Part shown: positions 1 to 64,000 of the stretch, in pieces | Layout of the letters: each line of letters begins with the position of its first letter | Position numbering within the stretch: position 1 is the first letter of the stretch | Assembly: GCF_019880245.1 (NCBI RefSeq) | Contig: NZ_CP082286.1 | Coordinates: 1,568,521 to 1,632,520, forward strand | From: Halobaculum roseum | GTDB taxonomy: Archaea > Halobacteriota > Halobacteria > Halobacteriales > Haloferacaceae | DNA length: 64,000 bases | Reading direction: 5' to 3' | Made by a program: the position numbers and the translations under genes | Notes under the pieces: model-generated | The model's database searches: none | What the model was told of the DNA's origin: nothing | The model's input: the letters and a program-made list of their open reading frames with translations, nothing else

Positions 1-850
1 CGCGGGCGCGCAGGACGGTGGAGACGGCGTCGCCCTGCGCCTCCAGCACCGACGCGACCTTCTCGCCTTGTGCGGAGAGGACGTTCGCCGTGCGCTCGCC
101 CTCGGCGGTCTCGACGGCGGCGCGGCGCTCGCCCTGCGCCTCGAGGATCATGGCGCGGCGGCGGCGCTCGGCGGAGGTCTGCTCCTCCATCGCGTCGAGG
201 ACGCCCTGCGTGGGCAACACCTCCTTCACCTCGACCATCTCGACGTCGACGCCCCACTCGTCGGTCGGCCCCTGCAGGTTCGTCCGGATGCGGCGGTTGA
301 TCTCGTCGCGCCGCGAGAGCGTCTCGTCGAGTTCCATGTCGCCGATGACCGCCCGAAGGGAGGTCTGCGCGAGCAGCGCGGTCGCCCGGCGGTAGTCCTC
401 CACGTTGAGGAACGACCGCTCGGCGTCGACGACGCGGATGTACACGACCGCGTCGGCGGTGACCGGCGAGTTGTCGCGGGTGATCGCCTCCTGGGTCGGC
501 ACGTCGATGGTCTGGGCCCGCCTGTCGAACCGGTAGGTCCGGGAGACGAACGGGGGGATCAGGTGGATCCCGGGGTCGAGGAGCCCGCTGTAGGAGCCGA
601 GCACGGTGAGGGCGCGCTGCTCGTAGGCCTGCACGATCTCGACGGTCGACAGCAGCGTGACCAGCGCGAGGACGAGCACCATCCCCCCGATCGCGTACAT
701 CATCGGGAGCACGGCCCACGCGAGGAGGGCGAGCGCGACGCCGAGACCGATCTGAACCCGGCCGTCGTCGGGGAGCAGGTCCGGGATGCCGACCTCGCCG
801 GCGCTCATGCGACCCAGCGTCCGAAAGAATCGACCGCCGGCGTCGTTCAT
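1..850 (-). CDS. SPFH/band-7 (stomatin/prohibitin-like) membrane protein, C-terminus outside window
   Basis: The gene runs off the left edge, so only the first ~283 residues are visible. Reading the minus strand from the ATG at 850 gives a short N-terminus, two hydrophobic stretches (about residues 30-67), then a typical SPFH domain: an AYEQRAL-like entry, PGIHLIPPF, then IDVPTQEAITRDN, followed by ADAVVYIRV. After it comes a charged helical region with repeated A/E-rich segments (EAQGERRAAVE, SAQGEKVA, EAQGDAV), as in stomatin coiled coils. Family members form membrane-bound oligomers and scaffold proteases or channels; the partner here is unknown. A second ATG at 808 is in frame. A TGTAAGTA box near 876 lies 26 bases before the 850 start and favours that start for a leaderless transcript. 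Confidence 0.9.
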   Translation of the reverse strand, partial: MNDAGGRFFRTLGRMSAGEVGIPDLLPDDGRVQIGLGVALALLAWAVLPMMYAIGGMVLVLALVTLLSTVEIVQAYEQRALTVLGSYSGLLDPGIHLIPPFVSRTYRFDRRAQTIDVPTQEAITRDNSPVTADAVVYIRVVDAERSFLNVEDYRRATALLAQTSLRAVIGDMELDETLSRRDEINRRIRTNLQGPTDEWGVDVEMVEVKEVLPTQGVLDAMEEQTSAERRRRAMILEAQGERRAAVETAEGERTANVLSAQGEKVASVLEAQGDAVSTVLRAR

Positions 851-976
851 GGCTTCGAGTTGGACGACACGCTACTTACAGGTTTCGCGGGGTCGAACGG
901 TCGCGGGTCGACGCCGGCGGTCGGAGAACGGTCCGATGTCGGCGTCCGAGAAGCGTCCGACGTGGGGGGTGTGATA

Positions 977-2125
977 TCAGCGGAGTGTGAGGTACCACCC
1001 GTCGTCGACACTGCGGTCGCCACCGTCGTCCCCGGGCGACTCGGTCGGGGTCGCGGTGCCGTCGTCGGGGGAGCCGTTTCCGTTCCCACGGCGCTCGTCG
1101 CCGCCGTCTGCGTCGTCGCTATCGGCGCCGCCGCCGGCGTTCGCCCCGTCGGACCCGTCGCCGGACCCGTTCCCGTCGCCGGCGTCCGTGGACCCGTCCG
1201 CGCCGCCGTCGGCGTGGTTCGCGTTCCCCCGGTCGTCGCCGGAGTCGTCCGCGTCATCCTGAGAACCCGGTGGGTCCCCGTCGTCGGTCCGGTTCCCGTC
1301 GCTCTCGCCGGCACCCGTCGTTCGGTTCCCGTTGCCGCGGTCCTCGGCCCCGTCGGCGTCTCCGGTCCCGTTGGCGCCGGCCTCGCCGTTCTCGCCCGCG
1401 GTCTCGCTCCCGTTCAGATTCCCGCGGTCGTTCGGTTTCCCGGCGGCACCCTCGCCGCGATCGTCCGCGTCCTCGTCGTCACCGTCGCCCGGTCCGGCGT
1501 CCTCGGGCGGACCGTCGTTCCCGTTGCCGGCGTCAGCGGGTGGGCCGGCGTCCTCGGGCGGACCGGGGTCGCCGGCGAGTCCCTTCCCGGTGTCGGCGCC
1601 GCCGATCCCGCGGGCCGCCTCCGCGACCTCGCCGCCGGCCATCTCCGAGGCGTTGCGGCGCAGCTCGTCGATCGCGGAGGCGTTCACGCCGCGCTCACGC
1701 AGCGTCTCCTCGGGGAGCCCCTCCGCGGCCGCCGCGGTGGCGTTCAGGCGGCGTTCGAGCGTCCGGATCTGGGCGCCGATGCGCGCGAGCTTGGACCGGT
1801 ACTCCCCGCGGGTGATCTCGCCGGACTCGTACCGCCGGTCCAGCGTCTCGCGGCGCTCGCGGAGCTCCGAGAGCTGCTGTCTGGCGTCCTCGGTCTCCCC
1901 GGCGACGACGGCCGCCTTCGAGGCGTTCGATTCGGCGTCGGCGAGGCGACGGTCGAGCGATCGCTGGGCGACCTCGCCCTCGACTTCCGCCCCCTGGACA
2001 CCCACGACGCCCGCGAACGTCGCCCCCGGCTGCTCCTCAGACGACTCCTGGGCGAACGCCGCCGTCGCCGGGACCCCGGCAACGACGAGCATCGCGACCG
2101 CCAGGAGCACGGTCGTCCGACTCAT
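977..2125 (-). CDS. Secreted acidic low-complexity protein with N-terminal coiled coil
   Basis: Unrecognised protein of 382 residues. It opens with a Sec-type signal peptide (MSRTTVLLAVAMLVVAG..., cleavage expected after an AFAQ-like site near residue 26). A charged coiled-coil region at about residues 55-135 (SELRERRETLDRR, GEYRSKLARIGAQIR) follows. The remaining ~220 residues are low complexity, dominated by Gly, Asp, Asn, Glu and Pro (repeats of GNGND, PPEDAG, DDGD). There is no second hydrophobic segment, so it is probably released or surface-associated. A longer in-frame start exists at 2146, but a GTATTAG box at about 2149-2158 fits a transcript starting at 2125, where the signal peptide begins properly. 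Function cannot be inferred. Confidence 0.75.
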   Translation of the reverse strand: MSRTTVLLAVAMLVVAGVPATAAFAQESSEEQPGATFAGVVGVQGAEVEGEVAQRSLDRRLADAESNASKAAVVAGETEDARQQLSELRERRETLDRRYESGEITRGEYRSKLARIGAQIRTLERRLNATAAAAEGLPEETLRERGVNASAIDELRRNASEMAGGEVAEAARGIGGADTGKGLAGDPGPPEDAGPPADAGNGNDGPPEDAGPGDGDDEDADDRGEGAAGKPNDRGNLNGSETAGENGEAGANGTGDADGAEDRGNGNRTTGAGESDGNRTDDGDPPGSQDDADDSGDDRGNANHADGGADGSTDAGDGNGSGDGSDGANAGGGADSDDADGGDERRGNGNGSPDDGTATPTESPGDDGGDRSVDDGWYLTLR

Positions 2126-2243
2126 ACCTCCGGCAACGGGGCCCACCCACTAATACCGTCGACTCGCTCGTCCCGGATTCACCCCGGTTAAGCGACGTTA
2201 AGTCGTCGCAGTGGGTCGATTCCGTGCGTGATCGAGCGACCAG

Positions 2244-3482
2244 TCACTCGTCCGACCCGTCGTCGCCGCGTTCGGTGTCGCCGGGGTGGGGTTCGTCGTC
2301 GGCCTCCGGGATGCGGAGGACGTTCTCGCGGCCGAGCCGGAAGCTCTCGATGTCGCCGTCGTCGCGCAGATCGCCGACGACCTGGCTGGTCCGGGCGGCG
2401 CTCCAGCCCAGCGCCTCGGTCACGTCCGCCTGCTTCATCCGCCCGCCGTTGTCCGTCACGAGCCGGAGCACGCGCTCGTGCGGGCTGAGGAGTTCCTCCG
2501 GCGGGGCCGTGGCGTCGCCGTCGGACGCGGCGGCGTCCGTGTCGCCGGGGTCGGACCCGTCGCCGTCGGCGTCCGTGTCGCCGGCGGCCGCGGCCGAGTC
2601 GGCGGCCGCCGAAGCCGAGTCGGGGCCGGAGGCGGCCGCGGAGTCGCCCGCGAGCCCATCGTGGTCGTCGCCGGCGTCGATCGGGAGGTCGCCGCGGCGA
2701 CGGAGGAGAACGGCGCCGGCGATGCCGACCAACACGACCGCTGCGGCCGCGAGGTAGACGGGACGAACCGGCAGCGCGGAGCCGGAGACGAGCACCACGC
2801 TGGGCTGGTCCGGGCCGAAGTTTCGCTCGCCGCGCCAGGTCACCGCCGTCTCCGAGCGTTCGTCGGCCTCCGGCGACACCGAGCGGGCGTCGTATTCCTC
2901 GGGCCACGCGACCGTGAGGACGGTCCCCGAGTCGAGGTACAGCCCGGCTAACGCGTCGCCGGCGACGACGCGCTGGCCCTGCGTCTCCGCGAAGCCCTCC
3001 CACGTGAACGTGTAGGCGACGACGCCGTAGTCGGTGCTGGTCGGGAACGGGTTGCGCTGGGCGGTCACCGAGAAGTTCGTGGCGGCCATCTCCCGCCCGG
3101 TCGCGTTCTCGGCGGCCGCGACGGTCGTCGCCATCCGCCCCTCGAAGCGGGCGACGTACGCGGACGTGTTCTCGCGGATGTCCGCCTGGAGGCTCTCGAA
3201 CGCCTCGGTCGTGTTCTCGTCGCTCAACTCGATCCGGTAGGCGATGCGCCACTGAGCGTCCCCGTCCTCGGCGATCTCCGCCCGGAGGACGACGGTGTCG
3301 GCGGCGATGTCGCCGGTCTGTGCGAACCCGGAGCCGAGATCGGCCGGGGGCGAAGTGGACGGATCGAGCGCGGCAGCGGCGGCGGTGGAACCTCCGGACG
3401 CCGTAGCGGCCGCGAGCGCCGGGGTGACCCCGGCGAGCGCGAGAACGAGCGCGAGCGCGATGGCCGCCGCGGGGCGTCGCAT
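2244..3482 (-). CDS. Membrane-anchored extracytoplasmic protein with C-terminal winged-helix DNA-binding domain
   Basis: This 412-residue protein has an N-terminal signal sequence, about 230 residues expected outside the cell, one transmembrane helix (VYLAAAAVVLVGIAGAV, about residue 243), a variable Asp/Ala-rich linker, and a winged-helix domain near the C-terminus (LLSPHERVLRLV ... MKQADVTEALGW ... ARTSQVVGDLRDDG). This is a recurring archaeal one-component architecture: an external sensor joined through the membrane to a MarR-like DNA-binding domain. Signal and target genes are unknown. It is followed on the other strand by a small membrane protein. Starts at 3494 and 3482 are both possible, since either gives the signal sequence. 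Confidence 0.82.
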   Translation of the reverse strand: MRRPAAAIALALVLALAGVTPALAAATASGGSTAAAAALDPSTSPPADLGSGFAQTGDIAADTVVLRAEIAEDGDAQWRIAYRIELSDENTTEAFESLQADIRENTSAYVARFEGRMATTVAAAENATGREMAATNFSVTAQRNPFPTSTDYGVVAYTFTWEGFAETQGQRVVAGDALAGLYLDSGTVLTVAWPEEYDARSVSPEADERSETAVTWRGERNFGPDQPSVVLVSGSALPVRPVYLAAAAVVLVGIAGAVLLRRRGDLPIDAGDDHDGLAGDSAAASGPDSASAAADSAAAAGDTDADGDGSDPGDTDAAASDGDATAPPEELLSPHERVLRLVTDNGGRMKQADVTEALGWSAARTSQVVGDLRDDGDIESFRLGRENVLRIPEADDEPHPGDTERGDDGSDE

Positions 3483-3543
3483 ACCCACTCTCATCGCCGG
3501 GGTACCCAAAACGGTTTTCGTCGGCGGCGGGCCAAGCGGGAGT

Positions 3544-3726
3544 ATGGCACTGGACGTGGAGGATCTGTTGAAGATCGTGTTGCTGCTCGTGATCGTCTGG
3601 CTCGTCGTCGAGATCGTCACCGGGGTGCTCGGGTTCGCGCTGGGGCTGATCGCCGGGCCGCTGAAGGGCCTCATCGGGGTCGTCATCGTCGTGCTCATCG
3701 TGCTGTGGCTGACGGACAACCTCTGA
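3544..3726 (+). CDS. Small hydrophobic membrane protein (60 aa)
   Basis: A 60-residue protein beginning MALDVEDLLKIVLLLVIVW. It is almost entirely hydrophobic, with two predicted membrane helices (about residues 8-30 and 40-57) separated by a short GPLKG turn, ending in TDNL. It starts 61 bases from the divergent winged-helix membrane protein, so the two probably share a promoter region. Similar tiny two-helix proteins are common in haloarchaea and have no assigned function. The next gene starts 6 bases after its stop and is probably co-transcribed. Confidence 0.75.
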   Translation: MALDVEDLLKIVLLLVIVWLVVEIVTGVLGFALGLIAGPLKGLIGVVIVVLIVLWLTDNL

Positions 3727-3732
3727 GCCGGC

Positions 3733-4377
3733 GTGTACAGCGTCAACGTTCCCGTCCCCTGGCCCGTCCGACGCCTCGCGGCGTCGCTGGAACCCGATCT
3801 GACGGAGTTCGCGTCGATCCGCGACCGCCACACGCTCGTGGTCAAGCGCCTCGACGGCCGCGACCTGAACGACCTCCACCGGATCCGCGAGCGGCTGCGG
3901 CCGGCGCTGCGTGGCGTCGCGCCCTTCGAGGTGCGCGTGACCGGCGTCGACGCGTTCGAGGACCCGCCGCTGGGCGACGGGCCGGTCGTCTACCTCGCGG
4001 TCGAGGCCGTCGATCCGGGGGACCGCGGCCGCGACGAGGGGCCGACGAGTCGTGCCGGCGACGGAGGGTCTGCGGACCGCGCCGGCGACGCGAGCGACGA
4101 CGCCGCAGGCTCCGGCGACGCGCCGGCGACGGATCCGCTCCGAACGCTTCACGAGCGGCTCGTCCGGGAGTTCGGCGCCGTCGAGGGGCTTGAGAAGGCC
4201 GACTACGTCCCGCACGTCACGCTCGCGCGGGGGTACGAGGGACCGGGCGATCCGGCGGCTGCGGTCGCGCGACTGCGTGAGCGCGACCTCGACGACGTGC
4301 GCTGGACGGTCGACGAGCTCGGGATCTGGACGCGCGAGTACAAGGAGATCGCCGCGCGAGTGCCGCTTCGGGGGTGA
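3733..4377 (+). CDS. 2'-5' RNA ligase family protein (LigT/ThpR-like 2H phosphoesterase)
   Basis: A 214-residue protein starting at a GTG six bases after the upstream stop. It carries the two signature motifs of the 2H phosphoesterase superfamily: HTL at residue 33 and HVTL near residue 160, each followed by a beta strand. These histidines catalyse hydrolysis or ligation of 2',5' or 2',3'-cyclic phosphodiester bonds in RNA. Bacterial and archaeal members (LigT/ThpR) act as 2',3'-cyclic nucleotide phosphodiesterases in vitro; the physiological substrate is unclear. An acidic Asp/Gly/Ala-rich insert of about 35 residues (roughly 95-132) lies between the two halves and is probably a halophilic surface loop. 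Confidence 0.85.
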   Translation: MYSVNVPVPWPVRRLAASLEPDLTEFASIRDRHTLVVKRLDGRDLNDLHRIRERLRPALRGVAPFEVRVTGVDAFEDPPLGDGPVVYLAVEAVDPGDRGRDEGPTSRAGDGGSADRAGDASDDAAGSGDAPATDPLRTLHERLVREFGAVEGLEKADYVPHVTLARGYEGPGDPAAAVARLRERDLDDVRWTVDELGIWTREYKEIAARVPLRG

Positions 4378-4433
4378 GGGGTCCGAGTTGGGGGGTGCCT
4401 GGATCCGGGCGTCGATCCGACACCGGCTCTTCC

Positions 4434-5786
4434 TCAGCGCTCCGAGAGCCGCAGCGGCATCGGGTGGTCGGGGTGCATCGTCAGCGACCCCCGAAGGTCC
4501 AGCTCGGGGCCCTCGTACGCGAAATCGAACGCGCGCCCGACGGTCGCGAGGATGAGCTTCGCCTCCAGCAGCGAGAACTGCTTGCCGATGCAGTGGCGCG
4601 GCCCGGCGCCGAACGGGAAGTACGCGAACCGTGGTCGCTCGCGGGCGCGCTCGGGGGCCCAGCGGTCGGGGTCGAACGCCTCCGGGTCGTCGTACCACCG
4701 CCCGGAGCGGTGGACGACCCACTGCGGGAGCATGACGAGCGAGCCCTGCGGAACCCGGTAGCCGGCGACGCGGGTGTCGACCTTCGACTCGCGGAACAGG
4801 GTGTAGACTGGCGGGTACAGCCGCATCGCCTCCGAGAGGGCGCGGTCGGTGTACTCCAGGTCCCGAACGTCGCTCGCGGTCGGGGTCCCGTCGAGGGCGT
4901 CCACCTCCCGCTGGAACCGCGCCTTCGCCTCGGGGTGTCGCGAGAGCAGGTAGAACGTGTAGGTGAGCGCGAGGGCGGTCGTGTCGTGGCCCGCGAGCAG
5001 CATCGTCATCAGTTCGTCCCGGAGGTCCTGTTCGGTCTGCTCGCCCCGTTCGTGGGCGCGAAGGAGGATCGACAGCAGGTCCATCGGCATCGGGGAGTCG
5101 ACGGCGTCGCCGGCGGGGTCGGGTGCCGTCTCCTCGGTGCCGCGGCGGCGCGCCACGAGGTCGTCGATGACGCCCTCGAGCGTCGCGACGGCGTCGTGGA
5201 ACTCGCGGTTCTCCCGGGTCGGCGCCCAGTTCGGGATCACCGCGCGCATCGCGTTCGGCTCGAACCGTTGCCCGAGCGGTTCGAGGTTCCGCTGGACGGT
5301 CTTGACGGTCCCCTCGTCGATGCCGGTGCCGAACATCGCGGTGACGATGATCCGGACAGTGAGGCGCGCGAGCTCCAGTTGCACGTCGATCCGGTCGCCG
5401 TTCCCCCAGCCGGCGAGCGCGTCGGTCGTGTGCGAGACGATCGCGTCGTCGAGGCCGGCGATGCGGCGAGCGTGGAACGCGGGGTTCGCGAGGTCGCGCT
5501 GTCGCCGCCAGCGGTCGCCCTCGCTCATCAGCAGGCCGTCGCCGAGGAGGTCGTCGACGGCGTCGTCGAGGCTCGGCTTGCCGAACGCCGACCAGTCCGA
5601 CACGAGGACGCGCTCGATGTCGCGGGGGTTCGTGAGCATGTACGTCTCCCGCGGACCCAGATCGAGGCGGATCACGTCGCCGTAGGCGTCCGCCACGTCG
5701 GTCATGAACGAGAAGGGGTCCCGGGAGTAGCGCCGCCCGTTCCCGAACAGGGGCTCGCCGCGGGGGCCCGGGGGTCTCGTACTCAT
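4434..5786 (-). CDS. Cytochrome P450
   Basis: A full-length 450-residue P450. Visible hallmarks are the I-helix oxygen-activation motif AGHDTTA, the K-helix ExxR (EAMRLYPP), and the heme-binding loop FGAGPRHCIGKQ with the thiolate cysteine at residue 399. There is no membrane anchor, so it should be a soluble monooxygenase needing ferredoxin-type electron donors; none is encoded next to it. It resembles the haloarchaeal CYP174-type enzymes, whose substrate is unknown. A GTATTTCC box about 27 bases upstream fits the chosen start. It stands alone between unrelated genes. Confidence 0.93.
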   Translation of the reverse strand: MSTRPPGPRGEPLFGNGRRYSRDPFSFMTDVADAYGDVIRLDLGPRETYMLTNPRDIERVLVSDWSAFGKPSLDDAVDDLLGDGLLMSEGDRWRRQRDLANPAFHARRIAGLDDAIVSHTTDALAGWGNGDRIDVQLELARLTVRIIVTAMFGTGIDEGTVKTVQRNLEPLGQRFEPNAMRAVIPNWAPTRENREFHDAVATLEGVIDDLVARRRGTEETAPDPAGDAVDSPMPMDLLSILLRAHERGEQTEQDLRDELMTMLLAGHDTTALALTYTFYLLSRHPEAKARFQREVDALDGTPTASDVRDLEYTDRALSEAMRLYPPVYTLFRESKVDTRVAGYRVPQGSLVMLPQWVVHRSGRWYDDPEAFDPDRWAPERARERPRFAYFPFGAGPRHCIGKQFSLLEAKLILATVGRAFDFAYEGPELDLRGSLTMHPDHPMPLRLSER

Positions 5787-5899
5787 GGACAGGAACAGGG
5801 GAGCGAGCCGGAAATACCCTCTGGCGAGCGCGGGCGCGCACGCGAGGCGGTCACCGTCCCGGGTATCGGTCCGCCCCGCGGGTCAGTCCGTCCCGCGGA

Positions 5900-6754
5900 T
5901 CAGTCCCCGCCGCCCGCGTCGAACTCGACGTCCTGCGGGTCGCCCGCGAGCGCGACGTGTCCGTAGTTGAGCAGGCCGACGAACACGCCGCCGCCGAGGA
6001 CGTTCCCCACGGTCGTCGTGACGAGGAAGCCGGCGAAGTCGGCGACCGTGACGCCGTCGGTCAGCGCCAGCGCCGCCAGCACCTCGGTCGTCCCGAGGAT
6101 CGCGTGGTGGAACGGCCCGAACCCGATGGTCGCCGTGACGAGCAACACCAGCAGGACGCGGCCGACGGTGTCCCTGCTGGCGGCCGACAGCCACGTCGCC
6201 AGCCCCATCAGCCAGCCCGCGACGACGCCCGACAGGAGCGTCACCCACCACGGGAGCCCCAACAGCGCGTCCGCGAGCGTGCCGAACGCCGACGCCTCCG
6301 CGATCCCCATCGGCTCGCCGACGGCGGCGATCACCCCGACGAACGCCGCACAGCCGACCAGGTTCGAGACGTACACCACGCTCCACAGCCGGAGCACCTC
6401 CGCCGGGGAGGCGTCGCCGTTCGCCAGCGGGAGGACCGCCATCGTCGTGTGGGCGGTGAACAGCTCCGTCTGCCCGACGACGACGAAGAGGAACGCGATC
6501 GCGGAGATGCCCGCGAGCGCCGCCTGTCGGGTGAGCGCGGAGTCGAAGCCGCCGGAGAACGTGAGCACCATCGCCATGAACAGCGCGCCGAAGCTGAGGT
6601 TGAGCCCGGCCGAGAGCCCCGAGAGGAACACTCCCTTCGACGGGCGGTCGATCTCCTTGAGGGCGCTTTCCATCTCCCGCTCCAGGATGTTCCGATACGA
6701 CAGCGTCGCGCCCGACGGGTCCTCACCCGGGCCCCCCTCCCGGTCGTCGCTCAT
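5900..6754 (-). CDS. Formate/nitrite transporter (FNT) family channel
   Basis: A 284-residue integral membrane protein with six or more hydrophobic helices and features of the FocA/NirC family: the amphipathic first-helix region PSKGVFLSGLSAGLNLSFGA, the GQTELFTAHTT segment and the conserved FHHAILGTTEV near the central histidine gate. FNT channels are pentamers passing small monovalent anions (formate, nitrite, hydrosulfide) or their acids. No formate dehydrogenase or nitrite reductase is nearby, so the substrate cannot be set. The first ~35 residues are hydrophilic and cytoplasmic. The next gene upstream on the same strand ends 274 bases away. Confidence 0.88.
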   Translation of the reverse strand: MSDDREGGPGEDPSGATLSYRNILEREMESALKEIDRPSKGVFLSGLSAGLNLSFGALFMAMVLTFSGGFDSALTRQAALAGISAIAFLFVVVGQTELFTAHTTMAVLPLANGDASPAEVLRLWSVVYVSNLVGCAAFVGVIAAVGEPMGIAEASAFGTLADALLGLPWWVTLLSGVVAGWLMGLATWLSAASRDTVGRVLLVLLVTATIGFGPFHHAILGTTEVLAALALTDGVTVADFAGFLVTTTVGNVLGGGVFVGLLNYGHVALAGDPQDVEFDAGGGD

Positions 6755-7028
6755 CGTCGCTCACCCATGACGGCCGTAGCGGCGACACCCCAGACAAACA
6801 GTGTTGCGGCGGTTCCAGCTGCGCGGGTCCGCGATCGGCCCGGGACGGTCGGCGGCGCGATTCGTGGTCAGAGCGGCACGAGGACCGCTCCGCCGTGGTC
6901 CGAGGTCTCCCTCCGCGAGACTCGCTCCGCTCACGAGGACTTCGGTCGACCTCGCTTCGCTCGCGTCTCGCGGGTCGCGTTGCTCCCCGCTCGACTTCCC
7001 GAGGCGCTCGCTCCGCTCGCGCCTCGCC

Positions 7029-9011
<1,983 letters not shown>

Positions 9012-9076
9012 TACGGGTCGAAACACGCCGGCGACGGAAAGGCCCACGGGACCCGGAACGTCGCGTCCGGCGGTCG

Positions 9077-9409
9077 CTACTCGTCCAGCAGCCTCGTTTC
9101 GTCGATCGGGACCGCCGCCAGCCCGCCCGTGTTCGTGGTGTTGTTGGAATAGGCGTACAGCACGACGCCGGCCTCCACGTCGACCGCGCGCTTGAGCGTC
9201 CCGTTGAAGTCGTCGTCGCGGAAGTTCGCGCCGACGAGCTTCGAGAGCACGTCCCCCTCGTCCGCGTCGTCCTCGCCGTCGGCCCCGTCGCCGTCCGCGG
9301 TGCCGGCGATCGGCTCGAACGTCGGCCCGTCGGCGTCGGCACCGTCGGCGGCGTCGTCGCCCTCGTCGTCGGACTCGCTCATGTCCGTGTCGCGGTCGAA
9401 CAGACCCAT
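9077..9409 (-). CDS. Conserved haloarchaeal protein, unknown function (110 aa)
   Basis: An acidic soluble protein of 110 residues. The first ~55 residues are a variable Asp/Gly/Ala-rich tail. The last ~55 form a compact segment (VLSKLVGANFRDDDFNGTLKRAVD, then VLYAYSNNTTNTGGLAAVPIDETRLL) that could be a small alpha/beta domain. I do not recognise it. It is preceded by a CTTTTCAC box 26 bases before the ATG, so it has its own promoter, and lies 66 bases upstream of the ABC exporter on the same strand. Confidence 0.65.
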   Translation of the reverse strand: MGLFDRDTDMSESDDEGDDAADGADADGPTFEPIAGTADGDGADGEDDADEGDVLSKLVGANFRDDDFNGTLKRAVDVEAGVVLYAYSNNTTNTGGLAAVPIDETRLLDE

Positions 9410-9492
9410 GGCGGATCGACTCCGCGTCGTGTGAAAAGCGTGACGCGAACGGCGTCATCGCACGTCGGAGACCGACCGGCGGGCCGACCGGA

Positions 9493-10920
9493 CTACCGGT
9501 TCAGCGTGTGGATCGCCCGCCCCATCGCGTTCTCGGCGGCCTCCATCGTCGCCTCCGCGAGTGTCGGGTGGGTGTGGATCGTCGCGGCCACGTCCTCCAG
9601 GGTGGCGCCCATCTCGACGGCGAGCGCGAGCTCGGCGATCAGCTCGGACGCCTCGGGGCCGACGATCTGCCCGCCGAGCACGAAGCCGGTCCCCTCGTCG
9701 GCGACGATCCGGACGAAGCCCTCGGTGTGGGTGGTCGTCAGTGCGCGACCGGAGGCGTTGAACGGCATCTCGCCGACGACAGGCTCGAACCCCTCCTCGG
9801 CGGCCTCCGCCTCGGTGAGCCCGACGGTCGCGATCTCCGGTTCCGTGAAGACGGCCGCGGGCACGGCCTGATAGTCGAGGGCGGCGGGCTCGCCGGCGGC
9901 GACCTCCGCGGCGACGATCCCCTCCGCGCTGGCCTTGTGCGCGAGCATCGGCTCGCCGGCCACGTCGCCGACGGCGAAGATCGAGTCCACGTCGGTGCGG
10001 GCCTGGTGGTCCGTTTCGAGGAACCCGTTCTCGTTCGGTTCGAGGCCGGCGTTCTCCAGCTCCAGCGTGTCGGTGACGGGCGAGCGACCGACGGCGACGA
10101 GCACCTGATCCGCGAGGTACTCCGCCTCCTCGCCCTCCTCGGTCTCGGTCGTAACGGCGACGCCGCCCTCGGCCGTCTCCTCCCAGCCGGCGGCGCCCTC
10201 GCCGAAGTGGAACTCGACGCCGAGCTCCTCCGCGCGCTTGCGGACGATCCGTTGCACGTCCTCCTCGTAGCCGGGGAGCACGTCGTCGAGCATCTCGACC
10301 ACGGTCACGTCGGTGCCCAGCTTCGCGAGCATCGTCGACAGCTCCATGCCGATGTAGCCGGCGCCGACGACGACGAGGCTGTCCGGGAGCGACTCCATCC
10401 CGAGCAGGTCGCGCGAGGAGAGCACGTGCTCGCCGTCGAACTCGAAGCCGGGGATCTGGATCGGGCGTGACCCCGTGGCGACGATGGCGTGCTCGAACTC
10501 GATGGACTCGCTGCCCTGGCCGGCGCCCTCGTGGGCGACGCGCAGCTTGTTCTCGTCGGCGAACGTGGCGGTCCCCTCGACGAGGTTGACGCCGTTGGCC
10601 TTGCACAGCTTCTCGACGCCGCCGGTGAGGCGGTCGACGACGCCGCTCTTCCAGCGCTGCATGCGCTCCACGTCGACCGCGGGGTCGGCGTAGATGCCCA
10701 GTTCCTCGGCGTTGCCCGCCTCGTGGGCGACGTTCGCGCCGTGGATGAACGCCTTCGAGGGGATGCAACCGTGGTTGAGACAGGCTCCCCCGTAGGCGTC
10801 CTTCTCGATGAGGGTCGTGTCGAGCCCCAGCTGTGCCGCGCGGATGGCGGCGACGTAGCCACCGGGGCCGGCCCCGATGACGGCCACGTCCGTTCCCGTC
10901 GAGATGTCTCCGACGACCAT
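9493..10920 (-). CDS. lpdA: Dihydrolipoamide dehydrogenase (E3)
   Basis: A 475-residue flavoprotein disulfide reductase. It has the FAD-binding GAGPGGYVAAIRAAQLG near the N-terminus, the redox pair in GGACLNHGCIPSKA (two Cys about residues 48 and 53), an NAD-binding VVGAGYIGMEL, a second FAD motif (FAVGDVAGEPMLAHKA), and the catalytic C-terminal HTHPTLAE. It reoxidises dihydrolipoyl groups of 2-oxoacid dehydrogenase complexes or the glycine cleavage system, producing NADH. No E1 or E2 genes are adjacent. The TTTATC box at about 10950-10955 lies ~30 bases before the ATG, fitting leaderless transcription; a CCGGATCCGG palindrome (10934-10943) lies between them. Confidence 0.95.
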   Translation of the reverse strand: MVVGDISTGTDVAVIGAGPGGYVAAIRAAQLGLDTTLIEKDAYGGACLNHGCIPSKAFIHGANVAHEAGNAEELGIYADPAVDVERMQRWKSGVVDRLTGGVEKLCKANGVNLVEGTATFADENKLRVAHEGAGQGSESIEFEHAIVATGSRPIQIPGFEFDGEHVLSSRDLLGMESLPDSLVVVGAGYIGMELSTMLAKLGTDVTVVEMLDDVLPGYEEDVQRIVRKRAEELGVEFHFGEGAAGWEETAEGGVAVTTETEEGEEAEYLADQVLVAVGRSPVTDTLELENAGLEPNENGFLETDHQARTDVDSIFAVGDVAGEPMLAHKASAEGIVAAEVAAGEPAALDYQAVPAAVFTEPEIATVGLTEAEAAEEGFEPVVGEMPFNASGRALTTTHTEGFVRIVADEGTGFVLGGQIVGPEASELIAELALAVEMGATLEDVAATIHTHPTLAEATMEAAENAMGRAIHTLNR

Positions 10921-11041
10921 TACACGAGGTGTTCCGGATCCGGGATGATAAACAGGCAGGAATTGCGGCCGCGGCGCCGGGGGGTCCGATGGGACGGTCC
11001 GGCGGCGGATCGGGCGTGGTCGGCGGGCCGATCGGGAGTCG

Positions 11042-12907
11042 CTACTCCGGGTGGAGCCGCCGCATCGCGGCCCGTACGTCCTCGCGGTCGCCGATGACGG
11101 TGACGCGGTCGCCCCTCCGCAGGGCGAACTCCGGGTCCGGGACGTGCGTCTCGCCGTCGCGGGCGACGAGCGCGATCAGGCTGTTCCCGGGGAGCTCGGA
11201 GCCGAGATCGGCGACCGTCTTGCCGTTCGTGTCCTCGGAGGTGATCTCGATCTCCTGAACGTCGCCCGAGCGGCCGATCTCGCCCATCCAGTTGGCGAGC
11301 GCGGGGCGCTCGATGTAGTTGTCGAGCGCCTGTGCGGTCGCGAACACCGACGAGACGGTGCGGACGCCCAGCTCCTCGAACGCCTCGACGTTGTTCGGGT
11401 TGTTCGCCCGGGCGAGGATCGTCTCGGGGGCGAACTTCGACTCGGCCAACTGGGCCACGAGCAGGTTCGCGTCGTCGTCCCCGGTGGCGGCGACGACGAC
11501 GCGGGCGTTCTCGGCGCCGGCCGAACGGAGCACGTCCGTGTCGGTGCCGTCGCCGATGTGGACCGTGTGGCCCTCGTTTCTGGCGGTCTGTACGACCTCC
11601 TCGTCGTTCTCGATGATGACCACGTTCTCGCCGCGGTCGTCGAGGCGGTCGGCGAGCGTCCGGCCCACCTTCCCGCCCCCGATGATGAGTACACGCATGG
11701 GTATGACGTCGAGCTTCTCCGCGATCTGTCTGGCGAACCCGCCCTCCAGCACCACCGTCGCCATGATGACGAGGAAGACGGTGCCCACGAGCGCGTTCGC
11801 CGCCGACTCCATGCCCGCGTTCGCCAGCTCGACGGCGAACAGGGTGGCGACCGACGCCGGGATGATGCCGCGCGGACCGACCAGCGACATGAACACGCGC
11901 TCGTTGCGCTGGAAGCTGTCCCCGACCGTCGACAGCATGACGAGCGCCGGCCGGATGAGGAACATCACCGCGGCGACGACGACGAGCCCGCCGAGACCCA
12001 GCCGGATCAGGTTGTCGAACTCCAACAGCGCCGCCAGCGAGATGAACACGAACGAGAGGACCAGCAGGGTGATGTCGCCCTTGAAGTCCGTGACCTGTTC
12101 CTCGTAGGGGATGTCGGCGTTCCCGAGCAGGATGCCGGCGACCGCGACCGCCGCGATCCCCGCCTCCGTTCGCACGAAGTTCGCCTCGCCGTACGCGACC
12201 AGCGCCCCCGCAAGCACGAGCAGGCGCGCGTTCTGCGGGGCGTTGCCCGGCGAGAGGTCCACGTACCGGAGCGCGTAGTAGACGACCGCGGCCACGGCGA
12301 CGCCGACGACGACCCCGACGCCGAGGCGTTCGGCGAACAGCGCGATCAGCTCGACGGGGTCGGTCGTGTCGGAGACGATCGCCTCGAAGATGACGACCGC
12401 GAGGATCGCCGCGGTCACGTCGTTGACGATCCCCTCGGTGTCGAGCGCGGTGGCGACCTTGTCGCGAACCGGCACCACCTCCAGGATGGGCGCGATCACC
12501 GTCGGCCCCGTCGCCACGAGCAGCGCCCCGATGAGCGCGGCGACGAGCCAGTCGACGCCGATCGCGACCCGCACGACCGCGGTCGTCGCGACGAACGCGA
12601 TGGCGGCGCCGACCGTGACGAGCCGGAGCGACGCCGCGGGCGCCTGCCGGAGCTCGTCGATCTTGAGGTGGAACGCCCCCTCGAACACGATGATCGCGAC
12701 CGAGAGCCCGACGATGGTCGACAGCCCAGTCAGCCCGAACGTCTCCTGGGTGACGATCCCCAGCCCCTCGGGTCCGAGGGCGATCCCCGCGGCGATGAGG
12801 AAGATGATGCTCGGGAGCTGAAACCGGTCGGAGAGCACTTGCGCGGCGACGCCGGTGGCGATGATGACGGCGACGATCGCGATCAGTTGCCCGGCGCCGG
12901 CCGACAT
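11042..12907 (-). CDS. Cation:proton antiporter (CPA family) with C-terminal TrkA/RCK domains
   Basis: A 621-residue protein. Residues 1-390 form a NhaP/KefB-like transporter with about 12-13 helices and the conserved helix-break region around TEGIVNDVTAA. From residue ~395 comes an RCK_N domain with the Rossmann motif IIGGGKVG and an acidic strand end (VVIIENDEE), then an RCK_C (TrkA-C) domain at about 535-615. It should exchange Na+ or K+ for protons, gated by nucleotide binding to RCK. Such fusions are common in salt-in haloarchaea. Unusually for this window, there is a strong Shine-Dalgarno, GGAGGTGA, starting 12 bases before the ATG, and a TTTTTATC box at about 12950, implying a leadered mRNA. 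Confidence 0.92.
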   Translation of the reverse strand: MSAGAGQLIAIVAVIIATGVAAQVLSDRFQLPSIIFLIAAGIALGPEGLGIVTQETFGLTGLSTIVGLSVAIIVFEGAFHLKIDELRQAPAASLRLVTVGAAIAFVATTAVVRVAIGVDWLVAALIGALLVATGPTVIAPILEVVPVRDKVATALDTEGIVNDVTAAILAVVIFEAIVSDTTDPVELIALFAERLGVGVVVGVAVAAVVYYALRYVDLSPGNAPQNARLLVLAGALVAYGEANFVRTEAGIAAVAVAGILLGNADIPYEEQVTDFKGDITLLVLSFVFISLAALLEFDNLIRLGLGGLVVVAAVMFLIRPALVMLSTVGDSFQRNERVFMSLVGPRGIIPASVATLFAVELANAGMESAANALVGTVFLVIMATVVLEGGFARQIAEKLDVIPMRVLIIGGGKVGRTLADRLDDRGENVVIIENDEEVVQTARNEGHTVHIGDGTDTDVLRSAGAENARVVVAATGDDDANLLVAQLAESKFAPETILARANNPNNVEAFEELGVRTVSSVFATAQALDNYIERPALANWMGEIGRSGDVQEIEITSEDTNGKTVADLGSELPGNSLIALVARDGETHVPDPEFALRRGDRVTVIGDREDVRAAMRRLHPE

Positions 12908-13046
12908 CTCCTCACCTCCATATCACGTGCTCGGTCGGTGTAGATAAAAAGACGGCTACCGCGGCGAGGCGTGTAGGGTCGTTTCGGCCGAATCGCCGGG
13001 GGTCGGTGGTGCGTTGCGGGGATCGATGATCCGAGTCGCGGCGGGC

Positions 13047-15014
13047 CTACGACTCCGCGTACATGCTCCCGATGTCGTCCGCGTACCGGTCGAGGATGTT
13101 GCGCCGTTTCTTCTTCATCGTAGGGGTGAGCAGGTCGTTCTCCTCGGAGAACTCCTCGGCGACGACCCGGAACTGCTTGATCGTCTCGTGGGACTCGAAG
13201 TCCTCGTTGACGCGGTCGACCTCCGCTTGCATGAGCCCACGAACGCGGTCGTCGCGACACAGCGCGTCGTCGTCGGCCGGGAGGTCGTACCCCTGCGCGT
13301 CGCCCCACTCCCGCACCGCCGGGAGGTTCGGGACGACGAGCGCGGAGACGAACTTCCGCGCGTCGCCGATCACCATCGCCTGCTCGACGTACTCGCTCGC
13401 GGCGAAGGCGTCCTCGATGGCGCCCGGCGGGACGTACTTGCCCGTCGACAGCTTCATCAGCTGCTTGGCGCGCTCGCGGAACGCGACGTAGCCGTCCTCG
13501 CGGATCTCGACCACGTCGCCGGTGCGGAACCAGCGCTCGCCGTCGATCTCGACGAACGCCTCCTCGGTCCGCTCGGGGAGGCGGTGGTAGCCGCGGAACA
13601 CGTTCGGCCCGCGGACGAGCAGCTCGCCCACCGCGCCGCCGTCGCCGTCGACCGCGCCGTCGCCGTCGACCGGGCCGTCGCCGCCGGCGCCCTCGACGGC
13701 GTCGTCGACGCGGACCTCGACGCCGTGGACGGGCGGTCCGATCGTGCCGACCTTCGGCTCCTCGGGCGGGTTCACCGCGACGACCGGCGCCGTCTCGGTG
13801 AGGCCGTACCCCTCCAGGATGGGGACGCCCATCCCGTGATACAGTTCGCACAGGTCCGCCGACAGCGACCCCCCGCCGGAGATGAAGAACTCGACGTTGC
13901 CGCCCAGCGCCTCCTTCACGTTCGAGAAGACGAGCCGGTCCGCGAGCGCGTAACGCGTCCGGAGGAGGACGCCCGGATCGTCGGCGCGGTGGTACTCGCG
14001 GCCGACGCCGGTCGCCCAGTTGAAGATCCGCTCCTTCACGCTCGATTCGGACGCCTGCTCGCGGATCGCGGCGTACAGCTTCTCGTAGACGCGGGGGACG
14101 CTCGTCGCCGTCGACGGGCGGACGAGCCCGAAGTCCTCCCGGAGCGTGTCCGGCGACTCGGCGTACGCGACCGTTGCGCCCGCCGCGAACATCATGAAGT
14201 GCCCGGCGAGGCGCTCGAACACGTGCGCGAGCGGGAGGAACGACAGCGTGACGCTCTCCTCGTCGACGACCGGGAGGGACGCCGGCTTGTCCGGCCGGGG
14301 GCCGAACCGGCGCATGCACTGGTCGACGTTCGCGAGGAAGTTGCGGTGGGTGAGCTCGACCCCCTTCGGGGTGCCGGTGGTGCCGGAGGTGTAGATGAGG
14401 CTCGCGAGGTCGTCGAGGTCGCGGTCGATCACCCAGCCGTCGCCGGGGTCGACCGCGGCGCCGAGGTCGTGGACCTCCCCGAGCGTGTACACGTCATCGC
14501 GCTCGTGCGTCTCGCCGTCGATCAGGACGACGAACTCCAGGTCGAGGTCGTCCTCGACGGCGACCACGCGGTCGAGCAGGTCGCGGTTCTCGACGACGAC
14601 GCCGGAGGCGCCGGGGTCGTCGAGGAGGTGCCGGACCTGCTCCGGCGACGACGACTTGTACACCGTCGTGACGACCGCGCCCGCGCCGAGCAGGGCGAAG
14701 TCGCCGTGGGCCCACTCCATGCGCGTGTTCGAGAAGATCCCGACGCGGTCGCCGGGGGCGACGCCGAGTTCGCGGAAGCCGGCCGAGAGCCGACGCACGA
14801 GATCGCGCATCTCGGCGTACGTGAGGTCCGCGAACTCGCCGTCGAGCGCGTCGTCGACGACGCCCGACCGGACGAGCGACCTGTCGTACACCCCGCCCTT
14901 GTACCGCTGTGCGACCCGGTCGGCGTGCTCGCGGGCGCTCGCGTCGAACGTCGCCGCCAGCGAGTCCCGGGTGACCCCCGGGTCGTACTCGCGTTCCGCC
15001 TGGCGCCAATCCAT
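13047..15014 (-). CDS. AMP-dependent long-chain acyl-CoA synthetase
   Basis: A 655-residue adenylate-forming enzyme with the P-loop LIYTSGTTGTPKGVELTH, the central EGYGLTETAPV motif, the hinge FRTGDVVEIREDGY and the C-terminal lysine region KLSTGKYVPP. This pattern matches FadD-type ligases, which activate fatty acids with ATP and CoA. Residues ~425-455 contain a short Asp/Gly repeat (GDGPVDGDGAVDGDGG) from a tandem repeat in the DNA. The CTTATTAC box 26-30 bases upstream fits the start at 15014. The MBL hydrolase upstream on the same strand ends 108 bases away and may be functionally linked, but the sequence does not prove this. Confidence 0.92.
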   Translation of the reverse strand: MDWRQAEREYDPGVTRDSLAATFDASAREHADRVAQRYKGGVYDRSLVRSGVVDDALDGEFADLTYAEMRDLVRRLSAGFRELGVAPGDRVGIFSNTRMEWAHGDFALLGAGAVVTTVYKSSSPEQVRHLLDDPGASGVVVENRDLLDRVVAVEDDLDLEFVVLIDGETHERDDVYTLGEVHDLGAAVDPGDGWVIDRDLDDLASLIYTSGTTGTPKGVELTHRNFLANVDQCMRRFGPRPDKPASLPVVDEESVTLSFLPLAHVFERLAGHFMMFAAGATVAYAESPDTLREDFGLVRPSTATSVPRVYEKLYAAIREQASESSVKERIFNWATGVGREYHRADDPGVLLRTRYALADRLVFSNVKEALGGNVEFFISGGGSLSADLCELYHGMGVPILEGYGLTETAPVVAVNPPEEPKVGTIGPPVHGVEVRVDDAVEGAGGDGPVDGDGAVDGDGGAVGELLVRGPNVFRGYHRLPERTEEAFVEIDGERWFRTGDVVEIREDGYVAFRERAKQLMKLSTGKYVPPGAIEDAFAASEYVEQAMVIGDARKFVSALVVPNLPAVREWGDAQGYDLPADDDALCRDDRVRGLMQAEVDRVNEDFESHETIKQFRVVAEEFSEENDLLTPTMKKKRRNILDRYADDIGSMYAES

Positions 15015-15122
15015 GCCACTCCCTGTCGCGGCGCCCGTAATAAGTCGGTCCCCTCGCGTCGCCCGTTGTTCGGCGTTGTTTTCGCCGGCGGCGGCGAGCC
15101 CGAACCCGAGCCGCCCCTCTCC

Positions 15123-16055
15123 TCAGATCGTCTCGCCCTGCTTCTCCATGTAGTCGAGGTAGCCGAGCACGCCGCGGGTGTTCATGCGCTGTTCCTCCCG
15201 CGCCTTCCGCTCGCCCCACACGTCGATGAGTTCCTGGGGCGCGTGCTCGGCGAAGTGGTCGAGCACGGCCTCGTCGTCGCCCAGCTCCTCGCGTCGCTGG
15301 CGCACCGCCTCGACCCACTCGGCGAGCGTGCGCTTGTAGCCGGCGAGCATCCCGTCGTCGAACTCGCGGGGACCGAAGTGGCCGAAGCAGAGGTACCGGG
15401 GGTCGAGGTCGCGGATCATGTCGGCGTCGTCCTGACAGCCGTGGAGGTCGAACTGCGAGGGGGGCGAGGTCTGCTCGATGGTGTCCAGTTGCGGGACGTA
15501 GATGCCGGCGGCGTCGGCGGTGAACACCACGTCGTCGCCGCGGTCGTGGAAGATCACCTGATGGGGGGCGTGCCCCGGCGCGTGGTGCACGTCGAGGTCG
15601 CGGTCGCCCAGGTCGAGCGTCTCGCCGCCCGAGAGCGGCTCCACCCGCTCCTCGGGGATCGGCTCGGGTTCGACGTAGAACTGCCACTGGTCGCCGACGG
15701 CGGCCTTCGTCCCCGCGACGAGTCGGGTCGGGTCGACGAGGTGCTCGACCGCCGACTCGTGGATCAGCACCGTCGCGTCCGGGTAGCGCTCGGCGAGGAA
15801 GCCGGCGCCGCCGGCGTGGTCGAGGTGGACGTGCGTGGGGAGGACGAACTCGGGCGTGATCCCGAGGTCGTCGAGCGCGTCGAAGAGGTACTCGCGGTTG
15901 GAGCCGAGCCCGGTGTCGATCACCGCGGGGCGCTCGGCGTCGAGGAGGTACACCGAGCCGTAGTTGGCGGTGGCGTACATGTCCGTGTCGAGGTAGTACA
16001 GGTCCGTACAGCCGGGAACGGGGGCGTACTCGCCGGGCTCGATGTCCGTGTCCAT
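15123..16055 (-). CDS. Metallo-beta-lactamase fold hydrolase
   Basis: A 310-residue MBL-fold protein with the metal-binding motif THVHLDHAGG, a later HAPGHAPHQV histidine, an FTADAAG aspartate and a terminal GHFG histidine, giving a complete two-metal site. The N-terminal part (YYLDTDMYATAN, AVIDTGLG) is typical of glyoxalase-II-like or thioesterase-like members. The specific substrate is not evident. The preferred ATG at 16055 has a TTTTGG box 28-33 bases upstream; the longer frame to 16082 lacks one. Confidence 0.88.
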   Translation of the reverse strand: MDTDIEPGEYAPVPGCTDLYYLDTDMYATANYGSVYLLDAERPAVIDTGLGSNREYLFDALDDLGITPEFVLPTHVHLDHAGGAGFLAERYPDATVLIHESAVEHLVDPTRLVAGTKAAVGDQWQFYVEPEPIPEERVEPLSGGETLDLGDRDLDVHHAPGHAPHQVIFHDRGDDVVFTADAAGIYVPQLDTIEQTSPPSQFDLHGCQDDADMIRDLDPRYLCFGHFGPREFDDGMLAGYKRTLAEWVEAVRQRREELGDDEAVLDHFAEHAPQELIDVWGERKAREEQRMNTRGVLGYLDYMEKQGETI

Positions 16056-16289
16056 ACCCGAACCCGCGTCAGTCGGTACCAAAAGGATTCGGGAGCCGTC
16101 GTCACGGGCGGCGTGGGCGGTCGCGCACCGGGCCGGTCATCGCGAGCCCGAGACTCGGGGACCGGGCCACGCGGAGGGCGGGGCGGAGGGATCGGGGATC
16201 GGGCGGGGTCGCGTGCGGCGGCGGCGACGCGGAGGGAAGGCTGCGACGGAGGGCGCGACGGCGACGACGCGTGTCGACGCGGACGCTCC

Positions 16290-16583
16290 TCAGGCGTTCA
16301 CGTCCGGGCCGTCGTCGACGAACCGGACCGTGAACCGCTCGTAGCCGCCGTAGGCGGTCTCCAGCGAGCCGAGCCACCAGTTCCATCGTTCGACCAGGTC
16401 GTGGTCGTCGGGGGCGTCCGCCATGTTCTCGATGACGTCCGCCACGGTGAGCTCGTGGCCGCGGTCCGCCTCGATCACGCCGGAGTCGGCCAGGTCCCGC
16501 GCCTGGCGGGCGACGGTCCGACGGGCCGCCTCGGTCCCCCCGAACTCGCGCTCGAGGGCCGCCGTGAGTTCTCTGCTGTCCAC
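16290..16583 (-). CDS. Small acidic protein of unknown function, GTG start (97 aa)
   Basis: An acidic 97-residue protein beginning VDSRELTAALEREFG. The first ~55 residues (AARRTVARQARDLADSGVIEADRG) look like a winged-helix or helix-turn-helix fold, and the C-terminal half (HDLVERWNWWLGSLETAYGGYERF) is rich in aromatics. Function is not recognised. The only ATG nearby is out of frame. A CTAACTAAAACC box at about 16606-16618 is ~27 bases before the GTG at 16583, which supports that start and a leaderless message. A longer open frame continues upstream into the RNase P RNA gene and is not real. Confidence 0.7.
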   Translation of the reverse strand: MDSRELTAALEREFGGTEAARRTVARQARDLADSGVIEADRGHELTVADVIENMADAPDDHDLVERWNWWLGSLETAYGGYERFTVRFVDDGPDVNA

Positions 16584-16722
16584 ACCGGGAGTTGGTGGTC
16601 CATCGGTTTTAGTTAGTCGGGTGCGTGTCAGACACTCGCACGACCGTCGTCGGACGGTAGTCGCCCGCCTACCGTCGGGACTCGCGGGATCGCGGCGCCG
16701 TCGCTGACGAGCGCGAGAGCGG

Positions 16723-17183
16723 CTGAGGGGAGTAAGCCCCCTTCTGTTCGGCCCGACATTCGGCTGAGCGTCCGCGTCGGTCGCGGGGCGCGTGCCCCGG
16801 TCGCTCGCGCGAGGCGCGAGCACCCGGACTACCATCGGGGCGGCCGCCGCGGCCGCCCGTCGACGCGGACTTGCACCGGCGAGGATTCGCCGTTCCATCC
16901 GTTCCCGCCCGTCTCGCGGCGTGAACCACGGCCCTCGGTGGGTTAGCTCCCTTCCCTCTCGGGTCGGTTCGCCCGCCCGCGGCGTCGCCGCGGGCGGTCG
17001 CGGCGACCGTTTCGGTCGCCGCGCGCACCTCATCGGTCGGGGCGGGGGGTCTCGTTGCTGTTCCAGAGCCAGCCGTCTCCGACTCCGGGCTTGCGCCCGG
17101 TCGCCCGTCCGGGGGTGGGGGGACTTTCCTCATGCGCCGTCGCCCGAGAGGGTCGAGCGCACGGGGGTCGGGCTCCCTCTGCC
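16723..17183 (-). ncRNA. rnpB: RNase P RNA (archaeal type A)
   Basis: On the minus strand the segment contains the universally conserved RNase P element GAGGAAAGTCC (17131-17121) near its 5' end and the matching 3' element CAGAAGGGGGCTTA (about 16747-16734). These are the two halves of the P4 catalytic core. The ends can pair as stem P1: GAGGGAG (17179-17173) with CTCCCCTC (16732-16725). Strong hairpins fill the interior. Total length is about 460 bases, as expected for haloarchaea. The RNA cleaves 5' leaders from pre-tRNAs with archaeal Rpp proteins. A GCTTTATCC box at 17208-17216 sits ~26 bases before the 5' end, marking its promoter. Exact ends are estimates. Confidence 0.93.
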
Positions 17184-17205
17184 GATCCGAGGTACGCCGG
17201 TCCCT

Positions 17206-17217
17206 CGGATAAAGCGT
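17206..17217 (-). promoter_or_regulatory. TATA-type promoter of the RNase P RNA gene
   Basis: The minus-strand sequence GCTTTATCC (17216-17208) has the form of a haloarchaeal box A. Its centre is about 26-28 bases upstream of the inferred 5' end of rnpB near 17183, the normal spacing. It provides independent support for the strand and start of the RNA gene. Confidence 0.7.
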
Positions 17218-17366
17218 TCGGGGCCGCGACGGGCGTGCGTGAGCCGGTCGCACGGGCACGCGTGAGACGGCCGCGATCGGTCGCGTCGCCGCCCCTTCGA
17301 AGATAGCGTGTGAGTAACCCGCATGAAGAGGGAAGACTTCAAGTTAGCACGGGCCCCAGCAGAGGT

Positions 17367-17969
17367 ATGTCCGAAGCGAAGACCGCGCAGCTCACCTACG
17401 AGGACGGTGCACGCGCGGTCGAGCTCGCCCGGGAGTCGGTCGAGGCGTACGTACTTCAGGGCCAGCGCGAACAGCCGGGTAGCATGCGCGACGCCTTCTA
17501 CGCGCGAACCGGGGCGTTCGTCCGACTCCAGTCGACGCGGGGCAGAGGGCGGATGCGCGGCTGTGCGGGGTCGTATCGGGGGAAAGACCAGCTCGGCCAC
17601 GCCATCGTCGAGGCGGCGATCAAGGCGGCCTCCGACGACACCGGCGGCTCCGAACTCGAACCGAAGGAACTGGACTCCGTTCTCGTCTCGACGTACGTCG
17701 TCTCCGAGGTCACGCTCACCAACGACCCGGTGGCCGACCTCGAACTCGGCCGCCACGGCGTCGCCATCGACCACAACGGCCACCACGGCTGGCTCTACCC
17801 GACGATCCCCGTCGAGAACGACTGGAGCAAGGAGCGCTACCTCTCGCGCGTCTGCCGCAAGGCGGGCCTCTCGCCGATGGCCTGGCAGGACGACGACACC
17901 ATGGTGACGCTCATCGACGGCCAGGTGTTCCGCGAGCGCCGCGACGGCGGCAGCGTCGAGCAGCTGTAG
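17367..17969 (+). CDS. AMMECR1/TIGR00296 family protein
   Basis: A 200-residue protein of the AMMECR1 family, recognisable from MRGCAGSYRGKDQLGHAIVEAAIKAA (CAGS is the conserved segment, usually RGCIGT) and a C-terminal W-L-Y-P and crank-like region (GWLYPTIPVENDWSKERYLSRVCRKAGL). The family is conserved from archaea to human and has a single alpha/beta domain; its activity is not established, though metal-dependent radical chemistry with MEMO partners has been proposed in related systems. The ATG at 17367 is preferred over 17310 because a TTCAAGTTAG box lies ~25 bases upstream. Confidence 0.87.
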   Translation: MSEAKTAQLTYEDGARAVELARESVEAYVLQGQREQPGSMRDAFYARTGAFVRLQSTRGRGRMRGCAGSYRGKDQLGHAIVEAAIKAASDDTGGSELEPKELDSVLVSTYVVSEVTLTNDPVADLELGRHGVAIDHNGHHGWLYPTIPVENDWSKERYLSRVCRKAGLSPMAWQDDDTMVTLIDGQVFRERRDGGSVEQL

Positions 17970-18079
17970 CGAGGATCGACCGCGACGACGCTCGCTAACT
18001 GATTCGAGAAGCCGAAGGCTCACGCCCCGTTGCGTCTCCGCATCTCGACCTGTTCACGTATCCCCCGCCGAATCCGACG

Positions 18080-19243
18080 TTATTCCCCGCCGAACCCGAC
18101 CTGCGTCGCGTCCGCCAGCGCCCGCCCGGCGGCGTCGTCGATGTCGAACTCCCGGACGACCTCGCCGTCGCGGATCAGCGGCTCCATGAGCGACTCGCCG
18201 TCAGCCGGACCGTCGCGGCCGCGCAGGCCGACGTGGTGGCCGCCGTCGGGGGTGCGGTACACCTCCTTGGTTCCGGAGAGTTTCCCGCGCTTGGCCGCGG
18301 GCTCGCCGTCGACCTCGACGATGTCGAGCGCGAAGTCGACGGGGTCGGCGTTGGAGACGTGGCCGCCGACGCCGAAGCCGTCGGCGACGTCCCGGAGCCG
18401 GGTGAGCTCCGCGGGGCCGAGCCCGCCCGAGAGGAACACGTCGACGTCGCCGTAGCCGCGGGCCTCGAGTTCCCATCGCACCTCGCGGACGATGTGGCGG
18501 AAGTCGCCGCGGCGGGAACCGGTGGTGTCGAGGCGGACGCCGTCGAGGCGGTCGCCGAGCGTCTCGACGGCCCGGATCACCTCCTCCTTCTCGTCGGAGT
18601 AGGTGTCACACAGGGCGATCCGCGGCACGGACTCTGGAACGGCCTCGTCGAACGCGCGCCAGGCGTCCGCCTGGTTGCCGCGGCCGAAGCAGATGAGCAG
18701 CGCGTGGGGCATCGTCCCCGACGGCTCCCGGCCGAGCACTTCGCCGGCGGCGACGTGCGAGAAGCCGTCGAGGCCTCCCACGAGCGCGCTGCGCTCGACC
18801 ATCGCGGCGATCGAGGGATGGACGTGGCGCGCGCCGAAGGAGAGCACGTTCGAGTCGGGCGCGGCGCGGCGACACTCCAGCGCGGCGGTGGCGACCCCGG
18901 AGGCGTGCGAGAGGAAGCCCAGCAGCGAGGTCTCCAGGGCCGCGAACTCCAGGTACGTCCCCTCGATCCGCAGGACCGGGCCGCCGTCGAACATGGTCCC
19001 CTCCGGCAAGGCGTCGGCGTCCACGTCGTGACCCGCGAGGAGCGCCGCGGCGTCCTTCACGCCCGCCAGCAGCTCGAAGTCGCCGTCGGGGAACTGGTCG
19101 GCGGTCACCTCGGCGACGACGTGCGGGTTCCGGTCGGCGTGGCGCAGCGTCTCGACGGTCCGGTCGAAGTACGCGTCCGTCGCCGACCCGTCGCGGACGG
19201 CGTCGGCCCCGACGATGTCGAACGCGGGGGGCGAGGAGGTCAT
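18080..19243 (-). CDS. pncB: Nicotinate phosphoribosyltransferase
   Basis: A 387-residue NAPRTase-type enzyme. It shows the family features FDGGPVLRIEG, FLSHASGVATAA, the FGARHVHPSIAAMVERSA stretch and the phosphate-binding VFLSGGLGPAEL. It converts nicotinate and PRPP to nicotinate mononucleotide in NAD salvage. The short archaeal form lacks the bacterial N-terminal extension. A nicotinamidase-like gene lies 3.4 kb away at 22680, on the other strand, and would supply nicotinate. A longer in-frame start at 19270 is unlikely because a CTTTTTGCG box lies ~30 bases before 19243. Confidence 0.92.
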   Translation of the reverse strand: MTSSPPAFDIVGADAVRDGSATDAYFDRTVETLRHADRNPHVVAEVTADQFPDGDFELLAGVKDAAALLAGHDVDADALPEGTMFDGGPVLRIEGTYLEFAALETSLLGFLSHASGVATAALECRRAAPDSNVLSFGARHVHPSIAAMVERSALVGGLDGFSHVAAGEVLGREPSGTMPHALLICFGRGNQADAWRAFDEAVPESVPRIALCDTYSDEKEEVIRAVETLGDRLDGVRLDTTGSRRGDFRHIVREVRWELEARGYGDVDVFLSGGLGPAELTRLRDVADGFGVGGHVSNADPVDFALDIVEVDGEPAAKRGKLSGTKEVYRTPDGGHHVGLRGRDGPADGESLMEPLIRDGEVVREFDIDDAAGRALADATQVGFGGE

Positions 19244-19315
19244 GGTCCCGGATTCGCCGCGGCGACGCAAAAAGTCACGCCATCCGCCCGACGCGGTGCG
19301 GCCGTCGCAGGTCGG

Positions 19316-20728
19316 TCAGCCGGGCGGGTCGCGGACGGCGTCGAGGGCGCTCACGGTCGGGGCGTTCGTGATCACGACAGTTCTTCGGTCGCGCTCGATG
19401 CGGAAGGCGTCCGCGAACGGCCCGTCGGGCACCCGATACATGCCGGCCTCGCGGTCGACGACGCGGGCGCCCAGCCGGAGCTGGAGCATCGCGCGGTAGG
19501 ACCGCCGGAACTCGACGGCCTCCGCGACGCTGTCGAACCGGATCGCCCAGACGTAGCCGTAGGCGGCGTGCTCCCCGTCGCCGCGGCGGTACGGGACGAG
19601 GCGGTCGCCCGCCCAGCCATCTGAGGGGCCGGCGGTGTAGTTCCGCGTCGAGTACGGCAGGTCGTCGGCGAGGTGATCCCCGCCGGCGTAGTCGTTGTAC
19701 CAGAACGTCGCGAACAGCCCCGCCTCCCCGAGCCGCTCGGTCGGCCGGTCGAGATCGAACCGCGACCAGCGCCCGCCCGACCGGTCGGGGACCGTGACCT
19801 CCTCGGGGCGGTCCGCGGGGTAGCGCTCGGGGTGGATCGTCTGCTCGGTCGAGACGGGCCGGTCGTCGTAGGCGTCGTTCACCGCGGCCCACCCGTCGCG
19901 CTCTCGGAGGCGGTGGACGAACGCCGGGCCGTCGGCGTACGGCTGGTAGACGTACGTGAACAGGCCCTGGTTCACCGGCTCGCCCCCGCCCCCGCCGCCG
20001 GCGCGCTCGGGGCGCGGGACGCACGCCCAGCCGACGGCGCCGGTCGCGGTCTCGTTGCCGGGGCCGGCCGCGCATCGGTCGAGATAGCGCGTCTCGACGT
20101 AGCGGGCGTCGCCCTCGGTGAGGCCGTTGTGCGCGAGGCCGGCGTCGCGCGTGCGGGTGCCGACGAAGCCGAAGTGCTGGTCCTGCAGCGCGTGGACCAG
20201 TTCGTGTGCCAGCGTCGCGCGATCGATCCGGGGCTCGTCGGCGTCCGAAACGACGACGATCCGGTCCTCCGAGGGCGTGTAGTACCCCTGGACCGATCCG
20301 CCGTACAGCGCGTCGAACTCCCGGGCGACGTCGCGGTCCTCGCCGACGATCAGCGCCGCCTCCCACACCTGGTTGTGCCAGGCGCCGTACCCGTCGGAAC
20401 GGTCGCCGCCGAACACGGAGCGCTCGCGGTACTCGGCTCGGGAGATCACCTCCACCGGCACGCGCTCGCGGAACTCCAGCCCGCGGATCCGCTCGATCCG
20501 CGCCATCGTCCGGGCGACGAGCGCCTCGCGCTCGGCGGCGTCGAGGCCGTCGCTCTGGTTCACGTCGATCGACTCGTTCCACCAGACGCCCGCCTCCCAG
20601 CCGAGGCGATCGCTGGGCGGGTCCTCGGGGTACGACCAGTCGTCGCCCGGAGACGGGACGGCGGTGGGGGCGCTACAGCCGGCGAGCGCGAGCATCGCGG
20701 CCATCAGGACGGGAAACGCGGCGCGCAC
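19316..20728 (-). CDS. Hvo_1808-type surface lipoprotein with gluzincin-like zinc site
   Basis: A 470-residue protein with a lipobox (LALAGC, Cys18), so probably exported and lipid-anchored. It is a paralogue of the gene at 20848. Both start the mature part with W-E-x-G-x-W-x-NESIDV-QSDGL. Near residue 175 it has HELVHALQDQ and ~25-30 residues later EGDARYVE, the HExxH plus EGxAxYxE pattern of gluzincin metallopeptidases. Family members are annotated only as surface proteins; peptidase activity is my inference. A second domain (about 270-470) holds WSRFDL, AIYxFWY-like and RIERDRRTVVITNAP segments. The start is a GTG at 20728; later ATGs would remove most of the signal peptide. Confidence 0.82.
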   Translation of the reverse strand: MRAAFPVLMAAMLALAGCSAPTAVPSPGDDWSYPEDPPSDRLGWEAGVWWNESIDVNQSDGLDAAEREALVARTMARIERIRGLEFRERVPVEVISRAEYRERSVFGGDRSDGYGAWHNQVWEAALIVGEDRDVAREFDALYGGSVQGYYTPSEDRIVVVSDADEPRIDRATLAHELVHALQDQHFGFVGTRTRDAGLAHNGLTEGDARYVETRYLDRCAAGPGNETATGAVGWACVPRPERAGGGGGGEPVNQGLFTYVYQPYADGPAFVHRLRERDGWAAVNDAYDDRPVSTEQTIHPERYPADRPEEVTVPDRSGGRWSRFDLDRPTERLGEAGLFATFWYNDYAGGDHLADDLPYSTRNYTAGPSDGWAGDRLVPYRRGDGEHAAYGYVWAIRFDSVAEAVEFRRSYRAMLQLRLGARVVDREAGMYRVPDGPFADAFRIERDRRTVVITNAPTVSALDAVRDPPG

Positions 20729-20847
20729 GGTCGTCCTCGGAGCCAGGAGAGCCGACGCGAAAAGCGTTCGGCCGGCGCCGACGGGAGCGACGACTCGGGA
20801 ATCTTCGCGAGGACGGAACCACGGAACCCCGCCGCGCGGTGGCCGCG

Positions 20848-22569
20848 TCAGCGCCGTCGTCGGGCCAGCAGCCCCGCGAACGCGACCGCGACGGCGGCGA
20901 CGCCGAAGCCGAACCCGGCGCCGCCGACCTCGGTCGTGCCGGAGGTGTCGTCGCCGGCGGCCGCGTTGTCGCCGCTGTCGTCGCCGGCGTTGTCGCCGCC
21001 GTCACCCGCGTCGGTGTCGGAGGGCGTTGCCGTCGCGTCGGCCCCGTCGCCGTTCTCCGCGGTGTCCGTGTCGGCGGGTTCCAGGGAGGGACGGATGTCC
21101 CGCACGTCGTCGACGGTGGGCCCGTTCACGATCGTGACCCGCTCGCCGTCGAGGCGGACGAGGAACGCGTCCTCGAAGGGCCCGTCGGGGACGACGTAGT
21201 AGCCCTCGCCGGTCTCGCGCACGTCGTGGGCGTCGAGCATCCGAAGGTACGTGTCGTGGAACTCGCGCGCGTCCGCCTCGGTGTCCCACTCGGTGAGCCA
21301 CACGTAGCCGTACTCGGCGTCGTCGCCCTCGCCGTTCCGGTACGGGAACAGCCGGTCGTTGGCCCAGCCGCTCGACGGCTCGGCGTCGTAGTTGTACGTG
21401 TCGTACGGGCCGCTCGTCTGGAACAGCCCGTTGGGGTTGATCGTGTCGGCGCGGTACTCGCGCGCCTGGTACCAGAACATCGCGTAGATCGACGCCTCGC
21501 CGACGGTGTCGGAGCCGTTCTGGCCGAGCTGCGGGTTCTCGCGCGGGAACGTGCTCCAGCCGTTGGTCCCCTCGTCGTCGAACTCGATGGGCCGCGGCGT
21601 CTCGTCTGTCCGGTGGATCACCTGCTCGGAGGAGACCGGCGGGTCCCGGAACCGCTCCTCGAAGGCGTCCCAGCCGCCCTCCTCGACGATCTCGTTCACG
21701 TACACCGGACCGTCGGAGTAGGGGTTGAGCAGCGTGAGCAGGATGCCGAGGTTCGGCCCGTTGCCGCCCCCGCCGCCGCCCCCGCTCGCCTGCGGCGTGT
21801 CGACGCACTCCCACTCGTCGCCGCAGCGCTGGGCGTAGTTCGTCTCGATGTAGTTCGCCTCCCCCTCGACGACGCCGTCGACGGCGAGGTCACCGTCCTG
21901 CGTGGAGGCGCGGTACGTCTCGTTCGTCAGGTCGTAGCGCTGGTCCTGGAGGGCGTGGACCAGCTCGTGGATCAGCGTCGCGTTGTTGATCGTCGGCGAG
22001 TCCGGGGAGTCGGTGACGATCGTGATCTGGTCTTGCGCCGGCGAATAGAAGCCGAGCACCGAGGAGCCGGCTGTCTCGCCGATCGCGTCGCCGGAGCCGG
22101 TCGACTCGCCGACGATGAACAGGCCCTCCCACACCTGGTCGTTCCAGCGGTTGTACTCGGTGCGGTTCGCGTTGGGACCGCCGCCGCTCCGGTTCCGGTA
22201 CTCCTCGCGGGAGATGACCGACACCGGGACGTCGCCGTCGAACTCGGCGTCGCGGAGGTACTCGACGCGGGCCATCCCGCGCGCGACGTACGCGTCGAGC
22301 TCCTCGTCGCTCAGCCCGTCGGACTGGTCGACGTCGATGCTCTCGTTGTGCCAGTAGCCGCCTTCCCACCCGATCACGTCGGAGTCGGGGTCGGGCGGGG
22401 CCTCCTGTTGTGCAGCGGTCGCGCTCCCGTTCGCGAGCCGGTCGGTCCCCGCGTCCGCCGCGGGGGGCGTCGCCACCGCGAGCGGTGCCGCCGCGGCGGT
22501 ACACACGAGCGCGAGCGCGAACACGAGGGCGGCGAGGCGCGAGAGCGGGTGCGGGGCCGATCGTCGCAT
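20848..22569 (-). CDS. Hvo_1808-type surface protein, gluzincin-like, with C-terminal membrane anchor
   Basis: A 573-residue paralogue of the neighbouring lipoprotein. It has a Sec signal peptide without lipobox (LAALVFALALVCTAAAAPLAV), the same NESIDVDQSDGL segment, the zinc motif HELVHALQDQ and EGEANYIE ~30 residues further on. The ectodomain is followed by an ~80-residue Asp/Ala/Thr-rich stalk and a C-terminal GFGFGVAAVAVAFAGLL helix capped by RRRR, resembling haloarchaeal PGF-CTERM/archaeosortase tails, although the canonical PGF triplet is absent. So one copy is anchored by lipid, the other by a C-terminal helix. Two cysteines (QRCGDEWEC) may form a disulfide. Predicted metallopeptidase, substrate unknown. 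Confidence 0.82.
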   Translation of the reverse strand: MRRSAPHPLSRLAALVFALALVCTAAAAPLAVATPPAADAGTDRLANGSATAAQQEAPPDPDSDVIGWEGGYWHNESIDVDQSDGLSDEELDAYVARGMARVEYLRDAEFDGDVPVSVISREEYRNRSGGGPNANRTEYNRWNDQVWEGLFIVGESTGSGDAIGETAGSSVLGFYSPAQDQITIVTDSPDSPTINNATLIHELVHALQDQRYDLTNETYRASTQDGDLAVDGVVEGEANYIETNYAQRCGDEWECVDTPQASGGGGGGGNGPNLGILLTLLNPYSDGPVYVNEIVEEGGWDAFEERFRDPPVSSEQVIHRTDETPRPIEFDDEGTNGWSTFPRENPQLGQNGSDTVGEASIYAMFWYQAREYRADTINPNGLFQTSGPYDTYNYDAEPSSGWANDRLFPYRNGEGDDAEYGYVWLTEWDTEADAREFHDTYLRMLDAHDVRETGEGYYVVPDGPFEDAFLVRLDGERVTIVNGPTVDDVRDIRPSLEPADTDTAENGDGADATATPSDTDAGDGGDNAGDDSGDNAAAGDDTSGTTEVGGAGFGFGVAAVAVAFAGLLARRRR

Positions 22570-22679
22570 ACCTCCGCATGGGTCTGGGGGTAGAAGTACC
22601 TTGTCCGCGTGCCGGAGGGAGACAAATCGACGGAGCCGCCCGCCGATCGGTTTTGTGATCCCGGCCCGAAGCGTCGGGC

Positions 22680-23267
22680 ATGGCCCCTGACCAGGACGCG
22701 TTCGATCCGGACCGAACCGCCGTCGTCGTCGTCGACATGCAGAACGGCTTCTGTCACCCCGACGGGAGCCTCTATGCCGAACCCAGCGAGACGGCCATCG
22801 ACCCCGTCGGGACGCTCGTCGAGCGCGCGACCGACGCCGGCGCACCGGTGGTCTACACCCGCGACGTACACCCGCCCGAGCAGTTCGAGGACGCCCACTA
22901 CTACGACGAGTTCGACCGCTGGGGCGAGCACGTCGTCGAGGGAAGCTGGGACGCGGAACTGATCGACGACCTCCCGGCCGAGGACGCCGACCACGTCGTC
23001 GAGAAGCACACCTACGACGCCTTCTACCGCACCGACCTGGAGGGGTGGCTCGACGCCCACGGCGTCGACGACCTGCTGATCTGCGGGACGCTCGCGAACG
23101 TCTGCGTCCTCCACACCGCGGGCTCGGCAGGACTGCGTGATTATCGGCCGGTCGTGATCGAGGACGCGCTCGGGTACATCACCGAGGACCACCGCGAGTA
23201 CGCCGTCGAGCACGCCGACTGGCTGTTCGGCGAGACGGCGACGTTGGAGGACGTGGCGTTCGTGTAG
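22680..23267 (+). CDS. Nicotinamidase-like cysteine hydrolase (isochorismatase fold)
   Basis: A 195-residue cysteine hydrolase with the full catalytic triad of the family: Asp19 (VVDMQNGF), Lys109 (EKHTYDAF) and Cys142 (LANVCVLHT), preceded by the expected cis-peptide region GTLAN. Asp62 and His64 (RDVHPP) plus His84 match the metal site of PncA nicotinamidases, which favours nicotinamide deamidation over isochorismatase. The nicotinate phosphoribosyltransferase in the same neighbourhood would use the product. A TTTTGTGA box ~28 bases upstream fits the start at 22680. Other amidohydrolases share the triad, so substrate is inferred. Confidence 0.85.
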   Translation: MAPDQDAFDPDRTAVVVVDMQNGFCHPDGSLYAEPSETAIDPVGTLVERATDAGAPVVYTRDVHPPEQFEDAHYYDEFDRWGEHVVEGSWDAELIDDLPAEDADHVVEKHTYDAFYRTDLEGWLDAHGVDDLLICGTLANVCVLHTAGSAGLRDYRPVVIEDALGYITEDHREYAVEHADWLFGETATLEDVAFV

Positions 23268-23316
23268 CGCCCGTCCGCCGGTCGGCGACCGCGGCTGCGA
23301 CCCGACCCGCGACGGG

Positions 23317-23856
23317 TTACTCCTCGTCCGCCGATTCGTCCCAGCCTTCGGGGTACAGCGTCCCCGGATCCGCGAGCGAGAACACGACGCGCTCGGAGTC
23401 GTCGAGCGGGCGGAGGTAGGTTCGGAGTTCGCCCGCGGCGTCGGCGCGCTCGAGCATCGGCTCGGCCTGCCGCTCGGCGTAGTACAGCGGGAACGCGACC
23501 GCGTGCCCCGCGGCCTCGGCCTTCATCACGACGACGAGGAACACGACCTCCGACTGCTGGGCGCGGTAGGCGTCGTACTCGTCGAACGCGGCCCCCTCCT
23601 CGGCCGTCTCCGACTCCTCGACGAGCTCCTGCACGGCGGCGAACTCGTCGCCCGGGAGGAGCACGTCGAACCCGGTTCGCTCCACCTCGATCCCGGTGCC
23701 GTCGGTCGAGACGTTCGGCAGGGGCGTCACGTCGCCCGGGTGGAGTTCGAGCACGTCCCAGCCCGCCTCGCGGTACTCCTCGGCGGTGGCCTCCATGTCG
23801 GCCATCACGTCGTCCCAGAACTCAGTGTATCCAGCGAGCGGGTGGCTTCCGGCCAT
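23317..23856 (-). CDS. Conserved haloarchaeal protein, unknown function (179 aa)
   Basis: An acidic soluble protein of 179 residues, with no signal peptide or membrane helix. It begins with a helix-rich segment (FWDDVMADMEATAEEYREAGWDVLELHPGDVT) and contains hydrophobic strands (SEVVFLVVVMKAE, HAVAFPLYYA) ending in RVVFSLADPGTLYPEGW. I do not recognise a known family beyond its haloarchaeal character. It is transcribed toward the nicotinamidase, and a CGGTTTTCC box ~26 bases before the ATG supports its start. Confidence 0.65.
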   Translation of the reverse strand: MAGSHPLAGYTEFWDDVMADMEATAEEYREAGWDVLELHPGDVTPLPNVSTDGTGIEVERTGFDVLLPGDEFAAVQELVEESETAEEGAAFDEYDAYRAQQSEVVFLVVVMKAEAAGHAVAFPLYYAERQAEPMLERADAAGELRTYLRPLDDSERVVFSLADPGTLYPEGWDESADEE

Positions 23857-23969
23857 GGCTCAGCGACGGCGGCGCGAGGGGAAAACCGTTGCCGTGTCGA
23901 CTCGTCGCGGCGGCGCGCCGGGCGGCAGTCGCCGGCGGCGTAAGCGCGGGCGCGGCAGTCGACCCGGGC

Positions 23970-25292
23970 TTACGCCCGGACGTTCTCGCCGACGGCGTCG
24001 CCGAAGCGTTCGCCGTCGCCGCGGGCGTCGTAGGCGACGTGGCCGCGCACGAGCGTCAGTTCCGGGAAGACGGCCTCGCGGCCCTCGAACGGCGTCCACC
24101 CGCACTTCGAGTGGAGGTCGTCGCCGCGGATCTCGCGGGCGTCGTCGAGGTCGACGAGCACGAGGTCGGCGTCGTTCCCCTCGTCGACGCGGCCCTTGCC
24201 CGCCACGTCGAATATCTCGGCGGGGGTCGCGGCGACGAGGTCCCGAACGCGCTCCAGCGTGAGAGTCCCCGTCCGCACCTCCTGCAGGAGCACCGGGAGC
24301 ATCGTCTCGACGCCGGGGACGCCGGAGGGCGCGTCCCGGACGCTCCCGTCCTTTTCGGCGCGGGTGTGCGGGGCGTGGTCGGTGGCGACGATGTCGACGG
24401 TGCCGTCGGCGACGCGCTCGAAGACGGCTTCCCGGCGCTGCTCGCTGCGCAGCGGCGGATTCATCCGGCCGAAGGTGCCGAGGTCGTCGAGGTTTTCGCG
24501 CGAGAGGAACAGGTGGTGGGGCGTCACCTCGCAGGTCGCGCCCGCGGAGGCGGCGGCGTCGACGCCCTCGGGCGTCGAGGTGTGGGCGATATGGATGTCG
24601 GCGGCGGAGTCGGCGCCGACCTCGAGCGCGCGATCGACGGCCGCGGCCTCCGCCGCGGCGGTGCGGAAGGCGCTCCAGGCGTCCACGTCGGCGTCGCGGC
24701 CGGTTCCGTCGCCCGCGCGCTCCAGGGCCGCCCGGTCGAACAGGTCGGCGTCCTCGGCGTGGACGGTGACGACGGTGTCCTCGGCGGCCGCGCGGGCGAC
24801 CGCGTCGGCGAACAGGTCCGCGTCGATTCCCATGTCGCCAGTGGAGTCGGCGAGGAACACCTCGCCGAGCGCGAAGATCGGCCGCTCGAACAGCGAGTCG
24901 GGGTCCCATTCCGCCGTCACGCCGCCGTTGATCCCGAAGTCGACGAGCGACTTCCCGGCCAGCGTGGCCTTCTCGTCGACGGCCTCGCCCGTGACGGTCG
25001 GCGGATCGGTGTTCGGCTGGTCGACGACCGTCGTGACGCCCCCGGCGGCCGCAGACCGCGACCCGGTGTGCCAGTCCTCCTTGTGCGCGAAGCCGGGCTC
25101 GCGGAAGTGGACGTGCGCGTCGATGGCGCCCGGAAGCAGGTGCTTGCCGTCGCAGTCGACGGTCTCGTCGGCGTCGGCGTCCGCGGTGTCGAGCGTGCCG
25201 GCGTCGGCGACGCGGGCGATCGTCTCGCCTTCGACGAGCACGTCGCGCACGCAGCCGTCCGCGAGCGTGGCGTTCGTGAACAGCGTGGTCAT
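23970..25292 (-). CDS. pyrC: Dihydroorotase
   Basis: A 440-residue amidohydrolase with the metal-binding DAHVHFREPG at about residue 60, KEDWHTGS soon after, a VHAED histidine and the late VATDHAPHT aspartate motif. This set fits class I dihydroorotase, which cyclises carbamoyl aspartate in pyrimidine synthesis. Allantoinase is similar, but no allantoin genes are nearby. The carbamylated lysine of class I enzymes would be expected about 40-50 residues after HVH. The gene lies 39 bases from the lipoate ligase-like gene on the same strand and has its own GAACTTACG box. Confidence 0.9.
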   Translation of the reverse strand: MTTLFTNATLADGCVRDVLVEGETIARVADAGTLDTADADADETVDCDGKHLLPGAIDAHVHFREPGFAHKEDWHTGSRSAAAGGVTTVVDQPNTDPPTVTGEAVDEKATLAGKSLVDFGINGGVTAEWDPDSLFERPIFALGEVFLADSTGDMGIDADLFADAVARAAAEDTVVTVHAEDADLFDRAALERAGDGTGRDADVDAWSAFRTAAAEAAAVDRALEVGADSAADIHIAHTSTPEGVDAAASAGATCEVTPHHLFLSRENLDDLGTFGRMNPPLRSEQRREAVFERVADGTVDIVATDHAPHTRAEKDGSVRDAPSGVPGVETMLPVLLQEVRTGTLTLERVRDLVAATPAEIFDVAGKGRVDEGNDADLVLVDLDDAREIRGDDLHSKCGWTPFEGREAVFPELTLVRGHVAYDARGDGERFGDAVGENVRA

Positions 25293-25331
25293 TGGCGGCG
25301 ATGCGCGGGCGGCGGGCGTAAGTTCGGCGGA

Positions 25332-26069
25332 TCAGTCGTCGCTCGCCGGGAGATCCGCCACGTCGCGCACGTCGGCCGCTCTGTCGCCGACGAACCCGGC
25401 TTCGAGGGCCTCGCGGACCGTCTCGGGGTCGGCGGGGCCGCCGGCTCGCGCGACGGAGCCGACCGAATGGGGGTCGAAGGGAACGTCGAGCGCCTCGTAG
25501 ACGGGGCGAAGGACCGCCCGGATCGGCCCGCGCTCGGCGACCGTGACGCAGCCGGAGACCAGCGCGGCGTCCTGCCGGACGCGCTGGGCGATGCCGGCGA
25601 CCTTGCCGCCGCCGGCGACGCGGACGGAGTAGTCCCCCGGGCAGTAGGAGGCGGGCGGCTCCCCGCGATCCACGTCGGCGCCGGCGTCGCGGAGGGCCGC
25701 GAGGACGGTCGCGACCGCCGACTCGTAGCGGTCGTTCAGACCCGTTCGGGCGTCGTCGAGGGGGATCGCGTGCGCGAACGCCAGCGTCGACTCGGCGTAC
25801 GCGACCGCGCGGCCGCCGACCGAGCGCTCGACCGGCGGGAACCCGTGTTCGCGGGCGACGGACTTCGCCCGGTCGTAGCCGTCCGCGTGGGCGTCGCGGC
25901 GCCCGAACGCGAGCGAGCGCCCCGGCGCCCACACGCGAACCGCGGGGACGCCCGACTCCCCGGCCGCGGCGAGCATCGTCGCGGTGGCGTCGCGGTCGCC
26001 CTCGCGAGACTCGCGGCGGCCGCGGTACACACGGACGCGACCCTCGTCGCCTCGTCGCTCGTCGGTCAC
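25332..26069 (-). CDS. Lipoate-protein ligase family protein (LplA-like)
   Basis: A 245-residue member of the biotin/lipoate A/B ligase superfamily. Visible motifs are RSVGGRAVAYA (the conserved R-x-x-G-G-x-x-V lipoyl-AMP loop) and GGKVAGIAQR, which carries the catalytic lysine. It lacks the C-terminal accessory domain of bacterial LplA, as is usual in archaea where a separate subunit can be needed. It would attach or transfer lipoyl groups to E2 or GcvH proteins, linking it functionally to the E3 at 9493. The start is a GTG at 26069. The divergent M23-like gene is only 52 bases away and both share the CGCCTAAGCG promoter region. Confidence 0.83.
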   Translation of the reverse strand: MTDERRGDEGRVRVYRGRRESREGDRDATATMLAAAGESGVPAVRVWAPGRSLAFGRRDAHADGYDRAKSVAREHGFPPVERSVGGRAVAYAESTLAFAHAIPLDDARTGLNDRYESAVATVLAALRDAGADVDRGEPPASYCPGDYSVRVAGGGKVAGIAQRVRQDAALVSGCVTVAERGPIRAVLRPVYEALDVPFDPHSVGSVARAGGPADPETVREALEAGFVGDRAADVRDVADLPASDD

Positions 26070-26121
26070 GACCGGCGGTGGGAGTCGGGTCGCCTAAGCG
26101 TTTGCGTCGCCTGCGGCGGGT

Positions 26122-27057
26122 ATGGACGAGCCGGCGGCGGGGGGCGAGCGCGCGCGACAGGAGCCCGTCGTCCTCCCGGAGTCGCTGCTGGCGCGCTACC
26201 GGAAGTTCTCGCTGTACAACTCGCCGTATCCGGCCCACGACCGCGCGTGCGCGGTCGACCTGTACCCCGAGTCGAACGTCGCCGCCTCGCCCGTCGCCGG
26301 CGAGGTGCTCGACACCCGAACGGTCGGCTGTCCGGACCGCGAGTACGCCGTCGACCGCGACCACCTCATCGTGATCGACGCGGGCGACCACGTCGCACGC
26401 GTGCTCCACGTCGATCCGGCGGTGGAGGCGGGCGAGGAGGTCGCCGTCGGCGACCCCCTCGGCGAGATGGTTCGGTCGGGCTTCTTCGGCCGGTGGGTCG
26501 ACAACCACGTTCACCTGGAGTTCCGCGATCAGGGGAAGAACCCCTACCGCGCGTCGGGGTCGCTCCCGCTGGTCGTCGACTGCGAGGTGACGCCGCTGTC
26601 GTGGGACGGCACCGGCACCGTCGTCGAGACGGGCGACTCCTACGCGGTGCTGGACGCGCCGACCCGCCCCGGCGACCTCGCGGCCGACGGCTTCACCGCG
26701 GTCGCCGACGACGACGGGCGACCGCTCGACGGCGGCCTCGCGCACTACTCCGGCGGCGGCGTTCCGGGCGCGGGTGCCGACGGCGCCGCCGACGCGGTCG
26801 ACGCCGTCGACGACCCGGTCTCGCTGCTCGGCGCTGAGGTCGGCACGCGCGACGGCCGCCACGTCGACTGGGCCGACGTAGCCGTACTGGCGAACGGCGA
26901 GCGGATCACGGGCCTGTCGCTGTTCGCCTCGCGTGACCCGGACGCCGGCGGCGCGAAGCTCGTCACGCGGCCCGACGCCGGCGACCCGCAGTTCGCCGTC
27001 GGCGACGAGGTCCGCGTCGAGGTCGTCCCCGACGACGACCCGGTCCGTCTCGGGTGA
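26122..27057 (+). CDS. Peptidase M23 (LytM)-like protein
   Basis: A 311-residue soluble protein without a signal peptide. Residues 35-135 carry the pattern of an M23 metallopeptidase beta barrel: His39 and Asp46 (AHDRACAVD), a DHLIVIDAGDHVARVLHVD strand region and the closing H-x-H (His129, His131 in NHVHLEF). M23 enzymes cut glycine-rich murein bridges in bacteria, but haloarchaea have no murein, and here the domain is apparently cytoplasmic, so the role must differ. Residues 180-311 contain strand-rich sequence with an Ala/Asp loop, without a recognised family. It could be a non-catalytic barrel that retained the ligands. Confidence 0.68.
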   Translation: MDEPAAGGERARQEPVVLPESLLARYRKFSLYNSPYPAHDRACAVDLYPESNVAASPVAGEVLDTRTVGCPDREYAVDRDHLIVIDAGDHVARVLHVDPAVEAGEEVAVGDPLGEMVRSGFFGRWVDNHVHLEFRDQGKNPYRASGSLPLVVDCEVTPLSWDGTGTVVETGDSYAVLDAPTRPGDLAADGFTAVADDDGRPLDGGLAHYSGGGVPGAGADGAADAVDAVDDPVSLLGAEVGTRDGRHVDWADVAVLANGERITGLSLFASRDPDAGGAKLVTRPDAGDPQFAVGDEVRVEVVPDDDPVRLG

Positions 27058-27170
27058 GTCGCGAGCGCGGTCGCGGTCGCCCCCGCTCGCGTCGACCATC
27101 GCGCGGATGGGGACGGCCTCGCCGCCCGCAGCGGTGACGTTTTAATGACACGAGTCGACCAGTCATCCTG

Positions 27171-28025
27171 ATGAACCGTCGCCTTCGGATCGCCGTCGCC
27201 GCGGGACTGGTCGTTCTCCTCGTCGCGGCGGCGGTCCTCGCGTTCGGGTTCTGGCAGTTCACGCGCCCGGTCCCCGAGTCGTACAGCCACACGGCCGAGT
27301 ACCGGGCGTACCTCCAGCCGGACGCGACGCTGACGGACGTCACGCTGTACCTCCCGCTCCCGGTCGAGAACGGGAGCAGCCCCGCCGGCGACGCGCTCGT
27401 CTCCGGGTCGCCGGGGGTCGTCGACGCGCCGCCAGGGTGGTCGTTCGCGGTCGAGGACACCGCGTACGGCCCGATGCTGGCGCTGTCGTTCCCGGAGCTG
27501 GCGCCGAACTACGTCGAGCGCCCGCCGCCGCGGACGGTCGACCCCGACGGGACGACCGCCGCCCCGGGGACGGCGACGCCGACCGTCGCCCCCGGCCGGA
27601 CGCCGATCCGGACGCTCGACTCCTACCTCGTGAGCGTCGAGCTGGCGTTCGAGGAGCCGATCGACACGCGCTCGCCGGCCGACTCGGAGGCGGTGTTGCG
27701 ACCGCGACTGAACGCGACCGAGGTCCCGTGCGACGAGCTGACCGGCGAGGAGGCCGTCTGCCGGCGGTTCGGTACCCGAATGTACCTCTCGTACGACGCC
27801 CCCGAGAACGCGACCGTCGACGTGCTCGTCACCTACGAGGGCCGAAACGACTGGTTCGCCGGCGGCTGGACGGGCAACTCCTTCCGGCAGTCGACCCGGG
27901 TCGTCGCGACCGGCGACGGGCCCGGCTGGGTCGCCGTCGACGGCGAGGAGACGACCGGCGTCGGGACCTATCGTGGCGCGCCCGCCGCCGTCGTCGACGC
28001 CGGCGCGGTCGAGCGAACGGAGTGA
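27171..28025 (+). CDS. Membrane-anchored extracytoplasmic protein, unknown function
   Basis: A 284-residue protein with one N-terminal hydrophobic helix (about residues 8-29: IAVAAGLVVLLVAAAVLAFGFW) that should act as an uncleaved anchor, leaving ~250 residues outside. The ectodomain is rich in beta-strand sequence (YRAYLQPDATLTDVTLYLPLPV) with a Thr/Pro-rich stretch near 125-145 and two cysteines (VPCDELTGEEAVC) about ten residues apart, possibly a disulfide. No known family recognised. A TTTTAATG box at 27140-27147 lies ~26 bases before the ATG. The last codons (GAGCGAACGGAGTGA) belong to a repeated intergenic sequence found elsewhere in the window. Confidence 0.72.
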   Translation: MNRRLRIAVAAGLVVLLVAAAVLAFGFWQFTRPVPESYSHTAEYRAYLQPDATLTDVTLYLPLPVENGSSPAGDALVSGSPGVVDAPPGWSFAVEDTAYGPMLALSFPELAPNYVERPPPRTVDPDGTTAAPGTATPTVAPGRTPIRTLDSYLVSVELAFEEPIDTRSPADSEAVLRPRLNATEVPCDELTGEEAVCRRFGTRMYLSYDAPENATVDVLVTYEGRNDWFAGGWTGNSFRQSTRVVATGDGPGWVAVDGEETTGVGTYRGAPAAVVDAGAVERTE

Positions 28026-28042
28026 GCGAGACCGCGGGGGAC

Positions 28043-28254
28043 GGCGGAGCGGTTCTGGTGCCGCTCCGCCCACGAGCGCGCCGTTCACGAGACCGGCGGT
28101 CTCGTGAGCGCACAAATCGCAGAGCGATTTGTGAACGCCGGTTCCCGTGGTCCTCGGCCTCACGGCCTCGGACCACGCTTTCGTTCCTCTGCGGCTCGGC
28201 CCCAAGACCTCGCCGCACACGGCCGTGGCCTCGAACCTTCGGTTCTCGGCCACG
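28043..28254. repeat. Cluster of five hairpin-forming inverted repeats
   Basis: The intergenic stretch between the membrane protein and eS6 holds five hairpins in ~210 bases: 28043-28052 with 28061-28070 (10/10 pairs); 28085-28095 with 28097-28107 (11/11); 28111-28120 with 28124-28133 (10/10, 3-base loop); 28146-28153 with 28170-28177 (8/8); and 28224-28230 with 28248-28254 (7/7, plus an inner GAACC/GGTTC stem). CGTTCAC (28082-28088) and GTGAACG (28131-28137) form an outer stem around two of them. Perfect arms across several different sequences suggest selection for secondary structure or remnants of small mobile repeats. Function unknown. Confidence 0.75.
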
Positions 28255-28296
28255 CTTTCGACGGTCTTTTCTCTCACCGCCGAGCATGACCCCGTA

Positions 28297-28836
28297 ATGG
28301 CTGAATTCAAGATCGTCGTGGGCGACGACGCCGGCGACACGCGGCAGTTCGACGTGGACGGACAGGACGCGAACCGATTCCTCGGCCGGGAACTCGGCGA
28401 CGAGGTCGACGGCGCGGCCGTCGGCATCGACGGCGTCGACCTGACGCTGACCGGCGGCTCCGACAAGGCCGGCCGCCCGATGCGCGAGGACGTGCCCGGC
28501 GGCGAGCTGAAGGAACTCCTGCTCGAGGGCGGCGTCGGCTACAAGCCCTCGCGCGACGGCGAGCGCAAGCGCGTCACCGTCCGCGGCCGCCAGGTCTCCG
28601 AGGAGACCGTCCAGATCAACGCCCGCGTCGAGGGCTCCATCGCCCAGGCGCTCGGCGAGGAGGAGGCCGACGACGAGGAGGCCGAAACCGAGGAAGCTGA
28701 GACCGAGGACGCCGACGCCGACGCGGACGACGAAGCCGACGCGGACGACGAAGCCGACGCGGACGACGAAGCCGACGCGGACGACGAAGCCGACGAAACC
28801 GACGCCGACGCAGACGACGAAGACGACGAGGAGTAA
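28297..28836 (+). CDS. rps6e: 30S ribosomal protein eS6
   Basis: A 179-residue protein whose first ~125 residues match archaeal eS6 ([64 protein letters not shown]). It is a small-subunit ribosomal protein. The C-terminal ~45 residues are an acidic tail made largely of DADDEA hexapeptide repeats encoded by four exact copies of an 18-base unit. Typical haloarchaeal eS6 proteins stop near 130 residues with a short acidic end, so this tail is extended. The in-frame GTG and ATG upstream lie inside the hairpin cluster and are discounted. Confidence 0.92.
28720..28791. repeat. Four perfect 18-base tandem repeats within eS6
   Basis: The unit GACGCGGACGACGAAGCC occurs four times in a row without mismatch (28720-28737, 28738-28755, 28756-28773, 28774-28791). 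The length, a multiple of three, keeps frame and adds DADDEA repeats to the acidic tail of eS6. Identity between copies points to recent slippage, and copy number may vary between strains. Confidence 0.9.
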
Positions 28837-28860
28837 CGCGGACATCCCCTTCTACCGCCC

Positions 28861-29307
28861 ATGAGCGACAGACTCGCCAGCGACGCCGCCGAGGTCACCA
28901 GTCACCGCGCCCGCCTCGCGCGCTCGGGCGGCACACGCCTCCCCTGCCTGCGGATCCCCGAGGAGACCGCCCTCTCGGCCGGCGAGGAGATCCGGCTCGT
29001 CCTCGACGGCGACCAGCGCCACGCGACGGTGACGAGCGACGCCAAGGGCCTGCTCGTGCGCGGCGCCTACGACGACCGCAAGCGCATGCGAGAGGCCGGC
29101 ACCGCCGGCGGCGACGCCGAGAACCGCCTCGTGGAGTGGGCTCGCGAGCACGACCGCGAGCCCGGCGACGCGGTCGAGTTGGACGAGGTCGACCCCGGCT
29201 ACGTCTACGGCCTGCGCGTCCCCGGCGAGCGCGCCGTCTACACCGTGACGAAGCGCCCCGACACGGGGTTGCAGGACATCGCCGACTCGCTGTGCGACGA
29301 CAACTGA
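28861..29307 (+). CDS. Conserved haloarchaeal protein, unknown function (148 aa)
   Basis: A 148-residue soluble protein lying 24 bases after eS6 and probably co-transcribed with it. The N-terminal half resembles a small beta barrel (RLPCLRIPEETALSAGEEIRLVLDGDQRHATV), followed by a helical charged segment (DDRKRMREAG ... NRLVEWAREHDREPGDAVELDEV) and a C-terminal YTVTKRPDTGLQDIADSL. It may belong to one of the haloarchaea-only DUF families, but I cannot name it with confidence. The link to eS6 hints at a translation-related role (inference only). Confidence 0.7.
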   Translation: MSDRLASDAAEVTSHRARLARSGGTRLPCLRIPEETALSAGEEIRLVLDGDQRHATVTSDAKGLLVRGAYDDRKRMREAGTAGGDAENRLVEWAREHDREPGDAVELDEVDPGYVYGLRVPGERAVYTVTKRPDTGLQDIADSLCDDN

Positions 29308-29376
29308 GCCGAGCGGGAGGACGGTCGGCGACCCGCGACGGACGACCTTATACGACTCGCGCGCCGATTCCGGGGT

Positions 29377-29883
29377 ATGACCGACGACGCCGCCGACGAC
29401 GCCGAGGCGGGCATCGACGCCGACGACGGGAAGCTCGCGGAGTTCCTCGCGGGCGAACGCCTCGACGACGTCGCCATCTACCTGACGCACGACCACCTCG
29501 ACGAGCAGGGGAAGATAGCCAACATGGGTCAGGCCGTCGACGAGGGTGTCGTCCTCGTCGTCCCCGGCGACGACGGCCGCAAGGCGTTCGCCGCCGGCAC
29601 CGGCATGGACCCGATGCAGTTCTCGAAGGGCGCGATGGCCCGCGACGGCGTCATCTACCCCGACCTGGGCGGCGGCGAGTGCCCCGACGCGGCCGAGGAG
29701 CCAGAGGCGGACCACCGCGCGGAGTTCGTCTTCGCGTTCGCCGAGGAACGAAACGAGGAGGTCGGCGGCCTGTACGCCGAGGGCGACGTGATGCACGCGT
29801 ACGCCCACTGCGCCTGTGGCACCGACTACTCGCACAAGTGGCTCATGGGCGAGTACAGCGAGGAGCCGGCCGTCGAGGAATAG
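29377..29883 (+). CDS. Conserved haloarchaeal protein, probably DUF5807 family
   Basis: A 168-residue acidic soluble protein. The core begins at about residue 20 (LAEFLAGERLDDVAIYLTHDHLDE) and the C-terminal region is distinctive: FAFAEERNEEVGGLYAEGDVMHAYAHCACGTDYSHKW, with two cysteines and two histidines that could bind a metal. I associate this pattern with DUF5807, a halobacterial family without known function; the name is from memory. A CTTATAC box at 29346-29352 fits leaderless transcription from the ATG. Confidence 0.7.
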   Translation: MTDDAADDAEAGIDADDGKLAEFLAGERLDDVAIYLTHDHLDEQGKIANMGQAVDEGVVLVVPGDDGRKAFAAGTGMDPMQFSKGAMARDGVIYPDLGGGECPDAAEEPEADHRAEFVFAFAEERNEEVGGLYAEGDVMHAYAHCACGTDYSHKWLMGEYSEEPAVEE

Positions 29884-29941
29884 ATCAGGTCGCCGGAGGA
29901 GTCGGCTTCGAGGAGGGGAGCGTCGCAGCGCGCCGTCGATA

Positions 29942-30097
29942 CCCGTCGCTCACGAGTGTAGAGCGACGGGGTAGGTCAGTCGACGGTACCCGCGGCGGGG
30001 TGACCCACCTGGGTGAAAGGTGCCGCCTGACCGTGCCGTCCTCCTATCGGAGCGGCCGCGCGTACAAAGGGGCTCCGGTCGAGCGGCCGGGAACGAA
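29942..30097. other. Convergent intergenic region with strong hairpins
   Basis: This region separates two converging genes. It contains a perfect 10-base-pair hairpin, CCCGTCGCTC (29942-29951) with GAGCGACGGG (29961-29970), then a nested structure GGTCAG/CTGACC enclosing GCGGC/GCCGC and CCCACCTGGG (about 29973-30034), then GGAGC/GCTCC around 30050-30076. No poly-T tract follows, so they are not classic archaeal terminators. They could be bidirectional termination or processing structures, or a small RNA. Confidence 0.5.
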
Positions 30098-30118
30098 CGC
30101 CGCGGCCTGCTCTTTCAG

Positions 30119-31330
30119 TTACTCCGCGTCCGTGTCCGCCGCTTCCTTCTCCTCCTCGGCGAGCGACTCGAACGCCCGGAGGATGACGCGCTTGGCGGTG
30201 GCGCCCTCGGTGGTCCAGTGGTGGCCGTAGTCGAGCATGTCGTCGTAGATGTCGGGCATGCAGCCGGCGGCCTTCGGGTGGCCGCCGCCGTTCACCTGCC
30301 CGGCCACCTCGTGACAGCGTTCGAAGTCGTCGGAGCCGCGGATCGACGCCGAGCCGGAGGGCTTGACGATCACCGCGGCGTCCATCCCCTGCTCGCGCAG
30401 GGCGTCGGCGACCTCGTTTTGCGAGCACCGGCCGTAGGTGACGCCGACCGACCACTCGCCGACCTCGTGTTCGACGGCGCGGTCGACCGCCTTCTCGATG
30501 AGCAGCCCCTTCTCGACGCGGCGCTGTTCGACGTACTCCACGACGACCGGCGGCAGGTCGACGCCGTAGGCGCCGACGACCGCGGCGTACTCCTCGCCGC
30601 CGGTCCAGTAGGCGAAGTCGGCGAGGTCGTCGGAGCGCTCGTCCTCCTTCAGCCAGAGGTCGTGGTCGCGGGTGACCGCCGCCAGCTCCGTGAAACGCTC
30701 GTCGAAGTCGTACTCCAGCGAGCGCAGCGTCACGTCCGTCGAGCACTCCTCGTCGCTCTCGCCGACGACCAGATCGATGCCCAGCTCGCGGACCGACGCC
30801 GCCAGCTCCTCGTCCCACTGGTGGTGGTCGAACCAGCGGACGGAGTCGGCGCGGCGGACGACCGCCCGGAGGTCCTCGGCGATGTACTCGAAGGCGTCGG
30901 GGCAGATATCGCAGACGAACACGTCAGTTCCCTCCTCCAGATACTCGGCGGCGTATTCGAGGTCCTCCTCGAAGGAGTGCGGGCCGGAGGGCAGCAGTGC
31001 GACCGGCGACTCGGCGCGGTCGTCCACCTCGTCGTCGGCCTCCTCGCCGTATTCCTCCTCGTAGGTGCCGTCGAGCTTCGCGCGGCGGCGCTCCTCGAAC
31101 GGCGTCGGGTCGAGGGCGGCGTCGTACACCTCGCGGATCAGCGCGACGCAGCCGAGCCCGTCGGCGTCGGAGTCGGTGATCACGACCGCCTCGGCGCCCT
31201 CGACCGCCTCCTTCGCGCGCTCCTCGGCTCGGTCCTCGTCCAGCGAGTCGGGGTAGAAGAAGCCCGTCCCGGGGAGTCGCGACTTGCGGTCCAGCGGGAG
31301 GGTGTCGCTTTCGATGAGTTCGTCGTCCAT
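30119..31330 (-). CDS. DHH/RecJ-like phosphoesterase
   Basis: A 403-residue protein of the DHH superfamily. Motifs in order are VITDSDADGLGCVAL (motif I), FVCDICPD (motif II), WFDHHQWDE (DHH motif III), a later DHDLW aspartate, and the C-terminal DHHA1 substrate loop NGGGHPKAAGC. The family includes archaeal RecJ/GAN nucleases and oligoribonucleases, all manganese dependent. An acidic insert at about 85-110 (EEEYGEEADDEVDD) is a halophilic feature. It resembles haloarchaeal RecJ-like proteins, but nuclease versus nanoRNase activity cannot be told apart here. The ATG at 31330 is preceded by a TTTTGCC box; the longer frame runs through a repeat region and is rejected. Confidence 0.88.
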   Translation of the reverse strand: MDDELIESDTLPLDRKSRLPGTGFFYPDSLDEDRAEERAKEAVEGAEAVVITDSDADGLGCVALIREVYDAALDPTPFEERRRAKLDGTYEEEYGEEADDEVDDRAESPVALLPSGPHSFEEDLEYAAEYLEEGTDVFVCDICPDAFEYIAEDLRAVVRRADSVRWFDHHQWDEELAASVRELGIDLVVGESDEECSTDVTLRSLEYDFDERFTELAAVTRDHDLWLKEDERSDDLADFAYWTGGEEYAAVVGAYGVDLPPVVVEYVEQRRVEKGLLIEKAVDRAVEHEVGEWSVGVTYGRCSQNEVADALREQGMDAAVIVKPSGSASIRGSDDFERCHEVAGQVNGGGHPKAAGCMPDIYDDMLDYGHHWTTEGATAKRVILRAFESLAEEEKEAADTDAE

Positions 31331-31368
31331 ATCCGGGGGTCGCGACGCGGGGGCAAAACAGCGGTGGT

Positions 31369-31558
31369 GTGCGTGGCCGAACGCAGTGAGGCCACGAGAA
31401 CGCGAACGGTGAGTGACGCGAGCCGTGAGCGGGGTGCGCGGGCGAGCGACGCGAGCCCGCGATGGCGAGCGGGGAGGGACGACCCGCGAGCAGTGCGTGG
31501 CCGAACGCAGTGAGGCCACGAGAACGCGAACGGCGAGGGAAGCGAGCCGTGAGCGGGG
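31369..31558. repeat. Pair of 66-base near-identical direct repeats in intergenic DNA
   Basis: Copies at 31369-31434 and 31493-31558 match at 63 of 66 positions and are offset by exactly 124 bases. Each includes an inner hairpin, CGTGGCC and GGCCACG seven bases long around GAACGCAGTGA. The spacer contains related words (GCGAGCGACGCGAGCCCGCG). The same vocabulary (GAACGSAGTGAG) reappears at 28012 and, reversed, at 52801-52910. Reading frames here are by-products of the repeat. It is not an IS: no transposase and no target duplication seen. Confidence 0.8.
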
Positions 31559-31605
31559 AGTCTACGAACCGGTGCCGGGTCGCGGGTGGCGGGGGCCGCC
31601 GCGCG

Positions 31606-32073
31606 TCAGACCGGCGCGCCGCCGTAGCCGCCGTCGCCGTTCTCGCCGGCCAGCTGTCGGACCGTGAGCACCGGGACGGGGCAAGTTCGGACGACGCGCT
31701 CGGCGACCGAGCCGATGAGGAAGCGGTTCTCGCCGTGGCGCCCGCGGGTTCCGGTGGCGACCAGGTCGGCGTCGATCTCGCGGGCGTAGTCGGCGATCTC
31801 GTTGGCGGGGCGTCCCTCGCGGACGACGGCGGTCACGTCGCGGTCGGCGCGCTTTTGCACGTCGACGATGGCCTCGCCGCCCCGTTCCTGGAGGGCGTTG
31901 CGCATCTGCTCGCGCACCGCCTCCGGCGAGGAGTCGACCTCGCCGCTGTCGACGACGTACAGCGCGTGGACCGCGGCGTCGAACCGCTCGGCCAGATCGA
32001 GCGCGACCGCGACGGCGCGCGAGACGCTGTCGGAGCCGTCGGTGGCGACGACGATGGTGTCGAACCCGGGCAT
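31606..32073 (-). CDS. Universal stress protein (UspA family)
   Basis: A 155-residue UspA-fold protein. It begins FDTIVVATDGSDSVSRAV, typical of the first strand and adenine-binding Asp, and ends with the nucleotide-binding pattern GTRGRHGENRFLIGSVAERVVRTCPVPVLTV, i.e. G-x2-G-x9-G-(S/T). It should therefore bind ATP. The C-terminus has a short Gly-rich tail. A GTTTTAAGC box ~30 bases before the ATG at 32073 supports this start over the longer open frame. Confidence 0.92.
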   Translation of the reverse strand: MPGFDTIVVATDGSDSVSRAVAVALDLAERFDAAVHALYVVDSGEVDSSPEAVREQMRNALQERGGEAIVDVQKRADRDVTAVVREGRPANEIADYAREIDADLVATGTRGRHGENRFLIGSVAERVVRTCPVPVLTVRQLAGENGDGGYGGAPV

Positions 32074-32309
32074 TACCCGGGCGTTCTTCGGGCGCGTGCT
32101 TAAAACTCCGCGCTCCACGGCGCCCCCGATCCGGACGGTCGAAACGGGCGTGACGGAGACGGCGGCGGCGACACCGCGATAACGGCGGCGACACCGACGC
32201 CGATCTCGTGCGCGAGCACCGACCGAGGACGGGATTCTCAACATCGGTACGCCGACGGCCACCGCTTAAGTTCCCCCGGTACCTCCGACGACAGAAGCAG
32301 ATCCCCATC

Positions 32310-35093
32310 ATGGCCGACACTCTCGACGCGATACGGGTGCTCCACGTCGACGACGAGCCGGACTTCGCCGAGCTGGTCGCGACGTTCCTAGAGCGCGAAC
32401 ACGACCGGATCGAGGTCCGTGGCGCGAGCGACGCCGAGGCGGGGCTGAACGTGCTGGCCGACCAGGACGTGGACTGCATCGTGTCCGACCACGACATGCC
32501 GGGCAAGGACGGGATCGAGTTCCTCCGGGCGGTCCGCGAGGAGTATCCGGATCTCCCGTTCCTGTTGTTCACCGGGAAGGGGAGCGAGGAGGTCGCGAGC
32601 GACGCGATCTCCGCGGGGGTGACCGACTACATCCAGAAGGGCGGCGGCACCGACCAGTACGCGCTGCTGGCCAACCGGATCGTGAACGCCGTCGAGGCGG
32701 TCCAATCGCGCCGGATGTTGACCGAGCGAACGCGACGCCTGGAGACGCTCATCGGCAACCTCCCGGGGGTCGTCTACCGCTGCCGCAACGAGCCGAGTTG
32801 GCCGATGGAGACCGTCGACGGGGAAGCCGAGGAACTGACGGGGTACACCGCGGCGGAGCTGGAGTCGAATCGCGTCGACTGGGGGAACGAGGTCATCCAT
32901 CCCGACGACCGCGATGCCATGTGGGACGCCGTCCAGGATGGGATCGCCGCGGACGGCGCGTTCGAGGTCACCTATCGGATCCTGACGCGCGACGGGGAGA
33001 CGAAGTGGATGTGGGAGCGGGGTCGCGGCGTGTACGCGGACGACGGAAGTCTGGAGGCGCTGGAGGGGTTCATCACCGATGTCACCGAGCGAAAGGTGCG
33101 CGAGGACCGTCTGGAACAGACGACCGCCCGCCTGGAGGCGCTGTTCGAGGAGTCGCCGGACATGATCGACATCCACGACGCCGAGGGGAACGTCCTCGAC
33201 GCGAACCCCCAGTTCTTCGCGGAGACGGGCTACACGGAGGAGGAGGTCACCTCGATGAAGGTGTGGGAGATCGACCGGACGCTCGATCCCGCCACCGCCC
33301 GCGAGATCTGGGAGGACATGGCGGTCGGCGACCGGCGGGAAATGGAGGGGGAGTACACCCGGAGCGACGGCTCGACGTTCCCCGTCACCATCCACATCAG
33401 GCGGCTCGATCTCGCCGGGTCCGACCGGTACCTCGTGAGCAGTCGCGACGTGTCCGAACGCAGACGGCGCGAGCGAAAGCTCGAACGGCTCCGCGAGCGC
33501 TCGCGGGCGCTCAACTACACCCGGACGGTCGAGGAGACGGCACAGCTGGCGACGGACGCCGCCGCCGAGATCATCGGGGCCGAGCTGAGCTCCGTCCACC
33601 TCCTGAACGACGCGGGCGACCGACTGGAGCCGGTTTCGGTCGCCGACTCCGTCGAGGAGGTGTTCGGCGATCCCCCGTCGTACGATCGATCCGCACCTCA
33701 GGGGACCCGGTCACACTTCGCGTGGGAGGCGTTTCGGGCCGGCGAGCCGACGCACGTCCGTTCGGTGTCCGACCACGACCGGGTGACCGAGGAGACGCCC
33801 GCGGAGAGCGTCCTGTTCCACCCGGTCGAGGATCACGGCCTGTTCATCATGTCCTCGACGAACGCCGACGCGTTCACCGAGACCGACGTCCTCCTCGTCG
33901 AGATCCTCGCGAACTACCTCGAGGCGGCCTTCGACCGCGTGACCCGCGAGGAGACGCTCAGGGAGCGCCAGAACCGGCTCGAACTGCTGCACGACGCGAC
34001 GCAGGAACTCATCCGGGCGGACTCCGAAGGGGCGATCGCCGACCGGATCGTCGAGGCGGCCGAGGAGATCCTCGGCTTCAGCGTCGTCGTGGTGCGGTTC
34101 TTCGACCCCGACACGGGCGAGTTGGTTCCGGTCGCGGAGTCCGACTCGGTCGCGGACGTGATCCCCGAGCGAAGACCGTTCACCGCCGACTCCGGCAGCC
34201 TCAACTGGGACAGCTTCGAGGCCGGCGAGGTCCGGGTGTACGACGACATCGAGGCCGGCACCGGCGCGGTCGACTCTGGGACCGGGCTCCGGAGCCTCAT
34301 GCTGCTCCCCCTGGGCTCGCACGGGACCGTCTCCGTCGGCGAGACCACGCCCGGCGCGTTCGACGCGACCGACGAGTTCCTCGCGCGGATCTTGACGACG
34401 GCGGCGGAGACGGCGCTCGACGAGCACGACCGCGAACGCCGGCTCCGCGAGAGCCGCGACGAACTCCGCCGGCAAAACGAGGGGCTCGAGGAGTTCGTCT
34501 CCGTCGTCAGCCACGACCTCCGCAACCCGCTGAACGTCGCCACCGGCCGGCTGGACCTCGCCCGCGACGACTGCGACAGCGAGCACCTCGACGCCGTCGA
34601 GCACGCGCACGACCGGATGGAGGCGCTGATCGAGGACCTCCTCGCGCTGGCGCGGGAGGACGACACGGCGACCGACCTCGCGCCGGTCGACCCCGCATCG
34701 ACGGTCCGGGAGTGCTGGGCGAACGTCGAGACGGGCGAGGCGTCGCTCGCCGTCGAGGTCGACGGGGCGATCCTGGCCGACGAACGACGACTCAGGCAAC
34801 TGTTCGAGAACCTGGTCCGCAACGCGGTCGAACACGGCGGCGACGGGGTCACCGTCACCGTCGGCGAGCTGGACGACGGGTTCTTCGTCGAGGACGACGG
34901 CGTCGGGATCCCCGCCGGCCGGCGCGAGTCGGTGTTCGAGGCGGGCTACTCGACGAGCAACGAGGGGACCGGCTTCGGGCTGCGGATCGTCAAGCAGGTG
35001 GTCGCCGCCCACGGCTGGGAGATCCGCGCGACCGAGGGACGCGACGGCGGCGCCCGGTTCGAGGTCACCGGCGTGGCGTCGGCCGACGAGTAG
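32310..35093 (+). CDS. Hybrid sensor histidine kinase: REC-PAS-PAS-GAF-GAF-HisKA-HATPase
   Basis: A 927-residue cytoplasmic signalling protein. An N-terminal receiver domain (about 8-125) has the acidic pocket VDDE and phospho-acceptor Asp60 (VSDHDMPG). Two PAS domains follow (about 145-265 and 275-390), then two GAF domains (about 395-550 and 560-700), a HisKA helix with phospho-accepting His in FVSVVSHDLRNPLN, and an ATPase domain (N-box ENLVRNAVEHGG, DDGVGIP, GTGFGLRIVKQ). No membrane helix. N-terminal receivers followed by PAS/GAF are characteristic of haloarchaeal kinases, which may sense redox state or light-derived signals. No response regulator adjoins it. An in-frame start at 32208 lacks promoter support. 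Confidence 0.93.
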   Translation: MADTLDAIRVLHVDDEPDFAELVATFLEREHDRIEVRGASDAEAGLNVLADQDVDCIVSDHDMPGKDGIEFLRAVREEYPDLPFLLFTGKGSEEVASDAISAGVTDYIQKGGGTDQYALLANRIVNAVEAVQSRRMLTERTRRLETLIGNLPGVVYRCRNEPSWPMETVDGEAEELTGYTAAELESNRVDWGNEVIHPDDRDAMWDAVQDGIAADGAFEVTYRILTRDGETKWMWERGRGVYADDGSLEALEGFITDVTERKVREDRLEQTTARLEALFEESPDMIDIHDAEGNVLDANPQFFAETGYTEEEVTSMKVWEIDRTLDPATAREIWEDMAVGDRREMEGEYTRSDGSTFPVTIHIRRLDLAGSDRYLVSSRDVSERRRRERKLERLRERSRALNYTRTVEETAQLATDAAAEIIGAELSSVHLLNDAGDRLEPVSVADSVEEVFGDPPSYDRSAPQGTRSHFAWEAFRAGEPTHVRSVSDHDRVTEETPAESVLFHPVEDHGLFIMSSTNADAFTETDVLLVEILANYLEAAFDRVTREETLRERQNRLELLHDATQELIRADSEGAIADRIVEAAEEILGFSVVVVRFFDPDTGELVPVAESDSVADVIPERRPFTADSGSLNWDSFEAGEVRVYDDIEAGTGAVDSGTGLRSLMLLPLGSHGTVSVGETTPGAFDATDEFLARILTTAAETALDEHDRERRLRESRDELRRQNEGLEEFVSVVSHDLRNPLNVATGRLDLARDDCDSEHLDAVEHAHDRMEALIEDLLALAREDDTATDLAPVDPASTVRECWANVETGEASLAVEVDGAILADERRLRQLFENLVRNAVEHGGDGVTVTVGELDDGFFVEDDGVGIPAGRRESVFEAGYSTSNEGTGFGLRIVKQVVAAHGWEIRATEGRDGGARFEVTGVASADE

Positions 35094-35207
35094 GGGCCGG
35101 TGGGTTCGCGGCGGCCTCCCTGCGGCCTCCCTGCTGCCTCCCGGCGGCCGACCGCCGAGCCACAACCACGACACCTAAGCCGTCGACCCACACAACACAC
35201 GATACTC

Positions 35208-35795
35208 GTGCCCCGGTTCGCGTACCCCTGTCCCGGCTGTCGCACCACGAACAGCCTGCACGACGCCGGCTGCGACTTCGAGGGGACCGAGTGGCACCAC
35301 GTCGAGCAGGCGTACACGGACGTGCTCACCGTCCTCGTCGACGGCCCGGTCACCGAGTCCGCCCTCCAGCACGCCGTCCACGACGAGTGGTCGGGGCTCC
35401 ACCGGGCCGCCCTCGACGTACTCCAACGCGAGGGCCGCGTCGAGGAGACCGACGCCGGCCTCGAGTTGCTCACCGCCGAGCGCTACCGGGAGGAGGTGTC
35501 CGAGCCGACGCGCGAGCCGATGGCGACCATCTACCGCGAGGGGAGCTACCCCGGCTGCCACGACAACGCGATATTCGCGCTCATCGCCTGGTACGAGATG
35601 GTCGGCCTCTCGTGGGCGGAGACGCGCCAGAACGTCATCGAGTGGCTCCACCGCTCGGGGACGTGGGACCGCGGCGGCTTCGAGGAGTCGAGCCCCGAAC
35701 AGCTCGTCGAGAGCAAGCGCCACGTGTACGAGGCCGGCTACGGCTGGAAGGAGAAGGCGCAGGCGGCAAAGCGCGTGATCGAGCGGCACGGCTGA
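35208..35795 (+). CDS. Zinc-ribbon plus winged-helix protein, unknown function
   Basis: A 195-residue protein beginning VPRFAYPCPGC with a treble-clef or ribbon-like site (CPGC, then C at residue 22 in HDAGC). A winged-helix segment follows at about residues 35-100 (VLTVLVDGPVTESALQHAVHDEW ... LDVLQREGRVEE). The C-terminal ~75 residues (GCHDNAIFALIAWYEMVGLSWAETRQNVIEWL ... HVYEAGYGWKEKAQAAKRVI) resemble the helical PriCT-like domain of replication primases, but this is only pattern similarity. The start is a GTG; no ATG gives the cysteine pair. It lies 114 bases downstream of the sensor kinase. DNA binding is likely. Confidence 0.7.
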   Translation: MPRFAYPCPGCRTTNSLHDAGCDFEGTEWHHVEQAYTDVLTVLVDGPVTESALQHAVHDEWSGLHRAALDVLQREGRVEETDAGLELLTAERYREEVSEPTREPMATIYREGSYPGCHDNAIFALIAWYEMVGLSWAETRQNVIEWLHRSGTWDRGGFEESSPEQLVESKRHVYEAGYGWKEKAQAAKRVIERHG

Positions 35796-35836
35796 GTTCG
35801 AGGAGTTCTCCGGGCCGAGCAAGCGAGGGCCGACCG

Positions 35837-36589
35837 CTACGAACGCCACCGGTTGTACACGAGCGTCCCCGCCCCGCCCAGCACCGCGACGACGCCGACT
35901 CCCGCGGCGACGAGGCCGAGCAACAGCCCGTCGGGGAAGTTGAAGTCGTCCGTATGCGACGTGACCTCGACGGCGTAGTACGTCCCGTCGCGCTCGACGA
36001 TCGGGGCGTCCGGCACGGGCTCGTCGCTCCACGGCCGGTAGTCGTACGCCTCCTCGGAGACGGTCGCGTTGCGGATCTTCCGGAAGGTGCGCCGCTCGGC
36101 GGGCGGGAGCGCGCTGTAGTTCGCGATCAACCGCTCACGGACGGCGGCAGCGATCTCGGAGTCGTTCGCGACCGTCGTCGTCAGTTCGCCGTCCGCGAGG
36201 CTGAACGCGTGGTAGGTGTCGAACTCGGCCGTCAGGAACGTGTAGTTCCGGTCGAGCCGCCGAACGTCGGCAGCGACGGCGTCCGACTCGACGGACGCTT
36301 CGCCGTCGCTCATCGCGGTTTCGAGCGCCTCGCGGGTCTCGTTGGGCGCGCGGTACTCCTCGCGAACGTGGCGGTACTGGAAGCTCGACGGCCGGAACGT
36401 GAGGTCCGCAGCGTACCGGTCCGCCAGCACCGTGTCGTTCGAGGCGTCGATCTCGGCGGCGGAGTAGCCCGCGGAGCTTCGGTACCGTTCCTCGCCGCCG
36501 AGGTCGTCGAGCGCGAACGCGTACGCCGGCCCGGGAACCAACAGGAGGCCGACGAGGACGACCGCGACGGCGACGCGATCGGAGGGCAT
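35837..36589 (-). CDS. Secreted/membrane protein with C-terminal anchor, unknown function
   Basis: A 250-residue protein with an N-terminal signal peptide (VAVAVVLVGLLLVPGPAYA, cleavage near residue 24), an ectodomain of about 180 residues rich in Arg/Glu/Tyr, and a C-terminal transmembrane helix (LLLGLVAAGVGVVAVLGGAGTLV) followed by a short basic tail. Four NxT/NxS sites (NDT, NET, NYT, NYS) could be glycosylated. The topology is a type I membrane protein with an unrecognised outer domain. An ACATTTACC box ~30 bases upstream fits the ATG. It is divergent from the MFS transporter, 85 bases away. Confidence 0.72.
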   Translation of the reverse strand: MPSDRVAVAVVLVGLLLVPGPAYAFALDDLGGEERYRSSAGYSAAEIDASNDTVLADRYAADLTFRPSSFQYRHVREEYRAPNETREALETAMSDGEASVESDAVAADVRRLDRNYTFLTAEFDTYHAFSLADGELTTTVANDSEIAAAVRERLIANYSALPPAERRTFRKIRNATVSEEAYDYRPWSDEPVPDAPIVERDGTYYAVEVTSHTDDFNFPDGLLLGLVAAGVGVVAVLGGAGTLVYNRWRS

Positions 36590-36674
36590 CGTCGGCGGTG
36601 GGCCCGAGCGCGGTAAATGTCTTGTCGTGGGAACCCACCACGACCGCTAAGTCCCCGCCGGCCGTCGATCCCCC

Positions 36675-38192
36675 GTGCGCGCGTCCCGCGACCGATCCGG
36701 GAGTGACGGCGGTCACGCCGCCGCCACCGGCGATGACGGGGGCGACGGCGGCGACGGTACCGGCGCCGGTGTCGATGCCGACGCCGGCGCTGACGGTGGC
36801 GATGGCGATGGCGATGGCGATGGTGCCGACGGTGGCGATGGCGATGGCGACGGTGCCGACGGTGGCAATGGCGGGTCCCGCCGCGCCGTCGCGGTCGTGA
36901 TCGCCGTCGTCTTCCTCGACCTGCTCGGCTTCGGCGTCGTCATCCCGATCCTCCCGTTCTACGTCCGGTCGTTCGGCGTCAGCGACGTGTTCATCGGGCT
37001 CATCGCAGCCGCCTACTCGCTGGCGCAGTTCCTCGCGGCGCCGACGCTCGGCCGGATCTCCGACGAGCGGGGTCGCCGCCCGGTGATCGCCTTCTCGGTC
37101 GCGATGGCGGGCGTCGCCTGGCTCGTCTTCGGCTTCGCCACCGAGGTCGGCGCCGTCGCCGGCACTGCGGCCGCCGTCGCGACCCTCCTCCTGTCGCGGA
37201 CGCTCGCCGGCGCCGCCGGCGGCAACATCTCCGCCGCACAGGCGTACATCGCCGACGTGACTCCCCGCGACCGGCGGGCCGGCGCGCTCGGGCTCGTCGG
37301 CGCCGCCTTCTCGCTGGGGTTCGTGTTCGGCCCCGCGCTCGGCGGCCTCGCCGCCAGCGGGGAGGTCGTCGCGGCCGCGGACGCGCTCCTCCCGGCGTTC
37401 GTCCCGACGACGCGGTTCACGCTCCCGAGCTTCCTCGCCGCGGGGCTGTCCTTCCTCGCCGCGGGCGCGGCCGTGCTCGTGTTGCGCGAGCCCGAGCGGA
37501 CCCGGACCCCGAACGCGCCGCGTCGGTCGCTGGTCGCACAGTTCCGCGATGCGTTGTCCGACGACGCGTTGCGGCCGCTGGTGGGCTCCTACTTCGTCGC
37601 GAGCGTCGCCTTCGCGGGCATCCAGGTGATGTTCATCCCCTTCGCCGCGGACTTCTACGGCTACGACGCGACCGCGGCGGCCGTCTTCCTCACCTACATC
37701 GGCGTCCTCGGGACGATCAATCAGGGCGCGCTCGTGGGCCCGCTGGAGCGCCGACTCGGCGCGGTCCGGCTGGCGGGGATCGGCGGGAGCGCGCTCGCGG
37801 CGTCGCTGGCGTTGCTCCCGTTCACCCCCCTGATCGGCGCGGCGCTCCCGCTCGCGGGCGACCCCGGGAGCGGACTGCTGTCGGGGGCGCTGGTGACCGG
37901 ACCGACCGTCGCGCTGTTCGCCGTCGGCGCGCTGCTGTCGTTCGGCAACGGCGCCTTGAACGTCTCGCTGTCGACGCTCGTCTCCGAGCGCGCCAGCGAC
38001 GAGACCCAGGGGGCGGCCTTCGGCGTCACGCAGGGCGCCGGGAGCCTCGGGCGGACCGTCGGCCCGCCGGCCGCCGCCGCGGCGTACGTGCTGGCGTACT
38101 GGTCGCCGTTCGTCGCCGGCGCCGTGCTGCTGGTTCCGGTGGTGTGGGTGCTGGCCCGCGGCGCGGCGACCGAGTCCACGGGGGCGTGGTGA
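36675..38192 (+). CDS. MFS transporter with Gly/Asp-rich N-terminal tail
   Basis: A 505-residue major facilitator. After residue ~67 there are 12 predicted helices, with the DHA1-type motif A-like loop GRISDERGRRPVI between helices 2 and 3 and the motif GFVFGPALGG in helix 5, which fits drug/proton antiport. The first ~65 residues are almost only Gly and Asp with some Ala, encoded by GGCGAT/GGYGAC microsatellite DNA (36715-36872). Such a tail is odd for an MFS protein and could vary in length. A GTG at 36675 is the only start giving a continuous tail, and a CTAAGTCC box lies ~28 bases before it; a start nearer helix 1 is not available as ATG. Confidence 0.85.
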   Translation: MRASRDRSGSDGGHAAATGDDGGDGGDGTGAGVDADAGADGGDGDGDGDGADGGDGDGDGADGGNGGSRRAVAVVIAVVFLDLLGFGVVIPILPFYVRSFGVSDVFIGLIAAAYSLAQFLAAPTLGRISDERGRRPVIAFSVAMAGVAWLVFGFATEVGAVAGTAAAVATLLLSRTLAGAAGGNISAAQAYIADVTPRDRRAGALGLVGAAFSLGFVFGPALGGLAASGEVVAAADALLPAFVPTTRFTLPSFLAAGLSFLAAGAAVLVLREPERTRTPNAPRRSLVAQFRDALSDDALRPLVGSYFVASVAFAGIQVMFIPFAADFYGYDATAAAVFLTYIGVLGTINQGALVGPLERRLGAVRLAGIGGSALAASLALLPFTPLIGAALPLAGDPGSGLLSGALVTGPTVALFAVGALLSFGNGALNVSLSTLVSERASDETQGAAFGVTQGAGSLGRTVGPPAAAAAYVLAYWSPFVAGAVLLVPVVWVLARGAATESTGAW

Positions 38193-38332
38193 GTAGCGGA
38201 CCGGACACCGGGCACGGTCGACTCGACGCGCTCCACGAACCCTCCGACGCGCACCACGGCCGGCCCGACTCGAACCACAGCCGGCCGGGAACGTCCCCGG
38301 GGGTATTAGCCGGCGGGGCGCGAGTGGCCGGT

Positions 38333-38731
38333 ATGCACACGGGGCGTCCCTCCACCCCGAAGCGGACGGTGAGTCGATCCTTGAGCGCGCTCGCTGCGGC
38401 CGTCGCGGTCGGATCCGCCCTCGCGTTCCCGTCGGCGCGGGCGGTGGTCGACCCCTTCGCGGCGCTACTGGCGGTCGGGGCGGTCGCCGCCGCGGTCGTC
38501 GGGGCCGGCGCCGCGTGGACGGACCGCGGCTGGCTGTTGTGGCGCGCGGCGGCGGCGGCGAGCGCGGTCGCGGCCGTCGCCGCGGCGACCGTCGGCTTCG
38601 CGTTCGCGCCCGCGGCCGCCTGTCTCGCGAGCGCCGCGCTCGTCGGCGGGTGTGGCGATCGGACGGGCGACGCGGGTCGGGCCGGGCCGTCCGGATCGAA
38701 CCCGGTCGCTCGGGAACGCGACCGAGGATGA
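38333..38731 (+). CDS. Small membrane protein with about three helices
   Basis: A 132-residue Ala/Val-rich protein with a basic N-terminus (HTGRPSTPKRTVSR) and three hydrophobic segments (about residues 16-32, 40-62 and 70-105), ending in a hydrophilic tail with a C-G-C-like GGCGD. No family recognised. A GTATTAGC box at 38302-38309 is ~27 bases before the ATG, supporting this start instead of the longer frame that overlaps the MFS gene. Composition is typical of poorly conserved haloarchaeal membrane proteins. Confidence 0.6.
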   Translation: MHTGRPSTPKRTVSRSLSALAAAVAVGSALAFPSARAVVDPFAALLAVGAVAAAVVGAGAAWTDRGWLLWRAAAAASAVAAVAAATVGFAFAPAAACLASAALVGGCGDRTGDAGRAGPSGSNPVARERDRG

Positions 38732-38754
38732 GTTTCGGGTGACTCCCGCGTCGG

Positions 38755-39375
38755 CTATCGAACAGAGTCGACGGCCTCCGGCACGTCCGCGGGACCCTCG
38801 ACGTGGACCGCCTCCCAGCCGTGCTCGCGGGCGCCCGCCACGTCCGCGTCCTCGCCGTCGCCGATCATCACCCGGCGGGTCGCGTCGATCGCCGCCTCGG
38901 CGCGCTCGAACGGCGCGGGGTCGGGCTTGTGCGCGCCCGCCTCGTCGCTGACGACGGTCGCGTCGACGTACTCCGCGAGGCCGGCCGCGCGGAGCTTCCC
39001 CCGTTGCCAGTCGCTCACGCCGTTCGTGCAGACGCCGACGGCGACGCCCTCCTCGCCCGAGAGCCCCGCGAGCGTCTCCCGGACGGCGGGGGGCGCCGGC
39101 ATCGTGTCGTACTCGGCGTCCCGCAGCGCCGCGACGAACGCGGCCGGGTCCGCGTCACTGCCGACCGCCGCGAGCCCGGCGGCGGCCGCGCGGCGGTACG
39201 GCTCGGGATCGAGCGCGTCGAGGTGCTCGAAGAACGCGTCGTCGTAGACCTCACGGAAGTCGCCGACGGCGTCGACGCCGACGGCGCCGCAGGCGCGCGC
39301 CACGACCCTGCCGTACTCGGGAAACCGCAGGAGCGTGCCGTCGAGGTCGAACCAGATGGCGGTGTCGACGGTCAC
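38755..39375 (-). CDS. HAD family hydrolase
   Basis: A 206-residue haloacid dehalogenase-like phosphatase. Motif I is FDLDGTLL with nucleophile Asp10 and Asp12; motif II GVCTNG; motif III lysine in HKPDP; motif IV GDGEDADV. A helical cap lies between I and II. It belongs to subfamily IA, like phosphoglycolate phosphatase. Substrate unknown. It follows PCNA on the same strand with a 37-base gap and may be transcribed with it. Confidence 0.88.
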   Translation of the reverse strand: MTVDTAIWFDLDGTLLRFPEYGRVVARACGAVGVDAVGDFREVYDDAFFEHLDALDPEPYRRAAAAGLAAVGSDADPAAFVAALRDAEYDTMPAPPAVRETLAGLSGEEGVAVGVCTNGVSDWQRGKLRAAGLAEYVDATVVSDEAGAHKPDPAPFERAEAAIDATRRVMIGDGEDADVAGAREHGWEAVHVEGPADVPEAVDSVR

Positions 39376-39412
39376 GGGAGCGTTCGGTGAGCGGTGTTCG
39401 TTCCGCGGGGCG

Positions 39413-40156
39413 TCAGTCGCTCTGGATGCGCGGCGCGAGCATATACGTGACCTGTCCCATGCCCTCGCCGAACTCGTAGTGCAGCTTCACCGGGAACTCC
39501 TCGCCGAGTTCGACGCGGACCTCCGCGTCCTTCGGGATGGCCTTGTTCATGTCCTTGAGGTAATCGAGGCTGAACAGCGAGTCGGCCGGGCCGGCCTGCA
39601 GGTCGATGAGGTCCTCGCGGTCGAGCCGGAGGTCCACGTCGTCGGTGTCGCCCTCCGCCTCGATGAAGAACGCCTCCTCGCCCTCGTCGACGCGCAGGCG
39701 GATGTGGTCCGACACCATGTCGGCGGCGGTGATCCCGCGGGCGATCTGGGCGCCCTCGACGACGATCTCCGCCGGGAGGTCCAGGTCCGGGATGTCCGGC
39801 TCCTGGCGGATCGAGTCGGGGTCGATGAGCGCGAGCGTGTAGCTCAGGCCGTCGATCTGGATGTGGAGCTTGCGGGTCTCCTCGTCGAGTTCCAGCTGGA
39901 CGAGGTCGCCGGAGTTCGCCATCCCGGCGATGTCCTCCAGGCGGTTGAGGTTGACCCCGATGACCCCTCCGTCGGCCTCGTAGGATTCGAACGCGGCGGC
40001 CTCGAGCGTGAGATCGACCATGCCGACGTTGGCCGGGTCGACGGCGCGGATCGCGAGTTCGTCCTCGTTGAGCCGGATCTTGCACTCGTCGACCAGCACG
40101 CTCACCGAGTCGAGCGCGTCGCGGAGGGTAGACGCACTCACGATGGCCTTGAACAT
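39413..40156 (-). CDS. pcn: DNA sliding clamp PCNA
   Basis: A 247-residue protein of exactly the usual archaeal PCNA length, starting [15 protein letters not shown], with the conserved centre [10 protein letters not shown] (interdomain connector) and the C-terminal [15 protein letters not shown] followed by [12 protein letters not shown]. It forms the trimeric clamp for DNA polymerases, Fen1, ligase and RNase HII. A TATTTTTATG box (40183-40192) is ~27-30 bases upstream of this ATG, fixing the start; the longer frame to 40210 is rejected. A divergent second homologue is encoded at 62502. Confidence 0.97.
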
Positions 40157-40270
40157 ATATCGCGGGGTACGGGTGTGCCCATAAAAATACCCGCGGTTCG
40201 GGTCGCCCACGTTCGGCCGGCGGACGCCGTTACGCCTCCCCGGACGAACGCCGCGGCGTCCCCCCGCGTC

Positions 40271-41140
40271 TCACTCGAACGTCGACAGCGTCGTCCGTCG
40301 CTGTCGGGCCTCGGGGACGTTCGTGATCAGCACCTCCGCGACCTCGCCGCGGTTGTCGGCGTCGCTGTTGATCGCCCGCGTCGCCTCCACGACGTGGACG
40401 GTGAACGCCTCGGCGTCCTCGTACAGCTCCGCGACCGGCGGCGAGTTCGAGAGGACGACCGAGACGCCCATCGCATCGAGGTCGACCGCGAGGTCGCGCA
40501 GGCGTCGCTGATCCTCTCTGTCGAATCCCTCGGCGTGGTAGTCGGTGAAGTCCGCGGTCGTCGACACCGGCTCGTACGGCGGGTCGAAGTAGACGAGGTC
40601 CCCCTCCGACGCCTCCTCGCGGACGTACTCGAAGTCCCCGTTGTGGATCGCCGTGTCCCGCAACACGTCGTGGAGCGCGCGGATCCGGTCGGCCTGCACC
40701 CAGTCGGGGTTGGCGTAGCGGCCGACGGGGACGTTGAACTCGCCGCTGTTGTTCTCGCGGTACAGCCCGTTGAAGCAGGTCCGGTTCAGGTAGACGAACA
40801 GCGACGCCTCCCGGAGCCGTTCGTCCGCGGTCTTGTCGTCGAGCTCGTGGAGCTCGTTGAACTCGTCGCGGGCGTCGTAGTAGTACTCCTCGTCGTGCTC
40901 GTGGGACCTGTTCTCCGCGATCAGGGCTTCGGGATCGCGGTCGCGGATGACCTCGTACAGCGTCACCAGCCGGTCGTTGAGGTCGTTGATCGAGCCGCCC
41001 TCCGGTTCGAGGTGGAAGTAGACGGCGCCGCCGCCGACGAACGGCTCGTGATACCGCTCGAACTCGACGGGGAACCGGCCCGTGATCTCGGGGAGCAGCT
41101 GGCGTTTGCCGCCGGCCCACTTGAGGATCGGCTCGACCAT
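40271..41140 (-). CDS. Dam-type DNA adenine N6-methyltransferase (D12 class)
   Basis: A 289-residue methyltransferase with the class-specific N-terminal KWAGGKRQLL (AdoMet binding), PFVGGGAVYFHL, the FVYLNRTCFNGLYR segment, and the catalytic DPPY near residue 185. These are the marks of D12/alpha-class adenine methylases such as Dam and DpnM. No restriction endonuclease is adjacent, so it looks like an orphan regulatory or protective methylase. Its target is unknown; GATC is a guess from Dam similarity. It sits directly upstream of PCNA on the same strand, 114 bases apart with a separate PCNA promoter. A GTTTAAGAAC box ~35 bases upstream is its likely promoter. Confidence 0.9.
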   Translation of the reverse strand: MVEPILKWAGGKRQLLPEITGRFPVEFERYHEPFVGGGAVYFHLEPEGGSINDLNDRLVTLYEVIRDRDPEALIAENRSHEHDEEYYYDARDEFNELHELDDKTADERLREASLFVYLNRTCFNGLYRENNSGEFNVPVGRYANPDWVQADRIRALHDVLRDTAIHNGDFEYVREEASEGDLVYFDPPYEPVSTTADFTDYHAEGFDREDQRRLRDLAVDLDAMGVSVVLSNSPPVAELYEDAEAFTVHVVEATRAINSDADNRGEVAEVLITNVPEARQRRTTLSTFE

Positions 41141-41240
41141 CCTGTTGGCGACACTCGCGCGGCGGCGTTCTTAAACGCTGGCAAGCGTCGCGTCGGCGAC
41201 CCGGACGCGTGGTGCATCCGGCGCAGGGATGTCTCCGCGG

Positions 41241-41852
41241 CTACGCGGCCCGTCCCGGGCCGTCGACGCCCGCGACCGACGCGTACGCCGCCAGCGCCGC
41301 GACGCCGAGGACCAACCCGCCGAACGACTCCGGCCAGGTGTGGGCGCCCGCGAGGGGGCGGGCGACGACCATCCCGAGCGCGACGAGCGCGAGCGGCGCC
41401 GCCCGCCGGTCGACGAGCGTCAGGAACCCGGCTGGAACCACCGCGTACAGCACGTGGCTCGACAGGTCCCACACCGGCGTGATCACGAGATGCGGCACGG
41501 TGACGGCGACGAGCAACAGGGCGTACTCGGGGACGACCGGCCCCCAGCCGGCCCGTCGCCACCAGCCACGGATGACCAGCAGCCCGACGGCGAGCCCCAC
41601 GCTTCCGGTGGCGTTGGTCGTCCACGCCGGCGCGGCCGCGAGGAGTACCGGGATCCCTTGATAGACCGCGAACGCGACGACCCAGCCGAACCCGAGTACG
41701 CCCAGCCGGGCGGCGACCGCCGCCCACGACCGCCGACTCGACCGCCCGTCCGACCGTCGTAACTCGTAGCCGACGGCCACCAGCCCGCACAGGAGCACGA
41801 ACAACTCGGGCGCGAACGCCGCGGAGTACGTCGACGCGATCGAGGCGGACAT
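41241..41852 (-). CDS. PAP2-like membrane protein
   Basis: A 203-residue protein with about six hydrophobic helices. Near the C-terminus it has SSHVLYA and, ~35 residues later, R-P-L-A-G-A-H-T-W-P-E. This matches the last two motifs of PAP2 phosphatases (SGH and R-x5-H-x3-D), except that the final acidic residue is Glu, not Asp, and the first is SSH. It may dephosphorylate isoprenoid or lipid phosphates, or be a degenerate relative. The start at 41852 gives a clean N-terminal helix; the upstream open frame antisense to the rRNA methylase is not real. Confidence 0.65.
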   Translation of the reverse strand: MSASIASTYSAAFAPELFVLLCGLVAVGYELRRSDGRSSRRSWAAVAARLGVLGFGWVVAFAVYQGIPVLLAAAPAWTTNATGSVGLAVGLLVIRGWWRRAGWGPVVPEYALLLVAVTVPHLVITPVWDLSSHVLYAVVPAGFLTLVDRRAAPLALVALGMVVARPLAGAHTWPESFGGLVLGVAALAAYASVAGVDGPGRAA

Positions 41853-41996
41853 ACCGTGACGCAGTCCCCGGGATCTCCCTGGGCGTTTCGGTTCGGGTCG
41901 ACGCGAGCCGCTCGATCCCTCCCGGTTCCGTCGGTTCCTCCCGATCCCGTCGCCTCCGACCGGCTCCGCTCGGGTCGCGTGCCCGCCGAGCGAACG

Positions 41997-42031
41997 AGTT
42001 ACCCGCGTCCACACGAAACGGACGGGTAACT
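41997..42031. promoter_or_regulatory. Inverted repeat just upstream of the RlmE-type gene
   Basis: AGTTACCCG (41997-42005) and CGGGTAACT (42023-42031) form perfect nine-base arms around a 17-base spacer. The right arm ends four bases before the ATG at 42036. In a leaderless gene this covers the promoter and start region, so it could be a repressor site; in a leadered mRNA it would form a hairpin at the start codon. Confidence 0.6.
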
Positions 42032-42035
42032 GACC

Positions 42036-42839
42036 ATGGCTCGCAAGGACGACTACTACAACCGGGCGAAACAGGAGGGCTACCGCGCGCGCTCCGCCTA
42101 CAAGCTCCGGCAGATCGACGAGGAGGTCGACCTGTTCGACACCGGCGACACCGTCGTCGACCTGGGCGCCGCCCCAGGCGGCTGGCTCCAGGTCGCCGCC
42201 GAGGAGGTGACCGAGGCCGGCCGCGTCGTCGGCGTCGACCTCCAGCGCATCGACGACCTCGATCACCCGCACGTCGAGACGGTCCGCGGCGACATGACCG
42301 AGGAGCGCACGCGCTACTACCTCCGGAAGGCGCTCGGCGTCGACCCGGACCCCGACGAGGACACCGAGCCCGAGCGACCCGTCGACCTGGTCGTCTCGGA
42401 CATGGCCCCGAACATGACCGGCGAGTATCAGCTCGACCACGCCCGGTCGATCCACCTCTGCCGGCAGGCGTTCGACACCGCGCTCGAACTCCTGAGGCCC
42501 GGCGGCGACTTCGTCGTGAAGGTGTTCGACGGCCCCGACCTCGCCGACTTCCGCGAGGACGTGGAGGCGCAGTTCCAGTACGTCCGGGCGTACACGCCGG
42601 AGGCGAGCCGGAAGCGCTCCTCCGAGCGCTACCTGATCGCCCGCGGCCGCACCGACTCGCCCGTTGCGGCGGGCGACCGGCTCACGGTCGAGGTGACCGA
42701 CGTCGGCGAGGAGGGCGACGGCGTCGCCCGCGTCGACGGGTACACGCTGTTCGTCCCCGGCGCCGAGGCCGGCGAGACCGTCGAGGTCGTCGTCGACGAC
42801 GTGAAGCCGCGGTTCGGGTTCGCCGAGCGCGTCGACTGA
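42036..42839 (+). CDS. rlmE: RlmE/FtsJ-type rRNA 2'-O-methyltransferase with TRAM domain
   Basis: A 267-residue enzyme. Residues 1-200 are an FtsJ/RrmJ methyltransferase: Lys-rich N-terminus, AdoMet motif DLGAAPGGWLQVA, catalytic Asp in SDMAPNMTG and Lys in VVKVFDG. Together with an early Lys and a Glu these form the K-D-K-E tetrad. Residues ~206-265 form a TRAM RNA-binding domain (AGDRLTVEVTDVGEEGDGVAR), an archaeal addition. It should methylate 2'-O of the A-loop uridine of 23S rRNA (E. coli U2552). An inverted repeat immediately upstream may control it. Confidence 0.92.
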   Translation: MARKDDYYNRAKQEGYRARSAYKLRQIDEEVDLFDTGDTVVDLGAAPGGWLQVAAEEVTEAGRVVGVDLQRIDDLDHPHVETVRGDMTEERTRYYLRKALGVDPDPDEDTEPERPVDLVVSDMAPNMTGEYQLDHARSIHLCRQAFDTALELLRPGGDFVVKVFDGPDLADFREDVEAQFQYVRAYTPEASRKRSSERYLIARGRTDSPVAAGDRLTVEVTDVGEEGDGVARVDGYTLFVPGAEAGETVEVVVDDVKPRFGFAERVD

Positions 42840-42861
42840 TCCCCGTTTTCGCGTTGCCGCC

Positions 42862-43587
42862 TCAGGCGCTCACGCCGGCGGCGTCGCTCTCCTCGCGGCG
42901 GACGAGCGCGACCGCCGCGTACACCAGCGGCGTGTCGACCAGCGCGATGAGGAGTTTGAGGACGTACTGCCCGACGACGAGCGAGACGAGCACCGGCGTG
43001 GGCAGCGCCGCGCCGACGCCGAAGACGGCGGGCGCGACCGCGAACGCGACGAGCGTGAACACGACGGTGTCGATGAGCTGGCTCGACGCGGTCGAGCCGA
43101 CGTTTCGCAGCCACAGCGCGTCGCCGTCAGTGAACTCGCGGATGCGGTGGAAGGCGATCACGTCCCAGTTCTGGCTGATCACGTAGGCGGCCAGCGAGCC
43201 GAGCACGACGTTCCCGGAGAGGCCGAGCACCGTCTCGAAGGCGGCGGGGTCGACCGACCCCTGCGCCGCCGGCGTCGCGATGGTCGCGAACACCAGCGCC
43301 AGCAGGACGAAGTTCATCGCGAACGCGACGTTGACCACCTTCCGGGCGTACGACTTGCCGTACAGCTCCGAGAGGCAGTCGGAGGCGAAGAAGGTGACCG
43401 CGTACGCGAGCGTCCCGCCGGGCGCAGTGACGGCGCCGAGCACCGGCAGCGAGACCGCGAGCAGCTTCGCCGAGATGACCTGCGCGGTGACCAGCGCGGC
43501 GACGAACAGGGCGGTGAGCACGACCGCCGCCAGCGGCACGTTCAGCCGGCGGGGTTCCGCGACGGCGACGCCGTCGGCGCCGCTCAT
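42862..43587 (-). CDS. VUT family transporter (queuosine/archaeosine precursor type)
   Basis: A 241-residue membrane protein with six helices and the YhhQ/VUT features TPGGTLAYAVTFFASDCLSELYGK (acidic helix end FxxxDxxxExYG) and SQNWDVIAFHRIRE. The family takes up 7-deazaguanine precursors such as preQ0/preQ1; archaea use these for archaeosine in tRNA. No archaeosine genes are nearby. Its ATG overlaps the stop of the upstream RHH gene in an ATGA, so the two are translationally coupled, with the RHH protein first. Confidence 0.87.
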   Translation of the reverse strand: MSGADGVAVAEPRRLNVPLAAVVLTALFVAALVTAQVISAKLLAVSLPVLGAVTAPGGTLAYAVTFFASDCLSELYGKSYARKVVNVAFAMNFVLLALVFATIATPAAQGSVDPAAFETVLGLSGNVVLGSLAAYVISQNWDVIAFHRIREFTDGDALWLRNVGSTASSQLIDTVVFTLVAFAVAPAVFGVGAALPTPVLVSLVVGQYVLKLLIALVDTPLVYAAVALVRREESDAAGVSA

Positions 43588-43796
43588 TCGGCGTCTCCCT
43601 CCGTCGCTTGCTTCCCCTCCGTGCCCTCCTCGGCCAGCCGACCGTGGCGCGCGTCGATCTCGTCGAGCACGTCCAGCGTCTTGCGAACCGACGCACGGAT
43701 CGCGTCGCTACGGTTCACGAACTTCCCGTCGTCGCCGACGTGCTCGTCCAGGTCCGCGAGGAGCTCCCCGGGCATCTCGACGCTTATCTTGGGCAT
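43584..43796 (-). CDS. Ribbon-helix-helix (CopG/MetJ-type) regulator
   Basis: A 70-residue protein with a textbook RHH domain: strand PKISVEMPGELLADLDEHV, helix region FVNRSDAIRASVRKTLDVLDEI. The C-terminal tail is acidic. RHH proteins are dimeric DNA binders. It is the first gene of a two-gene operon with the VUT transporter (four-base ATGA overlap), so it probably regulates transporter expression, perhaps its own promoter. A CAATTATTCG box at about 43819-43828 is ~26 bases from the ATG, implying a leaderless message. Confidence 0.88.
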   Translation of the reverse strand: MPKISVEMPGELLADLDEHVGDDGKFVNRSDAIRASVRKTLDVLDEIDARHGRLAEEGTEGKQATEGDAE

Positions 43797-43983
43797 ACCA
43801 CGAGGTTCGTAGGCGAATAATTGAAGCTTCGCACTCGGCGCCGACGCACCGAGCGCGACCGCTCGCGAGAGCCGGGATCGGGCGGGGCGGGTGCTTCCCG
43901 AACACGGCGAGCGCGAGCGACGCGGGTGTCCCGTTTCCGGGGGCGAAGGCCTCCGAACGAAGGCGGCGGGCGCGAGCGCGCCG

Positions 43984-46767
43984 TCAGCGGGTCAGATCGA
44001 CGGTCGGCTCGGCGAGGTTGCGCCGGCCCCCGAGGGTCAGCACCCACAGGATCAGCAGGCCGACGCCGTAGGCGGCCATCAGCGGGATCGTCACGAGGAA
44101 CATCGTGAACACGTCCGCCGGGGTGAACAGCGCCGCCACGAGCATGATGCCGACCGTCACCTCGCGCCAGCGCGAGCGCATCGCCTGATACGACACGCCC
44201 GTCGTGTTGAGCAGGACCATCAGGACGGGCACGTCCGCGAGGAACCCGATCCCGACGGTGGTGAAGAAGACGAGCCACGCGAAGTCGCTGATGCGGTAGC
44301 TGATCACCATGCCGGCCGCGAGCGCGTCGCTCACGAGCCACGAGATGACCGCCGGCGCGATGACGGTGTAGCCGAGCGCCAGGCCGCCCAGGAGCCCCGC
44401 CAACAGCGCGGCGACCCAGCCGAACACGACCTGCCTCCGTCCGCGGACGAACCCCCGGTCGCGCAGCGCGGGCCACGCGTAGTACGCCATGAAGGGGAGG
44501 ACCGCGACGGCGCCGGCGATGGTCGAGATCTTCACCTCGAAGATGAGCGCCTCCACCGGGTGGAGCACGATGACGCCGAAGTTCTCGGCGCCGACGCCGA
44601 CGATCTCCTCGGGGATGCGGTTCACGAAGTTGTTCTTCACGTCGCCGATCCCGCCGAGATAGAGGAACGCGAACACGCTCGCGAGCGTGACGCCGAACAC
44701 CGACACCAGGACGAACAGCCGCGAGCGCAGCGACGCGGCGATGAAGGCGAGGTCGTCGTAGTAGCCCCCGATGTCGTCCTCGTCGCGCTCGCCGTCGGTG
44801 ACCCCCTCGAGGAGCGTCCCGGTCGCGCGCGAGGCCCGGTCGCCGGCGTCGTCCGACAGGCCGGGGATCGACGGGCCGCCCCCGCTCCCCCCCGCGGCGT
44901 CGGCGCCCGACGACGACTCGGCGGCCTCGCGAGCCGCCTGCAGTTCGTCGAAGCGGTCCAGCACCGCGCGGGCCTTCGCCGAGTCGCCGGCGGCGGCCGC
45001 GCGGTCCGCGAGGTAGTTCACGCGCCGCTCGGAGAGCCCCGCGAACACAGCGTCGGGGGCGCGGCGGACCTCGTCGACCGTGAGTACCTCGATGTCGACG
45101 GCGTCGGGGTCGGTGCCCGCGGCGTAGGCGAAGTACAGCCCCAGGAGCCCGGCGAGCAGGAGCGCCAGCCCGATCCCGGCGGCGGCGAACGCGACGAGCG
45201 CCGCGGTGCCGCTCACGCCGAGGGCGGCGAGGATCGCTCCCGCGCTCGTCCCGTACTCGACGAGGACCGAGTCGGCCAGCGTCGGGCGCTCGACGAGCAC
45301 GTAGCCGGCGGCGGCGACGACGCCGGCGATGCCGAGGAGGACGTTCCACAGCGAGCCGAACCGGCCGCGCCAGTCGACGAAGCCCGTGCCCCGACGGATC
45401 GCTCCGACCGGGCTCACGTCGCCCGCGAAGAGGTCGCGGGGCGGGCCCGACCGCGCTGGCGCGTCGCCGTCGCCGGCGTCCTCCTCGGCCGCCCCGGCCG
45501 CGCCCGCGGCGACGGCCTCGTCGAAGCGGTCGAGGATCGCCTGCGCCTTCCCGGGCTCGTCGGCCTCCATAGCGGTGGAGGCGGCCTCGAGCGCCTCCGG
45601 TTCGGTCATCCCCTCGAACGCCTCCGGCGGAGCGGCGCGCACTCCCGTCTCGTCGAGCGCCAGCAGGTCGATCGCGTCGGGGTCGCCGGCGTCGCCGACG
45701 ACGGCGGTCGTCTCGTCGAGTTCGGCGTACACGTAGTACGCGAGCGCCACGACTGCCGCCGCGATCCCGAGGCCGGCCGCCAGCGCCGCCAGCGCCGGTA
45801 CCGGGAGATCGGTCGCGAACCGGTAGTTCGTCAGCCCCGTCCCGGCGACGACGCCGTTGACGGCCGCGGCGGCGCCGCGAGCGTAGAACAGGTACACCGC
45901 GGCGGCGACGCCGACGCCGACGCCGGCGAGCACGTTCCAGTGGAGCCGCGCGGTCGCGGCCGCGTCGATGCGCTCGCTGCCGCGTCTGGCGGTGACGACG
46001 ACCTTCGCGAGGTACAGCGACGCGCCGTACAACAGCAGCAGGGGCGCCGCCCACATCACCTGCGTGAACGGGTCCGGCGGCGAGAACACGGCGCCGAACA
46101 CGAAGATGCCGACGACGGCGTGGCGCCACTTCTCGCGGAACGTCTCGTAGGGGACGATCTCGGCGTACGACAGCCCCGTGATCGCCAGCGGCATCTGGGC
46201 GGCGAAGCCGAACGAGAACGTGAGCAGCGCGATGAACTGCGCCCACTTCACGATGGAGTAGGTGGGGAGGATGCCCGCCGAGAGCGCGTTGTTCGCCAGG
46301 AACGCGAACATGAACGGGAAGAACACGAGGTAGCCGTAGGCGACCCCGCCGGCGAACAGGCCGACGGCGAGCACGAAGATGACCACGAGCTTCCAGCGGG
46401 CGACCGGCGCCTGCGGCCACGCCCCGCGCTCCCGGAGCGCGTCCCGCGAGAAGTACAGCAGCGGCGGGATCCCGACGATGATCCCCACGATCAGCCCGAT
46501 CTTCGCCTGGAGGAGGATCACGTCGAACGGCGTCTGCGCGATGATCTCCACCTCCTGGCCGGCGGCCTCGCTGAGCTGCGCGCGCGTGACGGACTTGAGG
46601 AAGTCCCAGACGTACAGCCGGAGGGCGTAGAACGTCCCCATGAACCCGGCGAGGAAGACGAGGAACACCTTCTGGAGGTCCTTCTGGGCGGACCGGAGCA
46701 TCGCGCCGGCGGTGGCCCTGCCGTCCGCCAACGACCGTCGGGTGTCCTCGTCGAGCGCGCTCGACAT
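43984..46767 (-). CDS. tatC2: TatCt: double-length twin-arginine translocase TatC
   Basis: A 927-residue fusion of two TatC domains, the form known in haloarchaea as TatCt. The first copy spans residues ~40-240 (QTPFDVILLQAKIGLIVGI, PFMFAFLANNAL, MPLAITGLS), the second ~660-910 (HPVEALIFEVKISTIAGAV, VISYRISDF, DVPVLMVLLNTTG). Between them lie ~400 residues with pairs of extra helices and two acidic segments related to each other (each with a KAxxILDRFDE-like helix), suggesting internal duplication. It recognises twin-arginine signals and forms the Tat receptor; haloarchaea export many proteins this way. The start at 46767 has a TTGATAACC box exactly ~26 bases upstream. No tatA lies in the window. 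Confidence 0.93.
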   Translation of the reverse strand: MSSALDEDTRRSLADGRATAGAMLRSAQKDLQKVFLVFLAGFMGTFYALRLYVWDFLKSVTRAQLSEAAGQEVEIIAQTPFDVILLQAKIGLIVGIIVGIPPLLYFSRDALRERGAWPQAPVARWKLVVIFVLAVGLFAGGVAYGYLVFFPFMFAFLANNALSAGILPTYSIVKWAQFIALLTFSFGFAAQMPLAITGLSYAEIVPYETFREKWRHAVVGIFVFGAVFSPPDPFTQVMWAAPLLLLYGASLYLAKVVVTARRGSERIDAAATARLHWNVLAGVGVGVAAAVYLFYARGAAAAVNGVVAGTGLTNYRFATDLPVPALAALAAGLGIAAAVVALAYYVYAELDETTAVVGDAGDPDAIDLLALDETGVRAAPPEAFEGMTEPEALEAASTAMEADEPGKAQAILDRFDEAVAAGAAGAAEEDAGDGDAPARSGPPRDLFAGDVSPVGAIRRGTGFVDWRGRFGSLWNVLLGIAGVVAAAGYVLVERPTLADSVLVEYGTSAGAILAALGVSGTAALVAFAAAGIGLALLLAGLLGLYFAYAAGTDPDAVDIEVLTVDEVRRAPDAVFAGLSERRVNYLADRAAAAGDSAKARAVLDRFDELQAAREAAESSSGADAAGGSGGGPSIPGLSDDAGDRASRATGTLLEGVTDGERDEDDIGGYYDDLAFIAASLRSRLFVLVSVFGVTLASVFAFLYLGGIGDVKNNFVNRIPEEIVGVGAENFGVIVLHPVEALIFEVKISTIAGAVAVLPFMAYYAWPALRDRGFVRGRRQVVFGWVAALLAGLLGGLALGYTVIAPAVISWLVSDALAAGMVISYRISDFAWLVFFTTVGIGFLADVPVLMVLLNTTGVSYQAMRSRWREVTVGIMLVAALFTPADVFTMFLVTIPLMAAYGVGLLILWVLTLGGRRNLAEPTVDLTR

Positions 46768-46780
46768 ACCGGATGAGAGC

Positions 46781-46862
46781 GACTTGCCGGTTATCAACCT
46801 TTTCAACAACCGCGTCGCGTCGGCGCCTCCGGTGACGCCATCAGAAAAGGCCTATAACGGAC
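46781..46862. promoter_or_regulatory. Divergent promoters of tatCt and tatCo
   Basis: The 113-base gap between the two divergent tatC genes holds two TATA-like boxes: TTGATAACC on the minus strand (about 46788-46797) and CCTATAACGG on the plus strand (46851-46860). Each is ~26 bases from the corresponding ATG (46767 and 46881), which predicts leaderless transcripts for both and fixes both starts. Confidence 0.65.
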
Positions 46863-46880
46863 CGGTGGCGAACCCCTTCC

Positions 46881-48269
46881 ATGACCGGGGACTCGGATCC
46901 GCCCGAGGAGCCGTCGGCCGCGCCCGACGGCGACGGCGACGCCGAGACGGCCGAGTCCACCGACCCCGCGGAGTCCGTCGAGCCGTCGGAGTCCGCGGCC
47001 GACGAACACGAGGGCGGTGTCGGCGACGATGTCGGATCCGACGACGATGCCGAACGCGACGACGGCGAGACCGACGACTCGGCCGGGTCCGAGGATCGGC
47101 CCACCGACGAGGAGTCGAGAATCGACCGCCGCAGTCCGTTCGAGGACGACGATGACGGCGACGGTGACACCAACGGCGATGGTGACGGCGACAGCGACGG
47201 CGACGATACCCACGACAGCAACGACGACGGCGACGGTTCGACGGACGACAGCGATACCGACGGCGTGGACACCGGCGGCGACGACGATGACGGCGGTGAC
47301 GACGCGACCGGTCGAGGATCGATCGAGCCGGCTCCGACCGCCGGCGAGGCCCCGGCGGTCGACGAGTCGCAGCCGGTGCCCGACGCGGTCGCCGGCGAGC
47401 GCTCCGGCGGCGGACAGTCCGCCGCGAACGACGGGAACGGAGGCGGGGGCGCCATGACCGCCGCCGAGAAGGGGATGGAGGCGGTGAACAAGGGCGTCGG
47501 CGCGCTCGGCGGCGGCGAGGCCGGCGGCCCCGACTCCGACCAGGAGATGCCGCTGGCCGCGCACATCGAGGAGATGATGCGCCGGCTCGGCATCGTGTTC
47601 GGCATCGCCGGCGTCGTCGTCGTCGCGGTGCTGTTGATCGGCACCGTCTCGCCGACCGTGCCGAGCGCCGAGCAGATCATCGAGTTCCTGTGGGACACCC
47701 ACGTCGGCTTCGAGCAGAACCAGCCCCGCGTGTACGGCCCGCTGGAGTTCCTGCTCACCAAGCTGAAGGTGGCGTCGCTCGCGGGCCTGCTCGTCGGGCT
47801 GCCGGTGTTCGTCTACGAGACGTACCGGTTCATGCGCCCCGGGCTGTACCCCCACGAGCGCCGCTACTACCTCGCGGCGGTGCCGACGAGCCTGATCCTC
47901 GGGCTCGTCGGCGTCGCGTTCACGCACTTCATCGTCCTCCCGGTCATCTTCGACTACTTCATCAGCTACACCGAGGAGAGCGCGGTGCTCGCGTTCAGCC
48001 TCCGGGAGACGTTCAACCTCATCCTCCTGATGATGGGCTACATGGCCGTCGTCTTCCAGATCCCGCTGTTCATCCAGCTCGCCATCATGATGGGGCTGGT
48101 GACCCGCGAGTGGATGGAGGACCGCCGGCTGCTGTTCTGGTCGGCGTTCGTCGGCCTCGCGTTCATCGTCTCGCCGGACCCCACCGGGATGGCGCCCATC
48201 ATCGTCGGCGCGACGATGATCGCGCTGTTCGAGGGGACGCTCGCGCTGTTGCGCTGGACCGGGAACTAG
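46881..48269 (+). CDS. tatC1: TatCo: twin-arginine translocase TatC with long acidic N-terminal tail
   Basis: A 462-residue protein. The C-terminal ~245 residues are a standard six-helix TatC (PLAAHIEEMMRRLGIVF, PLEFLLTKLKVASLAGLL, FVYETYRFMRPGLYPHERRY, VVFQIPLFIQL). The first ~195 are a disordered tail rich in Asp, Gly, Glu and Ser (runs of DGDGD), far longer than in non-halophiles. It works with TatA in Tat export and is encoded divergently from tatCt. The TATA box spacing supports the start at 46881, so the acidic tail is probably translated; an internal ATG at 47454 would give a tail-less protein. Confidence 0.92.
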   Translation: MTGDSDPPEEPSAAPDGDGDAETAESTDPAESVEPSESAADEHEGGVGDDVGSDDDAERDDGETDDSAGSEDRPTDEESRIDRRSPFEDDDDGDGDTNGDGDGDSDGDDTHDSNDDGDGSTDDSDTDGVDTGGDDDDGGDDATGRGSIEPAPTAGEAPAVDESQPVPDAVAGERSGGGQSAANDGNGGGGAMTAAEKGMEAVNKGVGALGGGEAGGPDSDQEMPLAAHIEEMMRRLGIVFGIAGVVVVAVLLIGTVSPTVPSAEQIIEFLWDTHVGFEQNQPRVYGPLEFLLTKLKVASLAGLLVGLPVFVYETYRFMRPGLYPHERRYYLAAVPTSLILGLVGVAFTHFIVLPVIFDYFISYTEESAVLAFSLRETFNLILLMMGYMAVVFQIPLFIQLAIMMGLVTREWMEDRRLLFWSAFVGLAFIVSPDPTGMAPIIVGATMIALFEGTLALLRWTGN

Positions 48270-48478
48270 CCGCGGCCACGCCGATCGCGACCCGGCCCGC
48301 CTCGGTCGACTGACGGTCCGTCGCTCTCCTGTCACACACCGATCTCCGTGAGCGCCCGCGCCGGTGCCGTCAGGTTCCGCCGACGACGGGAGGCCGCAGA
48401 TCCGTCCCGAGGGGCGCTTCGGACACCGGTTGCCGTCGTCGGTCGCCACATCCCGACCCCTGCTCGTCCACGGGACAA

Positions 48479-48517
48479 CACTTATATTAGTAGAATCTAA
48501 TATTAGCATATACTAAA
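48479..48517 (+). promoter_or_regulatory. ars operon promoter with two TTAG-N6-CTAA operator sites
   Basis: This AT-rich island in GC-rich DNA contains TTAG-N6-CTAA twice: 48487-48500 and 48503-48516, sixteen bases centre to centre. The larger palindrome ATATTAG-N6-CTAATAT covers the first site, and CTAATATTAG bridges the two. The ACTTATATTA TATA-like box (about 48480-48489) overlaps the first site, and the second ends two bases before the arsR ATG. A dimeric regulator bound here would block TBP/TFB and transcription start, as expected for ArsR autorepression relieved by arsenite or antimonite. Confidence 0.8.
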
Positions 48518-48892
48518 ATGAGCAACCAGACGCCGAAACCCGGGACGGACGACGGAGAACGCGGTCGGTCGGCGGGGTGTTGCACGGCGACCCACGACCT
48601 GCGCGACGACGACGTCGCCGACGACGTCGAGACGCTCGCGGCGCTGGGCAACGATACGCGCTACGAGGCGCTCCGGCTCGTCGCGAGCGACGAGGACGGG
48701 GTCTGCGTCTGCGAACTGGAGCCGTCGCTCGGCGTGAGCCAGAGCGCGGTGAGCCAGGCGCTCTCTCGGCTGTTCGGCGCCGGGCTGGTCGAGCGGCGCA
48801 AGGAGGGCCGGTGGCGCTACTACAGCGCGACGCCGCGAGCGAAGCGGCTCCTCGCCGTGCTCGACGAGACGAGAGGGCCCGGCGATGACTGA
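48518..48892 (+). CDS. arsR: ArsR-family arsenite-responsive repressor
   Basis: A 124-residue ArsR/SmtB winged-helix protein: LAALGNDTRYEALRLVA, the metalloid site VCVCELEP (Cys-x-Cys in the first recognition helix region), helix LGVSQSAVSQALSRL, wing KEGRWRYYSA. An extra CC pair near residue 21 (AGCCTATH) may contribute to metal binding. It heads an arsenic operon and overlaps arsM by eight bases. Two palindromic sites in its promoter suggest autoregulation. Leaderless start: the ATG follows the second operator site by two bases. Confidence 0.93.
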   Translation: MSNQTPKPGTDDGERGRSAGCCTATHDLRDDDVADDVETLAALGNDTRYEALRLVASDEDGVCVCELEPSLGVSQSAVSQALSRLFGAGLVERRKEGRWRYYSATPRAKRLLAVLDETRGPGDD

Positions 48893-49760
48893 CGGCGAGG
48901 ACGCGCCGACGACGGACGGCGACGGTCTCGACCCCGCACGGCAGCGAGCCGCCGTGCGGGAGCGGTACGGAGAGATCGCCGAAATCGGCTCGGGGTCGTC
49001 GTCGTGCTGCGGCGACGACGGCGGCGACTGTGGGGGAACCGAGGGTCCCGCGGCCGAGGGAGGGACGGAACTCGGGTACACCGAGGACGACCTCGACGCC
49101 GTCGCCGCGGGCGCGAACCTCGGCCTCGGCTGCGGCAACCCGACCGCCATCGCGAGCCTCGAACCGGGCGAGACCGTCCTCGACCTGGGCTCCGGCGGCG
49201 GCTTCGACTGCTTCCTCGCGGCCCGCGAGGTCGGCGAGGAGGGGCGCGTCGTCGGCGTCGACATGACCCCCGAGATGGTCGAGCGCGCCCGCGAGAACGT
49301 CGGGGCGAACGACGCCACGAACGTCGAGTTCCGCCTCGGCGAGATCGAACACCTCCCCGTCGCCGACGGAACCGTCGACGTGATCCTCTCGAACTGCGTG
49401 ATCAACCTCTCGGCGGACAAGCGGCGCGTGTTCGCGGAGGCGTACCGCGTGCTCCGGCCCGGCGGTCGCCTCGCGGTCTCCGACGTGGTGGCGACGGCCG
49501 ACCTCCCGAGCGACATCCGCGGGGACGCCGCGTCCGTGAGCGCCTGCGTCGGCGGCGCGGCCGCGATCCCGACGCTCGAATCGATGCTCGCCGACGCCGG
49601 CTTCGTCGAGGTCGCGATCGAGCCGAAGGACGACAGCGAGTCGTTCATCCGCGAGTGGGACCCAGACCGCGACCTCGCCGACTACCTGACCGCGGCGACG
49701 ATCGAGGCGCGAAAGCCGACGAACGACCCCGAATCCGCGACCGAAGAGACGGCGGCGTGA
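48885..49760 (+). CDS. arsM: Arsenite S-adenosylmethyltransferase
   Basis: A 291-residue class I methyltransferase with AdoMet motif VLDLGSGGGFDCFLAA and the ArsM signature SNCVINLSADK. Cysteines available for As(III) include the N-terminal CC and DCGG pairs (around residues 40-50), the GLGCGNP cysteine, the SNCVINL cysteine and one in SACVGGA, consistent with the conserved ArsM set. It methylates arsenite stepwise to volatile or less toxic products. The ATG overlaps arsR's last codons (ATGACTGA), so translation is coupled. C-terminal domain ends ATIEARKP. Confidence 0.93.
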   Translation: MTDGEDAPTTDGDGLDPARQRAAVRERYGEIAEIGSGSSSCCGDDGGDCGGTEGPAAEGGTELGYTEDDLDAVAAGANLGLGCGNPTAIASLEPGETVLDLGSGGGFDCFLAAREVGEEGRVVGVDMTPEMVERARENVGANDATNVEFRLGEIEHLPVADGTVDVILSNCVINLSADKRRVFAEAYRVLRPGGRLAVSDVVATADLPSDIRGDAASVSACVGGAAAIPTLESMLADAGFVEVAIEPKDDSESFIREWDPDRDLADYLTAATIEARKPTNDPESATEETAA

Positions 49761-49805
49761 CCGCCGTCGCGACACCACACTACAGACACCACTTCCGACA
49801 CCACC

Positions 49806-50093
49806 ATGCACAGAGCACCCGATCCGAGCGATCGTACAGGAGTCGAACAGTCGAGCTGGGGAAGCGTCATCGCGGGGTACGCCCTGATCGCGGGGCTTCT
49901 CGCGTCCCTGTGGGCCGTCAGCAACCCGGCGGCTGCCCTGACGCTCCTCCTCGCCGGCGTCGCCGTGCGCCGCGGAACCCCCCGGGCGGCCGCCGCGGTC
50001 CGTTGTGTCCGCGTCTGTCGCGAGTTCACCGTCGATCTGGGCGGCCGGCTCCGGATCACCGTCGCGAAGCCGCCGGTCGACGATGTCGCCTGA
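49806..50093 (+). CDS. Small membrane protein inside the ars operon, unknown function
   Basis: A 95-residue protein with two hydrophobic stretches (about residues 20-38 and 41-58) and a C-terminal basic segment bearing two cysteines (RCVRVCREF, residues ~67-71), then a hydrophilic end. It lies 45 bases after arsM, and its stop overlaps the start of the arsN2-like gene by eleven bases, so it is firmly part of the operon. I do not recognise the family; it is not ArsB, Acr3 or ArsP. The C-x3-C pair next to the membrane could bind arsenite, but this is inference. Confidence 0.75.
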   Translation: MHRAPDPSDRTGVEQSSWGSVIAGYALIAGLLASLWAVSNPAAALTLLLAGVAVRRGTPRAAAAVRCVRVCREFTVDLGGRLRITVAKPPVDDVA

Positions 50094-50616
50094 TCGGCCC
50101 GGCGCGGGGGCGGACGAGGGAAGGCCGGACGGAGGCGCGGACGAACGGCGAGACCCCGGTGGGCCCACCGTTCTACTGACGGAGGCGGACGCCGCGGACC
50201 TCGACCGCGTCGAGGCGCTGCTCGCCGCGAACGACCTCCCGACGAGCGACGTGCGAACGGGACCCGGACGGTTCTACCTCGCCCGCGACGGCGACGCGGT
50301 CGTCGGGGCCGGCGGCGTCGAGCGGTACGGCTCCGACGGCCTCCTCCGGTCGGTCGTGGTCGAGGGATCGAGCCGCGGCGACGGGTACGGGACGGCGCTG
50401 TGTGCCGCTCTGGAGGATCGCGCCCGGAGGGAGGGCATCGAGACGCTCTATCTCCTGACGACGACCGCGGCCGGGTTCTTCGAGCGGCTCGGATACGAGC
50501 CGATCTCCCGCGAGCACGTCCCGGCGAGCGTCCGGTCGACGACGGAGTTCGCCGACCTGTGTCCGTCGTCGGCGACCTGCATGCGCAAGCGAGTCGGGGA
50601 TCGGGCGACCGAGTAG
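50083..50616 (+). CDS. arsN2: ArsN2-like GNAT acetyltransferase
   Basis: A 177-residue GNAT protein with the acetyl-CoA loop in SSRGDGYGTALCAAL (R/Q-x2-G-x-G/A form), TTTAAGFFERLGYEPI and the ending STTEFADLCPSSATCMRK, which is characteristic of ArsN2, the N-acetyltransferase found in arsenic operons. The related ArsN1 acetylates phosphinothricin and methylarsenical antibiotics such as arsinothricin, and ArsN2 is presumed similar. Position in the ars operon supports this. The ATG at 50083 is preferred to the longer frame because it overlaps the upstream stop. The first ~28 residues are a Pro/Gly/Asp-rich extension. Confidence 0.83.
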   Translation: MSPDRPGAGADEGRPDGGADERRDPGGPTVLLTEADAADLDRVEALLAANDLPTSDVRTGPGRFYLARDGDAVVGAGGVERYGSDGLLRSVVVEGSSRGDGYGTALCAALEDRARREGIETLYLLTTTAAGFFERLGYEPISREHVPASVRSTTEFADLCPSSATCMRKRVGDRATE

Positions 50617-50726
50617 CGGGCGACCCCAGGCGCTGCCGGCGCCGTCAGTGTCGCGTTCGCCGCCGGCGTCGCGTCCGGCGTCGACCCCGGGCACACTTTT
50701 CCCGTCTCCCCGTCCACCCACGCTCG

Positions 50727-51410
50727 ATGGGAACGATCCTCCTGTGTCGCCACGGCGAGACGCCGTGGAACCGCGACCGCCGCGTGCAGGGCTGGGCGCC
50801 GACGGAGCTGACCGAGCGCGGCCGCGAGCAGGCCGACGCCCTCGCCGACTTCCTCGGCACCGAGTACGCCGTCGACCGGATCGTCGCCTCCGATCTGGAG
50901 CGCGCCGCCGAGACCGCCCGCGCCGTCTCGCGTGCGACGGACGCGGCGGCGACGTTCGACGCACGGTGGCGCGAGCGCGACTTCGGCCGGTTCCAGGGGC
51001 TCACCTACGACGGCCTGTTCGGCACGTACCCCGAGTACACCCTCTCGGAGATCGGCTACGCCGCCGCCGAGACAGTCCCCGAGAGCGGCGAGTCGCTGCT
51101 CGACATGAGAGCGCGCGTCCGCGAGGGCTTCGCCGACCTCCGCGGGGAGGTCGGGCCGGACGAGACGGTCGCCGTCGTCGCCCACGGCGGCCCGCTGTAC
51201 GTCGTCACGGGCGAGTTGAAGGGGCTCGACGTGGTCGCCGCGGTGCTCGACCAGGACCAGGGGAACTGCGCCGTCAACGAGGTGCACGTCGCCGACGATT
51301 CCGCCCGCGGCGGCGACGGCGTCGCGACCGGCGGGTCGGCGACGGCCGAGTTGGTCCGCGAGAACGTCACGTCGTTCCTGCCGGAGGCGACGACGCAGGA
51401 GAACTACTGA
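50727..51410 (+). CDS. Histidine phosphatase family protein (phosphoglycerate mutase-like)
   Basis: A 227-residue phosphatase with the catalytic RHGE (Arg8, His9), the second arginine in RERDFG, the acid/base region and the second histidine in AHGGPL. It starts MGTILLCRHGETPWN. This branch covers broad-specificity phosphatases, CobC-like and cofactor-dependent mutases; substrate is not evident. The ATG at 50727 opens exactly before the first strand. It follows the ars operon by 110 bases with a CTTTT box ~30 bases upstream and is probably separately transcribed. Confidence 0.88.
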   Translation: MGTILLCRHGETPWNRDRRVQGWAPTELTERGREQADALADFLGTEYAVDRIVASDLERAAETARAVSRATDAAATFDARWRERDFGRFQGLTYDGLFGTYPEYTLSEIGYAAAETVPESGESLLDMRARVREGFADLRGEVGPDETVAVVAHGGPLYVVTGELKGLDVVAAVLDQDQGNCAVNEVHVADDSARGGDGVATGGSATAELVRENVTSFLPEATTQENY

Positions 51411-51451
51411 GCGGGAGCTGGAGCGGCAGCAGCGGTGCTTCTGGTTCGACC

Positions 51452-52351
51452 CTACGAGGTCGGGTAGTCGCGCGCGAACACGTCCTCGACGACGGGTTCG
51501 CCGTCGCGGTTCACCGACTGTTCGTCGGCCTCCTCGGCGTCGCTCGCGGGGCTGACGCTCCCGGTCTCGTACCCCTGGAGGTCGAGCGTGACGTGGTCGA
51601 AGCCGATATCGAGCATGTGGTCGCGGGCGGCCGCGACGAAGTCGGCGTTCAGCGCCGACTCCAGCTCGTCGGCGCCGACCTCGATGCGCGCGAGACCGTC
51701 GTGGTCGCGGACGCGGAACTGCGAGAACCCCCACGTGCGCAGCAGGCGCTCGGCCTTCTCGATGCGGGTGAGACGTTCCTCGGTCACCTCCAGTCCGGTC
51801 GGGATACGCGAGGAGAGGCACGCCATCGAGGGCTTGTCGGCCACGTCGAGGCCGTAGTGGTCGGCGATCTGACGGACCTCCGCCTTCGTGATGCCCGCCT
51901 GCAGCAGGGGGGACACCACGTCGAGTTCCTCGACGGCCTGGAGCCCCGGCCGGTGTCCCTCGCCGGGGTCGGAGGCGTTCGTTCCGTCGCAGACGGTGCC
52001 GATGCCGCGCTCCGTGGCCGCCTCGTACATCCGCGAGAGCCGCATCGTCCGGCAGTGGTAACACCGGTCGTCGCCGTTGGCGACGAAGTTCGGGTCGTCA
52101 AGCTCGGAGAACTCCACGATCGCGTGGTCGATGCCGATGTCGTCGGCGACGCGGGTCGCGTCGTCCAACTCCTCCGCCGGCAGCGTCTCGCTTTTCGCGG
52201 TGCAGGCGACCGCGTCGTCGCCGAGCGCGTCGCGCGCGAGCGCCGCCACGACCGACGAGTCCACGCCCCCCGAGAAGGCGACGAGGGCGCCGTCGCGCTC
52301 GGCGAGTAGCTCGCGCGCGGCCGCCGCCTTCGCCGCCACGTCGTCGTCCAT
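51452..52351 (-). CDS. larE: LarE-family ATP-dependent sulfur transferase
   Basis: A 299-residue PP-loop enzyme with FSGGVDSSVV near residue 26, the DRCYHCRT segment, CDGTNASD and the cysteine motif SMACLSSRIPTG. The single Cys in this last motif is the sacrificial sulfur donor of LarE enzymes, which build the nickel-pincer cofactor of lactate racemase. No LarA, LarB or LarC is in the window, so the target may be another NPN-dependent racemase. The C-terminal ~30 residues are acidic. The palindrome GACGAC-N6-GTCGTC (52369-52386), with an embedded TTTTGC box, lies about 26 bases upstream of the ATG. Confidence 0.9.
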   Translation of the reverse strand: MDDDVAAKAAAARELLAERDGALVAFSGGVDSSVVAALARDALGDDAVACTAKSETLPAEELDDATRVADDIGIDHAIVEFSELDDPNFVANGDDRCYHCRTMRLSRMYEAATERGIGTVCDGTNASDPGEGHRPGLQAVEELDVVSPLLQAGITKAEVRQIADHYGLDVADKPSMACLSSRIPTGLEVTEERLTRIEKAERLLRTWGFSQFRVRDHDGLARIEVGADELESALNADFVAAARDHMLDIGFDHVTLDLQGYETGSVSPASDAEEADEQSVNRDGEPVVEDVFARDYPTS

Positions 52352-52470
52352 GCGCCGAACGAGGAGGTGACGACGCAAAAGTCGTCCGAACGTGGCGACG
52401 CGCGGGACCGGCCCGACGGTCGGTCGTGTGCGGACGCGAGCCGGACCCGCCCTCCGCCACAACGTTCACC

Positions 52471-52773
52471 ATGTTGGCAGTTGACATGACGAACGTGTCC
52501 ACATCCGGTCCCGACGCGGTCGACCCGGAGGACATGAACGGGAGCGACCACTCCGACGTGCCGGCCGACATCGACGGCGCGTACCTGTTCGGGATCAGCC
52601 GCGACGGAACCCCGTTCTACTACGACGACGACCGCGGCCGGGTCGTCGAGGGGGACCGACACGGCGGCGTCGCGGACGACCACGGCCCCGTCGACAGCGC
52701 GGAGTCGTTCATCGCCGAGGTCGACCGGGGCGTCGGCTGGGACCTCCTCGGCGGCGCGGACGACCGGGGCTGA
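52471..52773 (+). CDS. Small acidic protein of unknown function (about 100 aa)
   Basis: A 100-residue very acidic protein. The conserved-looking part is DIDGAYLFGISRDGTPFYYDDDRGRVVEG followed by a helical end (SAESFIAEVDRGVGWDLL). No membrane segments or cysteines. Starts at 52471 and 52486 are both possible; the family resemblance is too weak to decide, and no clear TATA box is visible. It is divergent from larE. Could be one of the many haloarchaea-only orphan families. Confidence 0.55.
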   Translation: MLAVDMTNVSTSGPDAVDPEDMNGSDHSDVPADIDGAYLFGISRDGTPFYYDDDRGRVVEGDRHGGVADDHGPVDSAESFIAEVDRGVGWDLLGGADDRG

Positions 52774-52800
52774 CTGGGCGGTCTCGTTGCGCTCACGGTT

Positions 52801-52914
52801 CACTCCGTTCGCCGTTCGCATCGAGGTCTCCCGCTGGTCGACCTCGCCCTGCTCGCGAGTCACTCCGTTCCTCGCTCGCGTTTTCGCGGTCTCGGTCGCT
52901 CACTCCGTTCGCTC
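52801..52914. repeat. Intergenic repeats with CACTCCGTTC core
   Basis: CACTCCGTTC occurs at 52801-52810, 52861-52870 and 52901-52910, each followed by GC/TC-rich words such as GCTCGCG. The reverse complement GAACGGAGTGAGC occurs at about 28015-28030, together with the GCGAGACCGC flank that here reads GCGGTCTCGGTCGC. This block lies directly upstream of the MutS-like gene and has no coding signal of its own. Confidence 0.65.
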
Positions 52915-52971
52915 CCCCGACCGCGCGCTCCCCGGCACGGTTTTGACCCCCGCCGCGCTACCGGGTGCCGA

Positions 52972-54990
52972 ATGGAGTTCACGTCGGTCCCCGGCGTCGG
53001 CGAGAAGACCGCCGACGCCCTCGCGGATCTGGACGGCGCGGAGGCCGCGCTGCGCCGCGGCGACGTGGCGACGCTCGCCCGGGCCCGCGGGGTCACCGAG
53101 GGCCGGGCGGCCGCCATCGCCCGCGGCGCCATCCGGGAACGCCACGACGACCCCGGCGGCTGGCTGGCGACCGACCGCGCCCGCGAGGTGTACGAGGACG
53201 CGCTCGGCCTCCTGCAGGAGCGCGCCGTCACCGACTACGCCGAGAAGCGCCTGCGGACGATCTACCCCTCCGCGACCCCCTCGCGCATCGAGGAGGTGCG
53301 CGAGTGGGCCGCCGACGCGGTCGAGCGCGACCCCGACGAGGCGGTTCTCGACGCGCTGGAGGCGGTCGAACAGCCGAGCGAACCGCGGGGCCTCCGGGTG
53401 CGCGAGCGGGCGCTCGCGACCGCCGACGCCGAGCGTTACGCGGCCGTGAAGGACGCGTTCCCCGAACTCTCCGTCGAGGTCGTCGAGGACGCCCGCGATC
53501 TGGCCGAGCTCGCGCGGTCGTACGCCACCGTCGTCGCGCTCGACGAGGAGTTCGCCGGCGTCGACGTCGACGGCGACGTGCGCGTCATCACCGACCCGGA
53601 GAACCACCCGGAGGAGGTCGTTCCCGAGCGCCTGCTGGCGTTCTTCGCGGAGAACCGCGCCGAGTTGCTGGCGGCGCTCGACGTGCACGAGGCCGCCGGC
53701 ATCGAGCCCGGCCTCGACCCCGAGGCGCTCCGGGACGCGCTCTCGCGGCTCGACGACGACGGCACCGTCCGCGGCGACGAGGAGCTGACTCGGCTCGCGA
53801 ACGCCGTCGACGACCTCGACGCCGCGGTGTCGACGGCCGAGTCGGTCGCCAACGACCACCTCCGCGAGGCCATCCGCGAGCAGGACGTGACCATCGAGGG
53901 GACCGACTTCCTCTCGCTGGTCGAGCAGGGCGCCCGCGTCGACAGCCTCCTCTCGCGGGAGCTGGCCGACGAGTACGACGCCGCGATCCGGAAGGCGCGC
54001 GAGCACCTCGCGGACGCGCTCCGACTGGACGAGAGCGAGGCGGAGTTCACCGAGCGGATCTTCGCGGGCGACCCGACGTTCCCGACCGAGCACAACGAGG
54101 AGCCGCTGAACCGCCTGCGCACCGAGCTGAAGACCGCCCGCGACCGGCGGGCGGCGACGCTCAAGTCCGACCTCGCGACGGATCTCGCCGCGCTGCGCGG
54201 GCCCGCCGACGACCTCGTCGCCGACGCCCTCGAACTGGACGTGGAGCTCGCGGTCGCCCGGTTCGCCCGCGACTTCGACTGCGTCGTCGCCGAGATCGAC
54301 GACGAGGGGACCGGCTTCGACATCGAGGGCGGGCGCTCCCCGCTGCTGGACGTTCCCTTCGCGGAGGCCGAGCCCGTCGACTACGCGGTCTCGGGCGTGA
54401 CGCTGCTGTCGGGGGTGAACTCCGGCGGGAAGACATCGACGCTGGATCTCGTCGCGCTGATCGTCACCCTCGCGCACATGGGGCTGCCGGTTCCCGCCGA
54501 TGCGGCGCGCGTCGGGCGCGTCTCGGAGCTGCACTACTACGCGAAGTCGCAGGGGACGCTCGACGCCGGCGCGTTCGAGGCGACGCTGCGCGACTTCGGC
54601 GACCTCGTCGCCGGCGCGGAGGGGCGGCTCGTCCTCGTCGACGAGCTGGAGTCGATCACCGAGCCCGGCGCCTCCGCGAAGATCATCGCGGGCATCCTCG
54701 AGGCCCTCGACGAGCAGGGCGCCACCGGCGTGTTCGTCTCCCACCTCGCGCGCCAGATCCGCGAGGCCGCCGCCGTCGACGTGGCCGTCGACGGGATAGA
54801 GGCCGTGGGGCTGGAGGACGGCGAGCTGGTGGTGAACCGCTCGCCCCGGAAGGACCACCTCGCGCGGTCGACGCCCGAGCTGATCGTCGAGAAGCTGGCG
54901 CGGGAAGCCGGCGACGACGCGGCCGGCGGATCCGGGTCCGGTTCGGGCGGCGACCCGGCATTCTACGAGGGGCTGCTGGAGAAGTTCTGA
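52972..54990 (+). CDS. Helix-hairpin-helix MutS-like ATPase (MutS5-type)
   Basis: A 672-residue protein. The N-terminus is a helix-hairpin-helix DNA-binding motif (FTSVPGVGEKTADALADL). The middle (~100-450) is helical and poorly conserved, and the C-terminal ATPase has Walker A SGVNSGGKTSTLD at about residue 480 and Walker B RLVLVDELESITEPG at ~550, followed by VFVSHLA. These are MutS-family ATPase hallmarks, but the mismatch-recognition domain (F-x-E) is absent, as in MutS2/MutS5-type proteins. A Ser/Gly linker (GGSGSGSGG) precedes the C-terminus. Likely acts on branched DNA or in recombination control; exact role unknown. No Smr endonuclease domain is present. Confidence 0.88.
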   Translation: MEFTSVPGVGEKTADALADLDGAEAALRRGDVATLARARGVTEGRAAAIARGAIRERHDDPGGWLATDRAREVYEDALGLLQERAVTDYAEKRLRTIYPSATPSRIEEVREWAADAVERDPDEAVLDALEAVEQPSEPRGLRVRERALATADAERYAAVKDAFPELSVEVVEDARDLAELARSYATVVALDEEFAGVDVDGDVRVITDPENHPEEVVPERLLAFFAENRAELLAALDVHEAAGIEPGLDPEALRDALSRLDDDGTVRGDEELTRLANAVDDLDAAVSTAESVANDHLREAIREQDVTIEGTDFLSLVEQGARVDSLLSRELADEYDAAIRKAREHLADALRLDESEAEFTERIFAGDPTFPTEHNEEPLNRLRTELKTARDRRAATLKSDLATDLAALRGPADDLVADALELDVELAVARFARDFDCVVAEIDDEGTGFDIEGGRSPLLDVPFAEAEPVDYAVSGVTLLSGVNSGGKTSTLDLVALIVTLAHMGLPVPADAARVGRVSELHYYAKSQGTLDAGAFEATLRDFGDLVAGAEGRLVLVDELESITEPGASAKIIAGILEALDEQGATGVFVSHLARQIREAAAVDVAVDGIEAVGLEDGELVVNRSPRKDHLARSTPELIVEKLAREAGDDAAGGSGSGSGGDPAFYEGLLEKF

Positions 54991-55035
54991 GGCGGGATCG
55001 AACGGCGGGCGAACCCGAACACCGGATCGGTCGCG

Positions 55036-55668
55036 TCAGGCGTACAGATCGGCGGGGGAGTCGTGTCCGCCGTCCCCGAGGTCGCGAAACAGGAGTTCGT
55101 AGTCCTCGTGATCGAGGCGCGCGTGGAGGTCGTCGAACCCCGCCTCCAGCGCCTCGCGACGGCGGGCGAGTTCGCCGTACTCGCCGTCGGTCGGCGCGAC
55201 GCCCGACCCCTCCAGGGCGGCCTGCTTGTGCATCACCGCGAAGTACTGGCGGACGCGGTCGCCGTACCGGGCGACACGGACGAGGCGGTCGACCGCGTCC
55301 CGGAGGTCCTCGGGGTCGACCGGCTTTTCAAGGTACGCGTCGACCGGGAGGCCGACCACGTCGACGCCGACGGCGACGCCGGAGACGGCCGCGACGCGCA
55401 CGTCGGTCCCGGACGCGCGGATCCGTTCGAGCGTGTCGTCGCCGTGGAGCCCCGGCATCCGGCGGTCCAACAGGACCACGTCGACCGAGTCGTCGAGCAC
55501 GTCGAGCGCCTCCGATCCGGATGCAGCCGTCGACACCGTGTACTCGGCGGCGAGCTGCTCCGCGTACAGCTCGCGCACGTCGACCTCGTCGTCGACGACG
55601 AGCACGTGGGGACGGCCCGTCCGGGTCGGACCGTCCTCACCCTCGGTGTCGTCGATGTCTTCCGTCAT
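55036..55668 (-). CDS. HalX-domain response regulator
   Basis: A 210-residue protein. After a 20-residue acidic leader, the receiver domain has VLVVDDEVDVRELYA, phospho-acceptor Asp in VVLLDRRMPG, and the lysine in LEKPVD. The C-terminal ~70 residues (YGDRVRQYFAVMHKQAALE ... ELARRREALEAGFDDL) form the helical HalX domain, a haloarchaeal output module of unknown mechanism. No cognate kinase is adjacent; the PAS/GAF kinase at 32310 is 20 kb away. Convergent with the MutS-like gene. Confidence 0.9.
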   Translation of the reverse strand: MTEDIDDTEGEDGPTRTGRPHVLVVDDEVDVRELYAEQLAAEYTVSTAASGSEALDVLDDSVDVVLLDRRMPGLHGDDTLERIRASGTDVRVAAVSGVAVGVDVVGLPVDAYLEKPVDPEDLRDAVDRLVRVARYGDRVRQYFAVMHKQAALEGSGVAPTDGEYGELARRREALEAGFDDLHARLDHEDYELLFRDLGDGGHDSPADLYA

Positions 55669-55994
55669 CGATCCGGGCCACGGCCGGGATCCCCCTCAAC
55701 CCCCTCGACGCGTTCGCCGGATTAAGTCGGATTCAGCCGGCGAAAGCGCCGGACTGGGAGGGGGACGTGTCGGCTTCGCCGCGACAAGCCAGGGACGGGT
55801 CGCCCGTCGCGAGGACGGCGGTGAATCCCTTCCGTCGGCCGGACCACTCCCGCCCGAGACACGGCCGACGACCGGGGCGATACTGAAACCGTATCGTGGC
55901 TGAACCGCCGGTATTCGACGTATCGATCTCTATTTCACTTTCACTCCGGCACCGGGGAACGATTAAGTGGTCGGGCGAGCGAGGGTTCGGTATC
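55669..55994. other. Intergenic region upstream of orc1/cdc6
   Basis: This 326-base gap between the divergent HalX regulator and the Orc1/Cdc6 gene contains a six-pair hairpin (CCGGCG-AAAG-CGCCGG, 55737-55752) and an AT-richer stretch (about 55913-55966) with a GATTAAGTGG box at 55961-55970, ~30 bases before the orc ATG. I see no convincing origin recognition boxes, no clear A+T-rich unwinding element and no gene. It appears to hold only promoters. Confidence 0.6.
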
Positions 55995-57125
55995 ATGGCC
56001 GGGGACCCCGAAGACGGGATGCTGTCGTGGGACGAGTCCGTCTTCCGGGACGAACACGTCTTCGAGATCGACTACGTCCCCGAGACGTTCCGCCACCGCG
56101 AGAGCCAACTGGAGTCGCTGAAGTACGCGCTCCGGCCGGCCGCGCGCGGCTCGCGCCCGCTCAACACCGTCGTCCGCGGGCCGCCGGGGACCGGGAAGAC
56201 CACCTCGGTCCAGAAGCTGTTCTCGGAGCTTCGCGCGCAGACGGACGTGCGCACAGTCAGGGTGAACTGCCAGGTCGACTCGACCCGCTATGCGGTGTTC
56301 TCGCGCATCTTCGAAGGGATCTTCGACTACGAGCCGCCCTCCTCGGGCATCTCGTTCAAGAAGCTGTTCGGCCAGATCGCCGACCGACTCGTCGAGGACG
56401 ACGAGGTGCTCGCGGTGGCGCTCGACGACGTGAACTACCTGTTCTACGAGAACGAGGCCTCCGACGCGCTGTACTCGCTGCTGCGGGCGCACGAGGCCCA
56501 CGCCGGCGCGAAGGTCGGCGTGATCTGCGTCTCCTCGGACCTCTCGCTGTCGGTGATCGAGGAGCTGGACTCGCGGGTGCAGTCGGTGTTTCGCCCGGAG
56601 GAGGTGTTCTTCCCGAAGTACGACGCCGACGAGGTGGTCGACATCCTCCGCGAGCGCGCGAAGCGCGGCTTCCACGACGGCGTCCTCGGCGCCACGGAAC
56701 TCGACCGCGTGGCGGAGCTGACCGCCGAGTCGGGCGACCTCCGTGTCGGCATCGACCTGCTCCGCCGGGCGGGGCTCAACGCCGAGATGCGCGCCTCCCG
56801 AACGATCAGCGTCGAGGACGTGGAGGAGGCGTACGAGAAGTCGAAGTACGTCCACCTCTCGCGCAGCCTGCGGGGCCTCTCGGAGTCGGAGACGGCGCTC
56901 GTCGAGGTGCTCGCGGAGCACGACGGCGAGCAGGCCGGCTCGGTGTACGAGGCGTTCCACGAACGGACCGACCTCGGCTACACCCGGTACTCGGAGATCG
57001 TCAACAAGCTGGACCAACTCGGACTCGTCGAGACGGAGTACGCCGAGGTCGAGGGGCGCGGGCGGTCGCGGTCGATCTCGCTGGCGTACGACCCCGAGCC
57101 GGTGCTGGAGCGGATCGAAGGATAG
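55995..57125 (+). CDS. orc: Orc1/Cdc6 replication initiator-family ATPase
   Basis: A 376-residue AAA+ protein with Walker A GPPGTGKTTS at residue ~62, a Walker B-like LAVALDDVNYLF (DDVN rather than the usual DE), sensor 2 region GDLRVGIDLLRRAG and a C-terminal winged helix (YTRYSEIVNKLDQLGLVET). Haloarchaea carry several Orc1/Cdc6 proteins; only some sit next to active origins. The replaced Walker B glutamate (Asp-Asp-Val-Asn) suggests altered ATPase activity. The ATG at 55995 is supported by a GATTAAG box. tyrS follows after 63 bases. Confidence 0.93.
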   Translation: MAGDPEDGMLSWDESVFRDEHVFEIDYVPETFRHRESQLESLKYALRPAARGSRPLNTVVRGPPGTGKTTSVQKLFSELRAQTDVRTVRVNCQVDSTRYAVFSRIFEGIFDYEPPSSGISFKKLFGQIADRLVEDDEVLAVALDDVNYLFYENEASDALYSLLRAHEAHAGAKVGVICVSSDLSLSVIEELDSRVQSVFRPEEVFFPKYDADEVVDILRERAKRGFHDGVLGATELDRVAELTAESGDLRVGIDLLRRAGLNAEMRASRTISVEDVEEAYEKSKYVHLSRSLRGLSESETALVEVLAEHDGEQAGSVYEAFHERTDLGYTRYSEIVNKLDQLGLVETEYAEVEGRGRSRSISLAYDPEPVLERIEG

Positions 57126-57188
57126 CGTCGTCGACACGGCGTCGCACACATCCGAAAGACATACTCGGCGCACGCGACACCCTCGGGT

Positions 57189-58202
57189 ATGGACGCCTAC
57201 GAGCTGATCACCCGGAACGCGACCGAGGTGGTCACCGACGAGGAGGTACGCGCGCTAGCCGACGACCCGGAGGGCAAGCGAGTGTACGTCGGATACGAGC
57301 CGTCGGGCGTCCTCCACATCGGCCACATGCTGACGGCGACGAAGCTCATCGACCTGCAGGAGGCGGGCTTCGAGGTCGTCGTCCTGCTCGCGGACGTGCA
57401 CGCCTACCTCAACGACAAGGGGACGTTCGCCGAGATCCGCGAGACCGCCGAGCGTATGCGCGACCAGTTCCTCGCGTACGGGCTCGACGCCGACGCGACG
57501 GAGTTCGTCTACGGGTCGGAGTTCCAGCTCGACGAGGAGTACGTCCTCGACACCCACGAGCTCGAGGTGTCGACGACACTCAACCGGGCCCAACGCGCGA
57601 TGGCGGAGATCCAGGGCGGCGACACCGCGAAGGTGAGCCACCTGGTGTACCCGCTGATGCAGGCGCTCGACATCGTCTACCTCGATCTCGATCTGGCGGT
57701 CGGCGGCCTCGACCAGCGGAAGGTCCACATGCTCCACCGCGAACAGATCCCGGCGATGGACGGCGAGAGCGACCACGCCTACGAGGCGCGGCCGTGTCTC
57801 CACACGCCGATCCTCGCCGACCTCGACACCGGCGTCGGCAAGATGTCCTCCTCGTCGGGCACCACCATCTCGATGGAGGACTCCGAGGCGGACATCGCCG
57901 AGAAGATCAACGGCGCGTTCTGCCCGCCGACGCGCGACCCCGAGTCGGACGACGAGGGCAACGAGCGCGAGAACCCGGTGCTGGAGATCTTCGAGTACTC
58001 GGTGTTCCCGCGGTTCGACGCGGTCGTCGTCGAGCGCCCCGAGGAGTACGGCGGCGACCTCGAATACGACGACTACGAGTCGCTGGCGGCGGACCTGGAG
58101 TCGGGCGAACTTCACCCCGCGGACGCGAAGGGCGCGCTCGCGGACTACCTGAACGAGCTGATCGCGCCCGGCCGCGAGGTACTACGGGAGCTGGACGCGT
58201 AA
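57189..58202 (+). CDS. tyrS: Tyrosyl-tRNA synthetase, archaeal type
   Basis: A 337-residue class I synthetase of the archaeal/eukaryotic type. Class motifs are HIGH (in GVLHIGHM, residue ~45) and KMSSS (residue ~218, VGKMSSSSG). Tyrosine-binding features include YVGYEPSG and QALDIVYLDLDLAVGGLDQRK. It charges tRNA-Tyr. Length matches the archaeal norm, without the bacterial S4 domain. An ACATAC box ~30 bases upstream gives it a promoter separate from orc. Confidence 0.96.
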   Translation: MDAYELITRNATEVVTDEEVRALADDPEGKRVYVGYEPSGVLHIGHMLTATKLIDLQEAGFEVVVLLADVHAYLNDKGTFAEIRETAERMRDQFLAYGLDADATEFVYGSEFQLDEEYVLDTHELEVSTTLNRAQRAMAEIQGGDTAKVSHLVYPLMQALDIVYLDLDLAVGGLDQRKVHMLHREQIPAMDGESDHAYEARPCLHTPILADLDTGVGKMSSSSGTTISMEDSEADIAEKINGAFCPPTRDPESDDEGNERENPVLEIFEYSVFPRFDAVVVERPEEYGGDLEYDDYESLAADLESGELHPADAKGALADYLNELIAPGREVLRELDA

Positions 58203-58320
58203 CGCTGGACCGGAGCTGAACGCGTACCGCGACGAAAAACCGGTTCGAGTTCGTGACCACGGCCGCCGCGGTCGCGACGGCGGCCGCGGGCAGTCGACTA
58301 CGCCGACGATGCCGGCGACG

Positions 58321-58701
58321 CTATCCCTCGATGGGGATCGGGGTGCCGGTCGGCTTCGCGCCGACGACGGCCGGGAGGGTCACCTCGAGGACGCCGTTCT
58401 CGTAGCGGGCGCCGATCTCGTCCTCGTCGACCTCGCGCGGGAAGCGGAAGCGTCGGTGGTACGTCTTCTTGCGGCCGCGCTCCTCGTCGGTGTGCTCGGC
58501 CGCGACGTTGAGGACGCCCTCCTCCCACGTGAGGTCGATCTCCTCCCGGTCGAAGCCGGGCATGTCGACCGTGAGGACGAACTCGTCGTCCTCCTCGTAC
58601 AGTTCGTAGTCGGTGCCACCGAAGCCGCCCTCGCCGAGGACGCGGGACGGCAGATCGAGGTTTTGCATCCAGGAACTCGCCGTGCTGCTCGGGAGTGCCA
58701 T
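58321..58701 (-). CDS. Hsp20/alpha-crystallin small heat-shock protein
   Basis: A 126-residue small heat-shock protein: alpha-crystallin domain from ~35 to 120 (DEFVLTVDMPGFDREEIDLTWEEGVLNV, RFRFPREVDEDEI, ENGVLEVTLPA) with the typical GVL motifs and a C-terminal P-I-P-I-E tail close to the I-x-I oligomerisation motif. It should prevent protein aggregation. The mRNA probably has a leader of about 23 bases with a Shine-Dalgarno GAGGTGA (58714-58708) before the ATG. The TATA region is a palindrome, CGTAAA-GAAT-TTTACG (58742-58757), a likely heat-shock regulatory site. Confidence 0.93.
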   Translation of the reverse strand: MALPSSTASSWMQNLDLPSRVLGEGGFGGTDYELYEEDDEFVLTVDMPGFDREEIDLTWEEGVLNVAAEHTDEERGRKKTYHRRFRFPREVDEDEIGARYENGVLEVTLPAVVGAKPTGTPIPIEG

Positions 58702-58757
58702 GGCTGGTCACCTCGTGTGCAATGAAGAATTGTGTGTCGTTCGTAAAGAATTTTACG
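58702..58757 (-). promoter_or_regulatory. Hsp20 promoter palindrome and Shine-Dalgarno leader
   Basis: CGTAAA (58742-58747) and TTTACG (58752-58757) flank GAAT and overlap the expected TATA position. A start site about 26 bases away, near 58724, would leave a leader of ~23 bases carrying GAGGTGA seven bases before the ATG. Most genes here look leaderless, so this gene is an exception, and the palindrome suggests specific control. Confidence 0.6.
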
Positions 58758-58807
58758 CCGACACGAAACCCAGCCTGGCGGCGACCGTCGGGCGGGGTCG
58801 CCACCGA

Positions 58808-58987
58808 CTACGCGAACCCGAACTGTCGCATCAGGCTGGTCGTGAGTCCCTTCACCACGAGGCCGGTGCCGGCCAGCACCATCGCGAGGCCGACCGCGAC
58901 GATCGGCGCCGTCCACGCGACGAGCGCGAGACCGGCGAGCAGCAGCACCGCGCCGGCGACGCCGGCGGTGCCGAGTTTGTCGATCAT
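58808..58987 (-). CDS. Small two-helix membrane protein (59 aa)
   Basis: A 59-residue protein starting MIDKLGTAGVAGAVLLLAG and ending LMRQFGFA. It has two membrane helices (about residues 7-25 and 29-47) joined by a WTAP turn. A CTTTTCAGG box ~28 bases upstream of the ATG at 58987 supports expression. Similar short Ala/Leu/Gly-rich two-helix proteins are common in haloarchaea; function unknown. It lies 106 bases upstream of hsp20 on the same strand. Confidence 0.72.
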   Translation of the reverse strand: MIDKLGTAGVAGAVLLLAGLALVAWTAPIVAVGLAMVLAGTGLVVKGLTTSLMRQFGFA

Positions 58988-59144
58988 ACCCGCTCGTGGC
59001 GGTAGGTCCTGAAAAGGCCGGCGAGTTCCGCGCGGACGGCGTTCGGTGACGGCCCGTTACACTCCCCGCTCGAATCGAGGTGCTCGCGACCGTTCACACC
59101 TCGCACCCACCGAGTTTAACTGTCGGACGCGAGAACACAGGAGT

Positions 59145-59435
59145 ATGAGCGACGGCGACGGGTCCGGACGCAAGAACCTCAGAATGCCGGACGACGACGA
59201 GGTGTTCGCCGAGGTGACCGAGATGCTCGGCGCCAACCGCGTGAAGGTCCGGTGCAACGACGGCGTCGAACGCACCGCGCGGATCCCCGGACGGATGCAG
59301 AAACGGACCTGGATCCGCGAGGGCGACCTCGTCCTCGTGAGTCCGTGGGACTGGCAGGACGAGAAGGCCGACATCGAACACCGCTACGAGAGCCAGGACG
59401 CCGACCAGCTTCGCGAGGAAGGCCACATCGCCTGA
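59145..59435 (+). CDS. eif1A: Translation initiation factor aIF1A
   Basis: A 96-residue S1/OB-fold factor: [20 protein letters not shown] then [47 protein letters not shown], which is the aIF1A core. It binds the ribosomal A site during initiation. RIO1 kinase and the KH (Pno1-like) protein follow within 3 kb on the same strand, an arrangement seen in archaea. The GTTTAAC box (59113-59119) is ~28 bases before the ATG. The longer upstream frame is discounted. Confidence 0.95.
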
Positions 59436-59474
59436 TCGAGCGAGAGGCGTTGCCGGAACGAACGCCACCGGCCC

Positions 59475-59894
59475 TCAGACGATCGTCGGCAACGTCGCCG
59501 CGGCGACGCTCGTGACGACCCCGACGACGATGGAGTACGTGAAGTTCACGAGCGTCCCCGCGAGGTACCAGGTCGTGTCGCCGCTGGTCATGTCCTCGCG
59601 TCGGACGAGCGATTTGGCCGCGAACACCAGCCCGAGGGCGGTGTACGCGCCGACGAACACCAGCGTGAGCACGAGCACGTTCTCGCACTTGCCGATCACG
59701 CGGCCGGTGTCACGCTGGTCCGCATCGACGCCGGCGGACAGATCCGTCCCGGTCCAGCGTTCGAGGAAGTAGCTGACGACCGACGTACTCGTCGCGAGCA
59801 GCGCGACGTAACCGGCGAGATACACCGCCGCGACGACGACTAGGTCGCCGGCGGCCGCCGGAGCGCCCGGCAGCGCCGACGTTTCGATCTGCAT
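59475..59894 (-). CDS. Membrane protein partner of SatD (DUF3307 C-terminal-like)
   Basis: A 139-residue membrane protein with about four helices. The segment GRVIGKCENVLVLTLVFVGA, then LVFAAKSLVRRED and WYLAGTLVNFTYSIVVG, matches in pattern the C-terminal part of bacterial DUF3307 proteins (G-x2-IG-x2-E ... AAKS-x2-R ... Y-x2-GT-L), which are typically encoded next to satD. It lacks the longer N-terminal portion of the bacterial form. It lies 27 bases downstream of the SatD-like gene on the same strand, so the two form an operon. Name based on motif memory, not a search. Confidence 0.72.
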   Translation of the reverse strand: MQIETSALPGAPAAAGDLVVVAAVYLAGYVALLATSTSVVSYFLERWTGTDLSAGVDADQRDTGRVIGKCENVLVLTLVFVGAYTALGLVFAAKSLVRREDMTSGDTTWYLAGTLVNFTYSIVVGVVTSVAAATLPTIV

Positions 59895-59921
59895 CGTTTT
59901 CGTCGGCGTCTCACTGCCGAA

Positions 59922-60566
59922 TCAATCCTCCGGTTCGGCACCCAGCGCCCGGTCGATCAATGCCTCGTTACGCCGGACGCGGTCGTAGCTTGCGGCCGCG
60001 AGCGTCTTCGACACCGCCTGGGTACTCACCCCGAACGCCTCCGCAACGGCCGTCTGAGTGCCCCGGCGACGGTAGGCGCGTGCGATCTCGGTCTGGCGTT
60101 CGGTCCACTCCTCGCGGATTGCCAGCGCGAGATCGCCCGCCGCCGTCACGGGACCGTTCACGCGATCGTCGGCAGTATCGAGGAAAAAGTGGCCGTCCTC
60201 CGCGTTCAGCTCCGACAGCGCCTCGTCCGCCCGGTGAAACGCCGGTCCGTCCATCGCGGTCACGTCGGTCGCGCCGGGGTTAACGTCGACCGCCCCCGCG
60301 ACGACGACGTATCGAGCGACGGTCGGATGGAGCCGTTCCTGGATCGCCCGGACGACCCCGTAGGCTGCCGCTGGATCCTCGAGCGTCCCGCCGAACTCGT
60401 CGGCGCCCTTGATCGGCGCGAAGCGGGCGCCGATCGCCTCGGCGTATGCGTCGTTGGCCGCGGCGAGCGCGTCCTCGATCCGTTCGCGCAGTCCCTCCCG
60501 GTCCGGCTCGCCTCGCGAGTCGATCACGTCGCCGAGGACGACGTGGGTCCGTTCGGTCCCGGTCAC
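59922..60566 (-). CDS. SatD family protein with C-terminal helix-turn-helix
   Basis: A 214-residue protein, GTG start. Residues 8-18 (HVVLGDVIDSR) and 51-61 (PIKGADEFGGT) match the SatD family pattern GD-x3-SR ... GDEFQG. The layout (first Asp on strand one, then a G-[AD]-DEF turn) resembles GGDEF and class III cyclase palms, so nucleotide binding is plausible but unproven. Residues ~165-200 (RRRGTQTAVAEAFGVSTQAVSKTLAAA) form a clear helix-turn-helix. It is cotranscribed with the DUF3307-like membrane protein. TATTTATGG at ~60597-60605 is the likely TATA box, with AT-rich inverted repeats upstream. Confidence 0.8.
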   Translation of the reverse strand: MTGTERTHVVLGDVIDSRGEPDREGLRERIEDALAAANDAYAEAIGARFAPIKGADEFGGTLEDPAAAYGVVRAIQERLHPTVARYVVVAGAVDVNPGATDVTAMDGPAFHRADEALSELNAEDGHFFLDTADDRVNGPVTAAGDLALAIREEWTERQTEIARAYRRRGTQTAVAEAFGVSTQAVSKTLAAASYDRVRRNEALIDRALGAEPED

Positions 60567-60596
60567 GGCTGTTCTGAGTACCGCATCGTGTTACAA

Positions 60597-60640
60597 CCAT
60601 AAATAGTTGATTCCTACAAATTCAACTATTTTAGGTTGAA
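60597..60640 (-). promoter_or_regulatory. satD promoter with overlapping inverted repeats
   Basis: AAATAGTTGA (60601-60610) and TCAACTATTT (60622-60631) are perfect ten-base arms around an 11-base spacer. TTCAAC (60621-60626) and GTTGAA (60635-60640) form a second, overlapping inverted repeat. The TATA-like TATTTATGG on the minus strand partly overlaps the first arm. The array of GTTGA/TCAAC half-sites at ~15-base spacing suggests cooperative binding by a dimeric regulator, possibly SatD itself through its HTH. Confidence 0.7.
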
Positions 60641-60757
60641 CCTGGCGCACGAAGGGTCACTCCCCACACGGGCAAGCGACCGAGGCGCCGTCCGTAGGCC
60701 GGGGGCGGCGACCGCGGTGCCGGTGCTTTTCATGTCGGAGCGCGTACGCCGAGGTAG

Positions 60758-61759
60758 ATGAACGGAGAGTTCGGGTTCGTCGAACCCGACGAGGCGGACG
60801 CGCCGGGCGACGAGTGGGAGGACCTCGACCTGGCCGACATCGCCCAGACCGAGGCCGACAAGATCGCCCGCAGACAGGACGACGAGTTCGACGAGTTCCG
60901 CAAGCGCGTCAAGAACACCGAGCAGTTCAAAGTCGAGGCGTCGGTGTTCGACGACGCCACCCTCGCGGCGCTGTACAAGCTCACCCGCGACGGCCACATC
61001 GCCGCCTTCGGCGGTCCGATATCGACGGGCAAGGAGGCCAACGTGTACGAGGCGCTCGGCGCCGACGAGCGCGAGGTGGCCGCGAAGGTGTACCGGATCA
61101 ACACCTCGAACTTCCGGCAGATGCGCGACTACCTCGAGGGCGACCCCCGCTTCGAGGGGATCGGCTCCGACAAGAAGCAGGTCGTCGTCGCGTGGGTGCG
61201 CAAGGAGTTCTCGAACCTCTCGCGGGCCCGCAAGGCCGGCGTCCGCGTCCCCGAGCCGATCGCCGTCCAGCGCAACGTCCTCGTGATGGAGCTTGTCGGC
61301 CACGCCGACGACCGCGCGCGCCGCCTCGCGGAGGTCGACGTGGAGAACCCCGAGACCGCCTTCGAGGTCGTCCGCGAGTACATGCGCCGGCTCTACTCGG
61401 CGGGACTGATCCACGGCGACCTCTCGGAGTACAACCTCATCATCCACGACGGGGAGCTTGTCGTCATCGACCTGGGACAGGCGGTGACGGTCCACCACCC
61501 GAACGCCGAGGAGTTCCTCCGGCGCGACTGTCGCAACGTCGCCTCCTTCTTCTCCCGACAGGGGCTCGAAACCGACGCGGAGGACCTCCACGACTACGTC
61601 ACCACGCCGAAGCCGGAACCGTCGGCCGAGCCCGACCCCGACACCGACCCGAACCCGGCCGACCGCGCCGGCGACGACGATGACCGCGCCGGCGACCCCG
61701 GTGACAGCGACGACAGTGGCGTCGGCGACAGCAGCGGCGACGACGGCGGCGACGAATAG
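60758..61759 (+). CDS. rio1: RIO1-type serine protein kinase
   Basis: A 333-residue RIO kinase. The flexible P-loop is STGKEANVYEA (about residue 89), the catalytic loop HGDLSEYN (~219) and the metal-binding VIDLGQ (~239), replacing the usual DFG. An N-terminal winged-helix-like region (~40-85: LAALYKLTRDGHIAAFGGPI) precedes it. The last ~45 residues are an acidic Asp/Gly/Ser tail. RIO1 acts in late maturation of the small ribosomal subunit. The KH-domain protein downstream is a known functional partner type (Pno1/Dim2). Confidence 0.93.
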   Translation: MNGEFGFVEPDEADAPGDEWEDLDLADIAQTEADKIARRQDDEFDEFRKRVKNTEQFKVEASVFDDATLAALYKLTRDGHIAAFGGPISTGKEANVYEALGADEREVAAKVYRINTSNFRQMRDYLEGDPRFEGIGSDKKQVVVAWVRKEFSNLSRARKAGVRVPEPIAVQRNVLVMELVGHADDRARRLAEVDVENPETAFEVVREYMRRLYSAGLIHGDLSEYNLIIHDGELVVIDLGQAVTVHHPNAEEFLRRDCRNVASFFSRQGLETDAEDLHDYVTTPKPEPSAEPDPDTDPNPADRAGDDDDRAGDPGDSDDSGVGDSSGDDGGDE

Positions 61760-61815
61760 TCGGAACGCCCCGCCGCCGTGTGATCGGCGGTTCGCGCGTG
61801 GGACCCGCTGACGCG

Positions 61816-61833
61816 GCGGGTTCCCGAGGGAAC
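61816..61833. other. GC-rich hairpin between rio1 and the KH gene
   Basis: GGGTTCCC (61818-61825) and GGAACCC (61828-61834) can pair around a short GAG turn just upstream of the TATA-like CTTATCC of the KH gene. It might help separate the transcripts, but no T-rich tract follows, so its role is open. Confidence 0.4.
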
Positions 61834-61864
61834 CCTTATCCGCGTCCGGCCGAAATTCGGGTGT

Positions 61865-62428
61865 ATGCAGCACGTGAAGGTTCCGCAGGACCGCATCGGC
61901 GTGCTCATCGGCGAGGGCGGCGAGACGATGCGGGAGATCGAAGACCGCGCCGAGGTCCGACTCGACATCGACTCCGAGTCGGGCTCGGTCGCCATCGACA
62001 GCGTCGGCGACCCGGTCGCCGGGCTGGTCGCTCCCGACATCGTCCGCGCCATCGGCCGCGGGTTCACCCCCGAGTCCGCCCTCTCGCTGCTGGAGCACGA
62101 CCTGCGACGGTTCGAGTTGGTCGACCTCGCATCGGAGACCCGCAACAAGAACGACCTCCAGCGCCAGAAGGGCCGCCTCATCGGCGAGAACGGCCGAACG
62201 CGCGAGCTGATGGAGGACCTCTCGGGCGCCGAAGTCGTCATCAAGGGGACCACCCTCGGCGTCATCGGCCAGCCCGAGGAGGTCGAGGCCGTCCGCCGCG
62301 CGGCGGGGATGATCCTCGACGGCGCCCCCCACGGCGCCGTCTACTCGTTCCTCGAACGCAAGCACAACGAGATCCACGGCGCGCCCGACCTCTCGACCCC
62401 CTCGGGGAGCGCCGAGGAACCGCGGTAA
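61865..62428 (+). CDS. KH-domain RNA-binding protein, archaeal Pno1/Dim2 homologue
   Basis: A 187-residue protein with two KH-type modules: QHVKVPQDRIGVLIGEGGETMREIE (GxxG loop GEGG) and, around residue 100, KGRLIGENGRTRELMEDL (GENG) with GAEVVIKGTTLGVIG. The last ~30 residues are a disordered Pro/Ser tail. Eukaryotic Pno1/Dim2 works with Nob1 and RIO kinases in 18S rRNA 3'-end maturation, and archaeal homologues do likewise. Its position 105 bases after rio1 on the same strand matches this role. CTTATCC at about 61835 is a likely TATA box. Confidence 0.92.
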   Translation: MQHVKVPQDRIGVLIGEGGETMREIEDRAEVRLDIDSESGSVAIDSVGDPVAGLVAPDIVRAIGRGFTPESALSLLEHDLRRFELVDLASETRNKNDLQRQKGRLIGENGRTRELMEDLSGAEVVIKGTTLGVIGQPEEVEAVRRAAGMILDGAPHGAVYSFLERKHNEIHGAPDLSTPSGSAEEPR

Positions 62429-62501
62429 CGCGGTTCCCGATCCCGCCCGTCGCCGTCCGGTCCGTTCTCCCGGCGCTCCGTCGTACCGCCGTCCCGAGCC
62501 G

Positions 62502-63335
62502 CTATACCGCCTTGAGCCGCGGCGCCACGAACGCCTCGACGCGGCCGTCGCCCCCCGAGATGTCGTAGGCGACGCCGAGGGGCGCCTTTCGTCCGAGCGT
62601 GAGCCGCACGTCCGTCCCCGCCGGGATGGCTCGCTCGATGTCGATCAGGTACGACAGCGACAGCAGCGACCCCGCATCGCCCGGCGAGAACGCGACCGCC
62701 TCCTCTGCCGTGACCGTGAACTGCACGTCGTCGGTGTCGCCGTCGGCGGCGGCGACGAACGTCTCGGCGTCCGGGTCGACGCTGAGCGCGAGGTGGTCCG
62801 CGACCATCCCCGCGGCCGTTACGAACCGGCCGACCGTGTCGACCGGGACCGTCAGCGACGCGGTGTGTTCGAAGCCGAGGTCGTCCACGTCGGGCGGCCC
62901 GCGGACGCTGTCGGGGTCGAACAGCCCCATCGCGTACTCCAGGCCGTCGGCGACGACGTGGAGGCGGAACGACTCGGGGTCGAGCGCGAGCGTCACGGGG
63001 TCGTCGCCGGCGACCATCGAGAGGACCTCCTCGAGTCGGGTCACGTCGACGCCGACGACGGTGCCGTCGGCCTCGTAGGACGCCGCGGCCGCAGCGTCGA
63101 GTTCCGCGTCGACCGCCGCGACGGTCGCCGGGTCCATCGCGGCCGCGCGGATGCCGTCGCGGCCGAACGTCAGCCGACACTCGTCGACGAGCGCGCCGAC
63201 CGCCGAGAGCAGTGGCTTCAGGGTGTCCGCCCGCACGCGCACGGACACCGGTACCTCCCCGTCGATGTCGGGCGTCTGTCCCGACTCCGCGTCCGTCTCG
63301 TCTCCCTCGTCGGTCACGGCGCTCGCCTCGGGCAT
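62502..63335 (-). CDS. Divergent second PCNA-family protein
   Basis: A 277-residue homologue of PCNA. After an acidic N-terminal extension of ~28 residues, the two-fold PCNA structure is clear: VDECRLTFGRDGIRAAAMDPATVA, then SYEADGTVVGVDVTRLEEVL, the connector GLFDPDSVRGPPDVDDLGFE, and the C-terminal SLLSLSYLIDIERAIP followed by APLGVAYDISGGDGRVEAFVAPRLK. Canonical PCNA at 39413 matches each block, with many changes in the connector and C-terminal tail where PIP-box partners bind. It may form a specialised clamp or hetero-oligomer. The ATG at 63335 is preferred over 63362: codons between are atypical and an AATACTTA box lies ~30 bases upstream. Confidence 0.88.
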   Translation of the reverse strand: MPEASAVTDEGDETDAESGQTPDIDGEVPVSVRVRADTLKPLLSAVGALVDECRLTFGRDGIRAAAMDPATVAAVDAELDAAAAASYEADGTVVGVDVTRLEEVLSMVAGDDPVTLALDPESFRLHVVADGLEYAMGLFDPDSVRGPPDVDDLGFEHTASLTVPVDTVGRFVTAAGMVADHLALSVDPDAETFVAAADGDTDDVQFTVTAEEAVAFSPGDAGSLLSLSYLIDIERAIPAGTDVRLTLGRKAPLGVAYDISGGDGRVEAFVAPRLKAV

Positions 63336-63362
63336 GGCCGGATCCCGAACGTATCGGCTCAT

Positions 63363-63447
63363 AAGTATTTTTGCAAGCGATCAGGTAGATACCCTGTTTC
63401 CGAGTACAAACATATATGAATCTCGTTTTCATACCTCGTTTTGGATT
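63363..63447. promoter_or_regulatory. Divergent promoter region with palindrome TATGAA-N7-TTCATA
   Basis: This AT-rich gap separates the PCNA paralogue from the next gene. It has AATACTTA on the minus strand (63363-63370) and CATATATG on the plus strand (63411-63418) as TATA-like boxes. TATGAA (63415-63420) and TTCATA (63428-63433) form a palindrome overlapping the plus-strand box, and CTCGTTTT occurs twice (63422-63429, 63435-63442) next to the ATG at 63448. Such a layout fits coordinated, repressible expression of the two divergent genes. Confidence 0.6.
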
Positions 63448-64000
63448 ATGAGCGGCGAACGGGAGCGCGGCGTCTTGAGCCCGGCCGACCGGGCGTACCT
63501 GCGCGGGGAGACGGAGTTCGCGAGCGTGCAGTCCGAGCGCAACGCGCGGGCGCGCATCCGGGACAGGCTTCACGCCGGGCTCTACGACTTCGAACTGCTC
63601 GTCGAGGGGCTCTCGGAGACGGACCGGAAACTCGTGTTCGAGGACCGCCTCGACCGCGAAGGGACGGACGCCTTCGACGCGCTCGTCTCGGCGATGGCGT
63701 TCCTCTACCGCGGGGTCGAGGACACGGACCTGGAGTTCGAGACGGTGCTCGCGGAGGGGATCAACCTCGCGGAGGCGAGCGAGGAGCGCGCGGCGACCGT
63801 CGACCTCGACGTGACGTTCCGCGCGTTGAGCGTCGCCGAGGTGCGCCGGAAGATGCGGGCGGGCGAAACGCTGTCGCTGACGGAACTGGCCTTCGCCGAC
63901 GCGCGCGAAGAGATCGCTCCCGACGAGTTCGCGGAGTACGTCCGCGGCGACGATACGGACGACCGCAGCGTCGACGACGGCCGGATCCAGTCGCGGGTCA
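63448..64000 (+). CDS. Haloarchaeal conserved protein with LSPADRAYL-type N-terminal domain, cut by window end
   Basis: About 184 residues are visible before the edge. The beginning (GVLSPADRAYLRGETEFASVQSERNARARIRDRLHAGLYDFELLVEGL) is a conserved block I know from many haloarchaeal proteins, often encoded on plasmids, proviruses or near regulators; its function is unestablished. The rest is helical and acidic (VFEDRLDREGTDAF, VAEVRRKMRAGETLSLTELA). No membrane helix or known enzyme motif appears. It shares the 112-base intergenic region with the divergent PCNA homologue, suggesting a joint role, which is inference. Confidence 0.75.
   Translation, partial: MSGERERGVLSPADRAYLRGETEFASVQSERNARARIRDRLHAGLYDFELLVEGLSETDRKLVFEDRLDREGTDAFDALVSAMAFLYRGVEDTDLEFETVLAEGINLAEASEERAATVDLDVTFRALSVAEVRRKMRAGETLSLTELAFADAREEIAPDEFAEYVRGDDTDDRSVDDGRIQSRV

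Follow-up and report, generated by a model that had tools for sequence, protein, structure and literature searches.

Very short noncoding hairpin elements raise an old open question, that of how they spread, and the question has been studied mostly in mitochondria and in bacterial REP sequences. Y1 transposases move REP and IS200-type hairpins; the palindromic elements of Rickettsia, which are bacterial and longer than the element described here, are also short and palindromic and are inserted in genes as well. Among haloarchaeal elements, SMR-A of Haloquadratum walsbyi is described in excerpts of one account (PMC3119063) as ~110 bp long; its terminal inverted repeats are prominent, it makes no target duplication, and its mobility is called enigmatic there. 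The same excerpts describe PATEs as short palindromic sequences derived from IS605 ends, without a duplication, and mention one 52-bp terminal-only PATE. REP palindromes carry a foot tag, GTAG or CGTC (excerpts of PMC3733652). In Haloferax volcanii, 503 termination sites were reported to have hairpins upstream, and a hairpin that was tested there produced 59% termination (excerpts of PMC7237163).

Here we analyze an array of hairpins directly upstream of the eS6 gene in a 64,000-nucleotide stretch of the Halobaculum roseum genome (the window). We think it quite probable that palindromic modules of three dispersed types, called A, B, and D, accumulated here as a mosaic upstream of the eS6 promoter, and that D is a noncoding mobile element of 52 to 54 bp made of two tandem triloop hairpins.

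Hairpins and putative promoter upstream of eS6

An earlier note on this DNA had claimed five hairpins between positions 28043 and 28254, and all five were confirmed there; together with a weaker sixth they fill the intergenic gap from the upstream open reading frame to eS6 (28026 to 28296; Table 1). Hairpins 4 and 5 each consist of an outer and an inner stem with a TC/TC internal loop between them. The remark that such regularity is unlike random GC-rich DNA was borne out as well. A 261-nt region folded at −148.4 kcal/mol, compared to −111.5 ± 4.8 kcal/mol for dinucleotide shuffles (z = −7.74; 0 of 200 shuffles). Perfect stems of at least 10 bp with loops of 3 to 14 nt numbered 70 in 459 kb of the same genome (a count inflated by the choice of several of the 21 stretches for containing known matches) versus 29 in one Markov-1 surrogate; even at this inflated rate, 0.03 perfect stems would be expected per 212 bp, whereas 3 were observed. 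The eS6 region of the window is 86% identical to that of Halobaculum gomorrense over 1,161 nt. The array had no Rfam match at the gathering score, and 16 further loci gave only two subthreshold matches, which we took as chance. The sole Rfam match in the window lies elsewhere and is the archaeal RNase P RNA (RF00373, 95.7 bits), at 16721 to 17183 on the minus strand.

Table 1. Positions of features at the eS6 locus, numbered from the first letter of the window
Feature	Position	Strand	Evidence or remark
Upstream ORF, 284 aa	27171..28025	+	Adjoins eS6 in 5 other fetched loci too
Probable mosaic array of palindromic modules, upstream ORF to eS6 promoter	28026..28254		Own-genome blastn, fold z, congener module sets
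Hairpin 1, B-type palindrome (GGCGGAGCGG/CCGCTCCGCC)	28043..28070		10-bp stem, loop of 8
CG dinucleotide, left edge of D	28082..28083		Empty versus filled sites
D, 52-bp double-hairpin module TTCAC...GTGAA (hairpins 2 and 3), probable insertion	28084..28135		R1 covariance model, 85.2 bits; covariation; empty sites
Hairpin 2, first hairpin of D	28085..28107		10-bp stem, triloop GGC
Hairpin 3, second hairpin of D	28111..28133		10-bp stem, triloop AGA
CG dinucleotide, right edge of D	28136..28137		Empty/filled comparison
Hairpin 4, A-type palindrome (GTGGTCC-tc-GGCC ... GGCC-tc-GGACCAC)	28147..28177		Presence at eS6 locus varies by species
B-type palindrome GCGGCTCGGC...GACCTCGCCGC, sixth, weaker hairpin between hairpins 4 and 5	28191..28216		16 genome places
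Hairpin 5, A-type palindrome	28225..28254
Putative eS6 core promoter (CTTTCGACGGTCTTTTCTCTC)	28255..28275	+	Same in 11/11 Halobaculum rows, recognizable in most of 18 others
eS6 gene	28297..28836	+	ATG at 28297

The very stable fold and the position of the array directly upstream of a ribosomal-protein gene would suit a structured leader controlling eS6, one of the possibilities in the earlier note; such a 5′ leader would be transcribed and bind a protein or ligand. However, the promoter-like block that follows the hairpins leaves almost no room for a leader. The block CTTTCGACGGTCTTTTCTCTCA was identical in all 11 eS6 loci of the genus Halobaculum, and most of 18 other rows contained a block resembling it (several of them with TTTCGACGT.CTTTTTAT) about as far from the ATG (29 rows were compared, from 30 loci; L035 was not parsed). 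In the window, the T-rich box of this block lies ~29 nt 5′ of the eS6 ATG. With the usual archaeal TATA-to-start spacing, the transcript would start at or near the ATG; thus, the hairpins, the last of which ends just before the block, would lie upstream of the promoter and outside the predicted start-to-ATG interval. Moreover, the hairpins turn over between Halobaculum species and the promoter block does not. The module set at the eS6 locus is A-B-A in some congeners and A-B-A-B-A in others, D is present there in 3 of 11 Halobaculum genomes (the window, which is also L010, and loci L009 and L015), and the same modules were found far from eS6. We therefore rejected the leader, which we regard as very improbable. 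The eS6 gene itself encodes a long acidic C-terminal tail (28680 to 28836) by tandem GACGCGGACGACGAAGCC-like repeats, and the length of this tail may vary between species.

Dispersed modules and pairing within D

The intergenic sequence gave 59 dispersed blastn matches in its own genome (E ≤ 10), and three module types recurred. The B module (GCGGCTCGGC...GACCTCGCCGC) was found at 16 genome places with up to 3 mismatches, versus 2 for a reversed-pattern control. Hairpin 1 is a perfect-stem variant of B (GCGGAGCGGTNCNGTGCCGCTCCGC; 12 forward places with up to 3 mismatches, none for the control), and in alignments its family is that of the module at 28191 to 28216 read on the other strand. D occurred at seven places in the genome on the reading strand. 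The A module corresponds to hairpins 4 and 5, and its exact arms are confined to these two copies, the genome search for exact A-type arms having returned only two other, chance-like matches. Between copies, arms differ in sequence and yet are compensated, e.g., ACAAATCGC/GCGATTTGT, ACGAGACGC/GCGTCTCGT, and CGAAAATCGC/GCGATTTTCG. Of the suggestion that the region is a decayed repeat element, the repeat part stands and simple decay does not: the modules are dispersed, form a mosaic, and are still changing between sister species. Another palindrome of the window, the perfect-arm repeat GTGGCCGAACGCAGTGAGGCCACG, is present at 31373 to 31396 and at 31497 to 31520, just downstream of and within the start region of a minus-strand open reading frame.

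A covariance model of D built from seven sequences (R1) gave matches in 10 of the 11 Halobaculum genomes, in 96 of 119 genomes and 25 of 28 genera of the family (E ≤ 1e−5), and in 41 of 294 genomes of the phylum (E ≤ 1e−6). The genome sample was partly chosen by matches, and some matches scoring below ~40 bits may be GC-rich hairpin pairs that arose by chance. Forty of the 41 phylum genomes with D are labeled as the same genome, family, or order (40/53) versus 1 of 241 others, a figure which assumes that 233 unlisted genomes all fall outside the order, as the kinship sorting suggests. By blastn, 37 plasmid records matched the Halorubrum D composite, including plasmids of Natrinema, Natronorubrum, Natronomonas, and Haloterrigena, and none matched the Halobaculum D composite. 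Searching 80 named 20-kb loci with R1 produced nine weak rows from four loci and no strong copy. We did not meet a description of D in the open-licence PMC literature that we consulted, which is no proof of absence.

The structure of D was assessed in 48 class 1 copies (alignment A3). Of 1,104 stem cells, 97.9% were paired; nine pairs had changed on both sides, giving 58 double-changed cells, which are partly block-like (few haplotypes of hairpin 3) and so represent few events. No shuffle out of 500 reached the observed covariation score, and the true register was the best of seven slides, none of the others coming near. The observed count of pairs was reached by 2 of 500 shuffles; the count of further pair types was reached by 126 of 500 and so lends no support. 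The triloops were hypervariable (1.3 to 1.8 bits per position, versus 0.33 in stems). Loops and their reverse complements both occurred, though not beyond chance (P = 0.07 to 0.91), when we looked for triloop inversion by hairpin flipping. Departures from pairing in the stems were as often G·T (11) as A·C (10); thus, the mismatches give no preference to either strand as an RNA, which speaks for palindromic DNA and not for an RNA read from one strand.

These data bear on the small RNA that the earlier note had listed among its possibilities. A multicopy family of small structured RNAs acting in trans would be expected to show strong covariation and a conserved double-hairpin shape, and both were seen. 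However, selection on a strand-specific RNA should favor G·U, the triloops are hypervariable, no Rfam family corresponds, and the orientation of D is inconsistent; moreover, copies lie inside transposons, and IS605-type ends carry D both ways round at one target (see below). For hairpins 2 and 3, then, a small RNA seems scarcely credible to us. The arms are indeed compensated in relatives, as had been anticipated of a functional RNA, but the compensation is between dispersed copies and by itself does not indicate RNA function. Covariation between dispersed hairpin copies should, more generally, not be taken as proof of such function.

Empty and filled sites, gene context, and sister species

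In each of four unrelated hosts, what distinguished filled from empty sites was D together with one CG, and this extra CG can equally be read as a duplication or as a CG brought by the insert. A 5-bp duplication (CGCCG) around D was ruled out, since the empty sites show one added CG only. In the first host, the B composite of Halobaculum, the empty site reads GACCTCGC[CG]CCGT and the filled site GACCTCGC-CG-D-CG-CCGT, with 20 empty rows of the form GACCTC(G/A)CCG-CCG and 23 filled rows of the form GACCTCGCCG-TTCAC...GTGAA-CGCCG. The D-less rows initially numbered 31, from which five were excluded by look as chance matches in coding sequence (L148, L153, L184, L257, and L264) and one as a misfiled filled site (L222); the remaining 25 comprised 20 with GCCG-CCG, four of an eS6-type variant (the window, L011, L017, and L018), and one further variant (L047).

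The second host is a scaffold of ~220 bp in genus g13, whose eS6 region is 94% identical to that of Halorubrum tebenquichense; the filled form is GGGACTCAAAGGGGCAG...GGCG-D-CGACGTAAGCACCG...CTGGGGCTTTGG. The empty junction GGCGACGYAAGCACCG was predicted beforehand, and all 12 genomes that were searched contained it with up to 2 mismatches. The match numbers are not counts of empty sites, since the mismatched matches include filled ones. All 10 exact junction matches that were fetched lay within the scaffold, with outer stems that change and, judged by eye, stay paired in most. One genome (G080) had 16 exact empty-junction places and no D match in the family search. The g13 repeat (L289 to L302, L308, and L320 to L329) is itself multicopy, structured, and Halorubrum-like; its long outer stem varies in sequence between copies and keeps its pairing, and in one copy (L299) the outer parts enclose an inverted interior. 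Some copies also carry another double-hairpin module, distinct from D (GTTCGAGAGAGC...GCTCTCTCGT... and another hairpin), seen in L256 at ~11763 to 11827 and as an optional insert in L289, L291 to L293, L296, and L308. This module, which also comes and goes, is possibly a second D-like family.

In the third host, IS6 transposase genes on plasmids, D plus CG lies within the palindrome GACCCGCCGACGGCgaaGCCGTCGCGGGTC in seven filled loci, compared with six empty ones. An IS6 family transposase is annotated at 5 of 6 empty loci, and no gene is annotated at any of the 7 filled loci; the stop-to-stop frame across the site is 228 to 240 aa long at every empty locus except L345 (119 aa) and 66 to 184 aa long at the 7 filled loci. 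The fourth host comprises left ends of IS605-type elements, with Y1_Tnp behind L268 and HTH_OrfB_IS605 behind L242. Here the empty form is GGGAGGGGATACAG-CG-CCG in L098 (exactly AG[CG]CCG), with CA in place of CG in L267, and the filled form GGGAGGGGATACAG-CG-D-CG-CCG was found in eight distinct loci, four of the 15 rows in this comparison being repeat places under another locus identifier and left uncounted. The two orientations of D were equally frequent at this target (L241/L268, L242, L246, and L247 versus L244 and L281 to L283), although they could also come from inversion. L330, from Natronomonas pharaonis, is a divergent filled case; at 1523 to 1664 of this locus (plasmid PL131), two D-like double hairpins lie in one IS605-type left end and flank a GGGAGGGGATAC motif.

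Since filled copies within a host are usually at the same position, each host may have received D just once or twice, with later amplification, gene conversion among its repeats, or exact loss of D accounting for the rest. At an extreme, D would be immobile by itself and built once into each host repeat, with later change due to recombination, gene conversion, inversion, or slippage between copies. The constant position within a host fits this alternative, as does the change in copy number of tandem arrays between sister species: at 506307/506449, G000 has two copies and G009 has one. In contrast, the same CG rule holds in four unrelated hosts, one of them with both orientations, so that several independent arrivals of D are needed. 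A D without mobility of its own is in our judgment unlikely, though not negligibly so.

Insertion by D itself, which we prefer, can be considered further in the comparison of G009 with G000. Within the subset of G000 stretches compared, 13 of 15 G009 loci were located (L206 and L251 have no orthologue there): D was present in both genomes at four, was missing from G000 at eight, and was ambiguous at one (L252, with an 18-bit match at the site). At position 365503 of G009, a tandem B-A array is common to the sister genomes and absent from nine other congeners, and D is present only in G009, in one unit.

Sixty-two copies of D correspond to 43 sites, and 37 of these were classified by gene context; the gap test leaves out one genic site and five that lie at the edge of a locus. 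Divergent gaps were avoided (5 observed versus 13.7 to 15.0 expected; P = 0.002 to 0.006), and convergent gaps were enriched. D showed no orientation bias relative to codirectional genes (8 versus 14; P = 0.29). Avoidance of divergent gaps and enrichment in convergent ones would be consistent with hairpins that terminate transcription or protect the 3′ end of the upstream gene, and the Haloferax volcanii hairpins upstream of termination sites offer a precedent (excerpts of PMC7237163). But avoidance of promoters is expected of any tolerated insertion too, and at this locus D is not followed by a U-tract. Nor would termination explain the exact CG empty sites, and D also lies within IS6 genes, within IS605-type ends, and in a further structured repeat. 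In this reading, the modules would be kept because bidirectional intergenic hairpins are useful; such a role appears rather improbable to us.

Proposed spread of D and its relation to known elements

In the model that we favor, D would enter a CG that lies within or next to another palindrome; it could do so either way round and would leave a filled site of D plus an extra CG. It would have spread partly by insertion and partly by hitchhiking with host repeats (B composites in Halobaculum, the structured repeat in Halorubrum, IS6 copies, and IS605-type elements), and within one genome it probably spread mainly with the host repeat. We infer gain as the direction of change, recognition at the level of DNA, and the involvement of an enzyme. 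The shape of the stems is constant while their sequence changes and the loops are free, which suggests that D is recognized as folded DNA, in the form of a hairpin or cruciform, and since the targets are palindromes or adjoin one, the target may be recognized in folded form as well. D has no coding capacity; most likely, the palindrome would be recognized by an enzyme that the cell supplies. The preferred candidate for the mover would be a host nuclease or recombinase, because no Y1 transposase (Y1_Tnp; PF01797) was found in D-bearing G001, G005, and G010 (it was found in 6 of 11 congeners, G000 included). Its absence from several carriers likewise leaves mobilization of D by RAYT or IS200 unsupported, although such mobilization may have taken place in the past. 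The analysis turned up neither a mobilizing enzyme nor an autonomous parent element.

A broader proposal, which we put forward tentatively, is that haloarchaea carry class-wide, transposase-free double-hairpin elements of ~52 bp that would be recognized by their shape. Their targets would be CG sites within palindromes of other repeats and transposons or next to them, and insertion would disrupt or mark those transposons; such elements might be a prokaryotic counterpart of the mitochondrial double-hairpin elements, moved by a structure-specific nuclease or recombinase of the host. D is found in cultivable archaea, its empty and filled sites are exactly defined in four unrelated hosts, and closely related species differ at many sites, so its mobility is directly testable.

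Compared with known elements, D resembles the intergenic palindromic units of bacterial REP/REPIN and BIME sequences with RAYT in that its array, too, is a mosaic of such units (excerpts of PMC2817692 and PMC3116915). A CGTC or GTAG foot was found in none of 48 aligned copies of D, 45 of which read CGTT (counted by eye from the alignment); some copies hosted by IS6 do read CGTC. In the excerpts of two REP surveys (PMC12306157 and PMC3733652), the terms looked for returned no mention of haloarchaea. Derivation of D from PATEs or IS605 was rejected, as the ends in L267 and L098 lack D where others carry D plus CG, making D an insert within such ends. MITEs are defined by terminal inverted repeats shared with a known transposon and by a target duplication; D has TTCAC/GTGAA ends in class 1 only and one extra CG at filled sites.

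SMR-A is like D in being haloarchaeal and noncoding, without a transposase, and both are found within or close to palindromes that belong to other mobile elements, including IS605-type elements (and, for SMR-A, PATEs), according to the excerpted account (PMC3119063). For D, these palindromes are the B palindrome, the Halorubrum scaffold, the palindrome in IS6 genes, and the IS605-type left ends. D is set apart from SMR-A, as described in that account, by its length of 52 to 54 bp, its two internal hairpins in place of prominent terminal repeats, and its one extra CG (PMC3119063). The double-hairpin elements of Allomyces mitochondria and the GC clusters of yeast mitochondrial DNA work in a way similar to D (excerpts of PMC2800124 and PMC4478555). 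With the mitochondrial elements D shares the two hairpins and the turnover between sister species, which is a likeness and not membership; they are organellar, unlike D, and those of Allomyces are reported, in the same excerpts, to lack a flanking duplication (PMC2800124 and PMC4478555). Shared ancestry of D and the mitochondrial elements cannot be claimed. We file D as short palindromic mobile DNA, a member of none of the kinds compared here and nearest to the small mobile repeats.

Follow-up and report, generated by a model that had tools for sequence, protein, structure and literature searches.

Halobaculum roseum carries, next to its second sliding clamp gene, a divergently transcribed partner gene, here called NB, and the two form a pair that is conserved across many haloarchaea together with the control region between them. 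Judged from sequence, we favour with moderate confidence the reading that the pair is a two-gene module consisting of an alternative clamp, PCNA2, and NB, a clamp-binding and self-regulating DNA-binding protein. The pair lies at the end of the window, the stretch of 64,000 nucleotides that was analysed as a whole, and its features are listed in Table 1.

Table 1 Features of the PCNA2–NB locus and the comparison clamp in the window.
Feature	Position	Strand	Basis or remark
PCNA1, canonical PCNA of the same genome	39413–40156	−	Comparison clamp
PCNA2, second divergent sliding clamp, 277 aa	62502–63335	−	ORF, PCNA matches, AlphaFold2 model
Rewritten interdomain connector loop of PCNA2, part of the PIP-binding surface	62862–62918	−	
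Acidic N-terminal extension of PCNA2, 28 aa	63252–63335	−	Composition and predicted disorder
PCNA2 TATA-like box, AAATACTTAT	63361–63371	−	Conserved AT block, −86 to −77 from the NB ATG, 46 loci
Predicted operator op2, TACCCTGTTTCCGAGTA	63390–63406	.	Palindrome at −58/−59 from the NB ATG, 46/46 loci
NB TATA box, CATATATG	63411–63418	+	Conserved TATA block, −40 to −34
Predicted operator op1, TACCTCGTTTTGGATTA	63432–63448	.	Overlaps the NB start codon
NB, partner gene, 187 aa	63448–64011	+	Last 11 bases outside the window; complete in L003:3969-4532
First part of the PIP-box-like tail of NB, QSRVTDF	63988–64000	+	Remainder past the window end

A second clamp with altered partner-binding surfaces

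The first-pass annotation had proposed a second, divergent PCNA with an acidic N-terminal extension and changed partner-binding surfaces, and all three features were borne out. At the search depth used, the genome has two PCNA genes, PCNA1 and PCNA2, which are full paralogues with 44% identity. PCNA2 aligns with the PCNA of Haloferax volcanii over residues 34–275 (phmmer, E = 1e-52), and its PCNA_N match exceeds the Pfam cut-off, with a PCNA_C match that is weak and below the cut-off. The best NCBIfam model is that of the archaeal sliding clamp PRK01115, at 197.9 bits versus a cut-off of 207. With this score and with the PIP pocket residues M46, I122 and M239 replaced by A, V and F in the window protein (and variable across PCNA2s), PCNA2 falls outside the canonical haloarchaeal PcnA group (PRK01115 subfamily). 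The connector loop is rewritten and two residues longer than the canonical one, and the C-terminal tail differs after the residues APR. The N-terminal extension contains 36% Asp and Glu, has no Lys or Arg and is predicted to be disordered. A further in-frame ATG upstream, at 63362, would give a protein of 286 aa; the start at 63335 is favoured because the TATA-like box lies ~27 bp upstream of it. The novelty first claimed for a second clamp holds in part, in that the clamp is distinct and altered, but duplicate PCNAs of haloarchaea are already on record in an earlier report (PMC3404096).

An AlphaFold2 single-chain model of PCNA2 (pLDDT 80) superimposes on H. volcanii PCNA (3ifv) at 1.2 Å, with a TM-score of 0.97 by target length, and on this model PCNA2 is a clamp with the two-domain PCNA fold. 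The same model also matches the crocodilepox late transcription factor 1, a poxvirus protein with a clamp-like fold annotated in transcription (Foldseek E = 8.8e-10). The residues R72, Y106 and D172, used in the published ring interface of H. volcanii PCNA (PMC2737543), are invariant in all 46 PCNA2s and in 66 PCNA1s, and ring formation by PCNA2, either homotypic or with PCNA1, is therefore plausible. Within Halobaculum, dN/dS was 0.18–0.67 for PCNA2 versus 0.07–0.11 for PCNA1 (the PCNA1 rows involving genome G006 were left out owing to a wrong-strand artefact). By this measure, purifying selection is weaker on PCNA2 than on PCNA1, and PCNA2 is fast-evolving.

Distribution and co-inheritance of the pair

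To map the distribution, 392 haloarchaeal genomes of the order, representing a sample of ~400 out of the larger number existing, were searched with a profile of 11 NB proteins and no PCNA information. Full-length NB was found in 44 of the 392 genomes, belonging to 24 genera and 10 families, with a gap in the search between the carriers (E < 1e-54, one decayed copy excepted) and the paralogues (~1e-31). All 47 NBs examined adjoin PCNA2 in divergent orientation, and none of the 18 nearest NB paralogues, which have no PIP-like tail, has a PCNA nearby in the fetched stretches of 4–14 kb. Because the genomes were picked by NB sequence only, the divergent PCNA beside each new NB amounts to an independent prediction, and since the pair is conserved across 24 genera, chance pairing is excluded. 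Conservation of the gene pair in other haloarchaea, which the first-pass annotation had put forward as a check, thus reaches far beyond a single strain. Its description of the partner as a conserved, regulator-like haloarchaeal gene needs qualifying: the pairing is conserved, but NB is not general, and its PIP-tailed form occurs only beside PCNA2.

The canonical PCNA is also present in all of the carrier genomes checked (42/42). PCNA2 was found in 5 of the 11 Halobaculum genomes, where the pair has a KH-domain gene on one side and a thermosome gene on the other; the six sister genomes keep both flanking genes, with PCNA2 and NB both absent between them. The pair was also found on a Halomicrococcus plasmid. 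No third conserved gene around the pair was found among the loci, in which the recurring clusters were the pair itself, the Halobaculum thermosome, g9 and apparent antisense shadows. At one locus (L122:5857-8164, G366), PCNA1 lies directly downstream of NB, giving the order PCNA2, divergent NB and then PCNA1.

Evolutionary distances of NB and PCNA2 are correlated (r = 0.85; partial r = 0.79 given PCNA1; 0 of 1000 permutations), and the corresponding value for NB and PCNA1 given PCNA2 is −0.03. This pattern bears on the possibility that PCNA2 joins PCNA1 in mixed rings, as part of a hetero-trimer or as an inhibitor, and so alters or blocks one partner site out of three under modulation by NB. 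PCNA heterotrimers are known from crenarchaea, and PCNA2 keeps both sides of the subunit interface through R72, Y106 and D172, so that mixing of PCNA1 and PCNA2 is sterically plausible. However, the divergence of NB tracks PCNA2 and not PCNA1, and we regard mixed rings as a somewhat unlikely explanation of the pair, although they could coexist with a two-gene module of clamp and regulator.

A conserved control region with two palindromes

The intergenic region is 85 bp long, with 36% GC versus 71% in the window. The first-pass annotation had described an AT-rich region bearing a palindrome and had considered a clamp under its own control; the base composition stands, the palindromes number two rather than one, and the idea of separate control agrees with the clamp's own TATA-like box and the conserved two-palindrome region. 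The 17-bp palindrome has the consensus TAAYCCGAAACAGATTA. Both op1 and op2 are present in all 46 intergenic regions at a spacing of 42–43 bp, equal to four helical turns, and the mean two-operator score is 18.4 versus −2.5 in shuffled sequences. Counted from the NB start, the blocks follow in the order op1, NB TATA box, op2 and PCNA2 TATA-like box. The two operators frame the NB promoter between both coding starts, and op2 is placed beside the NB TATA box. Predicted operators at the gene's own promoter, as autoregulation calls for, were thereby found, with palindromes at fixed positions in 46 of 46 regions and a single one in the close paralogues. Transcripts of the pair probably have leaderless starts.

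The close paralogues (L137–L147 and L152), which lack the PIP-like tail, lie in unrelated neighbourhoods with no PCNA near; a palindrome covers the start codon in 11 of these 12 and is located slightly upstream of it in the other. Because op1 is kept at these PCNA-free genes, the NB family and not PCNA is the likely binder of the palindromes, as far as sequence comparison can indicate. These palindrome-bearing paralogues also suggest that small proteins of this self-regulating type make up a broader family. Other NB paralogues, on two plasmid records, lie near aminotransferase, BCCT transporter and Rid genes.

Operator scans of the Halobaculum genomes, which allowed zero mismatches to the Halobaculum consensus and which weak sites could escape, returned only the intergenic region of the pair and two strays in the five carriers, and one stray in total in the six non-carriers. 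With sites essentially only at the pair, the operator appears to be local and self-directed. A genome-wide NB regulon in Halobaculum was rejected on the same zero-mismatch scan, given this restriction of the sites to the pair, and the stray in the H. roseum genome (G000:C1:703018) was discarded as lying inside a coding frame.

These sites have to be weighed against an alternative in which NB is a PCNA-binding factor of DNA metabolism, for example of repair, that is anchored on PCNA2, with some other regulator occupying the palindromes. The known archaeal PIP proteins are mostly enzymes or repair factors (PMC4929162), and family searches recognised no DNA-binding domain in NB, both of which would suit such a factor. 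It is nevertheless an unlikely one, given that the palindrome is also found at the start codons of the PIP-less NB paralogues in their unrelated neighbourhoods, that it is missing from Halobaculum genomes without the pair, and that the sole gene common to the palindrome sites is a member of the NB family.

NB and its PIP-box-like tail

NB belongs to what is, by its sequence relationships, an orphan haloarchaeal family, and its comparison with Pfam, NCBIfam, PHROG, PDB and the anti-phage defence models of PADLOC yielded nothing significant. The N-terminal part of the family is arginine-rich and conserved (DRG.L..aDR.YL.GE....QS.RN...RIR.R....DF). The AlphaFold2 model of NB, built from only three sequences, is mostly helical with a pLDDT of 45 and was unusable for a fold search.

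The C-terminus is the part of NB that distinguishes the paired proteins. The tail Q[SA]x[VM]Tx[FY] ends all 47 PCNA2-paired NBs, one of which has a short extension beyond it, and none of the 18 paralogues (Fisher p = 2e-16). In the window protein the tail peptide is DDGRIQSRVTDF, and NB is the only protein in its genome that ends in Qxx[VILM]T[DE]F-stop. The FEN1 of haloarchaea, which is a core client of PCNA, has QTGLDDWT or a near variant at its C-terminus, with the same layout. The NB tail is therefore compatible in layout with a terminal PIP box that has one aromatic residue. The NB tails carry the terminal motif Q-x-x-hydrophobic-x-x-aromatic, and their deviations from the strict PIP consensus QxxI/L/MxxFF/Y (PMC2737543) are a residue that is mostly V where PIP boxes usually have I, L or M, and one aromatic versus two. 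We infer that the tail is PIP-box-like and a candidate PCNA2-binding element. The departure from the strict consensus would also fit a tail that is not a PIP box, such as one that marks NB for degradation or mediates dimerisation, in which case the link to PCNA2 would be regulatory only. This is improbable in view of the strict division between PCNA2-adjacent NBs, all of which have the tail, and PCNA-free paralogues, all of which are without it, and in view of the likeness in layout to the FEN1 tail.

Phylogeny and decay of the pair

In the PCNA tree, 43 of the 46 PCNA2s fall in one clade (SH-aLRT 99), and L108, L126 and L128 are placed outside it in the free tree; a single clade for all 46 was not rejected (AU p = 0.41), and the long-branch clamps L018, L019, L189 and L190 are uncertainly placed. 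That PCNA2 is a captured viral or plasmid clamp with an incidental passenger as its neighbour is very improbable, because, although haloviruses and plasmids carry PCNAs and an earlier duplicate was traced to phage PhiCh1 (PMC3404096), PCNA2 does not cluster with the sampled viral clamps, NB relatives were not found in viral contigs by a pattern-limited search, and the same two genes and their operators persist in 24 genera with no third conserved gene. The pair as a chance association is likewise disfavoured.

Other additional clamps were observed in the sample. Four genomes of one genus (L064–L067 in G085, G062, G044 and G076) have a second chromosomal PCNA without NB, which is 60–62% identical to PCNA1, and these proteins branch as sister to the main PCNA2 clade. 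Genome G002 has, besides its canonical PCNA, three equal-score matches to a very divergent PCNA (L018, L020 and L021; G002:C1:70820, 2786838 and 2807438), perhaps within a repeated mobile element. The third PCNA of G005 (L019, G005:C1:2398343-2399128) is 33% identical to PCNA2 and lies outside the pair.

Broken copies of the pair also occur. At L106 (G154) the PCNA2 frame is split with NB intact, and at L135 (G310:C1:83048-83794) NB, with an internal TAG, and PCNA2 are both decayed. The module is therefore dispensable in some hosts.

Proposed mechanism

In the two-gene module that we favour, replication would stay with the canonical clamp. NB, alone or as a dimer, would bind op1 and op2 and in the bound state repress its own promoter; it may also tune pcna2, with op2 possibly acting on the pcna2 promoter. 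The tail of NB would dock into the PCNA2 pocket, and two options then follow. Free or DNA-loaded PCNA2 could strip NB from the operators, which would create feedback, or NB could be delivered to clamps on DNA. A role of PCNA2 in repair is conceivable. A more specific proposal, in which NB is an operator-binding transcription regulator set by its dedicated clamp through the PIP tail and the state of the clamp on DNA is read out as transcription, is possible but tentative.

The open-licence literature yielded no description of the NB family, its tail, the operators or the pair, and the unit of clamp and regulator looks to be previously undescribed. Specialised second clamps have been suspected in archaea and are poorly understood, and PCNA2 is accompanied by a partner of its own and a control region of fixed layout. 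The pair is present in about one in nine of the sampled haloarchaeal genomes, a group with good genetics. With it, one can ask directly whether a transcription regulator and a sliding clamp are able to work as a single feedback circuit in a cell, and what purpose a second PCNA serves.

Comparison with known systems

PCNA2 shares its fold and ring-interface residues with H. volcanii PCNA (HVO_0175; 3ifv, 3hi8) and the archaeal PcnA family. In contrast to that clamp, it is always a second copy and has an altered pocket, loop and C-terminal tail, a disordered acidic extension and a dedicated divergent partner. Extra PCNAs in four haloarchaea were described by Lynch et al. in 2012, who raised specialisation as a question (PMC3404096); the Natrialba case among these duplicates is viral, and the accessible part of that paper does not mention a partner gene, a PIP-like tail or operators. 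Thermococcus kodakarensis PCNA2 (TK0582) is a second, non-essential euryarchaeal clamp (PMC3984812) that is thought to be laterally acquired, and we found no conserved PIP-tailed divergent partner described for it.

On the side of the partner, TIP, NreA and NucS are archaeal proteins in which a PIP motif is known or possible, and of these TIP is restricted to one lineage (PMC4929162). NB differs from them as a separate family without matches, tailed only beside its dedicated clamp and with operators at its own gene. Coupling between a clamp and transcription has so far been best known from the late transcription of phage T4, in which gp33 and gp55 are transcription factors that bind the gp45 clamp via clamp-binding motifs, terminal in gp55 (PMC7892883). 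That system belongs to a virus, works on late promoters and employs the replication clamp itself, whereas NB seems to be a regulator that controls its own locus by binding operators there.
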